Part shown: positions 1-64,000 of the stretch, in pieces
Numbering within the stretch: the first letter of the stretch is position 1
How the letters are laid out: the number at the start of each line of letters is the position of its first letter
The notes under the pieces: generated by a model
What the model was told of the DNA's origin: nothing
What the model saw: the letters and a program-made list of their open reading frames with translations, nothing else
The model's database searches: none
Program-made: the position numbers and the translations under genes
Source of the DNA: Alphaproteobacteria bacterium
GTDB taxonomy: Bacteria; Pseudomonadota; Alphaproteobacteria; UBA8366; Aestuariispiraceae
Length of the DNA: 64,000 nt
Assembly: GCA_030065235.1 (NCBI GenBank)
Contig: JASJDC010000005.1
Span: 62,001-126,000, forward strand
Direction of reading: 5' to 3'

Positions 1-1
1 C

Positions 2-2350
2 ATAGCGTCCAATGCGTATTGTGCCTCGACGCGGTTGGAACAGTTTCTCCAGCAGGAGGAGTTGGTTGGCCGTCTCGTCCTTGCGCTTCTGCATCAAGAC
101 CAAGACGAAGGGGAAGAACCGCTTCTCCCAGCTACCCTGGACCGCATCGTGGGCGACCTTGAGAAAGTTCGGGATGCGCGCGGTTGGATCAAAGAAGCTA
201 GCCGTGTCGTTTCGGATCGCTTTAAAGGCCTAGGACGCGGATCGGATTCTCGAACCCCCAATGTGACAGGCGGGGCTACGGAGCGTTCCCCCATAGATGC
301 CCGTCCTAGTCTCCGCCCTGACCTTCGCTTGCAATACAAGGGTCAAGGAAACTGGGATCTTCAGGTCGATATTCCGAGTTTCAAGGATGTTGGTGCACTC
401 AATTCGGAGGTGCGTCAATTTTTGAAACAGACGCGCTGCGCCGTAAACGGGAGCGCAGGAAAGAAGCCGCCAGGCTGGCTTCTCTCGGGACGTCGTCAGG
501 CAGTTCTTCGAAATTGGCCTGACGCTGATAGGCCGATGGTTGCATTCGAGGCGAAAAACGGCACTGTCGATCACCTGCTAAGCAGTGAATGCCGCGTTAG
601 TCCCGGTCCGGTCTGGCTCTTCCGGATTGGTAAAGACGGCCTAGCCAGAGAGATTTCTGGGCGTACTGTGCGGCCCGCTCAGGACTACGTGGTTGCGTCC
701 AGAGAGCCTCTCGACAATCCGTTCCCTCTCGAACAGCGCTGCACAATCAACTGCGCGGCAATTCATGCCGTTCATCTCAGTATTCCAGAGGCCATTCCGG
801 AAGCGTTGGCTCAACAACTCTCAGCATGGAAACTGGAAATTGCCCGAACCATCCGAGTTTGGCCTGCTGGGCTTCCTGGTCGAAGATGGGATGGAGAAGG
901 GCGCGGCGAATGGCTAACAACTGAAAAGCCGTGCCTCGGAATTACTCCTGATCACAAGGTTGAGTCGTTCGTGATCAGTCTGGATGACATGGAGGCACAA
1001 ACAGTCCATGCAGGAGTGCCCGGTGAGCCGAGGTTCATCCAGCTTCCGGAGTTGACGCCTGGACGACACTGGCTCAGGGTTAGTGCGCAAACACAGAATA
1101 AGGAGGGAGCGGCTCTCGCTTCGCACGAGGGCTTTCTCGAACTCAGGGTCCGTGAGCCCGAGCCTTGGGTTTCCGGCACTGCGCTTCATGCCGGACTGAT
1201 TGTGACGCGCAGCCCTTACGATGCAACGCTTGACGAGTTCTGGCAAAATGAGTTTGACCTCTCGGTTGCAGGACCGGAGGGGCGTCAAGTCACGCCTTAC
1301 ATATCACTACATAACGCAGCGGAAGACGAGACATTCAGGCGGCAGGTGTGCGGTGCTATCAATCTGCCCGTTACGCCGGATGTTTGGAAGAAGCGTTTTA
1401 ACGACTTTGTAAAGCGCGAGAATTGTGAATGGCGCTATTTAGAAGCAGCATCTGGTATTCTTACACTAGATGGCGGCGAGCTTGGCAGATACGAGGTTCG
1501 TTTTGAACACGAGGTAAAACCTGTTCGGTGGGTTCTGCGCCATCAGGACGATGGGATTTTCATACGCCTTGTTGATGAAACGAACCAGGAAGGGATAGCG
1601 CCTATCTGCCGATTTTTCGGAATGGAGCGTCCCCGGAATGGGCAGAAGATCAATCCGGAAAAAGCTTTGCGTGGCTTCAAAGTAGAGCCGCCCGGCGGAT
1701 TGTTCGCTGCACAAATTGGAAAATCACGCGACTACATTGTGGTCAGCACGGGTCTATCGGACACGCAACTGGCTGGCCTTGGTGTCCAACCCCACCATGG
1801 CCATATCTCCGGCGATCCCAAAGATATCATCAAGTTGCTACGTATCCTGAGATACTGGAACAACGCTCGTGTTGCAGGTGATCTCGGCAGCTTCCACCGA
1901 TGGCAAGTGATCAACACGTTGATGCAAGGTATCGTCGGCATCGTTGCAGGCTTTGATTGGGCGCGGGCAGAAGCCCGCTTAATCGGAGCGGGTGATCCTC
2001 ACGAAGCTCTTTCGCGACTTCAATCGCTAATAAATCATAAGAGTGGCATGGCGAGTGTCATCATCCGAGATGCCGCCACCCAGACGGGAGGCCGAAAACA
2101 ACTGATTGCTTGGTTTTCTGATCTGGCGAAGCGATATCAGATCGCGACCAACGATGACTCCTGTCAGTTTGCGATGGAGTTCGCTGGTCGACCTCATGCC
2201 CTTCCAACGCTCTATCTCGCAGGCCTAGAAAATCGTATCAGGGACGCGCAAACGAGTCAGACTCTCGTTCGAGCGGCAAGGCTTACGATCCTCTGCAATA
2301 GTCTAGCCGATGGCGGGGCCGGCAGACTTCTTAGGGAGACGGAGTCATGA
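2..2350 (+). CDS. Unknown large protein, 5'-truncated, first visible gene of helicase defence-like cluster
   Basis: The reading frame is open from the first bases of the window with no upstream stop. The first in-frame start-like codon is a TTG at 35, so the gene almost certainly begins outside; at least 782 codons are present. I recognise no catalytic motif. The middle (about residues 330-390) looks like beta-sandwich strands, and the C-terminus is helical. Its stop overlaps the next start (ATGA at 2347-2350), so it is translationally coupled to the 365-aa gene. Its position ahead of a DUF1998 helicase recalls the large companion protein (DruH) of Druantia type III, but I cannot confirm homology by eye. 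Function unknown. Confidence 0.75.
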   Translation: MASNAYCASTRLEQFLQQEELVGRLVLALLHQDQDEGEEPLLPATLDRIVGDLEKVRDARGWIKEASRVVSDRFKGLGRGSDSRTPNVTGGATERSPIDARPSLRPDLRLQYKGQGNWDLQVDIPSFKDVGALNSEVRQFLKQTRCAVNGSAGKKPPGWLLSGRRQAVLRNWPDADRPMVAFEAKNGTVDHLLSSECRVSPGPVWLFRIGKDGLAREISGRTVRPAQDYVVASREPLDNPFPLEQRCTINCAAIHAVHLSIPEAIPEALAQQLSAWKLEIARTIRVWPAGLPGRRWDGEGRGEWLTTEKPCLGITPDHKVESFVISLDDMEAQTVHAGVPGEPRFIQLPELTPGRHWLRVSAQTQNKEGAALASHEGFLELRVREPEPWVSGTALHAGLIVTRSPYDATLDEFWQNEFDLSVAGPEGRQVTPYISLHNAAEDETFRRQVCGAINLPVTPDVWKKRFNDFVKRENCEWRYLEAASGILTLDGGELGRYEVRFEHEVKPVRWVLRHQDDGIFIRLVDETNQEGIAPICRFFGMERPRNGQKINPEKALRGFKVEPPGGLFAAQIGKSRDYIVVSTGLSDTQLAGLGVQPHHGHISGDPKDIIKLLRILRYWNNARVAGDLGSFHRWQVINTLMQGIVGIVAGFDWARAEARLIGAGDPHEALSRLQSLINHKSGMASVIIRDAATQTGGRKQLIAWFSDLAKRYQIATNDDSCQFAMEFAGRPHALPTLYLAGLENRIRDAQTSQTLVRAARLTILCNSLADGGAGRLLRETES

Positions 2351-3444
2351 TCTCAGTCGTCGCCCCCGAAGATATTGTACGTTACTGCCGATCTCTTTTG
2401 GACTTGCAGGGTGAAGACCACGGTATCGATGACAACTTCTTGGCAGCCATGCTCAGACGCACTGCCGGGACCCATTGTCCATGTTCGCGTGCTGTACTTC
2501 GCGCTGCACTTGTGGAGAGTCTGGGTCATTTGGATGATGAGCCTTCTACGCTGCCCACGCGAATTGAAAGTCTTGTTGATGATCTGATCGTCGTTGGCGA
2601 TTTGCTAGAACTGACCGAGGTGACGACTGGAGAAGAAGAGGCAAAGGGGACATGGGTCTTTGCAGCACCGCCCTCTTTCGTTGAACGAAAGAGCGGCAGC
2701 ATCTTCCTGACCGGAATTGTTCCTGATCAAGATGTATGGCTGCCTGAAGACATCCGGAGCCGTATCGGCTTCTCGCGAGGCACGCGATCCATCAAGCCGG
2801 GGGACGGGGAGGACCTCGTCTCGCGGCTAGTGAGCGAAGGTCTCAGCAAACTATCCGAAACAACGTGGCTCAAAGCGCCGAAGACGCTCGCGCCAGATAA
2901 TGCGCTCGCCAAAGCAAGGCAGCGACTTGCCAAAGAGCAGCAATGCGGCCCAGTGCAAGGGCTTGAGATAATCGACCCAGAAACGAAACCGACCTACTAC
3001 AAAGGGCGATGGACTTCTCCCAAGGATCACTCCGGCCTATTTGTCGCGCGACGTCCACAGGAGTTCGGTGCCCCCCTCTGGTGTTTGGTTGAAATTCATT
3101 CCGGCATACTCAAGCGTATCCTTGACCTGCCTTTCCGGGGGTATCGTTGGCGCGGTTGCGATGCGGCATGGCATCTGCAAATGGCTATCGACAGTGAACG
3201 TGGAGTGCCGCAGCGATACAAAGTCGATCATCGTGACGATGGCACATGCCGGCTGAGCTTTTACTCCCCGATCCCGCTTTGGGCGGAACGCAGACTCATG
3301 ATTCTCGGCAAAAAATGCCAAGTTGAGAAAAGCCTATTTGCTTATGAAATTTCGGCTGATGAGGCCGTCCAAGAAGAGGAATTCTTGCGAGAGAACTTCT
3401 GGATTGTCCCAGTTGATACCGATTCTGAGGTGAGGATTGCCTGA
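2347..3444 (+). CDS. Unknown 365-aa protein, middle gene of helicase cluster
   Basis: The ATG overlaps the previous stop by four bases. The stop shares one base with the next ATG (TGATG at 3442-3446), so three consecutive genes are translationally coupled and probably made in fixed proportion. The N-terminal ~90 residues are helical and could be a winged-helix-like domain, with a Cys pair at H-C-P-C near residue 43. Residues 210-310 look like mixed alpha/beta. No enzyme motif is visible and I do not recognise the family. It probably works in complex with the helicase encoded next; that is inferred from coupling alone. Confidence 0.8.
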   Translation: MISVVAPEDIVRYCRSLLDLQGEDHGIDDNFLAAMLRRTAGTHCPCSRAVLRAALVESLGHLDDEPSTLPTRIESLVDDLIVVGDLLELTEVTTGEEEAKGTWVFAAPPSFVERKSGSIFLTGIVPDQDVWLPEDIRSRIGFSRGTRSIKPGDGEDLVSRLVSEGLSKLSETTWLKAPKTLAPDNALAKARQRLAKEQQCGPVQGLEIIDPETKPTYYKGRWTSPKDHSGLFVARRPQEFGAPLWCLVEIHSGILKRILDLPFRGYRWRGCDAAWHLQMAIDSERGVPQRYKVDHRDDGTCRLSFYSPIPLWAERRLMILGKKCQVEKSLFAYEISADEAVQEEEFLRENFWIVPVDTDSEVRIA

Positions 3445-6400
3445 TGCAAACAATCAAACAAACCATTGAGAATTTGCATGCTTCTCTCAAGGATTACATC
3501 GAGGCGACCTACCATATCAGCGCGCCCTCCCTTATTGCGCAGCGGCAATCGCTCTTGGACGAAGACGGCGTTATTCACCGCGTCCCTTTTCTTGAATCGA
3601 CACCGAAGTACCAATCGGGAGATACATTCTCGGCGATGTCCGGCCTGCCAAGCGCGGCATTAGAACTGTTGGAGTGCCTGAGTACGGCAGAGAAAGACCT
3701 GCCGCGCCTTGTGTATGACCCGCCCTACATGCACCAAGGCGATTCTCTGAAAAATTGCCTGATCAACGGCAAGAACCTCGTCATCATGACGGGAACGGGC
3801 TCAGGTAAGACGGAATCCTTCCTTCTGTCGATACTTGGTAAGGTTGCAAGAGAAGCTAAGGCGCATCCTAAGGTGTTCGCAAAACAAGCGGCCATGCGGG
3901 CGCTCATCATGTACCCGATGAACGCACTCGTGAATGACCAACTTGGCCGACTGAGGGTGATGCTGGGCGATCCGAGGTTGGTTCAGACCTTCAAGGATTG
4001 GTGCGGAAGGCCGCCGCGATTTGCCCGATACACAAGCCGGACGCCGTATGCGGGGGTTCGTACGGCGAAAAAGGATGGGCAGCGCCTCAGTTCCTTCGGT
4101 GACTTCTATGTCGACGTGCTTCAGAACGCCGCTAGCTCCGATCCTGAGAAAAGTAAGGAGGCAGGCGCACTTCTCACGGCACTGAGAGAAAGAGGAAAAT
4201 GGCCCGCCAAACCAGACCTGGAGGCTTGGTTCGGTCAAAAAGGTAGCCGATGGGAAAGCAAGGGTGCTTTTGTTCGGGCGGTCACTCTGCCGGACGACTC
4301 TGAGCTTCTGACGCGCCACGAAGTGCAGATTGCTCCGCCTGACCTGTTGGTCACGAACTACTCGATGCTCGAATACATGCTTATGCGGCCAATCGAGAGG
4401 CCGATCTTCGACAAAACCAAGGAGTGGCTTCAAAAGAACCCCGATGAGGCATTCTTGGTCGTTCTTGATGAAGCGCACCTCTATCGCGGTGCTGCAGGTG
4501 CCGAAGTTGGACTCTTGTTGAGAAGACTGCGGGACCGTCTTGGCATACCCGAAGAGCGACTTCAGGTCATTTGCGCGACTGCAAGCTTTGATGATCCGAC
4601 ATACGCTCTCGAATTTGGCGCACAACTCTCCGGCGTCCCTGCGAGCACTTTTGTTGCTGTTCAAGGAACACTCGATCTCAAATCAGATCATGATGCAGGG
4701 ACCGATGCTGATGCGGCTGCTCTCGCTGCTATTGACCTCCGGGCCTTCTATGAAGCCGAGACTGACGAAGCACGTCTGAAAAGTGTTGCATCGCTTCTCG
4801 CGTATCGTGGCGTCGAAACAGGAGAACGGACAGAAAAGGCTCTTTATGAAGCACTAAATAACTTTGGACCGATGGGACGGCTCATCAACGCAACCATGGA
4901 GGAGGCTATCCCGATAGCTGAACTTGGCGCGCTCGTCTTTCCGGAAGGCGTTTCGGCAGATGTCGCGGATCAGGCGGTCACTACCCTTATGGCGCTTGGT
5001 AGTGTCGCAAGACCATCTCCAGGGTTTCCAGGGCTATTGCCATGCCGGGTGCACAACTTCTTTCGTGGATTACCTGGTCTCTGGGTTTGTATGGACCCTG
5101 ATTGCACCGAACTCGCAAGAGAAGAGCGCGGCGGAATTTGCGGGAAGATGTACTCGCAGCCTATCGATACGTGCGACTGCGGGGCACGTGTCCTTGAACT
5201 ATTCACGTGCCGAAATTGCGGTACCGCGTATGGGCGGGCCTACACCGATGACATCGATGAGCCGCACGACCTTTGGTCAGAGCCAGGTGAGCAACTCCGG
5301 ATTGCAAGTGGAGAGAGCGCGCCGCTTGAGCCTATCGACCTGCTTTTAGAGGAACCCGCTCACGACGATGTCGCTGAACCAGCGGACTACGACCTTGAGA
5401 CCGGACAGCTTAACCCGAACACGATTGGGCCGCGTACAAGAACAGTCTATATCCGGCAAGGGCGATTGGCCGACACGTCAAATGATGACGATGACGGCGG
5501 CAGTACCCCGGAACCGCCCGGAAAGTTTGTTCCCTGTGCGGTTTGCGGTAAGACCGCGCGTTTCGGACGAAGCTATGTTCAGGATCACCAGACCAAGGGC
5601 GATCAGCCGTTTCAGGCGTTGCTGACCCGTCAAATCCAGATTCAGCCACCTGGTCCGCAAGAGCCCACTCGTTTCGCGCCGTTGCGTGGCCGCAAAGTGC
5701 TTGCATTCAGTGACTCTCGTCAAGTCGCGGCGCGGCTAGCGCCCAATATCCAAATGTACTCGGAACGAGACTCACTTCGGCCACTGATTATCAGCGGATT
5801 TAAGTGGCTACAGGACCAAGAAATATTGCGCCGACGTCTCGGACTTGATGACCTATTTCTTGGTGTGTTATTGGCATCGCAACGGCTTAATGTTCGACTT
5901 CGGCCCGAGTTGCATGGGCACGAAAACTTTGATGCAGAGGAAATCGTCGCGGCAGCAGTCAATGAAGGCAATCTAGACGATCCAGTCGCTCTTTTGGACC
6001 TACTCGACGATGTGCGTGCCAATAGTGCGCCTGAAGCGCTCTTGGGCAGTATGCTCACAACTCTTTCAGACCGCTTTTACGGGATGGAAGCACTCGCCCT
6101 GGCTTCACTTTGCGAGAAGGATCGTTATCAAAAAAAGATCATAGGTTTGCCGTCCATCCCCGGGATAGCGGAAACTGATGAGGCGAAGCTTGCTTTGGCG
6201 CGTTTTTGGCTGCGTTGCTGGAACGGTTTCAGCCTAGCAAAAATGCCAGGAACCTGGATCGACCGACCGGCTTCCGACGGTTACCGTGTCAGATCGCGAA
6301 AAGAGAAGGCCAAGATAGAAGCCGTCAATACCGCAATCGGCGACAAAGCCGCCCGGAAGCTATTCTGGGATCAATGGCATCCCGAACTTATCTCCACCTT

Positions 6401-8987
6401 CACGAAGTCAAAGGAAGGCGGGAACAGGTATCTCAACGGGAGCGAACTATCGCTACAATTTGAGGGCGACTGGGTACATTGCACGAGTTGCAAGTCGGTC
6501 CATAGGCCAATACCCGGACATGATCGTTGCCTGGACTGTGGTAACCTTTCCGTCAACGCACTTGATCCAGATAGCGATCCCGTTTTCCTCGCTCGGAAAG
6601 GATTTTACCGCAAACCTGTCACCGAGGCACTGCGAGAGCCGCCGCGACAGCCAATGGCGCTGATCGCGGCAGAGCATACAGCGCAGCTTAATGCGCCGCA
6701 TAACGAGGATGTGTTTTCGAAAGCAGAGGAACATGAACTGCGCTTTCAGGATATCGCGCTCGTGGGCAGCAGCCTCAGGTCTCGCTCCACAGCTATCGAT
6801 ATTCTCTCTAGTACAACGACGATGGAGGTTGGTATTGACCTTGGCGCTCTGACAGGCGTGGCGCTTAGGAATATGCCGCCTGGTCGTGCCAACTATCAGC
6901 AGCGTGCTGGACGAGCTGGTCGTCGTGGTAACGCCGTTGCGACGGTCTTGGCTTTCGGCAGCGCGGATAGTCACGACGAGCACTACTTTTCGCGGCCTGA
7001 TGAAATGATCCGCGGCAAAGTAATCGACCCGAAGCTGACGCTGGATAACCCGGAGATTGCTCGGCGGCATATCCGTGCCTATCTCCTGCAAGGCTACCAT
7101 CAGGATCGGTTGCCGATGGTTGACGCTAGCCAACCGCATGATCTTTTTTCTGTTCTTGGGAGCGTCTCGGCCTTCCGGATGCCGGAGTCGATGCTAAACC
7201 GCGATGATTTCGCGTTTTGGCTCGAGGAGAACGAAGAAGCGCTTCGCGTGCGGATTGCTTCTTGGCTGCCAACGGAACTCTCAGATGCAGATCGGACGAC
7301 ATTACTCGGAGAGTTTGTGGTGGACTGCCTGAAGGCTGTCGATGACGCGATCTCGTCGGACGTGTCAAACGATGAAGATGAAGATGGCGAAGACCATGCG
7401 GGAGATGAGGAAGCTCCGGAGGAAGGGGAAGAGCGTCCGCAACAGGCCTCGCAACCCAACAAACTTCTGGACCGCCTACTTTATTGTGGGAAGTTGCCCC
7501 GCTACGCATTCCCTACTGACGTCGCGACATTTCACGTCTTTGATCGTGACCGTTCCTCCCCCTTCCGCCACATCATGAAGTTTGCGCCATCACAGGGCCT
7601 GTCGATTGCATTGTCGCAGTATGCTCCGGGCAAGCAGGTCTGGATTGCTGGCAAGTGCTATACCTCAGGCGCGATCTATTCTGTGATGAAGAATGATCTC
7701 TTCGAAGCTTGGCAAGCTCGCAAGCTCTACATGCAATGCTCTGAGTGCGGATATGCAAGGACTTACGAGCAAGGAGAGGTCGTTCGCGGTGACACATCCG
7801 ACTGCGATGCATGCGGCGAACCCGGTAGCTTTGGACCCGCGCGCTATTGGCTTCGGCCACCAGGTTTCGCGCATCCCGTCTTTGAAGAGGAAGTTACCTC
7901 ACCTGATGAGATTCCGGAGACGAGTTATGCGACTCGCGCCAAGCTCACAATGGGGACGCCGGGCGATGCGGCGGGATGGGTGCATGCCAATGACCGGGTG
8001 CGCGGCTTGAGCACGCGAGAACACCTGATGGTGTCCAATACGGGCCCTGAGGATGAAGGCTATACCTATTGCACCAAGTGTGGGCGGATCGAATCCAGCA
8101 CGACACCGAACCCCAGTCTTGCTGGTCCGCACCGCAAGCCTTTTCCGACCAAGGATGACGATCTGACGTGCGATGGTCTCAGTCCGACACGCCATCTTTT
8201 CCTCGGCACAGACTTTATTACAGATATTGGTCTCTTTTCGATGCGTGTGGAGAAACCCATTGAACTTCGGCCAGCGCATGACTCTACTAAAGTGGCACTT
8301 CGGACGGTCAGTGAGGCGCTCGCAAAGGCTGCCTGTCAGTTGCTTGAGATTGAGCCTGGCGAGTTAATGGCTGAATTTCGACCTGCACTGACCACCAAGG
8401 GGAAGTCCGGAAAAGAAGTTGAGATTTTTCTTTACGATACGCTGCCGGGCGGCGCTGGCTTCGCAAGCCAGATGGCGGAGCGTGGGCTTGAACTGTTCCA
8501 GAAGGCGCTGTCCATTCTCAAGGACTGCCCTGAGAATTGCGATGGCTCATGCTACCGATGCCTCCGCAGCTTTAAGAACAGGCTCGAACACAGGCTTCTA
8601 GACCGTCATGTCGGCGTCGAGCTTCTTGAGTATCTCTTGTCAGGACAACAGCCTGGCTTCAACCCTCATAGGCTGAATGCGTCTACTGCACTCTTGCTGA
8701 ATGATCTCAGAAGACGCTGCGATGACACCATCTCCTTCGAGGCTGGAGCAACTGTCGACTACGGCGGGGGCAAGAGCATCGAGGTTCCTATCCTGGCTCA
8801 GTCGGCAGGAAAATCATTTATTATCGCCTTGTCAGGACCTCTGACGAGCGGTCACCCAGCTGACGCTAACCTTGCGGACCTCAGAGATAACAGCGCGGAA
8901 TATCGCGTCATCGTAGTGAACGAGCTTGAAGTGCGCGGCAATCTTCCTTGGGTCAGCCGCCAAGTACTACAGCAGATTAGATCGTGA
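3444..8987 (+). CDS. Giant DEAH-box helicase with C-terminal DUF1998/MZB zinc site
   Basis: Superfamily 2 helicase of 1847 aa. Motif I is TGTGSGKT (residues 116-123), motif II is DEAH (342-345), and an ATAS motif III follows. Motifs V/VI include TTTMEVGIDLG and QQRAGRAGRRG (about 1152-1162). The C-terminus carries the DUF1998 signature DTLPGGAG and four cysteines (C1695, C1699, C1703, C1706) in CPENCDGSCYRC. Several further Cys pairs lie between and after the helicase lobes (near residues 545-595, 700, 1015-1035, 1430-1460 and 1540), which suggests zinc ribbons. Helicases of this architecture power the defence systems DISARM (DrmA) and Druantia (DruE), and DUF1998 is shared with MrfA-type helicases. 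The size is closer to DruE. An acidic low-complexity linker lies near residues 1310-1340. It likely translocates on DNA; the target is unknown. Confidence 0.92.
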   Translation: MQTIKQTIENLHASLKDYIEATYHISAPSLIAQRQSLLDEDGVIHRVPFLESTPKYQSGDTFSAMSGLPSAALELLECLSTAEKDLPRLVYDPPYMHQGDSLKNCLINGKNLVIMTGTGSGKTESFLLSILGKVAREAKAHPKVFAKQAAMRALIMYPMNALVNDQLGRLRVMLGDPRLVQTFKDWCGRPPRFARYTSRTPYAGVRTAKKDGQRLSSFGDFYVDVLQNAASSDPEKSKEAGALLTALRERGKWPAKPDLEAWFGQKGSRWESKGAFVRAVTLPDDSELLTRHEVQIAPPDLLVTNYSMLEYMLMRPIERPIFDKTKEWLQKNPDEAFLVVLDEAHLYRGAAGAEVGLLLRRLRDRLGIPEERLQVICATASFDDPTYALEFGAQLSGVPASTFVAVQGTLDLKSDHDAGTDADAAALAAIDLRAFYEAETDEARLKSVASLLAYRGVETGERTEKALYEALNNFGPMGRLINATMEEAIPIAELGALVFPEGVSADVADQAVTTLMALGSVARPSPGFPGLLPCRVHNFFRGLPGLWVCMDPDCTELAREERGGICGKMYSQPIDTCDCGARVLELFTCRNCGTAYGRAYTDDIDEPHDLWSEPGEQLRIASGESAPLEPIDLLLEEPAHDDVAEPADYDLETGQLNPNTIGPRTRTVYIRQGRLADTSNDDDDGGSTPEPPGKFVPCAVCGKTARFGRSYVQDHQTKGDQPFQALLTRQIQIQPPGPQEPTRFAPLRGRKVLAFSDSRQVAARLAPNIQMYSERDSLRPLIISGFKWLQDQEILRRRLGLDDLFLGVLLASQRLNVRLRPELHGHENFDAEEIVAAAVNEGNLDDPVALLDLLDDVRANSAPEALLGSMLTTLSDRFYGMEALALASLCEKDRYQKKIIGLPSIPGIAETDEAKLALARFWLRCWNGFSLAKMPGTWIDRPASDGYRVRSRKEKAKIEAVNTAIGDKAARKLFWDQWHPELISTFTKSKEGGNRYLNGSELSLQFEGDWVHCTSCKSVHRPIPGHDRCLDCGNLSVNALDPDSDPVFLARKGFYRKPVTEALREPPRQPMALIAAEHTAQLNAPHNEDVFSKAEEHELRFQDIALVGSSLRSRSTAIDILSSTTTMEVGIDLGALTGVALRNMPPGRANYQQRAGRAGRRGNAVATVLAFGSADSHDEHYFSRPDEMIRGKVIDPKLTLDNPEIARRHIRAYLLQGYHQDRLPMVDASQPHDLFSVLGSVSAFRMPESMLNRDDFAFWLEENEEALRVRIASWLPTELSDADRTTLLGEFVVDCLKAVDDAISSDVSNDEDEDGEDHAGDEEAPEEGEERPQQASQPNKLLDRLLYCGKLPRYAFPTDVATFHVFDRDRSSPFRHIMKFAPSQGLSIALSQYAPGKQVWIAGKCYTSGAIYSVMKNDLFEAWQARKLYMQCSECGYARTYEQGEVVRGDTSDCDACGEPGSFGPARYWLRPPGFAHPVFEEEVTSPDEIPETSYATRAKLTMGTPGDAAGWVHANDRVRGLSTREHLMVSNTGPEDEGYTYCTKCGRIESSTTPNPSLAGPHRKPFPTKDDDLTCDGLSPTRHLFLGTDFITDIGLFSMRVEKPIELRPAHDSTKVALRTVSEALAKAACQLLEIEPGELMAEFRPALTTKGKSGKEVEIFLYDTLPGGAGFASQMAERGLELFQKALSILKDCPENCDGSCYRCLRSFKNRLEHRLLDRHVGVELLEYLLSGQQPGFNPHRLNASTALLLNDLRRRCDDTISFEAGATVDYGGGKSIEVPILAQSAGKSFIIALSGPLTSGHPADANLADLRDNSAEYRVIVVNELEVRGNLPWVSRQVLQQIRS

Positions 8988-9062
8988 GGGTTGAGATGGT
9001 CAGTCCTTTGCATTCTCGCTGTCATTCTCAAGAACGCCCGCCGGGCGCAATCGACTGCTTAG

Positions 9063-11042
9063 GTGCCGATGATTGAGATTGTTGGCGCAAACGAAGGACA
9101 GGAATATGAGGCGGCGGTTCATCTCCGCAAACTCATCCTCGCTGTATGGCCTGATCTGAGCCAACATCCGGATGACCACGTCAAGCTTTTCGTGGGCCTG
9201 AAGCTATATGGTCAAAAACTCGAAGACATCGATGTCCTTGTAGTCGGCCATTTCTTCGAGCCCCGGGAGTTCGATGTGGAGATGAAATTCTTACCTAGGG
9301 AGAGCAATCCGGTTCTCCCACGCAGGGCATTTGTTCGCAATTTCGCTCTAGCAGTTGAAGTGAAATCGCATGATGCCGGTGGGGTCCGCTTCGACGACAA
9401 ACTCGTGTCAGTAAAGTATCCGCGCGGCTGGGAGTGCGTTACCGAGAAAGCCTTCAAGCAAGTATTCGAACTCAAGAGCTATCTTGGGCGCGCAGGACTA
9501 CCAAGCCCTTACGTGAAGGACTTGATCTTCATGACGGGCCTGCGTGAGTCCGACTTCCCAGAGCGTCCTCACAACATCTTCGGAATCGACGCCAGTTTCG
9601 AAACGATCCTTAACATTGTCGGGCAGGTCGCGCAGCCCAAGGTAAAGGATCGAATCGCGAAAATCAGCTTTGGCCTGGACGAGATTTTTCACGCGATCTT
9701 GTCGCCTGAAGCGACAGTTCTGAAGACGATTGAGCCTACTGCGATTGACCGTAGAAGAATGGATCGCATCGTCAAATCCGCTCTCTCCGATGAATGGCTC
9801 GAGGACCTCACTAAGAAGCAGATAGTGATCCGCGGACGCGGCGGCGTTGGGAAAACTGTCATCTTGCTACAGATGGCTTATCGCGCTTTCGACAACGCTG
9901 GAATGCGCTCACTTGTGCTTACCTACAATAAGGCGCTTGTCGCTGACATGCGCCGCACGATGGCGCTACTGGGTGTGCCTCGTAATCTTGCGAGGGGAGG
10001 AATTGGGGTCGAGACTGTCCACTCCTTTATCGCGAGGCTTATGGGGGAACTTGGCATTATCGGCAAGGATGACGACTTCCTTGAAAACTACGAGAAACAC
10101 AAACAGAGCCTCGTCGATTATATACGCAGCGGTGCCGTGTCATCGGCTGATCTCAAAAGTCTCATAGAAGAGAATGCCGACGACTTTGCTTGGGACGTCA
10201 TCTTCGTGGATGAAGGTCAGGACTGGCCATCTGACGAGATCGAAATCTTGCGCACTGTTTTCACACCTGAGCAAATTGTAGTCGCGGATGGTGTTGATCA
10301 GTACGTGCGTGACTCCGTTGCCGACTGGGATGCTGGGCTTTCGCGTGACCTACTCCGGCAACGCCGACTGAGACGATGCCTGCGAATGAAGGCCAATTTG
10401 GCCTGTTTCGTTGCTGATTTCGCAGACGCGCTTGGACTTGAGAATTGGGATTTGGAGCCAAACCCAGATGCGAATGGCGGGCGCATAATCATAGTCGAAG
10501 GCGACATCTCGCGTGACACCGCGATTTTCGAGAAACTCAAGGCAGAGGCCGCGGAACTTGGTAACTATCCCGTCGATCTCCTTGCTTGCGTTCCACCCAC
10601 GCTCGTCACCAGCAATGAAGATGAAACATATTCAATTCCTGGCCGGGCGATTCAGCAAAACGGGAGCCTCGTCTGGGACGCATGTTCAACGGATGTTAGA
10701 GAGAATTATCCAACGGACAGGGATGCCTTGCGCATTGTTCAGTATGATTCCTGTCGCGGTCTGGAAGGTTGGACGGTCATCAACTATGCCTTTGATGATT
10801 TCTTCGACTACAAGAGAAGACAGTTCTTGTCGTCACCGCCAGACTCAGGTGGGCTGTTTGACACCGCTGAAGACTTGGCCGTCGCTTATGCTGCGCAATG
10901 GGCTATGATCCCAATCACGCGCGCGATGGATACGCTTGTGATCAATGTCTCAAAAAGGCCTTGCCGCTTGAAGGACGCCTTGAGAAGCGTCTTTGAGATG
11001 CGGAGCGACTTTGTTGCCTGGCAAGTAGTCGCCGACTGTTAA
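9063..11042 (+). CDS. NERD-like nuclease domain fused to UvrD/Rep-family helicase
   Basis: 659 aa, starting at a GTG (9063); an in-frame ATG at 9069 is an alternative. The first ~200 residues look like a nuclease-related (NERD/restriction-like) fold, with acidic and Lys residues around VEMKF and FELKSYLG. A superfamily 1 helicase core follows: Walker A GRGGVGKT (K264-T265), the DEGQD Walker B (383-387), and C-terminal motifs around YDSCRGLEGW and PITRAMDTLVI. It lies 75 bp after the DUF1998 helicase on the same strand with the same low-G+C character, so it is probably a fourth member of the cluster. NERD-helicase fusions occur in defence islands; the activity here is inferred. Confidence 0.85.
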   Translation: MPMIEIVGANEGQEYEAAVHLRKLILAVWPDLSQHPDDHVKLFVGLKLYGQKLEDIDVLVVGHFFEPREFDVEMKFLPRESNPVLPRRAFVRNFALAVEVKSHDAGGVRFDDKLVSVKYPRGWECVTEKAFKQVFELKSYLGRAGLPSPYVKDLIFMTGLRESDFPERPHNIFGIDASFETILNIVGQVAQPKVKDRIAKISFGLDEIFHAILSPEATVLKTIEPTAIDRRRMDRIVKSALSDEWLEDLTKKQIVIRGRGGVGKTVILLQMAYRAFDNAGMRSLVLTYNKALVADMRRTMALLGVPRNLARGGIGVETVHSFIARLMGELGIIGKDDDFLENYEKHKQSLVDYIRSGAVSSADLKSLIEENADDFAWDVIFVDEGQDWPSDEIEILRTVFTPEQIVVADGVDQYVRDSVADWDAGLSRDLLRQRRLRRCLRMKANLACFVADFADALGLENWDLEPNPDANGGRIIIVEGDISRDTAIFEKLKAEAAELGNYPVDLLACVPPTLVTSNEDETYSIPGRAIQQNGSLVWDACSTDVRENYPTDRDALRIVQYDSCRGLEGWTVINYAFDDFFDYKRRQFLSSPPDSGGLFDTAEDLAVAYAAQWAMIPITRAMDTLVINVSKRPCRLKDALRSVFEMRSDFVAWQVVADC

Positions 11043-11322
11043 GATGTTGCAGGTGTTTGGTCTTAAGACAACCTTTGGATGACTAATGCAAAGCAATGAT
11101 TGTCCATGTGCCTAAGGTCTTCATAAGTAGCACTCCAGCTTGAAGGAAAAGCTGAGTTGAGTGTTGACGAAGAAGAGTGTCGGGACATCATCAGACGATT
11201 TTTCAGTTCACGATGGCTTTTTGAATTTTCACAGTGACACACTAATGCTCAAGACGTTGGCTGGGATGGAACGGTGCGTCGTTTCGGTTTGCTCATTGAG
11301 CCAAAAAGCAGGGGGTTGCACA

Positions 11323-11339
11323 GGGGGCGGCTCGCCCCC
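11323..11339. repeat. G-rich perfect hairpin in intergenic gap
   Basis: GGGGGCG and CGCCCCC arms (7 bp) flank a 3-base loop. No T-run follows on either strand, so an intrinsic terminator is unlikely. It may be a transposon-end or plasmid-type remnant. Confidence 0.6.
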
Positions 11340-11375
11340 TTGCCGAACGAAGCCGCAGGCGAAGTGAGCCAAGAA

Positions 11376-11394
11376 GCGTTGGTAGTACCAACGC
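11376..11394. repeat. Perfect 9-bp-arm dyad (possible operator or recombination site)
   Basis: GCGTTGGTA and TACCAACGC are exact reverse complements around a single G at 11385. It lies about 180 bp past the 3' end of the XRE gene (11574) and about 330 bp after the helicase cluster. It could bind the XRE regulator or the resolvase encoded nearby; no second copy was noticed. Confidence 0.55.
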
Positions 11395-11573
11395 ACCTCT
11401 TGCGCGGAGCGGATGTTCCAATTGTTCTTGGTATTACACGGTCGGTTCTTCGTCATTGTGTGACAGATTGGTTACAGGATTGATCGGTTGTTGTGTTGGT
11501 TAGCGGCCGGATCGAAGCGTGTGGGGATATCCAAAAGGCGCTCCGACCCGACCACGAGGATGCCTTTTCTGTC

Positions 11574-11819
11574 CTATGTCGCCTCATCGGAAAACCAATC
11601 CAGCGGGACGCCGAGCGCTTTGGCGATGGTGTAGAGGCGTCCGGCGGTGATGTGGGTCTTACCGATTTCGAGGTCGATCATCTCTTGCAGCGGGATTTCG
11701 ATCATCTCGGCCAGTTCGGCCTGGCTGTAGCCGAGCCGTTCTCGTGTGTTGCGTACGCGAATGGCGATGGTGATATCGATGCTCCAGGCAACATCATGCC
11801 GCTGCTCTCCCTCCGTCAC
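11574..11819 (-). CDS. XRE-family (Cro/CI-like) HTH regulator
   Basis: The GTG at 11819 gives 81 aa and overlaps the stop of the upstream resolvase (GTGA, 11816-11819), so I prefer it to the longer frame that starts at 11927. Residues ~22-75 form a typical HTH_3 domain: R-x-T-R-E-R-L-G-Y-S-Q-A-E-L-A-E, then GKTHITAGRLYTIAKALGVP. Small proteins of this type repress promoters in mobile elements. Coupling to the resolvase suggests it controls that gene and perhaps the divergent gene at 12574, through the dyad at 12556-12579. The DNA target is inferred. Confidence 0.85.
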   Translation of the reverse strand: MTEGEQRHDVAWSIDITIAIRVRNTRERLGYSQAELAEMIEIPLQEMIDLEIGKTHITAGRLYTIAKALGVPLDWFSDEAT

Positions 11820-12409
11820 GACACGCCCCCCATGCTTTCCATCCGGGCAAAGGCGCGCATCAGGGTGATCGGGGCGACGCCGTGGCGGGCGGCGATGGAT
11901 TGGGGCGGTTCGCCGCTTCGCCAGCATTCATGGGCGGCGGTGATCGCTTCGACCGAGAGTTTGGGTTTTCGGCCTAGGCGTTTGCCGCGCTTCTTTGCGG
12001 CCTGCAATCCGGCGACGGTGCGTTCGGCGATCAGGCGGCGTTCCATATGCGCGACGGCGGCGATGACATGGAAGGTGAACTCGCCAAAGACCGAGCTCGT
12101 ATCCAGCTTTTCGGTCAGGCTTTCGAAGCCGATATCGCGGGCGCGCAGGTCGCTGGTGATATCCAGCAAATCCTGGATCGAGCGCGCCAGCCGGTCGAGC
12201 TTCCAGACCACCAGCGTATCGCCGGGTCGGAGGCTGGCCAGCGCCTTGTGGAGCGCTGGGCGGTTGAGGTCCGCGCCGGACGCGTCCTCATCCACGAAGA
12301 TTTTAGCGCAGGGAATCGCCCTCAACGCATCGCATTGCAGCCCGGCGGTCTGATCGGCGGTGGAAACGCGGGCATAGCCGATCTTGCGGCCATGATCTGA
12401 GGCTTGCAT
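11816..12409 (-). CDS. Small serine recombinase (resolvase/invertase family)
   Basis: 197 aa from the ATG at 12409, which has AGGCGGAG upstream; the frame stays open to 12532 but that extension lacks conservation. The N-terminal catalytic domain has IGYARVSTADQ with the likely nucleophile S16, then LVVWKLDRLARS with the catalytic Arg residues. The C-terminal ~50 residues are an HTH_7-like DNA-binding domain (GRKPKL, then RSGEPPQSIAARHGVAPITL). Length and layout fit Tn3/Hin-type resolvases or invertases. It could resolve element multimers or invert a segment; no paired res sites were identified. It is translationally coupled to the XRE gene. Confidence 0.92.
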   Translation of the reverse strand: MQASDHGRKIGYARVSTADQTAGLQCDALRAIPCAKIFVDEDASGADLNRPALHKALASLRPGDTLVVWKLDRLARSIQDLLDITSDLRARDIGFESLTEKLDTSSVFGEFTFHVIAAVAHMERRLIAERTVAGLQAAKKRGKRLGRKPKLSVEAITAAHECWRSGEPPQSIAARHGVAPITLMRAFARMESMGGVS

Positions 12410-12555
12410 GGGTACTGGCTCCGCCTGACAAAAAGGAACCTTTCTGTCAGATGGCGTTTTCACGGGCCGCGCATCGGCGCTGACTCCCGCAAATGCCGGG
12501 GTTTCCGCGTGTTCCAGATATAGGCCAGCCATCGACGAAATGAAAGAATCTCCTT

Positions 12556-12579
12556 AAACAAAAACGTTCGTTTATGTTT
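12556..12579. promoter_or_regulatory. AT-rich dyad over the start of the 12574 gene
   Basis: The left arm AAACAAAAACG and right arm CGTTTATGTTT match in 10 of 11 positions around TT. The dyad covers the ATG at 12574. It lies between divergent genes (resolvase at 12409, secreted protein at 12574), as expected of an operator for the XRE regulator. A further short TGTTT-AGG-AAACA dyad follows directly. Confidence 0.5.
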
Positions 12580-12927
12580 AGGAAACAAGCGCTTATTGGA
12601 GCAATGGCCGGTCTGTTGCTCCTGCCGATTTATCCACAGATTTCCAAGGCGGACGGGCAATTCACCGGCGCCGACTTCATCAAATGGAGCGGTAAAGATC
12701 AGAGGTCATTCGTGAACAACTCGATTGTCATGGCGATCTACTTAATTTCTCAGAGCGACAGGTCTGTATCAGAATGTGTGACACGCTGGTTTGGCGCAGA
12801 AAGGACTTTAGGGTTCGATAACGTGCGTTCGATGATCGAACGAAATACAAGCCGCAATCCGCAGATCGTGATACTCGCGATGATGGAACGTGAATGTGGT
12901 TCGTTGGATTTCTCTTCCGCCCGCTAA
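12574..12927 (+). CDS. Small secreted protein of unknown function
   Basis: 117 aa with a clear N-terminal signal peptide: basic MFRKQ, a hydrophobic core to about residue 19, and probable cleavage after SKA near residue 26. The mature part is mostly helical with two cysteines (in ECVTRWF and RECGS) that could form a disulfide in the periplasm. No clear ribosome-binding site precedes the ATG, which lies inside a dyad, so the mRNA may be leaderless. It ends tail-to-tail with the next gene, overlapping it by four bases. No family recognised. Confidence 0.7.
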   Translation: MFRKQALIGAMAGLLLLPIYPQISKADGQFTGADFIKWSGKDQRSFVNNSIVMAIYLISQSDRSVSECVTRWFGAERTLGFDNVRSMIERNTSRNPQIVILAMMERECGSLDFSSAR

Positions 12928-13559
12928 CCGTCGAGGGATGGAAGCTTCGTATCGGATGCTAGTGCCACTGCCGGGGCCGCTTCCGCGTCTTGAGCAATGA
13001 CCGGCGCGTTCTTCTCAAGGCGATCCATCCGATCTTCTATATCTTTTTGGGCATCCTTGAGCGCGTCCGGGTCCTCGTATTCGCCGTTTTGAGCATTGTT
13101 CTCGACATCGTCGATGAAGTTTCCGGTATCGATCAGTTCTTGCTGCCAACGGATCAGATCGCGCTGCTCCTGTTCCAGGCGTTCCCGTTCGGCGGCGGAT
13201 AGGGGATTGTCCGGATCGTTCAGCTTGCGCTCGATCTCGGCCAGCCGATCTTCGATTTGTTTGTTCCAGAGCGCCAGCTTGTCCCGGCTGTCGCGGATCG
13301 TGTCCTCCAGGGCCGCGTAGGCGGCGCGATAGACTGGATCAAGCAATAGGCGCGTGAGTGCAGCGCTTTGAGCTTCTTCATTCGAACGGCGCTCTTTGGC
13401 CCGTTTACCAAGCGCCGTGCGCTCGTTGTTCTCATCCTGGAACATAATTGTGGCGAGCGAGCCGCTTTCCGCCAACTGCTTCAGCTCAAGCTCCAGCCTG
13501 CCGCTTTCGGCGACATCACCGTTCATGCAAGCATCAAATAGCCTGGAAAAAATTGTCAT
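12924..13559 (-). CDS. Coiled-coil protein of unknown function
   Basis: 211 aa, highly charged and rich in Glu, Lys, Arg and Gln. Residues ~95-180 form a long predicted coiled coil (repeated ERLEQEQRDL- and DRMDRLEKN-like heptads). There is no signal peptide or membrane segment, so it is likely cytoplasmic. The C-terminus is Ala-rich and disordered. It overlaps the 12574 gene by four bases at the 3' ends. It may be a structural or accessory protein of the element; function unknown. Confidence 0.7.
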   Translation of the reverse strand: MTIFSRLFDACMNGDVAESGRLELELKQLAESGSLATIMFQDENNERTALGKRAKERRSNEEAQSAALTRLLLDPVYRAAYAALEDTIRDSRDKLALWNKQIEDRLAEIERKLNDPDNPLSAAERERLEQEQRDLIRWQQELIDTGNFIDDVENNAQNGEYEDPDALKDAQKDIEDRMDRLEKNAPVIAQDAEAAPAVALASDTKLPSLDG

Positions 13560-13618
13560 GCACCCTCAGATCGTTTTTCTGCTCTTAGAACAATTATACC
13601 ATCATAGGTGTTCAGAAT

Positions 13619-14260
13619 TCAAACTTCGCCGCGCACCAGCGGCCTCGCCTGTAGGCTGCGGATTATCTGGTCATAGAGGGCATGGACAGCGCGCGGGGCG
13701 GGGTCGGTAAAGTCGGGTGCGTCATCATCCAGACGGCGGGTCTGCTCGAAGGCTTCGCCGACAATTTGCATATGGCTGAGCCGCAAGCGGAACAGCGTGA
13801 CGGGATCGACCCGGCGTTCGCCGCCGATCCCAAGCACGGCGTAAAATCCGTGGATCAGATCGATATGGTAGAGCGCAGCGGCGTCGTAGTCCGCCCCCAT
13901 TTCCAGCGCCGGGATACGGCAGGATCGGCAAAGGCGCGATTTGCGCCGCCCTTGCTGGAAATTGGTGTAGCAATTCCGGTTGCCGTAGCAATCCGCCAGA
14001 CAGCCCAGCACGACCCGCATTGCGGTTTCTTCCAATTCCGGATCGAGGATCGCCCGCATGAAACCCACGTCCCGCCAGGGGTCGAAGCGGCTTTCCAGGA
14101 GACGCGGACGCAAAGCCAGGACGATGGAGCGACAGGTCTTCGCGCTGATCCCCGCTTCGGCAGAAATCTCCGCAACGGGTTCAGCCGTGCAGAAACCCTG
14201 GATGACGCGAAGAACCGCTGCTTCTTGCAGCTTTGCAAAGGGTATCAGCGGCGAAGACAT
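13619..14260 (-). CDS. Unknown protein with HTH-like N-terminus and Cys cluster
   Basis: 213 aa from the ATG at 14260; an upstream TTG at 14287 would add nine residues. The N-terminal ~60 residues (AEISAEAGISAKTCRSIVLALRP, split by segments) look like a resolvase- or sigma-type helix-turn-helix. A central Cys-rich stretch (C-x3-C, then LCRSC) could bind zinc. The rest is helical. It could be a transposase relative or a regulator of the neighbouring transfer genes; I do not recognise the family. Confidence 0.65.
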   Translation of the reverse strand: MSSPLIPFAKLQEAAVLRVIQGFCTAEPVAEISAEAGISAKTCRSIVLALRPRLLESRFDPWRDVGFMRAILDPELEETAMRVVLGCLADCYGNRNCYTNFQQGRRKSRLCRSCRIPALEMGADYDAAALYHIDLIHGFYAVLGIGGERRVDPVTLFRLRLSHMQIVGEAFEQTRRLDDDAPDFTDPAPRAVHALYDQIIRSLQARPLVRGEV

Positions 14261-14511
14261 GGGTTTCCCCAACGTTTGAGGGCCCAATTAAGTGAACCCG
14301 AATGCTGTCGTAATAGCAGAGGGTTAGGAGGATTCCACAAATCGTTTCCTTCTAATCCCGCGTAGTTTTCCCGTCAGCCTCTTCAAAAGACTTGGCGACG
14401 ATGGCACTTCTTAAAAGCTCCCTTCTGAAATTTTGAACGCGCCTGACAGCGCTTTTCTCAATGCGGCGAGTTCCGCTTTGAGCATAGCGCGCGTTGCAAG
14501 GAGGTGTGTTC

Positions 14512-15792
14512 ATGTCTTTTACATTCTGGCGCAAATTCCGTCGGTCCCGCGGCGCTGATAACGATGAGGCGGCGCTGCGGGAAGCGCGGGCGGCGATCTT
14601 GGCGGACTGTCAGGCGCTGGAAGGGGTTCTCCGGGCCGCGAAGAAGACGCCCGATTTCAGCGCTCAGGTTGACGCCGGGGTCAAGCGTCTCGAACAAACC
14701 GCCGACCAAGCCAAAGAGGGCTTCGCGGCGCTGGATGAAGCGCGCCGTTTGCGGGGCTGCGCCTATCGCGCCTTCAAATACGACAACCGGATCGCCCGTG
14801 ACGCGCGCGCGCCGAATCTATTGGCGACGACCCTGACCGTTCAGGGTGCTGTGTTCGCCGAGGCCGCCCTCGCGGTTCCCTTGATGATTACGGACGGGAC
14901 GACGGATGTGATCGGCGGGATCGCCTATGGTCTCGCCTTTTCCGTCCTGAATGTTGCATCGGGCTTGGTGACTGGGTTTTTCGCCTGCCGGTATCTCGGT
15001 TATCGGCGCGGGGCGCGCCAGCCGACGGCCCGGCAAGCGCGCATTCGCGCATTGGCCTGGGGCGGCTTTTTCACAGGGGCCGGTCTGATCGGCCTGCTCA
15101 ATTTTGCCGCCGCGCGGACCCGCGCTATCGGCGATCATGCGGGCATCTTCGATTTTGAGCGGGTCGGCCTGGTCGCAACGTTCGATAACTACTTCGCCAT
15201 CGCCATCATTGTGTTGGGGCTGATCGGCGCGATCCTCGGCGTCTATAAAGGCTGGACAGGGATCAGCGATCCCATTCCCGGATTTCTAGCGCTGAAACAG
15301 GCGGCGGAGGAAGACGCCGAGCGCGAAGGCGATGAGCTGCATAAGCATCTGTTGGACGCCGCCAAGGTCGCCTTTGACGGTGCGTCGGCGCCTCTGGAAG
15401 ACGCCATTGCTGAAAATGAAGACGCCGCGTCGGATTATGAGGCGCGCCGTCTCGCCCTGATAGAACGCCTGCTGGCCCACAATGATGCGGTCGACGCGGA
15501 GAAGGATACGATCCTTGCGCGCGCCGCCGAGCGGAATGGCCGGGACGATTATGTCGCGCAGAAACCATCCGGCGCGCCGAAGCCGGACATGCGGGCGCTC
15601 AACGGCCTAAAACTCTCCGAACGCGTGATCCCTGAACCGGGCGCGTTCGGGGATGGCGCGGTGCTCAAAGATGCGCTCGCCCGAGTGGAGGCGGCCTATG
15701 CCGCCTGCCTTGCCGATATCGACGCACAGGCGGCGGCGTTCCGCCTGAATGCGCCCGCCATCCACTATCCCCTAACCGATGAAGGAGAATGA
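14512..15792 (+). CDS. Four-helix inner-membrane protein of unknown function, transfer-cluster gene
   Basis: 426 aa. The ATG at 14512 has a strong AAGGAGG (14498-14504), so I reject the TTG at 14494. A charged N-terminal coiled region (residues ~15-85) precedes four predicted membrane segments (about 105-130, 135-160, 180-205 and 225-245). A long acidic coiled-coil-rich cytoplasmic tail follows. It is the first of a tight run of genes ending at 19522 that includes a VirD4-like ATPase, so a role in DNA transfer or its control is plausible. No known family recognised. Confidence 0.8.
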   Translation: MSFTFWRKFRRSRGADNDEAALREARAAILADCQALEGVLRAAKKTPDFSAQVDAGVKRLEQTADQAKEGFAALDEARRLRGCAYRAFKYDNRIARDARAPNLLATTLTVQGAVFAEAALAVPLMITDGTTDVIGGIAYGLAFSVLNVASGLVTGFFACRYLGYRRGARQPTARQARIRALAWGGFFTGAGLIGLLNFAAARTRAIGDHAGIFDFERVGLVATFDNYFAIAIIVLGLIGAILGVYKGWTGISDPIPGFLALKQAAEEDAEREGDELHKHLLDAAKVAFDGASAPLEDAIAENEDAASDYEARRLALIERLLAHNDAVDAEKDTILARAAERNGRDDYVAQKPSGAPKPDMRALNGLKLSERVIPEPGAFGDGAVLKDALARVEAAYAACLADIDAQAAAFRLNAPAIHYPLTDEGE

Positions 15793-15796
15793 TCTC

Positions 15797-16702
15797 ATGC
15801 GTTCTATGCGACCCCGCACCCAATCTCGCCCGAGGCCCGGCGACCGCCGCGCCGGCGCGCGATCTCGGATACCGCTCAAGGCGATCTTCCTAGCTACGGC
15901 CATGCCCGTTTTGGCGCTCGGCGCGGGCGGCGCCGCTCTGACCTATTTCATGGGCATTGAGAAGCCGAATGCGCTGGGTTGTTATCAGCGCGCCGATCAG
16001 CACAAGGCGGCGATCTGGATCGACGCGTCGCTCGCCGAACAGTCGGACGCACAGCTTCGGGATTACGAAGCGGGCGTGATGCGCGCCTGGGACCGCGCGC
16101 CTGCGAATTCCCTGTTCATGATGTTCTCCACGGCGAAGGACGTTCAGGGAACTCTGCCGCCGCCGATCTTCAAATTGTGTAAACCCGCCAGCAATGCGTC
16201 TGAGCAAGCCGCCCTCGGCGCGCCGGAAAAGCCGGACGCTTATCTCATCCGGCAAGCGGCAGACGCGCGCAACCGGTTCGTGGAACGCGCGCGGGACAGC
16301 ATCTCGCAAGCGGTGCAGTCGGATCAACGGGCCGGCGACAGCCCGATCCTGGAACAATTGCGCGCCGTGTCGGTGCAGGACGATTTCCAGGGCGCGTCCC
16401 GGTACCTGACGATCATCACCGACGGCATTCAGAATTCCTCCCTGGCGCGCTTCTGCCAAGTCCGGGGCCATATGCCGACCTTCGGCCGGTTCGCCGAACG
16501 CCTGGAGTATCGCGACGTCAAGCCTAACCCCTTCACCGGCGCGGATGTCTCTGTCCTGCTGGTGGAGACCGTCCGTCTGCCGCAGCCGGGACTCGATCAC
16601 TGCACGCATGTGGAGATGCGCGCCTGGTGGCGGGATTATTTCAACAGCAACGGCGCGGCCCGTGTCGATCTGACCCCACTGCGTTACTGGGGAGGGTCGT
16701 GA
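15797..16702 (+). CDS. Membrane-anchored VWA-like protein, transfer-cluster gene
   Basis: 301 aa from the ATG at 15797, which follows AAGGAG (15782-15787); the ATG at 15779 lies inside the previous gene. A very basic N-terminus is followed by one membrane segment (about residues 27-50), leaving ~250 residues in the periplasm. Two segments look like von Willebrand A core strands, AAIWIDASLAE (with D-x-S) and LTIITDGIQNS (with T-D-G). A complete MIDAS is not certain. The stop is one base before the coupling-protein ATG, which suggests a functional link. Confidence 0.7.
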   Translation: MRSMRPRTQSRPRPGDRRAGARSRIPLKAIFLATAMPVLALGAGGAALTYFMGIEKPNALGCYQRADQHKAAIWIDASLAEQSDAQLRDYEAGVMRAWDRAPANSLFMMFSTAKDVQGTLPPPIFKLCKPASNASEQAALGAPEKPDAYLIRQAADARNRFVERARDSISQAVQSDQRAGDSPILEQLRAVSVQDDFQGASRYLTIITDGIQNSSLARFCQVRGHMPTFGRFAERLEYRDVKPNPFTGADVSVLLVETVRLPQPGLDHCTHVEMRAWWRDYFNSNGAARVDLTPLRYWGGS

Positions 16703-16703
16703 G

Positions 16704-18482
16704 ATGAGCGCGCCGCCTTCCTCGCACACGTCGCAAACCAGTCGGCCTCAAGGCTTAGGCGAGCGGTTGATCAGCGCGGCGTTGCTGGTGGCTGGGTCCA
16801 TTGCTGTTCTGCATTTCTTCGGGCCAATCAAGACCGGGATTGAACTGCACCTCATCCCGACGCTTGCCCTAATCGGGGTGATCGCTGGCGGGACAACTTT
16901 GGGCGCGGAACTCTTCCGCGTGCTCGCGGACTTCTTCGGAGACAAGAAGGCTCGTACCCCGGCGGGGATCAAGGGCGCCGCCGACTGGGGCACGCTCAAA
17001 TCCGTGGCGTGCGATCTCTGCAAGGGCTGGGGGCCGTATTGGGGCGCGATCAAGGGCGAGGCGATCTTCGCGGAATTTGCGTCCAACGCCTTGACCCTGG
17101 GGCCAGCCGGAACCGGCAAAGGGGTTGGCGTCATCATCCCGACGATCCTGTCCATCTTCGGCTCCAAATTCGTGGTCGACTTCAAGGGCGAACTCGCCTG
17201 TATGCTGGCGCGCGTCCTACGGGAACGCGGCGAGATCGTACGCATCCTCAATATCGGGGAGATGTGGACCGACATTCTCGGCGCATCGGACTGCTACAAT
17301 CCGCTCAACCTGATCGCTGATAATTTTTGGCGCCCAGGCGGGTTGCAGGATGTCTCCGGCGACACAAACGACATGAGCCTGCAACTCTATCCCGAACCCT
17401 CGGGCGGCGGGGGCGGCGATGACAATAAGTATTTCCGCGACGGCAGCCGAAAGCTGATCGCCTTCGTGATCATTATCGCGGTTCTGATCCATGGGGCGAA
17501 GGCCACGCTCGGCCATGTGCAGACCATGCTGGAAGACCGGGAGTTCCTCCTCCAAAACGCGCTTTGGGTCGCGGGGCGGCTGCCGCAAGGGGACGGGTCC
17601 AAGGCCGCCATGCCAATCGAGCGTTCGCCATGGGCGCCGACGCAAAGCGATGAAGACCTCAAGAACTTCATGACTTACATCAAGGGCGTCGCCAGCAGCA
17701 CCGCCGCCCTACTGCAATCCGACGACAGCCGCACGCTCGACAGTTTCCTAACCGGCGCGCAACAGGCGCTGGCGCGGTTCGATCTGACGACCCGCGCGCA
17801 TAAATATCTCAGCAAGAGCACCTTCCGCTTCGCTGATCTCAAAACAGGCAAGCCGACGACCGTCTTCCTGGTCGCGGATGCGAGCCGGATCGAGTCGCAG
17901 AAAGACGCACTGGGTCTCGTGCAATGGTGCATGGCGCAGGAGTTGAAGCGCGCCGAGGACAAACACCGCTCCGTCAATGTCATCGCGGATGAGTGCACCA
18001 ACTTCAAGCTTACCGGCCTCGGCAGTCTGCTCACCTGGGGGCGGGCCTACGGCATCCGCCTGCATCTCATCATCCAGTCGCTCTCCGCCTTCCGCCAGAC
18101 CTATGGCGAGGAGACGCTCAACACGCTTCTGTCCGAGACGGAGATCAAACAGGTTCTGCCGGGCCAACGGGAGCCGCAAACCCTCAAGCTGGTGGAAGAG
18201 ATGCTTGGCGCGCGCGCCGTGATCGCGGAAAGCGATACGCGCAATGCGGACAAGGAGTTCTTCGGTATGAAGGGCGGGAGCCTGTCCGAGGACGCGCGCC
18301 CCCTGATGACGGCGGACGAAATTCGCCGCACGGATAAGGCCATCCTGTTCATTCGCGGGAACCGGCCCTTGCTGGTCGACACGCCGCCGGTCGCCGCGAT
18401 CCACCCGTTCCGCGATCAAATCGACATCAACCCGTTCCACGGCAAGCCCTATCGCTTGCCCATCCGGCTGCGCATTCGATGA
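16704..18482 (+). CDS. VirD4/TraG-family type IV coupling protein
   Basis: 592 aa. Two N-terminal membrane segments (about residues 18-37 and 45-65) precede the ATPase domain. Walker A is GPAGTGKG (K139) with the family's GKGVGVIIPT context, followed by FVVDFKGE. Walker B is VIADECTNF (D429, E430), followed by the sensor LHLIIQSLSAFRQ. These proteins are hexameric inner-membrane ATPases that deliver relaxase-DNA complexes to a type IV secretion channel. The gene lies between small membrane-protein genes with one-base or overlapping junctions. No relaxase or VirB-type genes are visible in the window. Confidence 0.93.
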   Translation: MSAPPSSHTSQTSRPQGLGERLISAALLVAGSIAVLHFFGPIKTGIELHLIPTLALIGVIAGGTTLGAELFRVLADFFGDKKARTPAGIKGAADWGTLKSVACDLCKGWGPYWGAIKGEAIFAEFASNALTLGPAGTGKGVGVIIPTILSIFGSKFVVDFKGELACMLARVLRERGEIVRILNIGEMWTDILGASDCYNPLNLIADNFWRPGGLQDVSGDTNDMSLQLYPEPSGGGGGDDNKYFRDGSRKLIAFVIIIAVLIHGAKATLGHVQTMLEDREFLLQNALWVAGRLPQGDGSKAAMPIERSPWAPTQSDEDLKNFMTYIKGVASSTAALLQSDDSRTLDSFLTGAQQALARFDLTTRAHKYLSKSTFRFADLKTGKPTTVFLVADASRIESQKDALGLVQWCMAQELKRAEDKHRSVNVIADECTNFKLTGLGSLLTWGRAYGIRLHLIIQSLSAFRQTYGEETLNTLLSETEIKQVLPGQREPQTLKLVEEMLGARAVIAESDTRNADKEFFGMKGGSLSEDARPLMTADEIRRTDKAILFIRGNRPLLVDTPPVAAIHPFRDQIDINPFHGKPYRLPIRLRIR

Positions 18483-18529
18483 CACAGTTTGGGCCGCCGC
18501 TAACCCGAGCCTTCAGAAAGGATCATCCC

Positions 18530-18775
18530 ATGCTGACACGCAAACAGTGGGGCCGTACAGAGCGGTTCTGCCGCATCGCCCGTCATCTGTGCCGGGGCTG
18601 GCCGGCGCTCGCCTTGCTGGCCTTCGTGGCGAGCCCTATCGGCCCGCATCTGCGGATTGAACAGCGCTATGATGGAACCTGCCTCTATGCCGGATCGCGC
18701 GGCGTGATCTCCCCCGCCGTCCATTTCCCGTGCCCTCTGCTGGCCTGGCTTGATACGCGGAGGGCGATTCAATGA
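18530..18775 (+). CDS. Small membrane protein, transfer-cluster gene
   Basis: 81 aa from the ATG at 18530, preceded by AGAAAGGA. An ATG at 18479 overlapping the coupling-protein stop (ATGA) is an alternative start that adds 17 residues. One hydrophobic segment (about residues 21-37) and three cysteines are present. The short C-terminal part ending in PCPLLAWLDT is probably periplasmic. No family recognised. The stop overlaps the next ATG. Confidence 0.6.
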   Translation: MLTRKQWGRTERFCRIARHLCRGWPALALLAFVASPIGPHLRIEQRYDGTCLYAGSRGVISPAVHFPCPLLAWLDTRRAIQ

Positions 18776-19038
18776 CCAAAAGCTTTGCGCATCAAGTCTT
18801 CGGCTCCTGGATGAAAGGCCGTGCGGCCGAATCCGTGCCGCCCGTCCACTACCACTTCAACCAAAGCCGGGATGAGCAGTCCCGTCAGCCGGAGCAGACG
18901 GACGGACAATCCGGCGCGGGCTCTTCCGGCTGGCTCGAAAATGAGCGGGACGCCGCCTTCCGCAACATGCCCTCTAACCAGAATGTCCGGGATCAACCGG
19001 AACGCACCCACAAACCGGCTTACAAGCCATCACGATAA
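18772..19038 (+). CDS. Small hydrophilic protein of unknown function
   Basis: 88 aa, starting in a four-base ATGA overlap with the previous gene. It is rich in Gln, Ser, Arg and Pro, has no membrane segment or catalytic motif, and is probably largely disordered. Genes this tightly coupled to a coupling-protein gene are often transfer accessory factors; this is inferred from position only. Confidence 0.55.
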   Translation: MTKSFAHQVFGSWMKGRAAESVPPVHYHFNQSRDEQSRQPEQTDGQSGAGSSGWLENERDAAFRNMPSNQNVRDQPERTHKPAYKPSR

Positions 19039-19063
19039 CCCGGTTGAGAGAGAGGATCAGATC

Positions 19064-19522
19064 ATGACTGACAATATCCAAAACGAGACCCAGAACCCGA
19101 AGAAAGACGCACCGATCCAGACGCTGCGCGACGGCGCGGTCGTCGTGAAGCTGTGGCGGCAGGAAAGCGAGAAAGGCCCCTTCGTCAGCGCCACGTTGGG
19201 CCGGACCTATCAGGACAAGCGAACAGGCGAATATCGCGAGTCCCGCTCTCTGGGCGGCGGCGATGTCTTGAAGGCGCAGGCCCTCTTGCTCGAAGCCAAC
19301 CGCGAGATGGTCAAATGGCGAGACCACTTCCGGGACCAACAACGGGAACAGGATCGAAAGCAGGAACAAGCCCAGGCGGTCCACGCGCCCCAGCCCGAAG
19401 CGGCGCCGCAACCGCACCAAGACCTCGCCGCCGAGCGCGACGCGGCGCTCGCCAACGCCAAACAAAGGACCCCGGAAACGCCCGTCCCGGCACAAGGTCC
19501 TTCATATGGGCCGGAACGATAG
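19064..19522 (+). CDS. Conjugation-associated accessory protein, unknown function
   Basis: 152 aa from the ATG at 19064 (preceded by AGAGAGGAT); the longer open frame from 18821 overlaps the previous gene and is rejected. The N-terminal ~70 residues are a compact beta-rich domain (IQTLRDGAVVVKLW, GPFVSATLGRTYQD). Short proteins of this look are often found beside transfer genes of proteobacterial elements. The C-terminal half is Gln/Pro/Ala-rich and probably disordered. It may bind nucleic acid; unproven. Confidence 0.65.
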   Translation: MTDNIQNETQNPKKDAPIQTLRDGAVVVKLWRQESEKGPFVSATLGRTYQDKRTGEYRESRSLGGGDVLKAQALLLEANREMVKWRDHFRDQQREQDRKQEQAQAVHAPQPEAAPQPHQDLAAERDAALANAKQRTPETPVPAQGPSYGPER

Positions 19523-19542
19523 GGGTGCGAAACACGAAAAAC

Positions 19543-19579
19543 TTGCAATGAATGCAGAAGTAGGATAGTATTCCTACTT
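19543..19579 (+). promoter_or_regulatory. Promoter of the integrase operon with a dyad centred on the -10 box
   Basis: TTGCAA (19543-19548), a 17-bp spacer and TAGTAT (19566-19571) fit a sigma-70 promoter. AAGTAGGA (19558-19565) and TCCTACTT (19572-19579) are perfect 8-bp inverted arms that flank the -10 hexamer. A repressor bound there would occlude the promoter. The first downstream start is 19625. Confidence 0.6.
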
Positions 19580-19624
19580 TTGTGTCAATAGATAAAGGAA
19601 CATACAGTAAGGACGAGATTTAGA

Positions 19625-19957
19625 ATGACCGACACCCCGCCAATCCAAACCGCCCCGCCGACACTCAAAATCGACTACGAGAAATATCTGCGTTTCCTAG
19701 AGCATACGGAGATGAGCGATACGGAGAAGATCGCCTGCATCGACGCCCATTGGCGGGTGATCTGTGAATTTGTGAAGCTCGGCTTCAACATTCATCCTGT
19801 CCAAGTCGCCGAAAAAGCCTGTGGAAAACGCGCGAAACACGGCGATGAGCGCGCTTCGCAGCCGGAAAATGCGGTACACTATCTGCGTCACCACATTCTT
19901 GAAAATCATAGTACCGGCGCTGGGACTCAAGGCGCATTGGAAAGAGAGGAGTCATGA
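19625..19957 (+). CDS. Small protein upstream of the serine integrase
   Basis: 110 aa, predicted all-helical, with three cysteines and a His-rich C-terminal part (VHYLRHHILENH). There is no signal peptide. The stop overlaps the integrase ATG (ATGA at 19954-19957), so the two are translationally coupled. It could be a recombination directionality factor or another integrase accessory; it has no recognisable Xis-type HTH, so this is only a positional guess. Confidence 0.65.
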   Translation: MTDTPPIQTAPPTLKIDYEKYLRFLEHTEMSDTEKIACIDAHWRVICEFVKLGFNIHPVQVAEKACGKRAKHGDERASQPENAVHYLRHHILENHSTGAGTQGALEREES

Positions 19958-21534
19958 ACCACGATCCAAAAATAGAAGAAACAAATCCGCAAAAAGCGGT
20001 CATCTATTGCCGGGTGTCCGATCCGAAGCAACGCAAGGAAGGAAACGGCTTGGACAGCCAGGAGCATCGCTGTCGCCAATATGCCGAGGCCAAGGGCTAC
20101 GAGGTCGAAGCCGTCTTCCCCGATGACATGACCGGCGGCGGCGACTTTATGAAACGGCCGGGCATGGTCGCCTTGCTCGCCTATTTGGACGCCAAACCGG
20201 ATGAACGCTATGTGGTGATCTTCGACGATCTCAAGCGCTACGCCCGCGATACAGAGTTTCATTTGAAGCTTCGCCGCATCATGACCGAGCGCGGGGCGAC
20301 GCGCGAATGCCTTAATTTCAGTTTTGAGAACAGCCCGGAAGGCAAGTTCTTCGAGACCATCGCCGCCGCGCAGGGCGAGCTTGAGCGGGAACAGAACGGG
20401 CGTCAGGTGCGGCAGAAAATGCGCGCGCGGGCCGAACGCGGCTATTACTGCTTCGGCGTTATCCTCGGCTACCGCTATATCAAGTCGGAGGATGGCGGAA
20501 AAATCCTGCATCCCGACGCGGTCAACGGCCCGATCGTGAAAGAAGCGCTTGAAGGCTTCGCCGCTGGGCGTTTCCAGACCGCCTCGGAAGTGATGCGCTT
20601 CCTCAACACCCATCCCACAATCAAGCGCCGGGGCCTGTACGGCCAGTCCCGTCAGATGACCACCAATGTGCTGCGCAACCCGATCTATGCGGGATACATG
20701 ACGGTGAAGAAGCTGGGCCTCACCATGCATCCGGCCAAGCACGAACCGCTGATCGATCTGGCCACGTGGCGCAAGATTCAGGAGCGGCTAGACGGCAACG
20801 CCTATGCGCCCGCGCGAAAGGACCTGAACCGTGATTTTCCCCTACGCGGATTCGTCGCCTGTGCGAGCTGTGGCAATGCAATGACGTCCGGATGGTCCAA
20901 AGGCCGCAACGGATATTATCCCTACTACCTGTGCCAAACCCGGCATTGCGAGATGAAAGGCAAATCCATCCGCAAGGAGACACTCGAAGGCGAGTTCGCG
21001 GCGCTGCTGCAAGGCCTAACCCCGGCGCGTCCCATCCTCGCCATGGTCAAGGCGATGTTCGCCGATTGCTGGACCCGGCAGGCCGAGACCGCAAAGGTCT
21101 CCGCGACAGCCGCCCGCTCCGAGATCAGCGCAATCGAGCGTAAGATCGAAACGCTTTCCGAACGCATCGTTGAGGCACGCGCGCCCGCCGTTATCCAAGC
21201 CTATGAGAGTCAGATCGAAAAACTAAGCGGCCAACGCGCCGATTTGGCCGAAATCGCCGCGAAAGCGACCCCGCCCAAAGGCCGGTTTGAGGACGTGTAT
21301 CGAACCGCCCTCGACTTCCTCTCAAACCCTCACAAACTCTGGGTTTCAGGCCAGTACGAGCTGCAAAGACTGGTGCTCCGCCTCGCCTTTACGGGCCGCA
21401 TCCAGTACGCCAGAAATGACGGGTATCGAACCGCCCCAATCGCAGAGCCACTGCGGCTTGCAGGGACCTTTTCCGCCTCGTGGGATGGAATGGTGGGCCC
21501 GGCAGGATTCGAACCTGCGACCAAACCGTTATGA
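19954..21534 (+). CDS. Large serine recombinase (site-specific integrase)
   Basis: 526 aa. The catalytic domain begins AVIYCRVSDPKQ with the likely nucleophile S22. It is followed by the Recombinase domain (about 180-290) and a zinc beta-ribbon (CASCGNA ... CQTRHC, about 308-332). A coiled-coil region (about 375-430) comes next. The final residues, VGPAGFEPATKPL, are encoded by the antisense strand of the tRNA gene at 21491-21567, so the gene's 3' end was shaped by the attachment site. It catalyses integration and excision of the element at the tRNA gene. Confidence 0.93.
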   Translation: MNHDPKIEETNPQKAVIYCRVSDPKQRKEGNGLDSQEHRCRQYAEAKGYEVEAVFPDDMTGGGDFMKRPGMVALLAYLDAKPDERYVVIFDDLKRYARDTEFHLKLRRIMTERGATRECLNFSFENSPEGKFFETIAAAQGELEREQNGRQVRQKMRARAERGYYCFGVILGYRYIKSEDGGKILHPDAVNGPIVKEALEGFAAGRFQTASEVMRFLNTHPTIKRRGLYGQSRQMTTNVLRNPIYAGYMTVKKLGLTMHPAKHEPLIDLATWRKIQERLDGNAYAPARKDLNRDFPLRGFVACASCGNAMTSGWSKGRNGYYPYYLCQTRHCEMKGKSIRKETLEGEFAALLQGLTPARPILAMVKAMFADCWTRQAETAKVSATAARSEISAIERKIETLSERIVEARAPAVIQAYESQIEKLSGQRADLAEIAAKATPPKGRFEDVYRTALDFLSNPHKLWVSGQYELQRLVLRLAFTGRIQYARNDGYRTAPIAEPLRLAGTFSASWDGMVGPAGFEPATKPL

Positions 21535-21567
21535 GCGGTCCGCTCTAACCAACTGAGCTACAGGCCC
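21491..21567 (-). tRNA. tRNA with CAU anticodon (Ile2 or elongator Met), integration target
   Basis: Read on the minus strand, the 77 bases include an encoded 3' CCA. The acceptor stem pairs GGGCCTG with CGGGCCC (one G-U). The D arm is AGCTCAGTTGGTTAGAGC and the T arm is GCAGG-TTCGAAT-CCTGC. The anticodon loop is CTCATAA, giving anticodon CAU. The TTTGGTC after the anticodon stem recalls lysidine-modified tRNA-Ile2, but Met cannot be excluded by eye. It overlaps the 3' end of the integrase gene. Confidence 0.9.
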
Positions 21568-21652
21568 GCGCGTTGATGCGCATGCGGCGGAGATAGCAGA
21601 GCTTCCGGCGGTCGCCAAGCGGTAAGCCGCCCGGGCGCGCCCGCACCGCCGC

Positions 21653-22201
21653 TTAGGCCCGTGTCATCTCCACCACGGGGAAAAGTACGCCGCCAACCGG
21701 GAGCTCCGCCGCCTTTACGCAGTGAAAGCCGAAGGCCTCGTAGAAGCCGACGGCGGTCAGGCTGGCGGTGAGATGCAGAGTCGTCACGCCTTTGGCGTCG
21801 GCGGAGGCCAAGGTCGCCGCCATCAGCCTGCGCCCTACGCCGGTCCCCTGACACGCGGGATCGACGGCGAAATGACGGACGTGACCTTCCCCCGCGACGA
21901 CATGGTCCGGGCGGGAGAAGGAATGCGGCGTCCAGCCGCCGCAACCGATGATCGACGCGGCGCCGGCCGCATCGGTCCCATCAATAGCGAAATAAGTTCC
22001 TGACCGCATCAAATCGGTCTGCGGCGCGCAGGCGAGCGGCAGCATCGCCTGCAGGATCTCCGAAGCGTAGGCGTCTTTCCAGGAGGGCGCGAAGCAGCGC
22101 TCATAGAGCGCATTCAGCGCGGTCGCGTCGTCCGGGCCTGCGACCCGGACCTTGCCCGGCGGCGGCGGTGCGCCGTCCCGCGGCCTGTCTAAGTGTTGCA
22201 T
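21653..22201 (-). CDS. GNAT-family N-acetyltransferase
   Basis: 182 aa. The acetyl-CoA-binding motif A is present: FAVDPACQGTGVGRRLM, with Q-x-x-G-x-G at about residues 118-123. The C-terminal strand is GFYEAFGFHCV. The substrate cannot be told from sequence. It follows rpoD on the same strand with a 37-bp gap and may share its transcript. It is the first chromosomal gene beyond the tRNA. Confidence 0.9.
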   Translation of the reverse strand: MQHLDRPRDGAPPPPGKVRVAGPDDATALNALYERCFAPSWKDAYASEILQAMLPLACAPQTDLMRSGTYFAIDGTDAAGAASIIGCGGWTPHSFSRPDHVVAGEGHVRHFAVDPACQGTGVGRRLMAATLASADAKGVTTLHLTASLTAVGFYEAFGFHCVKAAELPVGGVLFPVVEMTRA

Positions 22202-22238
22202 GGGCCGCGGTCCTATCCTTCAGGATGAACTTCCTTGG

Positions 22239-24311
<2,073 letters not shown>

Positions 24312-24601
24312 CGACCCTTTCGACCGCCGCGCCGCGCCCTTGGGCGGCGACATGCCTTTGCGCCGGTATCACCGACGACCAACGTCAAACAACACCGCGC
24401 GGAGAAAGACCTCTTTCCCGCCGATGCTTTTCGTACCCAATTATCCGCCGCCCGATCCGCCGCCGTGTCCACCGGCCCGCCGCACCAACCTGAATAGAGC
24501 GATGGGGCGAGCGCCACGGCCGACGAGCCGGTTTGATTTCAACCCGACGCAGGAGCGCTTATTACCGTGAGCAGCCGGATCGATCAATTCCCGGAACGGC
24601 A

Positions 24602-26569
24602 TCAAACCTCGTCATCACTTTTCGACAGCGCAGCTTCACCCTGGGTGTAGGAGTCGCGATAAGCTACGATGCGACGTTCCCGCGCTTGATCGTGCAACGC
24701 CTCTGGGGATTCACCCCCCGTCCCCGTTTCCGGCCCATCCGAGATAGCCGGCGATGCATCGACTACTGACTGCAATTGCGCCGCGACAGCCGTTTCCTTC
24801 AAAAGCGCGGATTGCCGAAATTGTCGCAGGATCGCGTCGATCAAGCCTCGCGCCTCGCTATCGGGGGCCGCGCGTCCCGCTTGCTTGCCGAGCGCCACAA
24901 CTGCGGGGCGCGTCACCGACGCCATCAGATCATCTCGTCCTGTACTGGCCAAATGGTGCGCCAGCCCCTCCGCATCAAGGTCCGGCTGCGTCGAAACGCC
25001 CATCTCGATCGCCTGCCGCAGCTCGGTCAGGTCCGGATCCAGCGGCGCTTCCGCAAGCGGCTCGGCGAAATCGGCGATTAGGCCGGGATGATTGATAAGC
25101 GCCGCCAAGAGCAGCTCCTGCCGCCGGCGATGACCCGCATCGGCGGCGTTCGACACAGCGCCGGCCTCGCCTGAGGCCAAACGGCCTTTTGCGTAACCGT
25201 CCGGTCTTCCGCCGAACCGCATGTTTCCAGCGCCGCGCCACGCCCCACGCCCCCGCGCGGATCCGCCTTTGAACCCGCTGTTGGACAGTTCTCGAAACGC
25301 GCGCCAAAGTCGGTCGCGGAAGGCCTGTTGGTACAGGCGTTTCACCGTCTCATCTTCAATCCGGCTGGCTTGGATGAACAGGCGCTTCTCCAGCGCGGCT
25401 TTCTGTTCCGGCGTGTCGAGCGGGGCCTGCGCCGATTCGTTGCGCCAGATTGTTTCGACCAACGGGATGGCGCTCTTTATCAGGGCGGTGATCGCGGCGG
25501 CGCCCTGGGCGCGGACCAGCGTATCCGGGTCCTCGCCGGCGGGCAGGAAGGCGAACCGCAAGCTCTTGCCCGGCGCCAAGAGCGGCAAGGCGCGATCGGC
25601 CGCGCGCAGCGCCGCTTTGCGGCCCGCCGCGTCGCCGTCGAGGCAGAGCACCGGCTCATCCGCCAAGCGCCAAAGCTCCGCGATCTGGGTCTCGGTCACG
25701 GCTGTCCCCAACGGCGCCACCGCCGCCTCCAAGCCATGGTCGGCCAAGGCGATGACATCCATATAGCCCTCAACGACCAGCAGCGCCGCGCCTTCATGCG
25801 CCGCCTGACGCGCGGCCGGCAAATTGTAGAGCGAGCGTCCTTTATCGAAGAGCGGCGTGTCCGGCGAGTTGATGTATTTGCCGACCCCGTCCGCCTTGGC
25901 GTCGCCCATATAGCGGCCGCCGAAACCGATCACGCCGCCGCGCCGGTCGGTGATCGGAAACATGATCCGGTCGCGGAAGAAGGCGTAGGGCGCGCCGCCG
26001 TCCCGGCCTCTTCGCAGCACACCCGCCTCGATCAGGCCCTCTTGCCGCGTCGCGTCGGATGCAATCTCTCGCCGCAGGGCGCCGCCGTCGGCCGGGGCGT
26101 AGCCGAGACGGAACCGCGCGATCGCCGCGTCGCTCAGGCCGCGCTCGCGCAAGTACGCCAGGGCGGCCGCGCCCTCTTTGCGCATCAGCGCGCGTTGAAA
26201 GGCGGCGCAGGCTTCTTCGACAAGCTCCGTCAGGGCGCCGCGCCGTTGGTCCCGCTGTTTCTGCTCCGGCGTGCGTTCCGGCATCTGAAGCCCTGCTTCG
26301 CCGGCCAACGCCTCGACCGCTTCCGGAAAGCGCAGGCCTTCGGTCTTCATCAACCAGGTGAAATGGTCGCCATGCTCGCCGGACGCGAAGCAATGATAGA
26401 AGCCCTTGTCCTCCTGCACGTGGAAGGAGGGCGTTTTCTCGTTGGTGAAGGGCGACAGTCCCCAGAAATCGTTGCGCGCGCGCTGCTTCAGCTGAACCCG
26501 GCGGCCGACCAGTCCGCTGAGGGAGACGCGTGTCCGGATCTCATCAAGAAAGCTGGGGGGGAAAGCCAT
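24602..26569 (-). CDS. dnaG: DNA primase DnaG with degenerate zinc site
   Basis: 655 aa. The N-terminal CHC2-type domain keeps the fold signature (EKTPSF, GFYHCF, SGEHGD). Three of the four zinc ligands known from E. coli are replaced: S39, T42 and S63 stand in for Cys, His and Cys, and only C60 remains. The Toprim catalytic core has EGYMDVIAL near residue 265 and DGDAAGRKAA near 315. The C-terminal domain, which would contact DnaB, is Gly/Arg-rich at about 420-455. It makes the RNA primers for replication. Zinc-site loss is, as far as I recall, common in alphaproteobacterial primases. Confidence 0.96.
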   Translation of the reverse strand: MAFPPSFLDEIRTRVSLSGLVGRRVQLKQRARNDFWGLSPFTNEKTPSFHVQEDKGFYHCFASGEHGDHFTWLMKTEGLRFPEAVEALAGEAGLQMPERTPEQKQRDQRRGALTELVEEACAAFQRALMRKEGAAALAYLRERGLSDAAIARFRLGYAPADGGALRREIASDATRQEGLIEAGVLRRGRDGGAPYAFFRDRIMFPITDRRGGVIGFGGRYMGDAKADGVGKYINSPDTPLFDKGRSLYNLPAARQAAHEGAALLVVEGYMDVIALADHGLEAAVAPLGTAVTETQIAELWRLADEPVLCLDGDAAGRKAALRAADRALPLLAPGKSLRFAFLPAGEDPDTLVRAQGAAAITALIKSAIPLVETIWRNESAQAPLDTPEQKAALEKRLFIQASRIEDETVKRLYQQAFRDRLWRAFRELSNSGFKGGSARGRGAWRGAGNMRFGGRPDGYAKGRLASGEAGAVSNAADAGHRRRQELLLAALINHPGLIADFAEPLAEAPLDPDLTELRQAIEMGVSTQPDLDAEGLAHHLASTGRDDLMASVTRPAVVALGKQAGRAAPDSEARGLIDAILRQFRQSALLKETAVAAQLQSVVDASPAISDGPETGTGGESPEALHDQARERRIVAYRDSYTQGEAALSKSDDEV

Positions 26570-26612
26570 GCGGCATCATGGCGCCTCTGCAGCGCGCTGC
26601 AAACCGGCCGGT

Positions 26613-27080
26613 TCAGGAATGCGACAGTTGCGCTTTCACCAGGCCCGCAGCCTTGCCGAAATCCATCCGCCCGGCATAGCGGTTGCGCAGCTCCGCCATG
26701 ACCGCACCCATTTCCTTCAGGCTCTCGGCTTTCAGATCGGCGATCACGCCGCCGATCGCATCCGACGCCTCGGTCTCGTCAAGCTGTTTCGGCAGGAAGC
26801 GCTCGATCACGGCGATTTCGCCCTGCTCGTGCTCGGCCAATTCAAGGCGGCCGCCCTGCTCATACATCGTGATGCTCTCGCGGCGCTGCTTCACCATCGT
26901 CTGCAGCATCAGCAGGATGTCTTCGTCGCTCAGCGCCGAGTCGGGTCCTTTCGCCCTCGCGGCGATGTCGCGGTCCTTTAAGGCGGCCAGAATCAGCCGA
27001 AGCGTGGAGGTCGCGATCGTGTCTTTGGCGCGCAGCGAATCTTTTAACGCGACGCTGAGCTGCGAACGTATGTCAGTCAT
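26613..27080 (-). CDS. GatB/YqeY domain protein
   Basis: 155 aa covering the whole YqeY family: MTDIRSQLSVALKDSLRAKD at the start, RESITMYEQGGR in the middle, then FLPKQLDE and MGAVMAELRNRYAGRMDF. The domain is related to the tRNA-binding tail of GatB (amidotransferase), but free-standing YqeY proteins have no proven role. It ends 43 bp before dnaG on the same strand and is probably cotranscribed with it. Confidence 0.95.
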   Translation of the reverse strand: MTDIRSQLSVALKDSLRAKDTIATSTLRLILAALKDRDIAARAKGPDSALSDEDILLMLQTMVKQRRESITMYEQGGRLELAEHEQGEIAVIERFLPKQLDETEASDAIGGVIADLKAESLKEMGAVMAELRNRYAGRMDFGKAAGLVKAQLSHS

Positions 27081-27381
27081 GAATCCCTCAAAATCTCGTG
27101 ACCCCCGGGCCCATACCGATCAAGTCGGCGCGCCGCGTTCGGTCGAACCGTCGCGGCGTTCTTTCGGGCGGCCTTCGGAACGGCGCGAGCCGATGGTTTG
27201 GCGTCCGAATCCGAAGGGGTCAGACGCTAACGCAACGCCGTCAGGGCTGCAAACCTTCGTTCTTGGTCTAACGCATTGATTTTACTGAATTGTTGAAAAT
27301 GTGATCGACCTTGCAAACAAACCCGCTCTCCCGTATCTCTCCCCGCCGAAGCATCCGGTTTGATCGAGGCGCGGCCCGGCC
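27081..27381. other. Intergenic region between divergent yqeY and carA
   Basis: This stretch of about 300 bp must hold promoters for the yqeY-dnaG-rpoD and carAB transcripts. I see an AT-richer patch near 27275-27305 that could hold a carA promoter, but no clear -35/-10 pair, leader peptide or riboswitch. Confidence 0.4.
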
Positions 27382-28578
27382 ATGACAGAAACGACCCATC
27401 CAGAAACAGGCGCTTCAGCGACTTTGGAAACGCCTCCAGCGACGGCTGCGCTGGTGCTGGAGGATGGGGCGGTCTTCTGGGGTCGCGGGATCGGCGCGGC
27501 GCGTCGGACAGTGGGCGAAATTTGCTTTAACACCTCCCTGACCGGCTATCAGGAAATCCTGACCGATCCGTCCTATGCCGGGCAGATCATCACCTTCACC
27601 TTTCCGCATATCGGCAATGTCGGCGCCAATCCCGAAGACATCGAGACGGTCAGTCCGGCCGCTCTGGGCTGCGTTTTGCGCGCCGACATCACCGACCCGT
27701 CCAATTTCCGCGCGGTCAGCCATTTCGACGGCTGGTTGAAGGCCCATGATCTGCCGGGTGTTTGCGGCGTCGATACGCGTCGGCTGACGCGGCGCATTCG
27801 CGACGGCGGCGCGCCGCGCGGGGTCTTGGTTCACAACCCCGACGGCGTCTTCGACGTCACCGCCTTGGCGCAAGAGGCGCGCGGCTGGCCGGGCCTGGAA
27901 GGCATGGATCTGGCGAAACAGGTGAGCTGCACGCAGACCTATAGCTGGGACGAGACGGTCTGGACCTTGGCGGACGGTTACGGCCGTCAGACCGCGCCGA
28001 AGCGGCGCGTCGTGGCGGTCGATTATGGCGCCAAGCGGAACATCCTGCGCTGTCTGGCGGCGGCCGGCTGCGCCGTGACGGTTGTACCCGCGACGGCGAC
28101 CGCCGAGGATGTCATGCGGCACCAGCCCGACGGGGTTTTTCTGTCGAACGGTCCCGGCGATCCGGCGGCTACAGGCGTCTATGCGGCGCCGATGGTCCGG
28201 TCGCTGCTGGAAGCTGGCATGCCGATCTTCGGCATCTGCCTCGGTCATCAAATCCTGGCGCTGGCTTTGGGCGCGGAAACCGAAAAAATGCCGCTGGGCC
28301 ATCGCGGCGGCAATCACCCGGTCAAGGATCTGGCGACCGGCAAGGTCGAGATCACCAGCCAGAATCACGGTTTCGTGGTCCGGGATGACAGTCTGCCCGC
28401 CAATGTCGAACTTTCTCATGTCTCACTATTCGACGGCAGCCTGGAAGGCGTGCGGGTGACCGACCGACCGGCCTTCTCGGTGCAATATCATCCCGAAGCC
28501 TCGCCCGGACCGCAGGATTCGCACTATCTCTTCGAGCGCTTCGTCGCCATGATCGATGCGGAGAAGGCGGCCGCGTAA
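27382..28578 (+). CDS. carA: Carbamoyl-phosphate synthase small subunit
   Basis: 398 aa. The N-terminal CPSase small-subunit domain starts with [16 protein letters not shown]. The C-terminal class I glutamine amidotransferase domain has the nucleophile C286 in FGICLGHQ and H370/E372 in YHPEAS. It hydrolyses glutamine and channels ammonia to CarB for carbamoyl phosphate, the precursor of arginine and pyrimidines. carB follows 46 bp downstream on the same strand. Confidence 0.98.
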
Positions 28579-28624
28579 TTCCGCCTCGCCGGCGACCGAC
28601 ACCCGCCTCCCCATAGGAAGACCC

Positions 28625-31900
<3,276 letters not shown>

Positions 31901-32052
31901 CAGCGTAACCGGCGGCTTGAGCGCCGCGATCGCCCGGTTTTCGGGGCGACAAGCTGGCTTTTGGAAGCAGCGCGATCCGTGATCGACTCGAAGAGTATCG
32001 GGCCGATGGCGGCGTTTTGTGCGGTTCGCCGCTTCATGGACAGGGTGAGGGT

Positions 32053-32526
32053 ATGGAAAAGGTCCCGATGACCTTGCAAGGGTATGAATCCCTGCAGGCG
32101 GAATTGAAGAATTTGAAGGGTGTCGAACGGCCGGCGGTGATCACCGCGATCGCCGAGGCGCGCGCCCATGGCGATCTCTCGGAGAACGCGGAATATCACG
32201 CGGCCCGCGAGCGCCAAAGCTTCATCGAAGGGCGCATTCTCGAGTTGGAGGACAAAACCAGCCGCGCCGAAGTGATCGATCCGACCAAGCTGGATGGCGG
32301 CGGCATCAAGTTCGGCGCCACCGTCGTGATCGCCGATTGCGACACGGATGAGGAAAAGAAATACCAGATCGTCGGCGAGATGGAATCGGACATCGCCAAC
32401 GGCAAGCTGGCGATCACCTCGCCGATCGCGCGCGCCTTGATCGGCAAGTCGGCGGGCGATGTGGTTGAGGTGCAGTCGCCAGGCGGCGCCAAGGATTACG
32501 AAGTCGTTTCGGTCGAGTTCATCTGA
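32053..32526 (+). CDS. greA: Transcription elongation factor GreA
   Basis: 157 aa from the ATG at 32053. The N-terminal coiled coil carries the acidic tip [17 protein letters not shown], which reaches into the RNA polymerase secondary channel. The C-terminal FKBP-like domain has [18 protein letters not shown]. It stimulates transcript cleavage to rescue backtracked polymerase. Length and motifs are canonical. Confidence 0.97.
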
Positions 32527-32537
32527 TCCGGCTGACA

Positions 32538-32789
32538 ATGGAGTTTCTCACTCAGACCGTCGATTGGCTGAACGGGGTTTCCGGGTTCGAATTCTCCGGC
32601 CATGGCTGGATCGCCTTTATCGCGGGGATCGTCGGGGTGACGGCGCTGAATATCGGTCTGATGTGGCTGACCGTGCGGTCGAACCGCAGCGGCCATGACG
32701 AGCTCTCAGATGCGGCCGGGCGCATGGCGATGCCGCCGCCGCTCAAACCGCGGTCGAAATCTGATGCAGGCGAAACGCGCCGGGTTTAG
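32538..32789 (+). CDS. Small single-span membrane protein
   Basis: 83 aa, starting 12 bp after greA and probably cotranscribed. One hydrophobic segment (about residues 25-46, FIAGIVGVTALNIGLMWL) is followed by a basic, proline-rich tail. No family recognised. It ends nine bases before the convergent lrp stop. Confidence 0.6.
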   Translation: MEFLTQTVDWLNGVSGFEFSGHGWIAFIAGIVGVTALNIGLMWLTVRSNRSGHDELSDAAGRMAMPPPLKPRSKSDAGETRRV

Positions 32790-32798
32790 GCCGCGCCG

Positions 32799-33278
32799 TT
32801 AAGCGTCGGACTCAATCGGCACGCCAAATTCCTGTTTCGAGTGCCGGATCGTGATGGCGCTGCGCACATGGGCGACATTCTCCGCCGCCGTCAGTTCATG
32901 AGTCAGGAAGCTGTTATAGCTCTCCAAGTCTTCGGCGACGACTTTCAGCAGGAAATCAGTCTCGCCCTGTAGCATGAAGCACTCCCGAACCAGCGGCCAG
33001 GACGCGACTTGTTCCTCGAATCGCACAAGGTCGGCTTCCGCCTGGCTGGTCAGCCCGACAAAGGCGAAGACCGTAACGCCATAACCCAGCATCGCCGGGT
33101 CGATATCGGCGTGATAGCCGCGGATTAAGCCGCTTTTCTCCAAGGCGCGGACCCGCCGCAGGCAGGGCGGCGCGGAAATGCCCGCGCGCTTGGCCAGATC
33201 GACATTGGTCATGCGCCCGTCGGTCTGCAGATCGCTGAGAATACGAAGGTCGATTGCGTCGAGTTTGTCGCGCCGCAC
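32799..33278 (-). CDS. Lrp/AsnC-family transcriptional regulator
   Basis: 159 aa. The N-terminal winged HTH reads LDAIDLRILSDLQTDGRMTNVDLAKR (given here in two overlapping parts, LDAIDLRILSDL and GRMTNVDLAKR), then CLRRVRALEKSGLI. The C-terminal RAM/AsnC ligand domain is FAFVGLTSQ through RSAITIRHSKQ. Such proteins form octameric rings and sense amino acids. It is divergent from the ELM1-like gene, and a palindrome at 33381-33396 may be its own operator. The target genes and effector are unknown. Confidence 0.93.
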   Translation of the reverse strand: MRRDKLDAIDLRILSDLQTDGRMTNVDLAKRAGISAPPCLRRVRALEKSGLIRGYHADIDPAMLGYGVTVFAFVGLTSQAEADLVRFEEQVASWPLVRECFMLQGETDFLLKVVAEDLESYNSFLTHELTAAENVAHVRSAITIRHSKQEFGVPIESDA

Positions 33279-33380
33279 GGCGGATGCTCCCGTTCAATAG
33301 GTGTTGTGGAACTTCCCGGCCCTGTCGGTCGAACGCGCGTCGGGAAGCCGATCTGACCCGGCAAGTCCCTATCGTATTCG

Positions 33381-33396
33381 GTTGCGTTTGCGCAAC
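33381..33396. promoter_or_regulatory. Candidate Lrp-family operator
   Basis: GTTGCG-TTTG-CGCAAC is a perfect dyad with 6-bp arms in the 335-bp gap between the Lrp gene (start 33278) and the ELM1-like gene (start 33614). Lrp-type regulators often bind TTGC/GCAA dyads near their own promoters. The remainder of the gap holds no feature I can support. Confidence 0.4.
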
Positions 33397-33613
33397 ATTA
33401 TTATCAGCATTGAACGGGCGCGATGACGCCGTTTGACGTAGAAACTGGTCGCGAAGTCGGTCGTGGCAAGGCTGTTCGCCAGTCACGCGCGCGACGAAAG
33501 GGCCTGCCGGTCTCGCGCCTTGCAGGCGGTTGCGCCGCTGGCCATAGTGCCGCCGATTTCGAAGCCCCTGCGCGCGGCCGCGCGCCGGCGCGCCGCCATA
33601 GCCAGAGTAATCC

Positions 33614-34600
33614 ATGCCGCCGAACCGACTTACCTGGACCGTCACCGAAGGGGCCGTTGGTATGGTCGCTCAGACGGTCGGCCTCGCCGAGGCGGTGGGT
33701 TTCCCGATCGACCAGAAGACCGTGTCCTTGGCCCGGCCTTGGCGCTGGCTGCCCGCGCGCTATTGGCCGAAGGGGATTTTCGGTCTTGACCCCGACTCGC
33801 GCGCCACATTTGCGCCGCCCTGGCCTGACTTGGTGATTTCCTGCGGCCGCAAATCCGTCGGCCCGGCCTTGGCCGTCAAGCGCGCCGCCTTCAAAGACGG
33901 CAAACGGGTTCGATTGGTTGCGATCCAAAATCCGCGCATGTCGCTGCGCGATTTCGACATGGTCACGACGCCGGAACATGACCGGCTGAGCGGTGAGAAT
34001 GTGGTGTCGACCTTGGGGGCGGTGCATCGCGTGAACCAAGCGGTGTTGGCGCGCTATCGGCCGGAAGACAGGCCATCGGACGGGCCCATCCTGATGGTCT
34101 CGATCGGCGGCGACAGCGGGGCTTATAATCTGCCGCCGGATGCGGCCGAGCGTATGGCGCGATCGGTGCGGGCGGCAGCGGAGAGACTGGGCGCGCGCCT
34201 GTTGGTCACCGCCTCGCGCCGCACGTCCGCAGCGGCGGAGGCGGCCCTGCGCACCGTCCTCAGCGGTCCGCGAATCACGTTCTGGGACGGCAGCGGCGAG
34301 AACCCCTATTTCCGCTATTTGGCGACGGCGGACGCGATCCTTGCGACGGGCGATTCGGTGAATATGGTGTCGGAAGCCTGTAGCGCGGGGAAGCCGGTCT
34401 ATCTCTTGGACATGCCGGTCCGGCCCGGGCGCGGCGGCGCGGCGCGGAAGTTCGACGCGTTCCACGACTCAATGATCGCGGCCGGCTATCTGCGGCGTTT
34501 CGACGAAGCGCCGAGCTTCCGCTTCGATCTGTCCTGGGCGCCGCCGCCGCTCGACGAATCGGCGCGGGTCGCGGCGCTGATCCGGCCCTGGTTCACGTGA
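33614..34600 (+). CDS. ELM1/DUF1022-family protein
   Basis: 328 aa, matching the bacterial relatives of plant mitochondrial fission protein ELM1. The N-terminus has WTVTEGAVGMVAQTVGLAEA, the middle SIGGDSGAYNL, and the C-terminus TGDSVNMVSEACSAGKPVYL, a glycosyltransferase-B-like nucleotide-sugar pocket. The bacterial role is not established; a sugar-transfer or envelope function is a reasonable guess. It is divergent from the Lrp regulator. Confidence 0.85.
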   Translation: MPPNRLTWTVTEGAVGMVAQTVGLAEAVGFPIDQKTVSLARPWRWLPARYWPKGIFGLDPDSRATFAPPWPDLVISCGRKSVGPALAVKRAAFKDGKRVRLVAIQNPRMSLRDFDMVTTPEHDRLSGENVVSTLGAVHRVNQAVLARYRPEDRPSDGPILMVSIGGDSGAYNLPPDAAERMARSVRAAAERLGARLLVTASRRTSAAAEAALRTVLSGPRITFWDGSGENPYFRYLATADAILATGDSVNMVSEACSAGKPVYLLDMPVRPGRGGAARKFDAFHDSMIAAGYLRRFDEAPSFRFDLSWAPPPLDESARVAALIRPWFT

Positions 34601-34750
34601 TCCGGTTTGACCTGACTCAAAACAGCTTAGGGCCGCCCTGTTTTCGTCCGGTCGGAATTGCGCCCCCCAAGGCGCGCGCCTATACCAGAGACCTCGCCCA
34701 TGTGGCGAGCATACGGGCGTCTTGAGCGACGCGGACAGACGGAAAGCATC

Positions 34751-36658
34751 ATGGCGCTGAATATCGATACATTCGACAACCGCTCCGGCGGACGCACTTT
34801 CTTCAAAGCGTTGGGCCATCCGCTGGCGGTGGAGCCGGCTCGGGCCCTCTCCAAGCGGCTGCAAGAGGCGGACAGCGTCGCAATCTATGATCCGCTGCGT
34901 CAGGTCGAACCGTTCGATGCGCTCTATCCGCTGACCACGGTCGATCTGACCGGCGTCTTCATTCAGGATATCGACGATCTCGGCCACGAGGTGCTGGGAT
35001 TGCCGACCCAGCCGGTGACCGACCTGAAGGATAGCGGCGCGTCCCTGATCTTCGTTCCCGCGTTCGACGCCGAGCGTCTGGTCGAGCAGATCGCCGATTT
35101 TGTGCCCGCCGACGCGACGCTGGTGACGCTCGACGATATCAAGATCGAGCCCGCCTATTTGACGAACCATCGCCGCTATCTGGACCCGCTTAACTTCGCC
35201 ACCAACTTCGCCTTTTTCCGCGATCAGGACGGCCGGCATACGCGTCTGGTCACCGCCAATTATTGGGGCGGGTACGGCGCCAAATCCGTCAGCCTTTGGC
35301 TCCAACTGTTCGACGAGTCGGGTCGCCCGATCGCTGAATGGACGCAGCAGGCGGGCCCCGCCAACGGGACAATCGTGATCGACAGTCAGGACGTGCGCGC
35401 GCGTCTCGACCTGCCTGAATTCTGCGGCCAGCTTTTCCTGCATGTGATCGGGGCGGCGGGTCATGAGGTCGTGAAATACGCGCTCGATACTTACGGCGAC
35501 GCGGGGACGGAGCTTTCCTGCACCCATGACGCCAACGCCTGGCCGGCGGATCTTTATGCAGGATTGCCGGCCCCGGAGGCGGGCGAGACGGTGGTCCTGT
35601 GGGTGCAGAACAGCCATCCGACCCCGATCCCGGCCAAGGCGATAGGCTTGAACCGGATGGGGCGTGAGGGGGTGTCTTGGCTGGATCGGGAAGTGCCCGG
35701 CTTCGGGTCCTACGCGTTGGATGTGGCCGACCTGCTGCCGGGCCTCAGCTGGCCGGAGCAGATCGAAATCCGCGCCGGCAAGCATTTCGTTCGGCCACGC
35801 TATGAAATCCGCAAGGCGAACGGCCGGAACCGGATCAGCCATCCGAACGTCCAACGGGTCGATCTAAAGCCCGATCCGAAAATCCCGGACCTGTCGAACC
35901 TGATGGGCAAGGGCTATCTGTTGCCCGCTCCCGTCCTGCCGCCGTCGCGCTATCGCAGCGAAGTGCTGCCGACGCCGATGTCGACAGCGCAGAAATCGCT
36001 GCCGATTGGCCTTCTGATCTATGATGCGGACGGGCGGGAAGTCGCCGAACACAGTTTTGGCGATTTGCCGCGAGACCATGATACGATGTTCGATCTGGGC
36101 GCGGCGGTGAATGGCGGCGGAGATCCGAGCCGAGCCGGTCATTGCGAGATTGTTTATGATTTCCGCGAGGGCGGTGAGGCGGACGGATGGCTGCATGGGC
36201 TGTTCCGCTATACCGACCTTGAGACGGGGCACGCAGCCGAGACCAGTTTCGGCGCGCATATGTTCAACCATATCCTGACCTACAAGGACGAGCCGCAATC
36301 CTACGCCAGCCGCCCGCCGGGCCTCAGCACGCGGCTATTTCTCAGGCTTGGGAAAGCGCCGGCGGACGCCTTCTGTCAGTTGATTTATTGCAGTTCGACC
36401 ACCTGGGCGGCGCAGTCGAACACCAATCTCGCCTTGTGCGGTCCGGACGGTTCGATCGTAGCGGAACGCACGGTCCATATCCCGTTGAACGGGTCCTTGA
36501 TGTTTCGACATCGCGAGACTTTTACGGAAGAAGAATGCGCCCAGGCCGGGGATGAGGGCTATATCCTCATCCGCGACCGGGGCTGCCGTCTGTTCGGTTA
36601 TCACGGGTTGATCCGCGATGGCGAGAGTTTCAGCCTGGACCATATGTTCGGCTTTTGA
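34751..36658 (+). CDS. Unknown 635-aa beta-rich protein
   Basis: Starts at the ATG at 34751 (MALNIDTFDNRSGG) after GGAAAG; the frame is open back to 34658. No signal peptide or membrane segment is seen. Residues ~155-215 and ~395-460 share a similar beta-sandwich pattern (TNFAFFRDQDGRHTRL; SLPIGLLIYDADGREV), and a third copy may lie near 560-610 (NTNLALCGPDGSIVAERTV), which suggests repeated domains. I recognise no catalytic motif. It ends three bases from the convergent cupin gene. Function unknown. Confidence 0.8.
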   Translation: MALNIDTFDNRSGGRTFFKALGHPLAVEPARALSKRLQEADSVAIYDPLRQVEPFDALYPLTTVDLTGVFIQDIDDLGHEVLGLPTQPVTDLKDSGASLIFVPAFDAERLVEQIADFVPADATLVTLDDIKIEPAYLTNHRRYLDPLNFATNFAFFRDQDGRHTRLVTANYWGGYGAKSVSLWLQLFDESGRPIAEWTQQAGPANGTIVIDSQDVRARLDLPEFCGQLFLHVIGAAGHEVVKYALDTYGDAGTELSCTHDANAWPADLYAGLPAPEAGETVVLWVQNSHPTPIPAKAIGLNRMGREGVSWLDREVPGFGSYALDVADLLPGLSWPEQIEIRAGKHFVRPRYEIRKANGRNRISHPNVQRVDLKPDPKIPDLSNLMGKGYLLPAPVLPPSRYRSEVLPTPMSTAQKSLPIGLLIYDADGREVAEHSFGDLPRDHDTMFDLGAAVNGGGDPSRAGHCEIVYDFREGGEADGWLHGLFRYTDLETGHAAETSFGAHMFNHILTYKDEPQSYASRPPGLSTRLFLRLGKAPADAFCQLIYCSSTTWAAQSNTNLALCGPDGSIVAERTVHIPLNGSLMFRHRETFTEEECAQAGDEGYILIRDRGCRLFGYHGLIRDGESFSLDHMFGF

Positions 36659-36661
36659 TCC

Positions 36662-37351
36662 TTACGCTGCTGGGGCCGCCGGGTCGATTGGCGGGACCGC
36701 GAGATGACCGGTCTTGGCCCAGAACCGAACGCCGTCCGGTCCTGCCTGGGCTTTGAACCGCGCGCCTTTCGGTAGCCGCAGCCAGGACCCTTTGCTGAGG
36801 ATGTCGCCGCCTTCAATGACGTTTCCTTCTAGGATTAACAGTTCCATGCCGCCGGGCGCGGGCCGATCCACCGAAGCGTCTGCGTCCCATCGTTCCATGC
36901 GCACCAGCTCGACGGCGTCTTCATGCAGAAGCGTCGTCGCGACTCCGGGCTCGTCGTCAGAGGGCGCGTAGGAAGCGGCGTTGGCGTCGATCTGCACATT
37001 CGTCCTGTCGTCTGGATCGAACTGCCATAATTTCACGAATATGGTGCATCCCTGCGTCGAGCTTGGCGTGTGGCTGCTGGTCGGCGGGTTGCGGATATAG
37101 CTGCCAGCGGGGAAATCGCCATGTTCATCCTGAAAAACGCCGTCCAGCACCAGGAACTCTTCGCCGCCGTCATGAGTGTGCGGCGAGAAATGGCTGTTCG
37201 GCGCATAGCGCACGATGGTGGTCGCGCGCGCCACCTCGTCGCCGATCCGGTCCAGCATCCGCCGGTCCACGCCGGGCATGGGCGACGGGACCCAGTCCAG
37301 AGTCTCCGAATGGACGACAACGCGTTTGGAGAAATCTGTATTCAGTTCCAT
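36662..37351 (-). CDS. Double-cupin protein (ChrR-like cupin family)
   Basis: 229 aa from the ATG at 37351, preceded by AGGAGA; the longer frame to 37459 overlaps the GST gene. The first cupin has metal-binding residues in [19 protein letters not shown] (H-x-H and E). The second, [19 protein letters not shown], lacks the His pair, so only one metal site is likely. Related cupins occur as ChrR-type anti-sigma domains or as dioxygenase-like proteins. No sigma factor gene is adjacent, so I do not assign a role. Confidence 0.85.
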
Positions 37352-37406
37352 TGTCTTGTCTCCTGCCGTGGCCTTAGGCGGGCCGGCGGCGTTAAGGTTC
37401 CGGCGT

Positions 37407-38048
37407 TCAAGCCGCTTGCAAGGCCTCTGTGACGCTGGGCCGCGACCAGACCCGGTCACGCCATGCGGTGAGGTTTTCCAGGTTTGTCGGAATAGCGATT
37501 TCGGCGAAGCCCGCGAAGACGACGCCGGCGATCGCGATGATGTCGGCCACGGTGAAGCGGTCGCCCGCCATATAGATGCGGTCCTCCAGCAGGCCGTCCA
37601 GATAGACCAGGAAAGCCTCGGCGCGTTCGCGGTTTTTCTCGCCCCATTCCTTATTCTGATAGATTTCTACATCCGGCCCCAGGCCGTCGGTCGCATGATG
37701 GAAATAGGTCCCGACGGCGTTGAGGAACCCATCTTCGATCCGCTTTTGCGTCATCGAGATGACGGCCCGGTCTCGTGCGTCGCGCCCGGTCAGGTCCGCC
37801 TCTCCGCTCTGGCCGTCCAGATAGTCGGTGATCGCGACGCACTCCGCCAGGACCGCGCCATCCTCAAGCTGCAGCGCCGGCACCAAGCCCGACGGGTTCA
37901 GCGCGAGGAATTCCTGCGTTTTGTGCTCGTTCTTGGTCACGTCGATATGGCGATAGGCGATCCGATCCTGAAGCCCTTTCTCAGCAGCGGCGATACGGAT
38001 GCGCAGCGGGTTCGGGAAACCGGTATGTTCATAGACGGTGAGGGGCAT
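37407..38048 (-). CDS. Glutathione S-transferase
   Basis: 213 aa. An N-terminal thioredoxin-like domain ([31 protein letters not shown] with the cis-Pro; E-C in [12 protein letters not shown]) is followed by an all-helical C-terminal domain with [12 protein letters not shown]. It conjugates or reduces electrophiles with glutathione; the substrate is unknown. It is divergent from a TetR gene, with a perfect operator-like palindrome 23 bp upstream of its start, so it is probably TetR-controlled. Confidence 0.93.
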
Positions 38049-38069
38049 GACGAAGCCTTTCTTACTCTC

Positions 38070-38087
38070 ACCTATCGATAGATAGGT
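38070..38087. promoter_or_regulatory. TetR operator candidate, site 1
   Basis: ACCTATC-GATA-GATAGGT has 7-bp perfect arms. It lies 22-39 bp upstream of the GST start, a good position to block its promoter. The same half-sites recur at 38131-38146. Confidence 0.7.
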
Positions 38088-38130
38088 TGTGATTATCGGA
38101 ACATAGGGGCTGGACTATTATGCGTCAAGG

Positions 38131-38146
38131 CCTATCTATAGATAGG
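38131..38146. promoter_or_regulatory. TetR operator candidate, site 2
   Basis: CCTATCTATAGATAGG is a perfect 16-bp palindrome differing from site 1 in one central base. The two sites are 60 bp apart centre to centre, in the gap between GST (38048) and TetR (38371), and could serve divergent promoters. Confidence 0.7.
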
Positions 38147-38230
38147 TAGAAGATCTGGCGTGTGGTCTCGGAAAAGCGCGGGTTCTTTTGGCCCCGCAAC
38201 ACTTGCGGACAGCGGGCTCATGTCTTTCCG

Positions 38231-38303
38231 CGTCATGACGGCCCACGAGCCGGCATCCATTGGACGCCGCCATGGGCCCCGGATCAGGTTCGGGGCGACG
38301 ACA
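38231..38303. repeat. Possible interspersed intergenic repeat unit
   Basis: This stretch between the TetR operators and the TetR gene has the look of a palindromic intergenic repeat common in alphaproteobacteria: GTCATGACGGCC at one end, CATCCATTGGACGCC in the middle, and an imperfect GCCCCGGATC/GGTTCGGGGC dyad. No second full copy was identified in this window. Confidence 0.35.
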
Positions 38304-38370
38304 CCGCCGTTGGCGCCGGTCAGGCCAAGACTGACGAAGCCGACCGGACAAATATGAAAGGTATCGCAGG

Positions 38371-38970
38371 ATGACCAACGCGACCCCTAGCCCCGTCCCG
38401 GACCGGCGCGATATGGCGCGCAGGCTCATCGATTTGGCGGAGCGGCGGATACGCACCGAGGGCTACAACGCGGTCAGCTTCCGCCAGCTCGCCGACGCGG
38501 TCGGGGTCAAGAGCGCGAGCGTGCATTACCACTTCCCGACAAAAGCGAATCTTGGCGAGGCGGTCGTGGAATCCTATGTCGCGCGTTTCATGGACCAGCT
38601 TGGTCCGCCCGACGCGGCGGGCGAGTCGCCGCAGGATCGATTTGAACGTTTCCTGGAAATTTTCCGCCACGCGATCGAGGATGAAGAGATGATCTGCCTT
38701 TGCGCCATGTTGGGCGCGGAAATCGGCGGCCTGCCGGAACCGGTGAAAGCCGCCGTCGCGGTCTTTTTCACCCAAGCCCAGCAATGGCTGGAGGAAGGGT
38801 TCCAAGGCGGCCCGATCGGCGCGGAAGAGGCGGCCGCGCTCGCGGCTCTAACGCTGGCGGCGCTTGAAGGCGGCATGGTCGTCGCCGCCGCGCGGGGCGA
38901 CGCCGATTCATACGCGCTGGTGCTGGAGAGCCTTCGCCGCGCCGTCGGCGACCGATTGGCGGCGGGATAG
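38371..38970 (+). CDS. TetR-family transcriptional regulator
   Basis: 199 aa. The N-terminal TetR HTH has AVSFRQLADAVGVKSASVHY followed by HFPTKANLGEAVVESY at about residues 31-70. A ligand-binding helical domain with two adjacent cysteines (ICLCAML near residue 110) follows; these might sense electrophiles, which would suit a GST target. It is divergent from GST with two matching palindromes between them, so autoregulation and GST repression are likely. Confidence 0.94.
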   Translation: MTNATPSPVPDRRDMARRLIDLAERRIRTEGYNAVSFRQLADAVGVKSASVHYHFPTKANLGEAVVESYVARFMDQLGPPDAAGESPQDRFERFLEIFRHAIEDEEMICLCAMLGAEIGGLPEPVKAAVAVFFTQAQQWLEEGFQGGPIGAEEAAALAALTLAALEGGMVVAAARGDADSYALVLESLRRAVGDRLAAG

Positions 38971-38990
38971 GCGGACGCTCAGGTCTTCGC

Positions 38991-41164
<2,174 letters not shown>

Positions 41165-41224
41165 TCAGAATCCCGAATTCAACGGGCGTCTGACACGAAT
41201 GAACAAAAATGTGGAAGAAGAAGG

Positions 41225-41259
41225 GCTTTGCCTCGCGCAAAGCATGGCCGTCGCCGGCC
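41225..41259 (-). promoter_or_regulatory. Attenuator hairpins upstream of leuA
   Basis: On the minus strand, GGCCG-GCGA-CGGCC (41246-41259) is followed by GCTTTGC-GCGAG-GCAAAGC (41225-41243) and a pyrimidine-rich run (CCTTCTTCTTCC). The second hairpin would be the terminator of a leucine attenuator. A third hairpin (AGCAGGC-TC-GCCTGCT) lies within the leader-peptide codons and could compete with it. Confidence 0.6.
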
Positions 41260-41268
41260 CCCGACGAT

Positions 41269-41343
41269 TTATGCCGCCGGGCCGGTAAGTCGTAGGATAA
41301 GGAGCAGGCGAGCCTGCTGCGCTTTCGACAGTTTCATCGACAT
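41269..41343 (-). CDS. Leucine-rich leader peptide of leuA
   Basis: 24 codons from the ATG at 41343 to TAA at 41269. An in-frame ATG two codons later is an alternative start. The peptide contains RLLLILRL, that is, five Leu codons within eight (CTG, CTC, CTT, CTA, CTT), just before the stop. Stalling at these codons when charged Leu-tRNA is scarce would shift the downstream hairpins (41225-41259) and let transcription continue into leuA. No strong ribosome-binding site is seen. Leucine leader peptides before leuA are known in alphaproteobacteria. Confidence 0.75.
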   Translation of the reverse strand: MSMKLSKAQQARLLLILRLTGPAA

Positions 41344-41410
41344 AACAAGAACGTAGTCGCCGCACATGCTGCGGTCAACCCGCCGGACGCGCAGCCATTG
41401 ACCGGCGCCG

Positions 41411-41656
41411 CTAGGAGACGACGGGGATGATATCGACCTGATACTCCGGATGACCCTTGGTCAGCCGATAGACATCGACCGGGTCGGTCACGAATTCCGC
41501 GTGATCGTCATGGGTGACGCGGAAGACGAGCTTCGGGTGCTGCTCCAGAGTCACGGCTTTTTCCGCGACATCCGAATCCAAAACATGCGCGTCGCGCGCC
41601 AGAGCCAACTCGCCGTCATACGCGCGGCCGTTCCAGACATAGAGAGCATGGGTCAT
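41411..41656 (-). CDS. Small protein of unknown function
   Basis: 81 aa from the ATG at 41656, preceded by AAAGGAG; the longer frame to 41983 covers the regulatory gap and is rejected. It begins MTHALYVWNGRAYDGELALA and has no membrane segment or motif I recognise. It is divergent from an HTH gene at 41964, with twin dyads between them. Confidence 0.7.
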   Translation of the reverse strand: MTHALYVWNGRAYDGELALARDAHVLDSDVAEKAVTLEQHPKLVFRVTHDDHAEFVTDPVDVYRLTKGHPEYQVDIIPVVS

Positions 41657-41777
41657 TGCGCCCACTCCTTTCAAACCGGGTGCGCATTTCCGCGGACCCG
41701 CCGCCGGTGCGCTGACGGCGGACAGGGGTGGCCCGTTCCGTTTCACCCGGCGTTGTAACTTACTTGTAACAATTTGA

Positions 41778-41821
41778 GCGCACTCTGTGCGCAAATCAAG
41801 GCAAAAAACGCACGCGGTGCG
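41778..41821. promoter_or_regulatory. Twin CGCAC-N3-GTGCG dyads between divergent genes
   Basis: GCGCAC-TCT-GTGCGC (41778-41792) and CGCAC-GCG-GTGCG (41809-41821) are perfect dyads with the same core, centred 30 bp apart, about three helical turns. They sit in the 307-bp gap between the 41656 and 41964 starts, as expected for cooperative operators. The second is flanked by A and T runs and could also act as a terminator hairpin. Confidence 0.55.
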
Positions 41822-41963
41822 CTTTTTCGACGGTTTGTTCAAGATTTGCCAATTGAACCCCGCTGAAAGAATGAGTGTAATCCCGCTTGAGGGCGAGATA
41901 TCGGGCGGGCCGGGGAGAAAAAAGAAGATGACGCCGGCGGGTGATTCGACAAAGGGGGCGGGG

Positions 41964-42206
41964 ATGAAGCCGGACGAGTTCAAACGCTGGCGGAAGGAAT
42001 TGGGCTTCTCACAGAAGGAAGCGGCGCACGCGCTAGGGCTAAAGCGGCGCGTGGTGCAATATTATGAAAAAGGGGAGCGGGACGGCAAGAGCATCGACAT
42101 CCCTCTGACCGTCCGTCTCGCCTGTTTCGCGGTGCGCGCCGGGGTCCGCGACTACGACGGGTCAAAAGCCGAGAAACATTCCGGCGGCGCGCGCGCCGGG
42201 GCTTAG
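41964..42206 (+). CDS. Small HTH DNA-binding protein (XRE-like)
   Basis: 80 aa from the ATG at 41964, after AAAGGGGG; an ATG at 41930 is possible. Residues 3-45 form the HTH: MKPDEFKRWRKELGFSQKEA, then AHALGLKRRVVQYYEKGER. Single-domain proteins of this kind are common in alphaproteobacteria and are of phage-repressor origin. It is a good candidate to bind the twin dyads just upstream of it. Confidence 0.85.
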   Translation: MKPDEFKRWRKELGFSQKEAAHALGLKRRVVQYYEKGERDGKSIDIPLTVRLACFAVRAGVRDYDGSKAEKHSGGARAGA

Positions 42207-42219
42207 GGGCGTATCAGCG

Positions 42220-42888
42220 CTATTCTGCAGCGCGGCTGGCGGGGTCTGTCGGCAGCGGGCACGCCACGCCAGAGCCGCCCAGTCCGCAATAGCCGTTCGG
42301 GTTCTTGGCCAGATACTGCTGGTGATAGTCTTCGGCGTAAAAGAATTCCGGCGCGTCCAGAACTTCCGTCGTGATCGGGCCGCGGCCCGCGCTCTTCAGC
42401 GCTTTGCCATAGTCGCGCTTCGACGCCTCGGCCAACGCCCGCTGATGCTCTGACATGACGTAAACGCCGGAACGGTATTGCGTGCCGATGTCATTGCCCT
42501 GGCGCATGCCTTGCGTCGGATCGTGCGCTTCCCAAAAGGCTTTCAACAGTTCGGCGTAGGATACGGCGTTTGGGTCATAGACCACCAGCACGACCTCGTT
42601 ATGGCCGGTGCGGCCGCTGCAGACCTCCTGATAGGTCGGGTTGGGCGTGTGGCCGGCCGCATAGCCCACGGCGGTCGCCAACACGCCCGGCGTCTTCCAG
42701 AAGATTCGCTCGGCGCCCCAGAAACAGCCGAGCCCGAACAGAGCCGTCTCCGACCCTTCCGGGAATGGCGGTTTGATCCGCGCGCCGGTCACATAATGCA
42801 GATCCGGCGACGGGATCGGCGTGGCGCGGCCTGGCAGAGCCTCTGCCGCGCTGGGTATTGCCGATGGCTTCTTCAAAAAAGCGAACAT
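42220..42888 (-). CDS. msrA: Peptide methionine sulfoxide reductase MsrA
   Basis: 222 aa from the ATG at 42888. The catalytic motif [10 protein letters not shown] has the reactive C55. The family's [37 protein letters not shown] and [18 protein letters not shown] follow, with C-terminal cysteines for resolving disulfides. It reduces methionine-S-sulfoxide in proteins. There is no signal peptide, so it is cytoplasmic. Confidence 0.97.
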
Positions 42889-42991
42889 GGCGGCGTCCTT
42901 CTCGCTGACTCCGCCCTTATGTAGGCGCCATCCAACGGCTTCGCCAGCGCCCCGAGCCTTGCGCAAGGAAATCGCGGCCCGAGGCGGTTCG

Positions 42992-43642
42992 CTAATCCTT
43001 GAGGTCCGGCGCGCCGCCGCCGATATCCACAGGCCGGATCGCCAGAGTGCGATGGCGCAGCAAAACCGGGCGGTCCGTCAAGCTGAGCGGCGCCACGGTG
43101 GCGTCGTCGTTCGCCTCAATGACGGAAATCACGAACCGCGCGGGCGCATCCGCCTGAGCGAGCGGGAGGCCCAGATAGTCCGCCTTTAAGACCGATCCAT
43201 CATCATAGGTTTCGTCCGTGGAGACGATAACGCCGCAGCTGTGCTGAAACAGACGCGGGAAAGTTCGGCGCACCAGAGGCTCGGCGTCTCGATTGATCCG
43301 GTCGAAATAGTTGGCGCCCTTGAGTTCGTTTCCCAGACGCCGGACCTCCTCATGCCCGCTTAGCCGGTAGATCAGATGATCGTCGTCGATGAATTCCATC
43401 AGATGGATATTGGGCAAAAGACGCCGGATGGCTGTCGGGTCAAAATCACTTCGATCCGGCGTCAACGCGTCCGATTTTCGGATCGTCCGCCAATGGCGCG
43501 CCAACATGCTGAAACGCCCGCGATCCCGCGCCGCAATCGCATCGAGCGAAATGCTGTCTCGCACGCGTACGCCCGTCGCATTGGGCCATTCGGCGGATGA
43601 GATCAGCGGCTCAGTCCGTGTCCGCACAACGTCCTTAATCAT
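42992..43642 (-). CDS. PAS-domain protein (PAS_5 type)
   Basis: 216 aa from the ATG at 43642. The central region (about residues 60-185) has the pattern of single PAS_5 proteins of alphaproteobacteria: [40 protein letters not shown], then [10 protein letters not shown] and YLGLPLAQ. There is no output domain, so it may sense a ligand and act through partners. It lies 19 bp after ubiD on the same strand. Confidence 0.8.
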
Positions 43643-43661
43643 GGTCAAGCGTTCGCCCTCC

Positions 43662-45149
43662 CTAAAGCCCCAGACTCGACCACATATCATCCACTTTCTT
43701 AATTATTTCCTTATCCATAAGTAGTTCTTCGCCCCATTCCCGTTTTGTTTCCGGAAATAGCTTGTCGGTGGCGTCTAGGCCGATCTTGGAGCCCAGGCCG
43801 CTATCGGGCGAGGCGAAGTCGAGATAATCGATCGGCGTGTTTTCGATGACCGTGATGTCCCGCGCCGGGTCCATCTTCGTCGAGATGGCCCACATCACGT
43901 CTTTCCAATCGCGCGCGTCGATATCGTCATCGACCACGATCACCCATTTCGTGTACATGAATTGGCGTAGGAAGGACCAAGCGCCCATCATTACCCGCTT
44001 GGCGTGGCCCGGGTAAGCCTTCTTCATTGAAATCACGGCGATCCGGTAGCTGCAGCCTTCCGGCGGCAGCCAGAAATCGGTGATTTCCGGGAATTGCTGT
44101 TGCAAAAGCGGAATGAAGACCTCGTTCAGCGCCTCGCCCAGGACAGAGGGCTCGTCCGGCGGCCGCCCGGTGAAGGTGGAGAGATAAATCGGTTTTTTCC
44201 GCATGGTGATCGCGGAGATCCTAAAGACGGGGAAGGTCTCGACGCTGTTGTAATAGCCCGTATGGTCGCCATAGGGGCCCTCGTCGCCATGCTCGTCCAA
44301 CATGACATGGCCTTCCAGCACGATTTCCGCCTCGGCCGGGACCTTCAGCGGTACGGTCTTGCAATCGACCAGTTCCAGCTTTTTGCCGCGCAGCAGGCCG
44401 GCGAACTGATACTCGCTCAACGTGTCCGGCACCGGCGTCACGGCGGCCAGAATCGCACCCGGATCGGCGCCCAGGACGGCGGCGACGGGCAACGGTTCGG
44501 GTCGTTCCTTCTTCCAGCGCTGATAGTGCTGCGCGCCGCCGCGATGTTTTAGCCAGCGCATCAGGGTGGTGTTCTTGCCGGTCACCTGCATCCGATAGAT
44601 GCCCAGATTGAACGCGTCCGTCTTGTCGCCTTTTGGGTTGGGGCCTTGGGTCACCACCAGGGGCCAGGTGATCAGCGGCGCCGGCTCACCCGGCCAACAG
44701 CCCTGGATCGGCAGCGCGCCGAGATCGATATCGTCCCCTTGCAGAACCACATCCTGCGCCGGGGCCGAGCCGACGGTCTTTGGCTTCATCGCCAACACGG
44801 TCTTGACCAGCGGCAGCATGCCCATGGCTTCTCGGATCCCGCCCGGCGGTTCCGGTTGCCGCAGGAAAGCCAAGGTCTCGCCGACCTCGCGCAACTGATC
44901 CGGCGTCCGGTCCATGCCCCAGGCGACGCGTTCGACCGTGCCGAACAGATTAACCAACACCGGCATCCCGTAGGGCGTTCCGTCTTCGCGCACCGGGTTC
45001 TCGAACAACACCGCCGGGCCTTGGGTCGCCAATAGGCGGCGCTGAATCTCGGTCATCTCCAAATGCGGCGAGACCGGATGGAGCACCCGTTTCAGGCGGC
45101 CTCCCTGTTCCAGTTTCTGGATGAAATCGCGTAGGGACTCGTAGGGCAT
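43662..45149 (-). CDS. ubiD: UbiD-family decarboxylase (3-octaprenyl-4-hydroxybenzoate carboxy-lyase)
   Basis: 495 aa from the ATG at 45149; the long frame to 46298 is antisense to other genes. It has the UbiD fold and length (E. coli UbiD is 497 aa): [26 protein letters not shown], the YGDHTGYY signature and the C-terminal WGEELLMD. It decarboxylates the prenylated ring in ubiquinone synthesis using prenylated FMN made by UbiX, which is not in this window. ubiA is 3.6 kb away in the same orientation. Confidence 0.96.
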
Positions 45150-45254
45150 GGAGCGCTCTCTCAGGGCGGTTTGCGGAGGATCGGCCTTGCGATCCGCGCC
45201 GTTCTCGCCTAACGACACTGCGGCTGCGAGACGGGAACAATCGGCGAGGCCTGA

Positions 45255-45629
45255 ATGTCCGAACAGTATTGGGTGATTGGCGGGATCTATACCAGCACCG
45301 AGTTTGACGCACTGGCGGTCGGCGCGTCCGAAGTGAAGCTGGGCCCATTCGACGACTACGCCGAGGCCAAGGCGGTCTGGCGCGCGAAATCGATGGAGAC
45401 TGTCGATGACGCGTTCGCCCGGTTCCGCATTGAGAAGGAACATCACGCGGAATGGTGGGTCGTCGGCGGCTCCTACACCGGGACCGACTTCAAGACGATC
45501 GCCGAGGGCGGCGAAGAAGAGCGGATCGGCCCCTTCGCCAGTTACGAAGCGGCGCGCAAGATCTGGTGGGAGAAATCCTCCGCCGGGATCGACGACGCCT
45601 ATTGCCGCTATCGGATTGATCAGAAATAG
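45255..45629 (+). CDS. Tandem DUF4170 protein
   Basis: 124 aa made of two similar halves. Residues 4-60 ([14 protein letters not shown] ... DDAFARFRI) and 66-122 ([14 protein letters not shown] ... DDAYCRYRI) each resemble the ~60-80-aa DUF4170 domain of alphaproteobacteria, normally present once. Function unknown. It is divergent from ubiD with a 105-bp gap. Confidence 0.85.
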
Positions 45630-45650
45630 CCGGCGGATGAGCGGCGGCGG

Positions 45651-46370
45651 ATGAGCGACGGTCGGGCTGAAAAACTGAAACGCGCTCGGGGGTATCCCTA
45701 CGCCTTTCCGCGCGAATGCTTCACCTATCGCGACGGCGGCGTCGATACGTTCGACCCCAAGGCGCTGAAGGGCAGGACTCCGGTGCTCGCCTTCGGCTCG
45801 AACCAGTCGCCGAACCGGCTGCGAGACAAATTCGGTGAAATCGCGGGCAGCGTGATCCCGGTCGAGCGCGCGGAGCTTGAAGAATTCGATGTTGTCTATT
45901 CCGCGCATCTGACCCGCTACGGTGCGGCGCCGGCGATGCTGCAACACGCGCCGGGCGCGCGGGTCGAAGTAGCGATCACCTGGCTCGACGACGCCCAGAT
46001 GACGGTGATGCATGACAGCGAGATCGGCGCTGCGAACTATTTCTATGCGGCGATGGAGGATGTTGCGCTGACCACCCGATCCGGCGCGGTGCATCGGACC
46101 GTCTTCGCTTATTTCGGGACGCGGGGTCATCTGCCGCATGACGAAGGCGGCGCCATCGCGCTCAGCGCCGTGCGCTGCGAGAACCGGCGCTTCAAGGCGA
46201 TGAACACAGCGGGCGCGCTTGAGACCGTGCGCCGACGGCTTCAGCCCGAGAGCGGGTCCGACGATTTCATCATAAAGGCGGTCGACGACCACGCCCACCG
46301 CGCCGCCCTGACCGACGCCTTGGCGAAAACCGCCGAACCGTTCGCCTATCCGGTCCGGCCGCTGGACTAG
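45651..46370 (+). CDS. Unknown protein with possible gamma-glutamylcyclotransferase-like fold
   Basis: 239 aa, 21 bp after the DUF4170 gene and probably cotranscribed. [18 protein letters not shown] near residue 46 resembles the YGSNL loop of gamma-glutamylcyclotransferase-like proteins. The rest, including [14 protein letters not shown], does not let me assign a function. Treat the fold as a weak suggestion. Confidence 0.7.
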
Positions 46371-46379
46371 GCGCAGGCC

Positions 46380-46844
46380 CTAGCGGTTGTCGTCGAGATA
46401 GATTTTCAGCCGATCCAAGAGATCGAACATGCGCTGCATCTCTCCTTCGTCCCAGCCTTCAAAACTCTCCCGGACGATCGGACTCAGCGTCGCCACCGCC
46501 GCCTTGTGTTGGACGACGCCCAAATCGGTGAGGAAGTGGCGCCTGATGCGGCCATCCCGTGGGTCGGCCTCAACCCGCAGCAGGCCCGCCTCGACCATCC
46601 CTTTCAGCGTCTTGGTCACCGCAGGTTGATTCTGCTGCATGGCGTTGGCGACGCCTGTAACCGTTTTGCCCTCGGCCGGCCGGTGGCTGAAATGGTTCAG
46701 CAGGATGAAGTGATGCCAGGACAAGCCGATCTCCGTCAGCGCGCGATTGCCGCGCGTGCGGGTGAGCTGCTCGATGATCCCGATCCAATTCAGGACGCGA
46801 TATCCGAGTTGATCCCGACGTAGTCCACTACGCGCTTCAGCCAT
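46380..46844 (-). CDS. MarR-family transcriptional regulator
   Basis: 154 aa with the MarR winged-helix core: TVTGVANAMQQNQPAVTKTL, then LRVEADPRDGRIRRHFLTD with the wing Asp-Arg-Arg. It follows the nitroreductase-like gene by 12 bp on the same strand, so both are probably one operon. A 20-bp dyad upstream of that operon is its likely operator, giving autoregulation. The inducer is unknown. Confidence 0.93.
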   Translation of the reverse strand: MAEARSGLRRDQLGYRVLNWIGIIEQLTRTRGNRALTEIGLSWHHFILLNHFSHRPAEGKTVTGVANAMQQNQPAVTKTLKGMVEAGLLRVEADPRDGRIRRHFLTDLGVVQHKAAVATLSPIVRESFEGWDEGEMQRMFDLLDRLKIYLDDNR

Positions 46845-46856
46845 AGCTACATAGCG

Positions 46857-48029
46857 TCAGGCTCGGAGTAGCGCGTCGAGCGGACGGCGCGGCGACCGCG
46901 GCGGGGCCTCGGCATAGCCCAGCCGGAACAGCATCTGCACGGTCTGGCTGGGCGGCGTGGCGGTCTCCTCGAGGAAGCGCGCCTGCAACTCTGTCATTTC
47001 CTCATATTCCTGCAGCAGTTGGCTGACCGGATGCATCGAGACGCCTTCCAGCGTCGCGGCGAGATTGATCCGGACATAGGCGCGGCCGGCCTGGACTTGG
47101 GCCGCGCGCGCATTGCCTTCGGTTGCGATCCAGCCGAAAGACGGCGTCGCGTTGGCCCAGCCAAGCGCGTAATCCATGCCGCCCTGATAGGCGAGCGTGC
47201 CGGGCGTCGCCGCCTTTTCGATGGTCATCAGGCCGAGCGTATTCAGCCACCAGAACATCGGGCCGTGCAGGTCGATGCCGTCCGGATTGGCCGCGATCTG
47301 ATCCGCGCCGATCCGGCCGAGCTCAAGGCTCTCCCGTAACAGGCGGGGCGTCTCCATTTCCATCGTGATGGCGTCTCGGGTGAGCGCCATGAGCGTCTCG
47401 GTTTGCCGACCGGTGCGTACCGTTGTGAACGCGATCTCCGGATCGATATGCGCTGTTTTCAGGGCGGCTTCATGCGGCGCGCTCAGCGGCCGGGCCATAT
47501 CGTAGGGCTCCTTGCAGGATCGGCGCTCGAATATGGCGCCAAACAAGGGCGAGCGTTGGACCGAGGGGTCTTCGATCAACGCGATGCGCGCGACCGGCGC
47601 GCCGGTGATCGAGTCCGCCGCCGCGTCGCTGGGAGCCGCCCCTTCCGGGAAAAGCGCAATCTCCGTGCGGTAGCCGCGTTCGCGGGCGGCCAGATCCAGC
47701 AACTCCAGAAAGGTTCCATGCCCGATCAGAATTTGCCTTCCGTAAGGGTCGGTTTCAGGCAAAAGCCGTTCGGGATCGACATACAGCATGATCTCGCCCG
47801 GCGTTCTCAAGTCCGCCAACCAGGGCTGAATATTGTGCGGGTTCGGCGCCAGCAGCGCGTAGGACAGCGTCCATTCGCGGATATCGGTCACATCGGAGCC
47901 GGGGCCGTCCCACGGCGCGATGGCGGACTCGGGCATCTGGTCGCAGCGCGCCAGTCCAACCGTTCCCGCCGCCAGCACCAGACCGGTCCCGCCTAACGTC
48001 CGTAGGAATCCTCTTCGCGATATCGCCAT
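46857..48029 (-). CDS. Tat-exported nitroreductase-like (Acg family) FMN protein
   Basis: 390 aa. The N-terminus has a twin-arginine signal, SRRGFLRTLGG, followed by a hydrophobic stretch, so it is folded before export. The mature part resembles Acg-family FMN proteins: LSYALLAPNPHNIQPWLADL, then FERRSCKEPYD, with the duplicated nitroreductase-like fold. The substrate is unknown. It is first in an operon with a MarR gene and likely derepressed by the MarR ligand. Confidence 0.85.
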   Translation of the reverse strand: MAISRRGFLRTLGGTGLVLAAGTVGLARCDQMPESAIAPWDGPGSDVTDIREWTLSYALLAPNPHNIQPWLADLRTPGEIMLYVDPERLLPETDPYGRQILIGHGTFLELLDLAARERGYRTEIALFPEGAAPSDAAADSITGAPVARIALIEDPSVQRSPLFGAIFERRSCKEPYDMARPLSAPHEAALKTAHIDPEIAFTTVRTGRQTETLMALTRDAITMEMETPRLLRESLELGRIGADQIAANPDGIDLHGPMFWWLNTLGLMTIEKAATPGTLAYQGGMDYALGWANATPSFGWIATEGNARAAQVQAGRAYVRINLAATLEGVSMHPVSQLLQEYEEMTELQARFLEETATPPSQTVQMLFRLGYAEAPPRSPRRPLDALLRA

Positions 48030-48043
48030 CGTTCGTCTCCGAT

Positions 48044-48087
48044 AAACATTCCTGAGGATATAGATATAAACATTCTCAGGAATGTTT
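48044..48087. promoter_or_regulatory. MarR operator candidate
   Basis: AAACATTC-TCAG-GAATGTTT (48068-48087) is a perfect dyad. A further AAACATTCCTGAG at 48044-48056 is the exact inverse of CTCAGGAATGTTT at 48075-48087. The array lies 15-58 bp upstream of the nitroreductase start and probably binds a MarR dimer pair. Confidence 0.7.
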
Positions 48088-48135
48088 CAAGGGTCGCGAT
48101 GAAAAAGGCCGTCGAGCCAAGCCGTTCCAACTGGT

Positions 48136-48789
48136 TTAGGGCGCGTTTCCGAAGCGCCAGACCCGGGCGTTGCGCAGGTCGCTGTCTTCCATGATCCCTG
48201 TGGTCCCGGCGGTGTATTGGGCGACGGGTTCCAGGCCCAACCCTTTGAGATAGAACCGTCCGGGGTCGCCGATCAGCACTGTACGGCCGGCGTCCTGTTG
48301 ATCGCGCAGCCAGGGGAGAAGCCGTTCGGCGGTCTGTTTTTCGTAGAAGACATCGCCGATCAGCAGGACTTCCCAGTCGCCGCGCGTATCGACCAGATCC
48401 GCCGTCTCGATCTCGAACCAGACGTCGTTCAGGGCGCGGTTCAGCGCCATCGCCTCCGCGGCGACCGGATCGATGTCGACGGCGGTTACGTCGAAGCCGC
48501 CGGACTTGGCGGCGGCGATGGCGACCAGGCCCGATCCAGCGCCGAAATCCAGAACCTTGCGGCCCGCGACCGTTTCCGGATTATCGAGAATATGGCGCGC
48601 TAAGGCCTGACCGCCGGCCCAGGCGAAGGCCCAATAAGGCGTACCCAGTCCCAATTGCGCCAGCTCGTCCTCGCCGGCGCGGTAGAGCGGGCGGTCCTCG
48701 TCGGCCAGATATAGGGTGATCTCCGGCACGAGACTTGGCGCCACGGGACGCGTATTCTCTAAGATGAGCGGCTCGAACGCTTCCCGCAT
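48136..48789 (-). CDS. EtfB lysine methyltransferase-like SAM methyltransferase
   Basis: 217 aa from the ATG at 48789; the longer frame overlaps ubiA. It has TRPVAPSLVPEITLYLA near the N-terminus, GLGTPYWAFAWAGGQALARH, and the SAM-binding motif I VLDFGAGSGLVAIAAAKSGG. This layout matches bacterial relatives of METTL20, which methylates the beta subunit of electron-transfer flavoprotein. It lies 14 bp after ubiA on the same strand. Confidence 0.85.
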   Translation of the reverse strand: MREAFEPLILENTRPVAPSLVPEITLYLADEDRPLYRAGEDELAQLGLGTPYWAFAWAGGQALARHILDNPETVAGRKVLDFGAGSGLVAIAAAKSGGFDVTAVDIDPVAAEAMALNRALNDVWFEIETADLVDTRGDWEVLLIGDVFYEKQTAERLLPWLRDQQDAGRTVLIGDPGRFYLKGLGLEPVAQYTAGTTGIMEDSDLRNARVWRFGNAP

Positions 48790-48803
48790 GGCGCGGTCCC
48801 GGC

Positions 48804-49793
48804 TCAGGTCAGAAGCGGCGTCGTCCAGCCGCCGGCGATCAGAGCGGCGAAGATGATCAAGCCGAAATCCCGATTGGATTTGAAATGCTTCAAACAGTCC
48901 GCTGCATCGTCGATTCGCACAGTCAGGATCTGCCGGACCAGATGCGCCGCGCCAACCGCCAGAACCGGCCAGAAGGCCCAGCCCGCTTGCGCGAGAAAAC
49001 CGGCCAAGCCGATCAAGGCGATGGTCAGGCCGTAGAAGCCCCACAGCCAGCCGCGCGTGCCGTCGCCCAGCCGCAGGGCTGTGGATTTCACGCCGATTAG
49101 CGCGTCGTCCTCTTTGTCCTGATGGGCGTAGATCGTGTCGTAGCCGAGCGTCCAGAAGAACCCGGCGGCGTAGAGAATCAGCGCCGGCGCCTCCAGTCCC
49201 GGCTTCATCGACGACCAGCCGACCAGGGCGCCCCAATTGAAGGTCAGGCCCAGCCAAGCCTGCGGCCAATAAGTGAACCGTTTCATGAAAGGGTAGGCGG
49301 CGACAAGGCTCAAGGAGGCGACGCCGATCAGGATGGTCTGCCAATTGAACTGTAGCAGCACCACGAGGCCGATCAGAGACAGTGCCACGGCGAAGGCGAG
49401 GGCTTGTTTGACCGAGACCTCGCCCGCCGGGATGGGTCGGGTCGCGGTGCGCGCGACCTTGGCGTCAAAATCCCGATCCGCGATGTCGTTCCAGACGCAG
49501 CCGGCGCCACGCATCACCACGGCGCCGATCCCGAACAGGATGATGAACCAGCCCGACGGCAGCGGCAGGGCCGGATGGCCGATCCAGGCGAGCGCTAGAC
49601 CCCACCAGCAGGGCAGCAGCAGCAGCCAGGTCCCTATCGGCCGGTCCAGCCGCGCCAAGCGCGCATAGGGTCGGAACCAGACGGGCGACGCGGTCAGGAC
49701 CGGGCTGTCGGCGACGATGTCGCTGGCGTCGCGGCCACCGCCACTATCGGCGGGTCGGTCTTGTCGCCCTGAGGCGTCGGCTTGGTCGCGCAT
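48804..49793 (-). CDS. ubiA: 4-hydroxybenzoate polyprenyltransferase
   Basis: 329 aa with a hydrophilic N-terminal extension of ~40 residues. UbiA family signatures are LARLDRPIGTWLLLLPCWWG, the first Asp-rich motif NDIADRDFDAKVARTATRP and the second DTIYAHQDKEDDALIGVKST. Eight or so membrane helices are predicted. It prenylates 4-hydroxybenzoate in ubiquinone synthesis at the inner membrane. The start is the most upstream ATG; a shorter form is possible. Confidence 0.95.
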   Translation of the reverse strand: MRDQADASGRQDRPADSGGGRDASDIVADSPVLTASPVWFRPYARLARLDRPIGTWLLLLPCWWGLALAWIGHPALPLPSGWFIILFGIGAVVMRGAGCVWNDIADRDFDAKVARTATRPIPAGEVSVKQALAFAVALSLIGLVVLLQFNWQTILIGVASLSLVAAYPFMKRFTYWPQAWLGLTFNWGALVGWSSMKPGLEAPALILYAAGFFWTLGYDTIYAHQDKEDDALIGVKSTALRLGDGTRGWLWGFYGLTIALIGLAGFLAQAGWAFWPVLAVGAAHLVRQILTVRIDDAADCLKHFKSNRDFGLIIFAALIAGGWTTPLLT

Positions 49794-49930
49794 GATATCG
49801 AGGCGTCCTAGTCCTTTCCGCGCCGTTGCGGCGGCGATTGCGGTTCCGCGTCGAAGCGCTTACCACCCACCACGAACGGGTCCTATCAGGGAATGGCGAC
49901 GCTGGCCACCAGCGGAACCATCGAACAGGC

Positions 49931-50701
49931 ATGGACGGCGCCGACACCACCGCCAAACCTAAGACGCGACTCTTTGCGCCGGATGATCTGACCCCGGGCG
50001 CTTCGGTTACGCTATCCGCCGATCAGCGTCATTTCCTACGGTCGGTGCTGCGCCTGCGGCCTGGCGACGCGGTCGCCCTTTTCAACGGGCGTGACGGTGA
50101 GGTTTGGGCCGAAGTCGAAGAATTGGGTAAGGCGCGCGCTGTTCTGCGGATCCGCGCCATGCGGCGCCCTTTTGCGGCGCCGCCCGAAATCCATCTGCTG
50201 TTCGCGCCGATCAAAAAGAGCGCGCTGGATTTCCTGATCCAGAAGGGGACCGAACTGGGCGTCACCGACTTCCGCCCGATCCTGACAAGGCGCACCCAGT
50301 CGGACCGGGTGCGGATCGACCGGTTGTCGGCGACGGCGACCGAGGCGGCGGAGCAATGCGAACGGCTTGAGCGGCCGACCGTGCATGACCCGATTTCATT
50401 GGAAGCCGCGTTGCAGGCTTGGCCTGATGACAGGCCGCTGCTGGTCTGCGCCGAGGCGGGGGAAGCGCGACCCTTGGGCGCGGTCGCCGCAAGGCTTGAT
50501 GCGTCGAACGGGGTTGGGTTCCTGATCGGACCGGAAGGCGGCTTCGCCGACGCGGAATTACAGCGTTTGGCGGATGCGCCCTTTTGCCAATCTGTTGGAT
50601 TGGGTCCGCGCATCTTGCGCGCCGAGACGGCGGCGGCCGCGGCGCTGGCGATCTGGCAATCGGTCGCGGGCGATGGGGGCGACAGGCCGCCCGATCGCTA
50701 G
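49931..50701 (+). CDS. rsmE: 16S rRNA (m3U1498) methyltransferase RsmE
   Basis: 256 aa from the ATG at 49931. An N-terminal PUA-like domain (LTPGASVTLSADQRHFLRSV) is followed by the SPOUT knot domain with KKSALDFLIQKGTELGV, FLIGPEGGF and LGPRILRAETAAAAAL. It methylates U1498 in the ribosomal decoding centre. Length and motifs are canonical. It is divergent from ubiA, with 137 bp between the starts. Confidence 0.96.
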   Translation: MDGADTTAKPKTRLFAPDDLTPGASVTLSADQRHFLRSVLRLRPGDAVALFNGRDGEVWAEVEELGKARAVLRIRAMRRPFAAPPEIHLLFAPIKKSALDFLIQKGTELGVTDFRPILTRRTQSDRVRIDRLSATATEAAEQCERLERPTVHDPISLEAALQAWPDDRPLLVCAEAGEARPLGAVAARLDASNGVGFLIGPEGGFADAELQRLADAPFCQSVGLGPRILRAETAAAAALAIWQSVAGDGGDRPPDR

Positions 50702-50913
50702 GGTTCCGCGGAGAGTAGGGCCGATCTTCGCCAGTGCTTTGAGCATTTGCTGTGAAAAGCGATTATTGACGGCAATTGGCCAGTCAATTTCCAAGAACCG
50801 CCTTGCCTTGCTTCGCAAACCTGTTTTCTGTGGCGGAGCGCTGCGCGTGATCGGCGATGGCTCAGGCGTCCGCCGGTATCCGTGGCTGTTTCTAGGATTG
50901 GGGACCAGGTCAC

Positions 50914-52281
50914 ATGGCTGGACCATCGCCGGACAATCCCGTCATCGAAAGCAAGGATCAACTCATCGAGTCGATCGCTTCCGGCTGCAAACCGCGCGAG
51001 GCGTGGCGCATCGGCACCGAACACGAGAAGTTCGCGTATGACCGGACGACGCATCGCCGGCTCGCTTATGAGGGCGCTCCAGGCATCCGCGCCCTGCTCG
51101 AAGGGTTGCTGGAATTCGGCTGGAGTCCGGTCCATGAAGGCGACGCGCTGATCGCGTTGAAAGACGGGTCGGGCGCCTCGGTGACGCTGGAGCCCGGCGG
51201 GCAATTGGAATTGTCTGGCGCGCCGCTGCGCACCGTCCACGAAACCTGCGACGAAGTTCATTCGCATCTCGATCAGGTGAAGCAGGTCTGCGAAAAAATC
51301 GGCGCCGATGTCATCGGTCTGGGATTCGATCCCGAATGGCGCCGCGAGGACATCCGTTGGATGCCCAAGGGCCGTTACAAGATCATGCGGGACTATATGC
51401 CGACGCGCGGCTCGCTGGGTCTCGATATGATGCTTCGCACCAGTACGGTGCAAGTAAATCTAGATTTCGACTCCGAAGCCGACATGGTTCGGAAGATGCG
51501 CGTCGCCGTCGCGTTGCAGCCGGTGGCGACCGCCTTGTTCGCGAATTCGCCCTTCACCGAGGGCGCACCGAACGGCTTCCTGAGCATGCGCAGTCATTGC
51601 TGGACCGACACCGACCCCGATCGCTGCGGCATGATCCCGTTCGTCTTCGAAGACGGGTTCGGGTTCGAGCGTTGGGTCGATTACCTGTTGGATGTGCCGA
51701 TGTATTTCGTGCATCGCGGCGAGACCTACCACGATGTCGCCGGCAAGAGTTTTCGCGATTTCCTGGCGGGCCGATTGCAAGGGTTCGAAGGCGAGATCCC
51801 GACGATGGCCGACTGGGACGACCATATGACCACCGCCTTCCCGGAAGTGCGGTTGAAGAAGTTCATCGAAATGCGCGGCGCAGACGGTGGGCCCTGGGGC
51901 AATCTGTGCGCGCTGCCGGCGTTTTGGGTCGGATTGCTTTATGACGCCGAGGCTTTGGACCAGGCCGAAGCGCTGATCTCAGAATGGACGGTCGACGAGA
52001 TTTCCGCCTTGCGTGACGACGTTCCGCGCCTGGCGCTAAACGCGCCGTTTCGAAACCGAACGGCGCTTGAGGCCGCACGCGACGCTTTGGAGATCGCCCA
52101 GGGCGGATTGCGGCGACGCGCTTTTCCGGGGCCGCAGACCGGCCGGGATGAGCAGCATTATATCGACCCTTTGGTCTCGATCGTGGAAAGCGGCCGAACC
52201 TTCGCCGAGGATCTGCTGGTCCATTATGAACTGGATTGGGACAAGACCATCTCGCCGATCTACGAGGCCTGCAAATACTGA
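50914..52281 (+). CDS. gshA: Glutamate-cysteine ligase (plant/alphaproteobacterial type)
   Basis: 455 aa with family segments WRIGTEHEKFAYD, SVTLEPGGQLELSGAPL, PKGRYKIMRDYMPTRGSLGL and EMRGADGGPWGNLCALPAFW. It forms gamma-glutamylcysteine, the first and limiting step of glutathione synthesis. The GST and GFA-like genes elsewhere in the window would use this pathway's product. rsmE-gshA adjacency is common in this class. Confidence 0.96.
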   Translation: MAGPSPDNPVIESKDQLIESIASGCKPREAWRIGTEHEKFAYDRTTHRRLAYEGAPGIRALLEGLLEFGWSPVHEGDALIALKDGSGASVTLEPGGQLELSGAPLRTVHETCDEVHSHLDQVKQVCEKIGADVIGLGFDPEWRREDIRWMPKGRYKIMRDYMPTRGSLGLDMMLRTSTVQVNLDFDSEADMVRKMRVAVALQPVATALFANSPFTEGAPNGFLSMRSHCWTDTDPDRCGMIPFVFEDGFGFERWVDYLLDVPMYFVHRGETYHDVAGKSFRDFLAGRLQGFEGEIPTMADWDDHMTTAFPEVRLKKFIEMRGADGGPWGNLCALPAFWVGLLYDAEALDQAEALISEWTVDEISALRDDVPRLALNAPFRNRTALEAARDALEIAQGGLRRRAFPGPQTGRDEQHYIDPLVSIVESGRTFAEDLLVHYELDWDKTISPIYEACKY

Positions 52282-52355
52282 TTCAGTCCGGCGTCGGACA
52301 GACGCAAACGGCGCTCGCAGCTTGCCATTTTGAGTGAAAGCTGCACCATGATCTG

Positions 52356-53105
52356 ATGAATAAGGGGGACTACGACACGAAGCTGGCGGAAGTCCAACGT
52401 CAGTTGATGCTGGTGCAGACGACCTACAGCTCGGTCGGCGCGCGCGGCGTCGTGGTTCTGGAAGGCTGGGACGCCGCCGGCAAGGGCGGTCTGATCCGCC
52501 GCATGGCCTGGTCGATGGACCCGCGCACGCTGCGCGTCTATCCGATTTCGGCCCCGGATGCGCATGAGACTCACGAACATTGGCTGCAGCGCTTTTGGCG
52601 CCGACTGCCGCGCCACGGCGAGATCGCGGTCTTCGATCGTTCCTGGTATGGCCGCGTTCTGGTCGAGCGGGTCGAAGGCTATGCAACCGACGACGCCTGG
52701 AAGCGCGCCTATCGCGAGATCAAGGAGTTCGAACAGCAGCTGCTGCTGGAGGATTTCCGTCTGGTCAAACTGTTCCTCGACATTTCACCGGAAACCCAGT
52801 TGGAGCGCTTCAAACGCCGGTTTGAAAGGCCTGAGAAGCGCTGGAAACTGACGGCGGAGGATGTCCGGAACCGCGCCAAATGGGCCGAATACGAGACCGC
52901 CTACGCCGATATGCTGGCCAAGACCCAGCAGGCCCGCGCGCGCTGGCACAAGATCGACGCCAACGACAAACGCACCGCGCGGCTGACTTCGACCAAGAAG
53001 ATTCTGAAGGGCTTATCCCGCGGTATGGAGCTGCGCTATCCCGACCCGGCGCCCGAGGCCGTCGCGTTCCTGACCGATTTCAGCCATAACGGCGGGCAAC
53101 ACTGA
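52356..53105 (+). CDS. Polyphosphate kinase 2 family protein
   Basis: 249 aa. Walker A is EGWDAAGKGGLIRRM and Walker B/lid is FDRSWYGRVLVERVEG, with RFKRRFERPEKRWKLT further on; all are PPK2 hallmarks. It transfers phosphate between polyphosphate and nucleotides; whether it prefers NDP or NMP cannot be read from sequence. It lies 74 bp after gshA and ends convergently with tldD. Confidence 0.94.
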   Translation: MNKGDYDTKLAEVQRQLMLVQTTYSSVGARGVVVLEGWDAAGKGGLIRRMAWSMDPRTLRVYPISAPDAHETHEHWLQRFWRRLPRHGEIAVFDRSWYGRVLVERVEGYATDDAWKRAYREIKEFEQQLLLEDFRLVKLFLDISPETQLERFKRRFERPEKRWKLTAEDVRNRAKWAEYETAYADMLAKTQQARARWHKIDANDKRTARLTSTKKILKGLSRGMELRYPDPAPEAVAFLTDFSHNGGQH

Positions 53106-53127
53106 CCGCCGCTCTGACAGGTGTTCC

Positions 53128-54561
53128 TCAGGCCGCCGTGCCGCCCACAGTCAGCCCGTCCAGCCGCATCGTCGGCTGGCCGACGCCGACCGGCACGCCT
53201 TGGCCGGCCTTGCCGCAGGTGCCGACGCCGGGATCCAGTTCCATGTCGTTTCCGACCATCGAGACCCGTGTCAGCGAGTCCGGGCCGTTGCCGATCAAGG
53301 TCGCGCCCTTGACGGGCGCGCCCAGTTTGCCGCCCTCGATGCGATAGGCCTCGGTACAGGAAAAGACGAATTTGCCGTTGGTGATGTCGACCTGCCCGCC
53401 GCCGAAATTCACCGCATAGAGACCATTCTCCACCGAAGCGAGGATTTCGCCCGGGTCCTTGTCGCCGTTCAGCATGTAGGTGTTGGTCATCCGCGGCATC
53501 GGCGGATGGGCGAAGCTCTGACGGCGGCCGTTGCCGGTCGGCGCCGCGCCCATCAGGCGCGCGTTCATCCGATCCTGCATATAGCCCGTCAGGATTCCGT
53601 CTTCGATCAGCACCGTGTGGCCGCTGGGCGTGCCTTCGTCATCGATGCTCAGCGAGCCGCGCCGATCGGCGATCGTGCCGTCATCGACGACCGTCACGCC
53701 CGGCGAGGCCACCCGCTCGCCCATCAATCCGGCGAAGGCGGAGGTCTTCTTACGGTTAAAGTCGCCTTCCAACCCATGGCCGATCGCTTCATGCAGCAGG
53801 ATGCCGGGCCAGCCCGGACCGAGCACCACCGTCATTTCTCCGGCCGGGGCGGGCACCGAATCGAGATTAACCAGCGCCTGGCGCAGCGCCTCGTCCACTT
53901 GCGCCTTCCAGGCCTCGGGCGTGACGAAGGCGGCGTAGCCGACGCGGCCGCCGGTCCCGTGGGAGCCGCTTTCCATCCGTCCGTCCTGTTCGACGACCAC
54001 CGAGACATTCATCCGGACCAGCGGACGGATATCCGCCGCGCGCTCGCCATCGGCGCGGATGATCTGAACCGCTTGCCACTCGCCCGACAGCGAGGCCGAG
54101 ACCTGCTTGACCCTGGGGTCTTTGGCCCGCGCATAGGCGTCCATCTCGCCCAGCAGCGCGACCTTGTCCTCGAAGGACAGACCTTGCAGCGGGTTCTCGC
54201 CGGTATAAAGGTCGGTGTTTGTCTTGCGCGGCGCGTCCGCCGCGACGCCGTCACGGCCGTCCAACACCGCGCGGACCGTCCCGCTGGCGCGTTTAATCGC
54301 CGCCTCGCTCAATTCGGACGAGTGGGCGTAGCCGCTGACATCGCCGGCGACCGAGCGCAGGCCGAAACCCTGGCTGGTGTCGAAGCTGGCGGTGCGCACC
54401 CTGCCGTCATCGTAACTCACCGCTTCCGATTGCCGATATTCCAGGAACAGCTCGCCGTCATCGGCGCCGTTCAGGCTCTCATCGACCAAGGCTTCGGTGC
54501 GGGCGCGGTCCATGCCGGCCTTGTTGAAAAAGAGGTCGTCCGTTTCAGCGAGTTTCGACAT
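53128..54561 (-). CDS. tldD: TldD metalloprotease subunit
   Basis: 477 aa. The metal-binding motif LLHEAIGHGLEGDFNRKKTS (H-E-x3-H) and C-terminal cysteines (GTCGKAGQGVPVGVGQP) match TldD. With TldE (PmbA) it forms a heterodimeric protease that degrades unfolded peptides and matures some peptide natural products. TldE is not encoded nearby. Length is normal. Confidence 0.96.
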   Translation of the reverse strand: MSKLAETDDLFFNKAGMDRARTEALVDESLNGADDGELFLEYRQSEAVSYDDGRVRTASFDTSQGFGLRSVAGDVSGYAHSSELSEAAIKRASGTVRAVLDGRDGVAADAPRKTNTDLYTGENPLQGLSFEDKVALLGEMDAYARAKDPRVKQVSASLSGEWQAVQIIRADGERAADIRPLVRMNVSVVVEQDGRMESGSHGTGGRVGYAAFVTPEAWKAQVDEALRQALVNLDSVPAPAGEMTVVLGPGWPGILLHEAIGHGLEGDFNRKKTSAFAGLMGERVASPGVTVVDDGTIADRRGSLSIDDEGTPSGHTVLIEDGILTGYMQDRMNARLMGAAPTGNGRRQSFAHPPMPRMTNTYMLNGDKDPGEILASVENGLYAVNFGGGQVDITNGKFVFSCTEAYRIEGGKLGAPVKGATLIGNGPDSLTRVSMVGNDMELDPGVGTCGKAGQGVPVGVGQPTMRLDGLTVGGTAA

Positions 54562-55076
54562 GCGAATAAGAACCTTTCCAATCGGGTTTGGCGCAGCCTA
54601 CACAGCCAAACGCGCCACGAAAAGCGGCGCCGCGTCCGCCGCCGCTTCTACGGCGTCCGGCGCGGGCGGGTCGCAGGACTGCGGCCAGGGTCACATATAG
54701 GGCCATCTTCGCCCGTTGCGACTTTCTCGCATCTGTTCGGCGACCTCGGAGCGTCGGCTTCGGAACAGTTTTCGCTTGACGGGTGCGACAGTACGGCGCA
54801 TCCGGTCCCCTTGAAGCCAGACGCGCAGCGGGAGAGTATCCGTGGAGCTGTTAAGGCTTTGTGATTGGGGGGAATTTGACGCACCCCGCAGGGCTGTGTC
54901 GATCCGATCACTGAAACTATACCTTAGTCGGCGACGACGACCCGAGGCCTCTTTGGCCGCGTGTCGGGTCTGTCGCGGAGACTGCGTGGTCGGACACGCC
55001 AAGCGCCGGTCTGGGGATGGCTAGGCGGTTGGGTCGCGGTCGCACGGTCCTGTTGGGATCAAAAAGGCGGGGACGC
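54562..55076. other. 515-bp gap between divergent tldD and coxB
   Basis: It must contain the promoter of the cytochrome oxidase operon and of tldD. Short open frames here (for example 54842-55024) have no conserved look. A TTGACG hexamer at 54776 has no good -10 partner at the right spacing. I find no other feature I can support. Confidence 0.4.
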
Positions 55077-55967
55077 ATGACCAACATTATTTTGAGATTT
55101 TCGGGGGCCGCGACGGCTGCATTGGCGACCGGACTGAGCAGCGCAGCGGCGCTCGCCTCTGAACCGATGCCCTGGCAGTTGAATCTGCCGACCCCGGTGA
55201 CGCCGGTCGCACAGATGCAGTATGACTTCCATACATACTGGTTGCTGCCGATCATCACGATCATCGCCGTGCTCGTCCTGGCCTTGCTGCTCTATACTTG
55301 TTTCCGGTTCCGCGAATCGGCCAACCCGACGCCTTCCCGCACCACGCACAACTCGTTGCTCGAAGTGCTATGGACCGGCATTCCGATCATCATTCTGGTG
55401 GTCCTGGCCTTCCCGTCCTTCTCGCTGCTCTACGCGTCGGACCGCGTCGAAGATCCGGACATGACGCTGAAGATCATCGGTAATCAGTGGTACTGGTCTT
55501 ACGAATATCCTGACCACGGGAACTTCACCTTCGACGCCATTTTGGCGGCGCGCGAGGCGGAGGACGTGCCCATCGCGGAAGAGGAATATGGCCGCGACAT
55601 CCTCCGGCTGATGGATACCGACAATCTGGTCGTCCTACCGGAAGACACCAAGATTCGCCTGATCATGACCTCCAACGACGTCTTGCATAACTGGGCGGTG
55701 TCGGATTTCGGCGTTCGGATGGACACGGTGCCGGGGCGTTTGAACGAGACCTGGATGATGGTTGAAGAGCCGGGGCTCTATTACGGCTTTTGCTCTGAAC
55801 TGTGCGGCGTCGATCACGCCTATATGCCGATCGCCGTGAAGATCGTGACCAAGCCGGAATTCGAGGCTTGGGTCCAGCAGGCGCAGCAAGAGTTCGACAC
55901 GGTGGACGGGACCCCTGTCCCGAGCGCCGAAAAACAAGTGCAGCTGGCCGAAACGGTCGCGCAATAA
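55077..55967 (+). CDS. coxB: Cytochrome c oxidase subunit II (aa3 type)
   Basis: 296 aa from the ATG at 55077. A signal peptide (cleavage near residue 28) is followed by two membrane helices (about 55-75 and 95-118). The periplasmic cupredoxin domain has the CuA ligands H204, C239, E241, C243, H247 and M250 in the CSELCGVDHAYM context, and QWYWSYEYPD upstream. It receives electrons from cytochrome c. It is first gene of the operon. Confidence 0.97.
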   Translation: MTNIILRFSGAATAALATGLSSAAALASEPMPWQLNLPTPVTPVAQMQYDFHTYWLLPIITIIAVLVLALLLYTCFRFRESANPTPSRTTHNSLLEVLWTGIPIIILVVLAFPSFSLLYASDRVEDPDMTLKIIGNQWYWSYEYPDHGNFTFDAILAAREAEDVPIAEEEYGRDILRLMDTDNLVVLPEDTKIRLIMTSNDVLHNWAVSDFGVRMDTVPGRLNETWMMVEEPGLYYGFCSELCGVDHAYMPIAVKIVTKPEFEAWVQQAQQEFDTVDGTPVPSAEKQVQLAETVAQ

Positions 55968-57623
<1,656 letters not shown>

Positions 57624-57657
57624 GCCGTGACGCCGGAACGTTTCGAGAGGTGCGACC

Positions 57658-58599
57658 ATGACTGACGTCAGCATCGCCGCCGGCGCGCGTCCGGTCTCAG
57701 CGGCTGGGTCCTCCGCAGGCGAGGTCCGAGACTTCGTCGCGCTGTTGAAGCCGCGTGTGATGACGCTGGTTGTGTTCAGCGGCGCGGCCGGTCTGTTGTC
57801 GGCGCCGGGCGAGATACACCCGCTTCTGGGCGCAGTGGCGGTCCTCTGTATCGCCATCGGGGCCGGGGCGGCGGGCGCCATCAACATGTGGTATGACCGC
57901 GATATAGACGCGATCATGGCGCGCACGCGCGGCCGTCCGATCCCGCTGGGACGGGTGCCCGCCGCAGAGGCTTTGAGTTTCGGGGTCATCCTGGCGCTGT
58001 TCTCGGTCGCCTTGATGGCGCTGGCGGTGAACTGGGTGGCGGCGGCGCTGCTTGCCGGCGCGACCCTGTTCTATGTCTTCGTTTACACGATCTGGCTGAA
58101 GCGCAGGACGCCTCAGAATATCGTCATCGGCGGCGCCGCCGGAGCCTTTCCGCCGATGATCGGCTGGGCCTGCGTGACCGGCGATGTCGGGATCGAGAGC
58201 ATCCTGCTTTTCGCCGTGATCTTCCTCTGGACGCCGCCGCATTTCTGGGCCTTGGCGCTTTATCGCCAGGGCGACTACGCCAAGGCGGGCGTCCCGATGC
58301 TGCCGGTGGTGGCGGGGGTTCGCGAGACCAAGAAGCAGATCATCATCTATTCGGCGCTGCTGCTGCCTCTGGCGGTCGCGCCCTGGCCGCTCGGGATCGC
58401 TGGACCGATCTATGGGGCCGCCTCTGTGGTGCTGGGACTGTTGTTCCTGGCGGGGTCGGTCGCGGTCTGGTTCGACGAGACGGACAAATCCGCGCGCCGG
58501 CTGTTCGGGTTCTCGATCCTGTATCTGTTCGCTCTGTTCGGCGTCTTGGCGCTCGATGCGCCGGCTTCGCCGATCGGGCTGGTCGGCTTCATTGGATGA
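57658..58599 (+). CDS. ctaB: Protoheme IX farnesyltransferase (haem O synthase)
   Basis: 313 aa, UbiA-superfamily membrane enzyme. The Asp-rich site is [19 protein letters not shown], and the second motif region is [19 protein letters not shown]. It farnesylates haem B to haem O, the precursor of haem A needed by coxA. It is in operon with the oxidase genes. Confidence 0.97.
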
Positions 58600-58633
58600 C
58601 CCTGCGTGGCGCCAGTTAGGAATCGAGAGAAAC

Positions 58634-58762
58634 GTGAGTGTGAGTATGGATGACGAGGCGAAACGCCGACTGCACAAGAAGAATGTCGCGATGGCGCTCT
58701 CCATCGTCGGCTTCGTTGTGCTGGTCTTTATCGTCTCGCTTGTTCGGATGAGCGGCGGCTGA
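58634..58762 (+). CDS. Small CtaF/CoxF-like membrane protein
   Basis: 42 aa from the GTG at 58634, with a GAGAGA stretch upstream; the ATG at 58646 is an alternative. One membrane helix (VAMALSIVGFVVLVFIVSLV) is preceded by a basic segment. A small one-helix gene between ctaB and ctaG is a regular feature of alphaproteobacterial aa3 operons. Its role in oxidase assembly is not established. Confidence 0.75.
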   Translation: MSVSMDDEAKRRLHKKNVAMALSIVGFVVLVFIVSLVRMSGG

Positions 58763-58788
58763 GCCGTCTTGGGATGTGAACGACGACG

Positions 58789-59370
58789 ATGGCGGAGATG
58801 AACGCAACGCACACGGTGAAGCATAGGAACCGCCGCACATTCGGCGTGCTGGGGCTGGCCGTGGCCGGCATGCTCGGCCTGTCCTATGCGTCGGTGCCGC
58901 TCTATGACTGGTTCTGCCGCGTCACCGGCTATGGCGGGACGACGCAGGTCGCCGAGACGGAAGCCGACACCGTACTCGACCGTGAGATCAAGATCCGCTT
59001 CGACGCCTCGACCGCGCGCGGCATGGATTGGGCTTTCCAACCGGCGCAGCGCGAAATCACGCTCAAAGTCGGCGAGAATGGGCTGGCCTATTACCGCGCC
59101 GAGAACAACACCGATCGGGTGATCACCGGCGCCGCGACCTTCAACGTAACGCCGCTGAAAGCCGGGCCGTATTTCGCCAAGATGGAATGTTTCTGCTTCA
59201 CCGAGCAGACCCTGGCGCCGGGTGAAGGCGTGGATATGCCGGTGGCTTTCTTCGTCGATCCGGAGATCGATCAAGACATCAATCTCGATGAGGTCAAGAC
59301 GATCACCTTGTCCTACACTTTCTTCGAGATGGAGAAGGAACCGGACGAATTGGCGGCCCTCACGGAATAG
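58789..59370 (+). CDS. ctaG: Cytochrome c oxidase assembly protein CtaG (Cox11)
   Basis: 193 aa. One N-terminal membrane helix (about residues 18-35) and a periplasmic immunoglobulin-like domain carry the copper-binding CFCF in KMECFCFTEQTLAPGE. It delivers copper to the CuB site of subunit I. It is 26 bp after the small ctaF-like gene. Confidence 0.97.
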   Translation: MAEMNATHTVKHRNRRTFGVLGLAVAGMLGLSYASVPLYDWFCRVTGYGGTTQVAETEADTVLDREIKIRFDASTARGMDWAFQPAQREITLKVGENGLAYYRAENNTDRVITGAATFNVTPLKAGPYFAKMECFCFTEQTLAPGEGVDMPVAFFVDPEIDQDINLDEVKTITLSYTFFEMEKEPDELAALTE

Positions 59371-59449
59371 GGCTGCGGCGTCGGAATGGACGTGTGACAG
59401 TATATTAGCGGCGTACATTTAGCGCCGGCAGTGAAGGGGGATGTTTGGT

Positions 59450-60286
59450 ATGAGCGGCGATCACGCACCGAACCACGACTATCATCTGTTGGAGCCAAGC
59501 CCCTGGCCGGCGCTTGGGGCCCTGGCGGCTTTCGTCCTGGCCATGGGCGGGGTAATATATCTGCATCCAGATATGGTCGGGGCCGACAGCGTCAGTTGGA
59601 TCGCTCTGGTTCCCGGCCTGCTGCTGGTCTTGCTCACCATGTATTACTGGTGGCGCGACGTGGTGCGCGAATCCCGGCGCGGCGATCACAAGCCGGTCGT
59701 CCAGCTTGGCCTGCGCTACGGCATGGTCCTGTTCATCGCTTCGGAGGTGATGTTCTTCGCCGCCTTCTTCTGGGCCTTCTTCGACGCCAGTCTGTTCGCC
59801 GACGAGGCGATCCAGGTGGCGCGCGTCGAACATACCGGCGGCGTCTGGCCGCCGAAGGGCGTCGAGACCTTCGACCCGTTCAGCCTGCCTTTCATGAATA
59901 CGCTGGTCCTGCTGCTCAGTGGTTGCACCGTCACCTGGGCGCATCACGCGCTGCGCGAAGGCAAGCGTGAGCAACTGATCCAAGGCCTGGCGTTGACGGT
60001 GTTCCTGGGCGTCTGCTTCACCGCCTTGCAGATCTATGAATATAGCCACGCCGCGTTCGGCTTCACCGATGGGATCTACTCCTCGACCTTCTTCATGGCG
60101 ACCGGCTTCCACGGCTTCCATGTCATCGTCGGCACGATCTTCCTGGCGGTCTGTCTGGCGCGGGCGGTTGCGGGCGATTTCACCCCGGGCCGGCATTTCG
60201 GCTTCGAGGCGGCGGCCTGGTACTGGCATTTCGTCGATGTCGTCTGGTTGTTCCTGTTCGTCGCCGTCTATTGGTGGGGCGCCTAA
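59450..60286 (+). CDS. coxC: Cytochrome c oxidase subunit III
   Basis: 278 aa. I choose the ATG at 59450, because AAGGGGG ends at 59440 and gives proper spacing; the ATG at 59441 directly abuts it. Seven helices, with family segments EVMFFAAFFWAFFDASL, GVCFTALQIYEY, GFHGFHVIVGTIFL and WYWHFVDVVWLFLFVAVYWW. It stabilises proton uptake by subunit I. It is also called ctaE. Confidence 0.97.
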   Translation: MSGDHAPNHDYHLLEPSPWPALGALAAFVLAMGGVIYLHPDMVGADSVSWIALVPGLLLVLLTMYYWWRDVVRESRRGDHKPVVQLGLRYGMVLFIASEVMFFAAFFWAFFDASLFADEAIQVARVEHTGGVWPPKGVETFDPFSLPFMNTLVLLLSGCTVTWAHHALREGKREQLIQGLALTVFLGVCFTALQIYEYSHAAFGFTDGIYSSTFFMATGFHGFHVIVGTIFLAVCLARAVAGDFTPGRHFGFEAAAWYWHFVDVVWLFLFVAVYWWGA

Positions 60287-60324
60287 TCCGGCGATAATCA
60301 GGAACTGACGCCGGCTTAAGGTGG

Positions 60325-60714
60325 ATGCCGACGCCCGAACACCCGCCGCTTTCTGCCTGGCGCACCGGCTTCCGGGGCCGCTGTCCGCGCTGTGGCGAAG
60401 GGCGGCTCTATGTCAGTTTCCTGAAGATCGCCGATCGCTGCACTGTCTGCGGCCTGGATATGTCCAAGGAGGATGCGGGCGACGGCGCGGTTCCTTTCAT
60501 CATCCTGATCGTCGGGGCCATCGGCGTCGGCTTGGGCGCCTGGGTGATGTTCACATTCGAGACGGGCGTCCTGGCGCCGATCCTGGTCTCCGTGCCGGTC
60601 TCGATCATCCTGACCCTTGTCCTGCTGCCCAAGGTCAAGGGCTTGCTGGTGGCGCTGCAATATCTGCATCGCGCCGGCGACACGGGCCTGAACACATTTG
60701 ACGCAGACGATTAG
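60325..60714 (+). CDS. DUF983 family membrane protein
   Basis: 129 aa. An N-terminal zinc-ribbon-like segment (RGRCPRCGEGRLY, CTVCGLD) is followed by two membrane helices (about residues 53-75 and 83-105). DUF983 genes commonly sit between coxC and surf1 in this class, so a role in oxidase biogenesis is likely but unproven. Confidence 0.93.
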   Translation: MPTPEHPPLSAWRTGFRGRCPRCGEGRLYVSFLKIADRCTVCGLDMSKEDAGDGAVPFIILIVGAIGVGLGAWVMFTFETGVLAPILVSVPVSIILTLVLLPKVKGLLVALQYLHRAGDTGLNTFDADD

Positions 60715-60771
60715 TCCGAAACGAGCCCGTTTTCGCTTGCGCCGGACGGCCGCTTGAGGAATTCAACGGCC

Positions 60772-61494
60772 ATGTTTGGATTTCGACCCACCCTCATCCC
60801 AACCCTTTTCACGATTCCGGCGTTGATCACCCTATTGGCGCTTGGAACCTGGCAGGTGCAGCGACTCGGCTGGAAGCAAGACCTGATCGACGCGTTGCAG
60901 ACGCGGGCGACTGCCCCGGAGCAGCCGATGCCAGCGGGGCCTCTGAATGAAGAGGCCCATGAGTTCCTGCATGTCACCGTCGCCGGCGTCTATGACCACG
61001 ACCACGAGTTCCACCTGCTGAACCGATCGCGCAACGGCGAGCCGGGCGTCAATATCGTGACCCCGCTGCTGCGGCCGGACGGGTCGGCGATCCTGGTCAA
61101 TCGCGGTTGGGTCCCGTTCGACCTGCGCGACAAAGAGACCCGCCCGCAGGGCCTGGTCGAGGGCGAGGTCACGGTCTCGGGACTGTTGCGATTCGTGAAA
61201 CCGCAAAGCTGGATTCAGGAGGCGGTGGTGCCGCCGAACGAGCCGGACAACAACGCCTGGTTCACGATCGACGCCGCCGCGATGACGGCGATCGCCGGGA
61301 CGCCGCCGTTGCCGGACTACTACATCCTGTCGGGCGAGCGTGCGCCGCCGGGCGGCTTTCCGGTCGGACGGCAATGGCTGTTGGATGTCCGCAACAACCA
61401 TCTGGAATATGCGATCACCTGGTTCGGCTTGGCCGGGGCCTTGGTCGTGATCTATGTGCTTTACCACCGCCGCAGGCCGGAGGCTGAGGCGTGA
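60772..61494 (+). CDS. SURF1-family oxidase assembly protein
   Basis: 240 aa from the ATG at 60772, with GAGGA upstream. Two membrane helices at the ends (about 9-26 and 211-231) flank a periplasmic domain with family segments LGTWQVQRLGWK, VNRGWVPFD and RNNHLEYAITWFGLA. It helps insert haem A into subunit I. Its stop overlaps the next GTG start (GTGA). Confidence 0.95.
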   Translation: MFGFRPTLIPTLFTIPALITLLALGTWQVQRLGWKQDLIDALQTRATAPEQPMPAGPLNEEAHEFLHVTVAGVYDHDHEFHLLNRSRNGEPGVNIVTPLLRPDGSAILVNRGWVPFDLRDKETRPQGLVEGEVTVSGLLRFVKPQSWIQEAVVPPNEPDNNAWFTIDAAAMTAIAGTPPLPDYYILSGERAPPGGFPVGRQWLLDVRNNHLEYAITWFGLAGALVVIYVLYHRRRPEAEA

Positions 61495-62984
61495 ACGCGA
61501 TCACGGCCTATCGCGCCCTCGAGGACCGGTTTGAGAAGATGGCGGTCCTGGGCGAGGCGCTGTCGGTCTTGCATTGGGATGCGGCGGTGATGATGCCGTC
61601 CGGCGGGGCCGGGCCGCGCGCCGAGCAACTCTCGGCGCTGCGGGTGATGGGGCATGAATTGCTGACCGCGCCCGAGACGGCGGATTTGATCGCGGCGGCC
61701 GACGCGGCCGATCTCGATGATTGGCGCCAAGCGAACCTGCGCGAGATGGCGCGCGGCCACGCCCGCGCTGCGGCGTTGCCGCCGGATCTGGTCGCCGCCT
61801 TTTCGAAAGCCTGCTCCGAATGCGAGCATGCCTGGCGTGGTGCCAGGCTTGAGAACGATTTCGCGTCGGTCAAACCGCTGCTCGCGGAGGTCCTAACCCT
61901 GACCCGCCGCCGCGCCGAAATCCTGTCCGAAGCGCTGGGACTGTCGCCCTATGACGCCTTGTTGGACGGGTTCGAGCCGGGCGCGTCGGAGCGGCGGATC
62001 GAGGCGTTGTTTTCGGACTATCGCGCCTTCCTGCCGGATTTTCTCGCTGCTGTCTTAGAGCGACAGGACCGGGAAGGGCCGAAACCGACCCTGAGCGGTG
62101 CGTTCGATGTCGGTCGGCAAGAGGCGCTGTGCCGGGAGTTGGCGGCGGTCGCCGGCTTCGATTTCGACGCCGGTCGGATCGATCAGAGCGCGCATCCTTT
62201 CTCGACCGGGTTCCCCGGCGATCAGCGGATCACCGTCCGCTATAACGCGGCGGACCCGACCTTCGCGATCATGGCGGTGCTGCATGAGGCGGGGCACGCG
62301 CTGTATGAGCGGAACCTGCCCCCGGATTGGCGGCGGCAGCCGGTTGGCTCGGCGCGCGGCATGGGCCTGCATGAAAGCCAGTCTCTGCTAATCGAAATGC
62401 AGGCCTCGCGCTCGCCGGAATTCCTCAGCGCGCTCGCCCCGAAATTGCGCGAGGCGTTCGGCGCTCAAGATGCTTTCACGGACGAGGCGCTGCAGCGGTT
62501 GGTTCATTGGGTCCAGCCGGATTTCATCCGGGTCGACGCGGATGAGGTGACCTATCCGGCCCACGTCATTCTGCGCTTCAACCTCGAGCGCGCCTTGCTG
62601 CGCGATGATCTGCCGCTGGAAGACCTGCCCGCCGCCTGGAATGACGGGATGACCGAGTTGTTGGGCGTGACGCCGCCCACCGATGCGCTGGGCTGTCTGC
62701 AGGACATTCACTGGTATGACGGCGCGATCGGCTATTTCCCGACCTATACGCTGGGCGCGATGGCGGCGGCGCAACTGTTCCAGGCCGCCTGCGCCGCCGA
62801 TCCCGAGATCAAGCCGGCCCTGGCGCGGCATGATATGAATGGCTTGCAGGCTTGGCTGACCGAGAATGTGCATGCGCATGGCTCACGGATGAGCAGCGAC
62901 GCGGTCCTGGAAGCGGCGACCGGCCGGCCGCTCGACCCAAAGGCCTTCGAGGCGCATCTGACCGAGCGCTATCTCGGCGCTTGA
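61491..62984 (+). CDS. M32-family metallocarboxypeptidase
   Basis: 497 aa from the GTG at 61491, overlapping the SURF1 stop by four bases. The zinc motif is HEAGH (H265, E266, H269), and the third ligand region is GLHESQSLLIE. N-terminal helices form the family's lid. It removes C-terminal residues from peptides. Its coupling to oxidase assembly genes is unexplained but appears tight. Confidence 0.95.
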   Translation: MNAITAYRALEDRFEKMAVLGEALSVLHWDAAVMMPSGGAGPRAEQLSALRVMGHELLTAPETADLIAAADAADLDDWRQANLREMARGHARAAALPPDLVAAFSKACSECEHAWRGARLENDFASVKPLLAEVLTLTRRRAEILSEALGLSPYDALLDGFEPGASERRIEALFSDYRAFLPDFLAAVLERQDREGPKPTLSGAFDVGRQEALCRELAAVAGFDFDAGRIDQSAHPFSTGFPGDQRITVRYNAADPTFAIMAVLHEAGHALYERNLPPDWRRQPVGSARGMGLHESQSLLIEMQASRSPEFLSALAPKLREAFGAQDAFTDEALQRLVHWVQPDFIRVDADEVTYPAHVILRFNLERALLRDDLPLEDLPAAWNDGMTELLGVTPPTDALGCLQDIHWYDGAIGYFPTYTLGAMAAAQLFQAACAADPEIKPALARHDMNGLQAWLTENVHAHGSRMSSDAVLEAATGRPLDPKAFEAHLTERYLGA

Positions 62985-62999
62985 CGGCGCGGCGGGCGG

Positions 63000-63845
63000 C
63001 TACTTGCCGCCGGTCCGATGGGCGTAATCCCAATAAAGCTCCCGCGCTTTGGTATAGGCCGGTCCCGGCTGTAGGTCGCGGTCGTGAAACCGGCTCACAT
63101 GCTGGACCTTGCCGTAATTGCCGGTGTTGAAGATCTCATCGGCGTCCTCCAGGTCCGCGAGGGTCACCCGATCCTCCCGCACCTCATGCCCGTTCTCCCG
63201 CAATAGCTTGATCACGCGTTGTCTTGTGACGCCGTTGAGGAACGAGCCATTGACCGCCGGCGTATGAACGACGCCGTCCTTGGCGTAGAACAGGTTCGAG
63301 GTCGCGAACTCGGCGACATTGCCGACCGCGTCGAGGATGACGGCGTTGTCGAATCCCTTGGCCCGCACCTCATCCAGCGCGCGCCCGGAATTGGGATACA
63401 GGCAGGCGGCCTTGCTGTCGGTCGGGGCCATGTCCGGCGCCGGTCGGCGCTGCGAGGCCAGGGCGGCGGAGAAACCCTTCTCCGGCGGCAGGGGCATTTC
63501 CTCGACCGTCAGAGCGAAACGCGTGCTTTCCGGGTCGGGCGAGATCCAGCCGCGATCGGCCCAGAACATCGGCCGAATATAGAGCGCAGTCCCGGACGGA
63601 AATTTCTCGATCCCCTCCCAGGCGAGCTCCATGATCTCCTCGGCCGTATGGGTCGCGCGCATGCCCATCTTCGCCGCCGAGCGCGTGGCGCGTTGGGCGT
63701 GCAGGTCCAGGTCCGGAGCCACGCCCTCGAACGCGCGGGCGCCGTCAAAGATGAAAGACGACAACCAGACGCCCTGTGAGTTCAGGCTGATCATTGGCGC
63801 GCCCGAGTCGACCCAGGCGCCGTCCAGCCAGGTATGTCCGGCCAT
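63000..63845 (-). CDS. Branched-chain amino acid aminotransferase-like (class IV)
   Basis: 281 aa from the ATG at 63845; the open frame runs to 63908. This fold-type IV PLP enzyme has K145 as the likely Schiff-base lysine in TDSKAACLYPNS. AVILDAVGNVAEFATSNLF and NGSFLNGVTRQRVI complete the cofactor site. Most such proteins transaminate Leu, Ile and Val (IlvE), but D-amino-acid or other specificities occur in the class. It ends 15 bp from the convergent M32 gene. Confidence 0.9.
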   Translation of the reverse strand: MAGHTWLDGAWVDSGAPMISLNSQGVWLSSFIFDGARAFEGVAPDLDLHAQRATRSAAKMGMRATHTAEEIMELAWEGIEKFPSGTALYIRPMFWADRGWISPDPESTRFALTVEEMPLPPEKGFSAALASQRRPAPDMAPTDSKAACLYPNSGRALDEVRAKGFDNAVILDAVGNVAEFATSNLFYAKDGVVHTPAVNGSFLNGVTRQRVIKLLRENGHEVREDRVTLADLEDADEIFNTGNYGKVQHVSRFHDRDLQPGPAYTKARELYWDYAHRTGGK

Positions 63846-64000
63846 CGCTGCGATCCTTCCGCTTTTGTACTGTTTCCCGACGGTCCCGCCGCGCGCGGAC
63901 GATGTCAAGAAGCGGCGACGGCGCTGTCTTCAATCTGGTCAAAGGCGCCGAATTGGGGCGTATTGCCCCCAATGGCCGGGCGAGGGGAGAGGGCTCGTTC

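Follow-up and report, generated by a model that had tools for sequence, protein, structure and literature searches.

How an alphaproteobacterial leuA gene might be adjusted to the supply of leucine is the question raised by a stretch of 64,000 nucleotides (the window) from a genome assembly of 4.18 Mb. In the leuLABCD attenuator of E. coli, leuA is preceded by the frame of a short peptide that has several Leu codons in a row, and its translation senses Leu-tRNA. The original prediction proposed classic attenuation of this kind for the window, starting from a 24-codon leucine-rich frame upstream of leuA. Such a frame is indeed present on the minus strand, a strand that the prediction had left unstated, together with promoter-like boxes and a conserved codon core:

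39398-41092, minus strand: leuA, encoding 2-isopropylmalate synthase of the long 'yeast' type (TIGR00970, leuA_yeast, 840.5 bits at a cut-off of 697.4)
41103-41099, minus strand: AGGAG before leuA (sequence)
41269-41343, minus strand: leader ORF1, MSMKLSKAQQARLLLILRLTGPAA followed by the stop codon, 24 codons with six Leu (sequence, relatives)
41286-41292, minus strand: core CGACTTA, comprising Arg CGA, the last Leu codon CTT and the first base of the following codon (alignment A3)
41350-41355, minus strand: -10-like box TACGTT (sequence)
41373-41378, minus strand: -35-like box TTGACC, 35 nt 5' of the ORF1 ATG (sequence; spacing kept in leuA loci)

ORF1 starts with ATG at 41343, ends with TAA at 41269 and is separated from the leuA start (41092) by 176 nt. 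An extra in-frame ATG at 41146-41144 (minus strand) lies 18 codons 5' of the likely leuA start and would extend the gene to an ORF of 39398-41146. Among named genomes, the LeuA protein best matches that of an Enhydrobacter MAG (66%), followed by Pseudonocardia and, in third place, an alphaproteobacterial MAG (63%). The Leu codons of ORF1 include CTA, which had been called rare; it is uncommon in the window, making up 5.3% of the Leu codons (79 of 1477) across 28 long ORFs, but TTA is rarer still (18). The position of the -10-like TACGTT predicts a transcript start at or beside the ORF1 ATG, so that the leuA transcript would be leaderless, with hardly any 5' leader. A generic sigma-70 scan of the leader region found no site.

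When the 729 small ATG ORFs of the window were filtered for at least three Leu in a stretch of 7 or 8 codons, with TTG[AC][CT] 33-39 nt upstream, this combination occurred at two places only. The second place, at 4690 on the plus strand, was rejected as a Leu leader because it sits inside the DruE helicase gene. That gene (3444-8987, plus strand) encodes a helicase of 1847 aa and is a Druantia defence gene (PADLOC DruE1, 2063 bits).

Conservation of the leader peptide, on which the original prediction had made itself dependent, was assessed in the upstream regions of long-type leuA genes from the order and class. This set of 140 loci comprised 30 picked by LeuA similarity, 30 picked by model R1, which favours the second leader ORF described below, and 80 further loci; long LeuA was present in 115 genomes of the class, with G349, G188, G073 and G274 left out. 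Five loci with an unaligned LeuA N-terminus (L159, L179, L184, L191 and L219) were excluded, and five more were repeats of one gene. A Leu-rich ORF with TTG[AC][CT] 33-39 nt before its ATG (8-45 codons, at least three Leu in 8 codons) precedes leuA in 106 of the 130 distinct loci. With repeats included, 111 of 135 loci passed this filter, compared to 2.05 (0-6) in 20 dinucleotide shuffles and two on the opposite strand. The exact motif TTGAC stood 35-39 nt before the ATG in 68 of 126 Leu-rich small ORFs, in contrast to 1 of 247 Leu-poor ones (overlapping ORFs counted separately). These contrasts suggest selection on both the Leu codons and their constant distance from the promoter-like motif. 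Among the 24 of 130 loci that failed the filter, L106 has the core and a hairpin-like sequence. The last Leu codon is CTT in 70 of 104 leaders, and the codon preceding it is CGA in 49 of 104.

Downstream of and within these codons, the RNA offers four hairpins:

41303-41318, minus strand: in-codon hairpin AGCAGGC tc GCCTGCT, part of which can also pair weakly with hairpin D (sequence, folding)
41260-41281, minus strand: stop-codon hairpin H, CCCGGCGG cauaaa UCGUCGGG, with the TAA in its loop (folding, covariation, model R2)
41246-41259, minus strand: second hairpin GGCCG gcga CGGCC (folding)
41225-41243, minus strand: terminator-like hairpin D, GCTTTGC/GCAAAGC, with the tail CCTTCTTCTT at 41224-41215 (terminator scan, folding)

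The hairpin inside the frame (41318-41303) and the two downstream ones (41259-41246 and 41243-41225) had all been described correctly. The conserved RNA part is the hairpin missing from that description, namely the stop-codon hairpin. In 93 distinct leaders (up to 27 aa, duplicates removed), at least five pairs span the stop codon in 69 (mean z -1.79), and a strong hairpin of at least six pairs surrounds it in 62; in 52 of these 62, CCCG follows exactly 5 nt past the last Leu codon. The remaining 31 leaders have no stop hairpin that counts as strong with this descriptor and include most of the window's own family (e.g. L085-L092), of which L083 and L084 retain it. Because the RNA hairpin spans the stop codon, many of the peptides end in ..GPAS or ..GPAL.

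Covariation was evaluated in alignment A3 (32 leaders), which, like A1 (also 32 rows), was chosen for having the structure and hence tests pairing, not prevalence. Of all cells, 92.1% pair. Double-changed cells numbered 25, compared to 7.4 in shuffled alignments, and the covariation score was 0.319 compared to 0.146, values reached by 0 of 500 shuffles in either case. Further pair types were likewise enriched (13 versus 8.8; 1 of 500 shuffles), while pairs double-changed at least once were not unusually many (4 versus 3.3; 198 of 500). Every slid register scored worse than the actual one. Model R2 recognises H in the window with 38.5 bits as the sole significant match in that genome, and finds matches in 44 of 192 genomes of the class at E 0.05. 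In 27 of 30 R2 loci examined (window included), leuA adjoins the match.

The three exceptions all carry an Ile codon at the sensing position: L249 precedes ileS, L256 an IleS-like ORF (by eye) and L254 a small gene. A single base separates the Leu core CGACTTA from the Ile core CGAATTA. Upstream of ileS, the Ile core was found in 15 of 52 loci and the Leu core in none (52 usable of 53 genomes taken from 57 with a match); upstream of leuA, the Leu core was found in 45 of 130 loci and the Ile core in one. A search with the Ile pattern yielded 53 places among the matches listed (two of which overlap) in 43 of 192 genomes, compared to one for the reversed pattern. From 30 of these loci that were examined, 12 lie before ileS, 15 before a small gene roughly 100 codons long (one of these assignments being weak, E 1e-5, with queries derived from R2 matches) and two before nothing recognised, while one has ilvA about 0.8 kb downstream. 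At least 23 of the 30 have an ATG with TTG[AC] 33-39 nt upstream. Over all searches, the Ile-codon leaders noted are:

L249, L256, L259, L264, L330-L359, and L279 in the window's own genome: Ile-codon leaders before ileS, ilvA or the small gene

In the window's own genome, the Ile core stands before ileS (CGAATTATCGGCCCGGC...GCCGGG) with the stop codon past the hairpin, and the leader ORF there fails the leaderless filter. Among the R2 matches lacking a locus, 20 of the 23 listed were examined. Of these weaker matches, seven precede ileS by sequence (four of them checked with PF00133), and another stands before a fragment of threonine ammonia-lyase (PF00291; the top match, NF005600, stays below its cut-off). 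Most of the others precede the small gene, with L267, L268, L269 and L272 before nothing recognised. A Val-pattern search gave two places in 192 genomes, both before the small gene, compared to three for the reversed control, and thus no support for a Val class.

The small gene (about 85-125 codons; L260, L261, L274, L276, L278) matched no Pfam family above cut-off; at E<=10, ACT_5 appeared in one of five proteins (E 0.013). Calling it 'ACT-like' is a guess, and it is perhaps an isoleucine-related regulator. In L337 and L338, the Ile leader precedes an ORF that matches none of eight query proteins.

The strongest indication that the sensor is a ribosome reading these codons comes from the way the sensing codon tracks the downstream gene, and this sensor part of a model built on ORF1 and H is well supported. 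The whole model, in which leuA is controlled by whether H is folded or masked by a ribosome on the leader peptide, we rate a little above even. It would work as follows. ORF1 would be translated as a leader peptide from the extreme 5' end of the leuA transcript. With ample charged tRNA-Leu, the ribosome would pass the Leu codons, stop and leave, and H would fold. When tRNA-Leu is scarce, the ribosome would pause once the final Leu codon (CTT, preceded by CGA) has entered its A site, and the 5' arm of H, which starts 5 nt further on, would be covered, so that H stays unfolded and leuA stays on. Folded H would lower leuA output through Rho-dependent termination, through hairpin D or through RNA stability as alternative routes.

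In a crude footprint model of the ribosome, H formed with a probability of 0.82-0.89 when Leu codon 13, 14, 15 or 17 occupied the A site, and of 0.00 when codon 18, codon 19 or the stop codon did. Since H is predicted to form with a ribosome at codons 13-17, the direction of control would depend on the stalling site.

Of the alternatives, attenuation through Rho comes closest to this model. ORF1 translation and H would then decide whether Rho acts on C-rich RNA downstream, and as this is a special form of masking of H, the probabilities of the two overlap; taken by itself, we regard it as possible but somewhat unlikely. In 80 of 95 loci, the RNA following ORF1 has more C than G, a composition that would fit Rho, with a mean skew of 0.112 compared to 0.021 upstream of the promoter, and the best C-minus-G excess in 60 nt is 0.208 compared to 0.147. 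This skew is modest overall, however, and 0.0 in the window itself.

Classic attenuation, the mechanism named in the original prediction, holds D to be an intrinsic terminator and lets stalling favour an antiterminator formed by the 5' arm of D and early ORF1 codons around GCGCAGCAGGC. The leader peptide, whose conservation before leuA the prediction had named as a check able to refute it and which is conserved, and its Leu codons at the stall position agree with this proposal, which is partly supported; as a whole, we consider classic attenuation unlikely. The stem of D measures 7 bp and is followed by a U-rich tail, and D is one of two terminator-like sites within 501 nt on both strands (expected 0.3, sd 0.7). 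In the ribosome model, its probability drops to 0.44 with the A site at Ile codon 16 and to 0.37 at Leu codon 17, where early ORF1 codons compete for its 5' arm, an effect that classic attenuation could exploit. For all remaining ribosome positions, however, the model gives D 0.76-0.99, including 0.88-0.99 at Leu codons 5, 13, 14, 15 and 19 and 0.98 at the last Leu codon, and the weak competing pairing mostly disappears once 25 further nucleotides are transcribed (D back to 0.86). Across relatives, U-tracted terminators after ORF1 occur in 24 of 111 loci, which modestly exceeds all ten mononucleotide shuffles (8-20) but leaves 87 loci without one; such terminators do not look like a conserved feature. 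The D-like hairpins of L083 and L084 have no U-run. Nor was a conserved antiterminator found in a partner test of 61 leaders, in which the 3' arm of masked H had no preferred partner downstream (0.55 versus 0.61 shuffled), leaving the pairing of the 5' arm of D with early ORF1 codons as the sole candidate. As a whole, the leader shows no unusual stability (156 nt, z -1.06; 252 nt, z -2.36).

Control of leuA translation or RNA stability, exerted by folded H or by a pseudoknot found in relatives and already considered for the LEU element of Actinobacteria, appears improbable for the window. This reading draws on a second Leu ORF (ORF2) that many relatives carry in tandem with ORF1 (e.g. L099:1365-1439, plus strand). 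Its core lies 103-204 nt before the LeuA match, it often ends in ..LRLxGGRRA, and its RNA combines a 10-bp helix with a pseudoknot emanating from the loop of that helix. In the ORF2 alignment, 89.9% of cells are paired and 8 of 15 pairs are double-changed, with a covariation score reached by 0 of 500 shuffles; for the pseudoknot helix alone, 76.8% of cells are paired and three of five pairs show double changes. Model R1, built on ORF2, was found with strict filters in 33 of 386 genomes of the class, and leuA adjoins all 30 loci examined. An ORF2 pseudoknot in the window was rejected, as the R1 search of its genome returned no significant match (best E 0.84; 15.7 bits and E 0.15 on L082). A further point against this kind of control is the distance of about 170 nt from H down to the leuA start. 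Weak matches in the window's own genome (L112-L115, L227-L229) have no LeuA nearby. As the family members L083 and L084 have an ORF2 element, it was probably lost in the window.

In locus L002, by eye, the Leu run GCTTCGACTT is fully complementary (10 bp) to AAGTCGAAGC directly 5' of the leuA start, which makes translational control possible at that locus.

That ORF1 is untranslated and its hairpin a protein-binding or processing site is highly improbable: the RNA hairpin, and not a function of the protein, may account for the peptide C-terminus, but relatives keep the start codon, the frame, the Leu codons and the spacing to the promoter, and the codons vary with the target gene.

Masking of H by the leader ribosome is our preferred reading for the window. 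As relatives have this layout with Ile codons before isoleucine genes, the leuA leader looks more like a reprogrammable amino-acid sensor than a simple textbook leucine switch. A wider reading, to which we assign just under even chances as a whole, makes the window one member of a widespread, hitherto nameless family of leaderless attenuators in Alphaproteobacteria. The family would share a single module, CGA-[sensing codon]-A followed by a CCCGG hairpin that contains the stop codon or lies close to it. Within this module, a single base (CTT or ATT) would set leucine or isoleucine sensing together with the attached gene. Control would operate through direct ribosome masking of one hairpin, with no antiterminator, and in many genomes the module would stand in tandem with a pseudoknot element that Actinobacteria have as well. 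If true, the genes for branched-chain amino acids in Alphaproteobacteria, ileS among them, have a common amino-acid sensor that can be reprogrammed and in which natural one-base swaps already reveal the codon that is read, and isoleucine control is predicted for the small gene behind Ile leaders. It also points to an equivalent of the actinobacterial LEU element in a second phylum, open to comparison and testing.

Rfam contains no leucine leader matching the window, where only a tRNA elsewhere is recognised, and in 11 leuA loci searched at E<=1 no family other than tRNA attained its gathering score. Among the publications listed from an open-licence library, none was seen to describe an alphaproteobacterial leuA or ileS leader of this kind. 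Vitreschak 2004 (FEMS Microbiol Lett 234:357), the reference given in the available text of PMC1273637 for an ilvB leader peptide, one of several alphaproteobacterial elements there, may contain related leaders, so that priority is uncertain.

Compared to known systems, the window shares with E. coli leuLABCD a short Leu-run peptide before leuA, the translation of which would sense Leu-tRNA. In contrast to leuLABCD, the terminator is not conserved here and the antiterminator candidate is weak, the spacing is that of a leaderless transcript and the stop codon lies within a covarying hairpin. Sinorhizobium meliloti trpL, as described in the accessible portions of PMC7298713 and PMC10117765, is likewise an alphaproteobacterial leader peptide on an mRNA starting at ATG, a start that is predicted for leuA here; unlike ORF1, trpL has Trp codons and belongs to trpE. 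In the Caulobacter ilvBN leader, a paused ribosome is said to block formation of the terminator hairpin (PMC4117421, excerpted text), and prevention of a hairpin by a paused ribosome is likewise what is proposed for the window. The same excerpt describes ilvBN with a rho-independent terminator and with Ile and Val codons, unlike the window. For the LEU element of actinobacterial leuA (Seliverstov 2005), Leu codons were proposed to pair with a Shine-Dalgarno box, and in the text available from PMC1262725 its describers left the mechanism open. It resembles the window in the Leu codon run before leuA and differs from it in that the window has ORF1 only and no pseudoknot, and in that the available description places the element in Actinobacteria. 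The closer likeness is to ORF2 of the relatives: in L009 from Mycobacterium, the only LEU element locus compared, and compared by eye, the parts follow the same order, namely Leu codons, a helix with the stop codon in its loop, and a pseudoknot from that loop to the downstream RNA.
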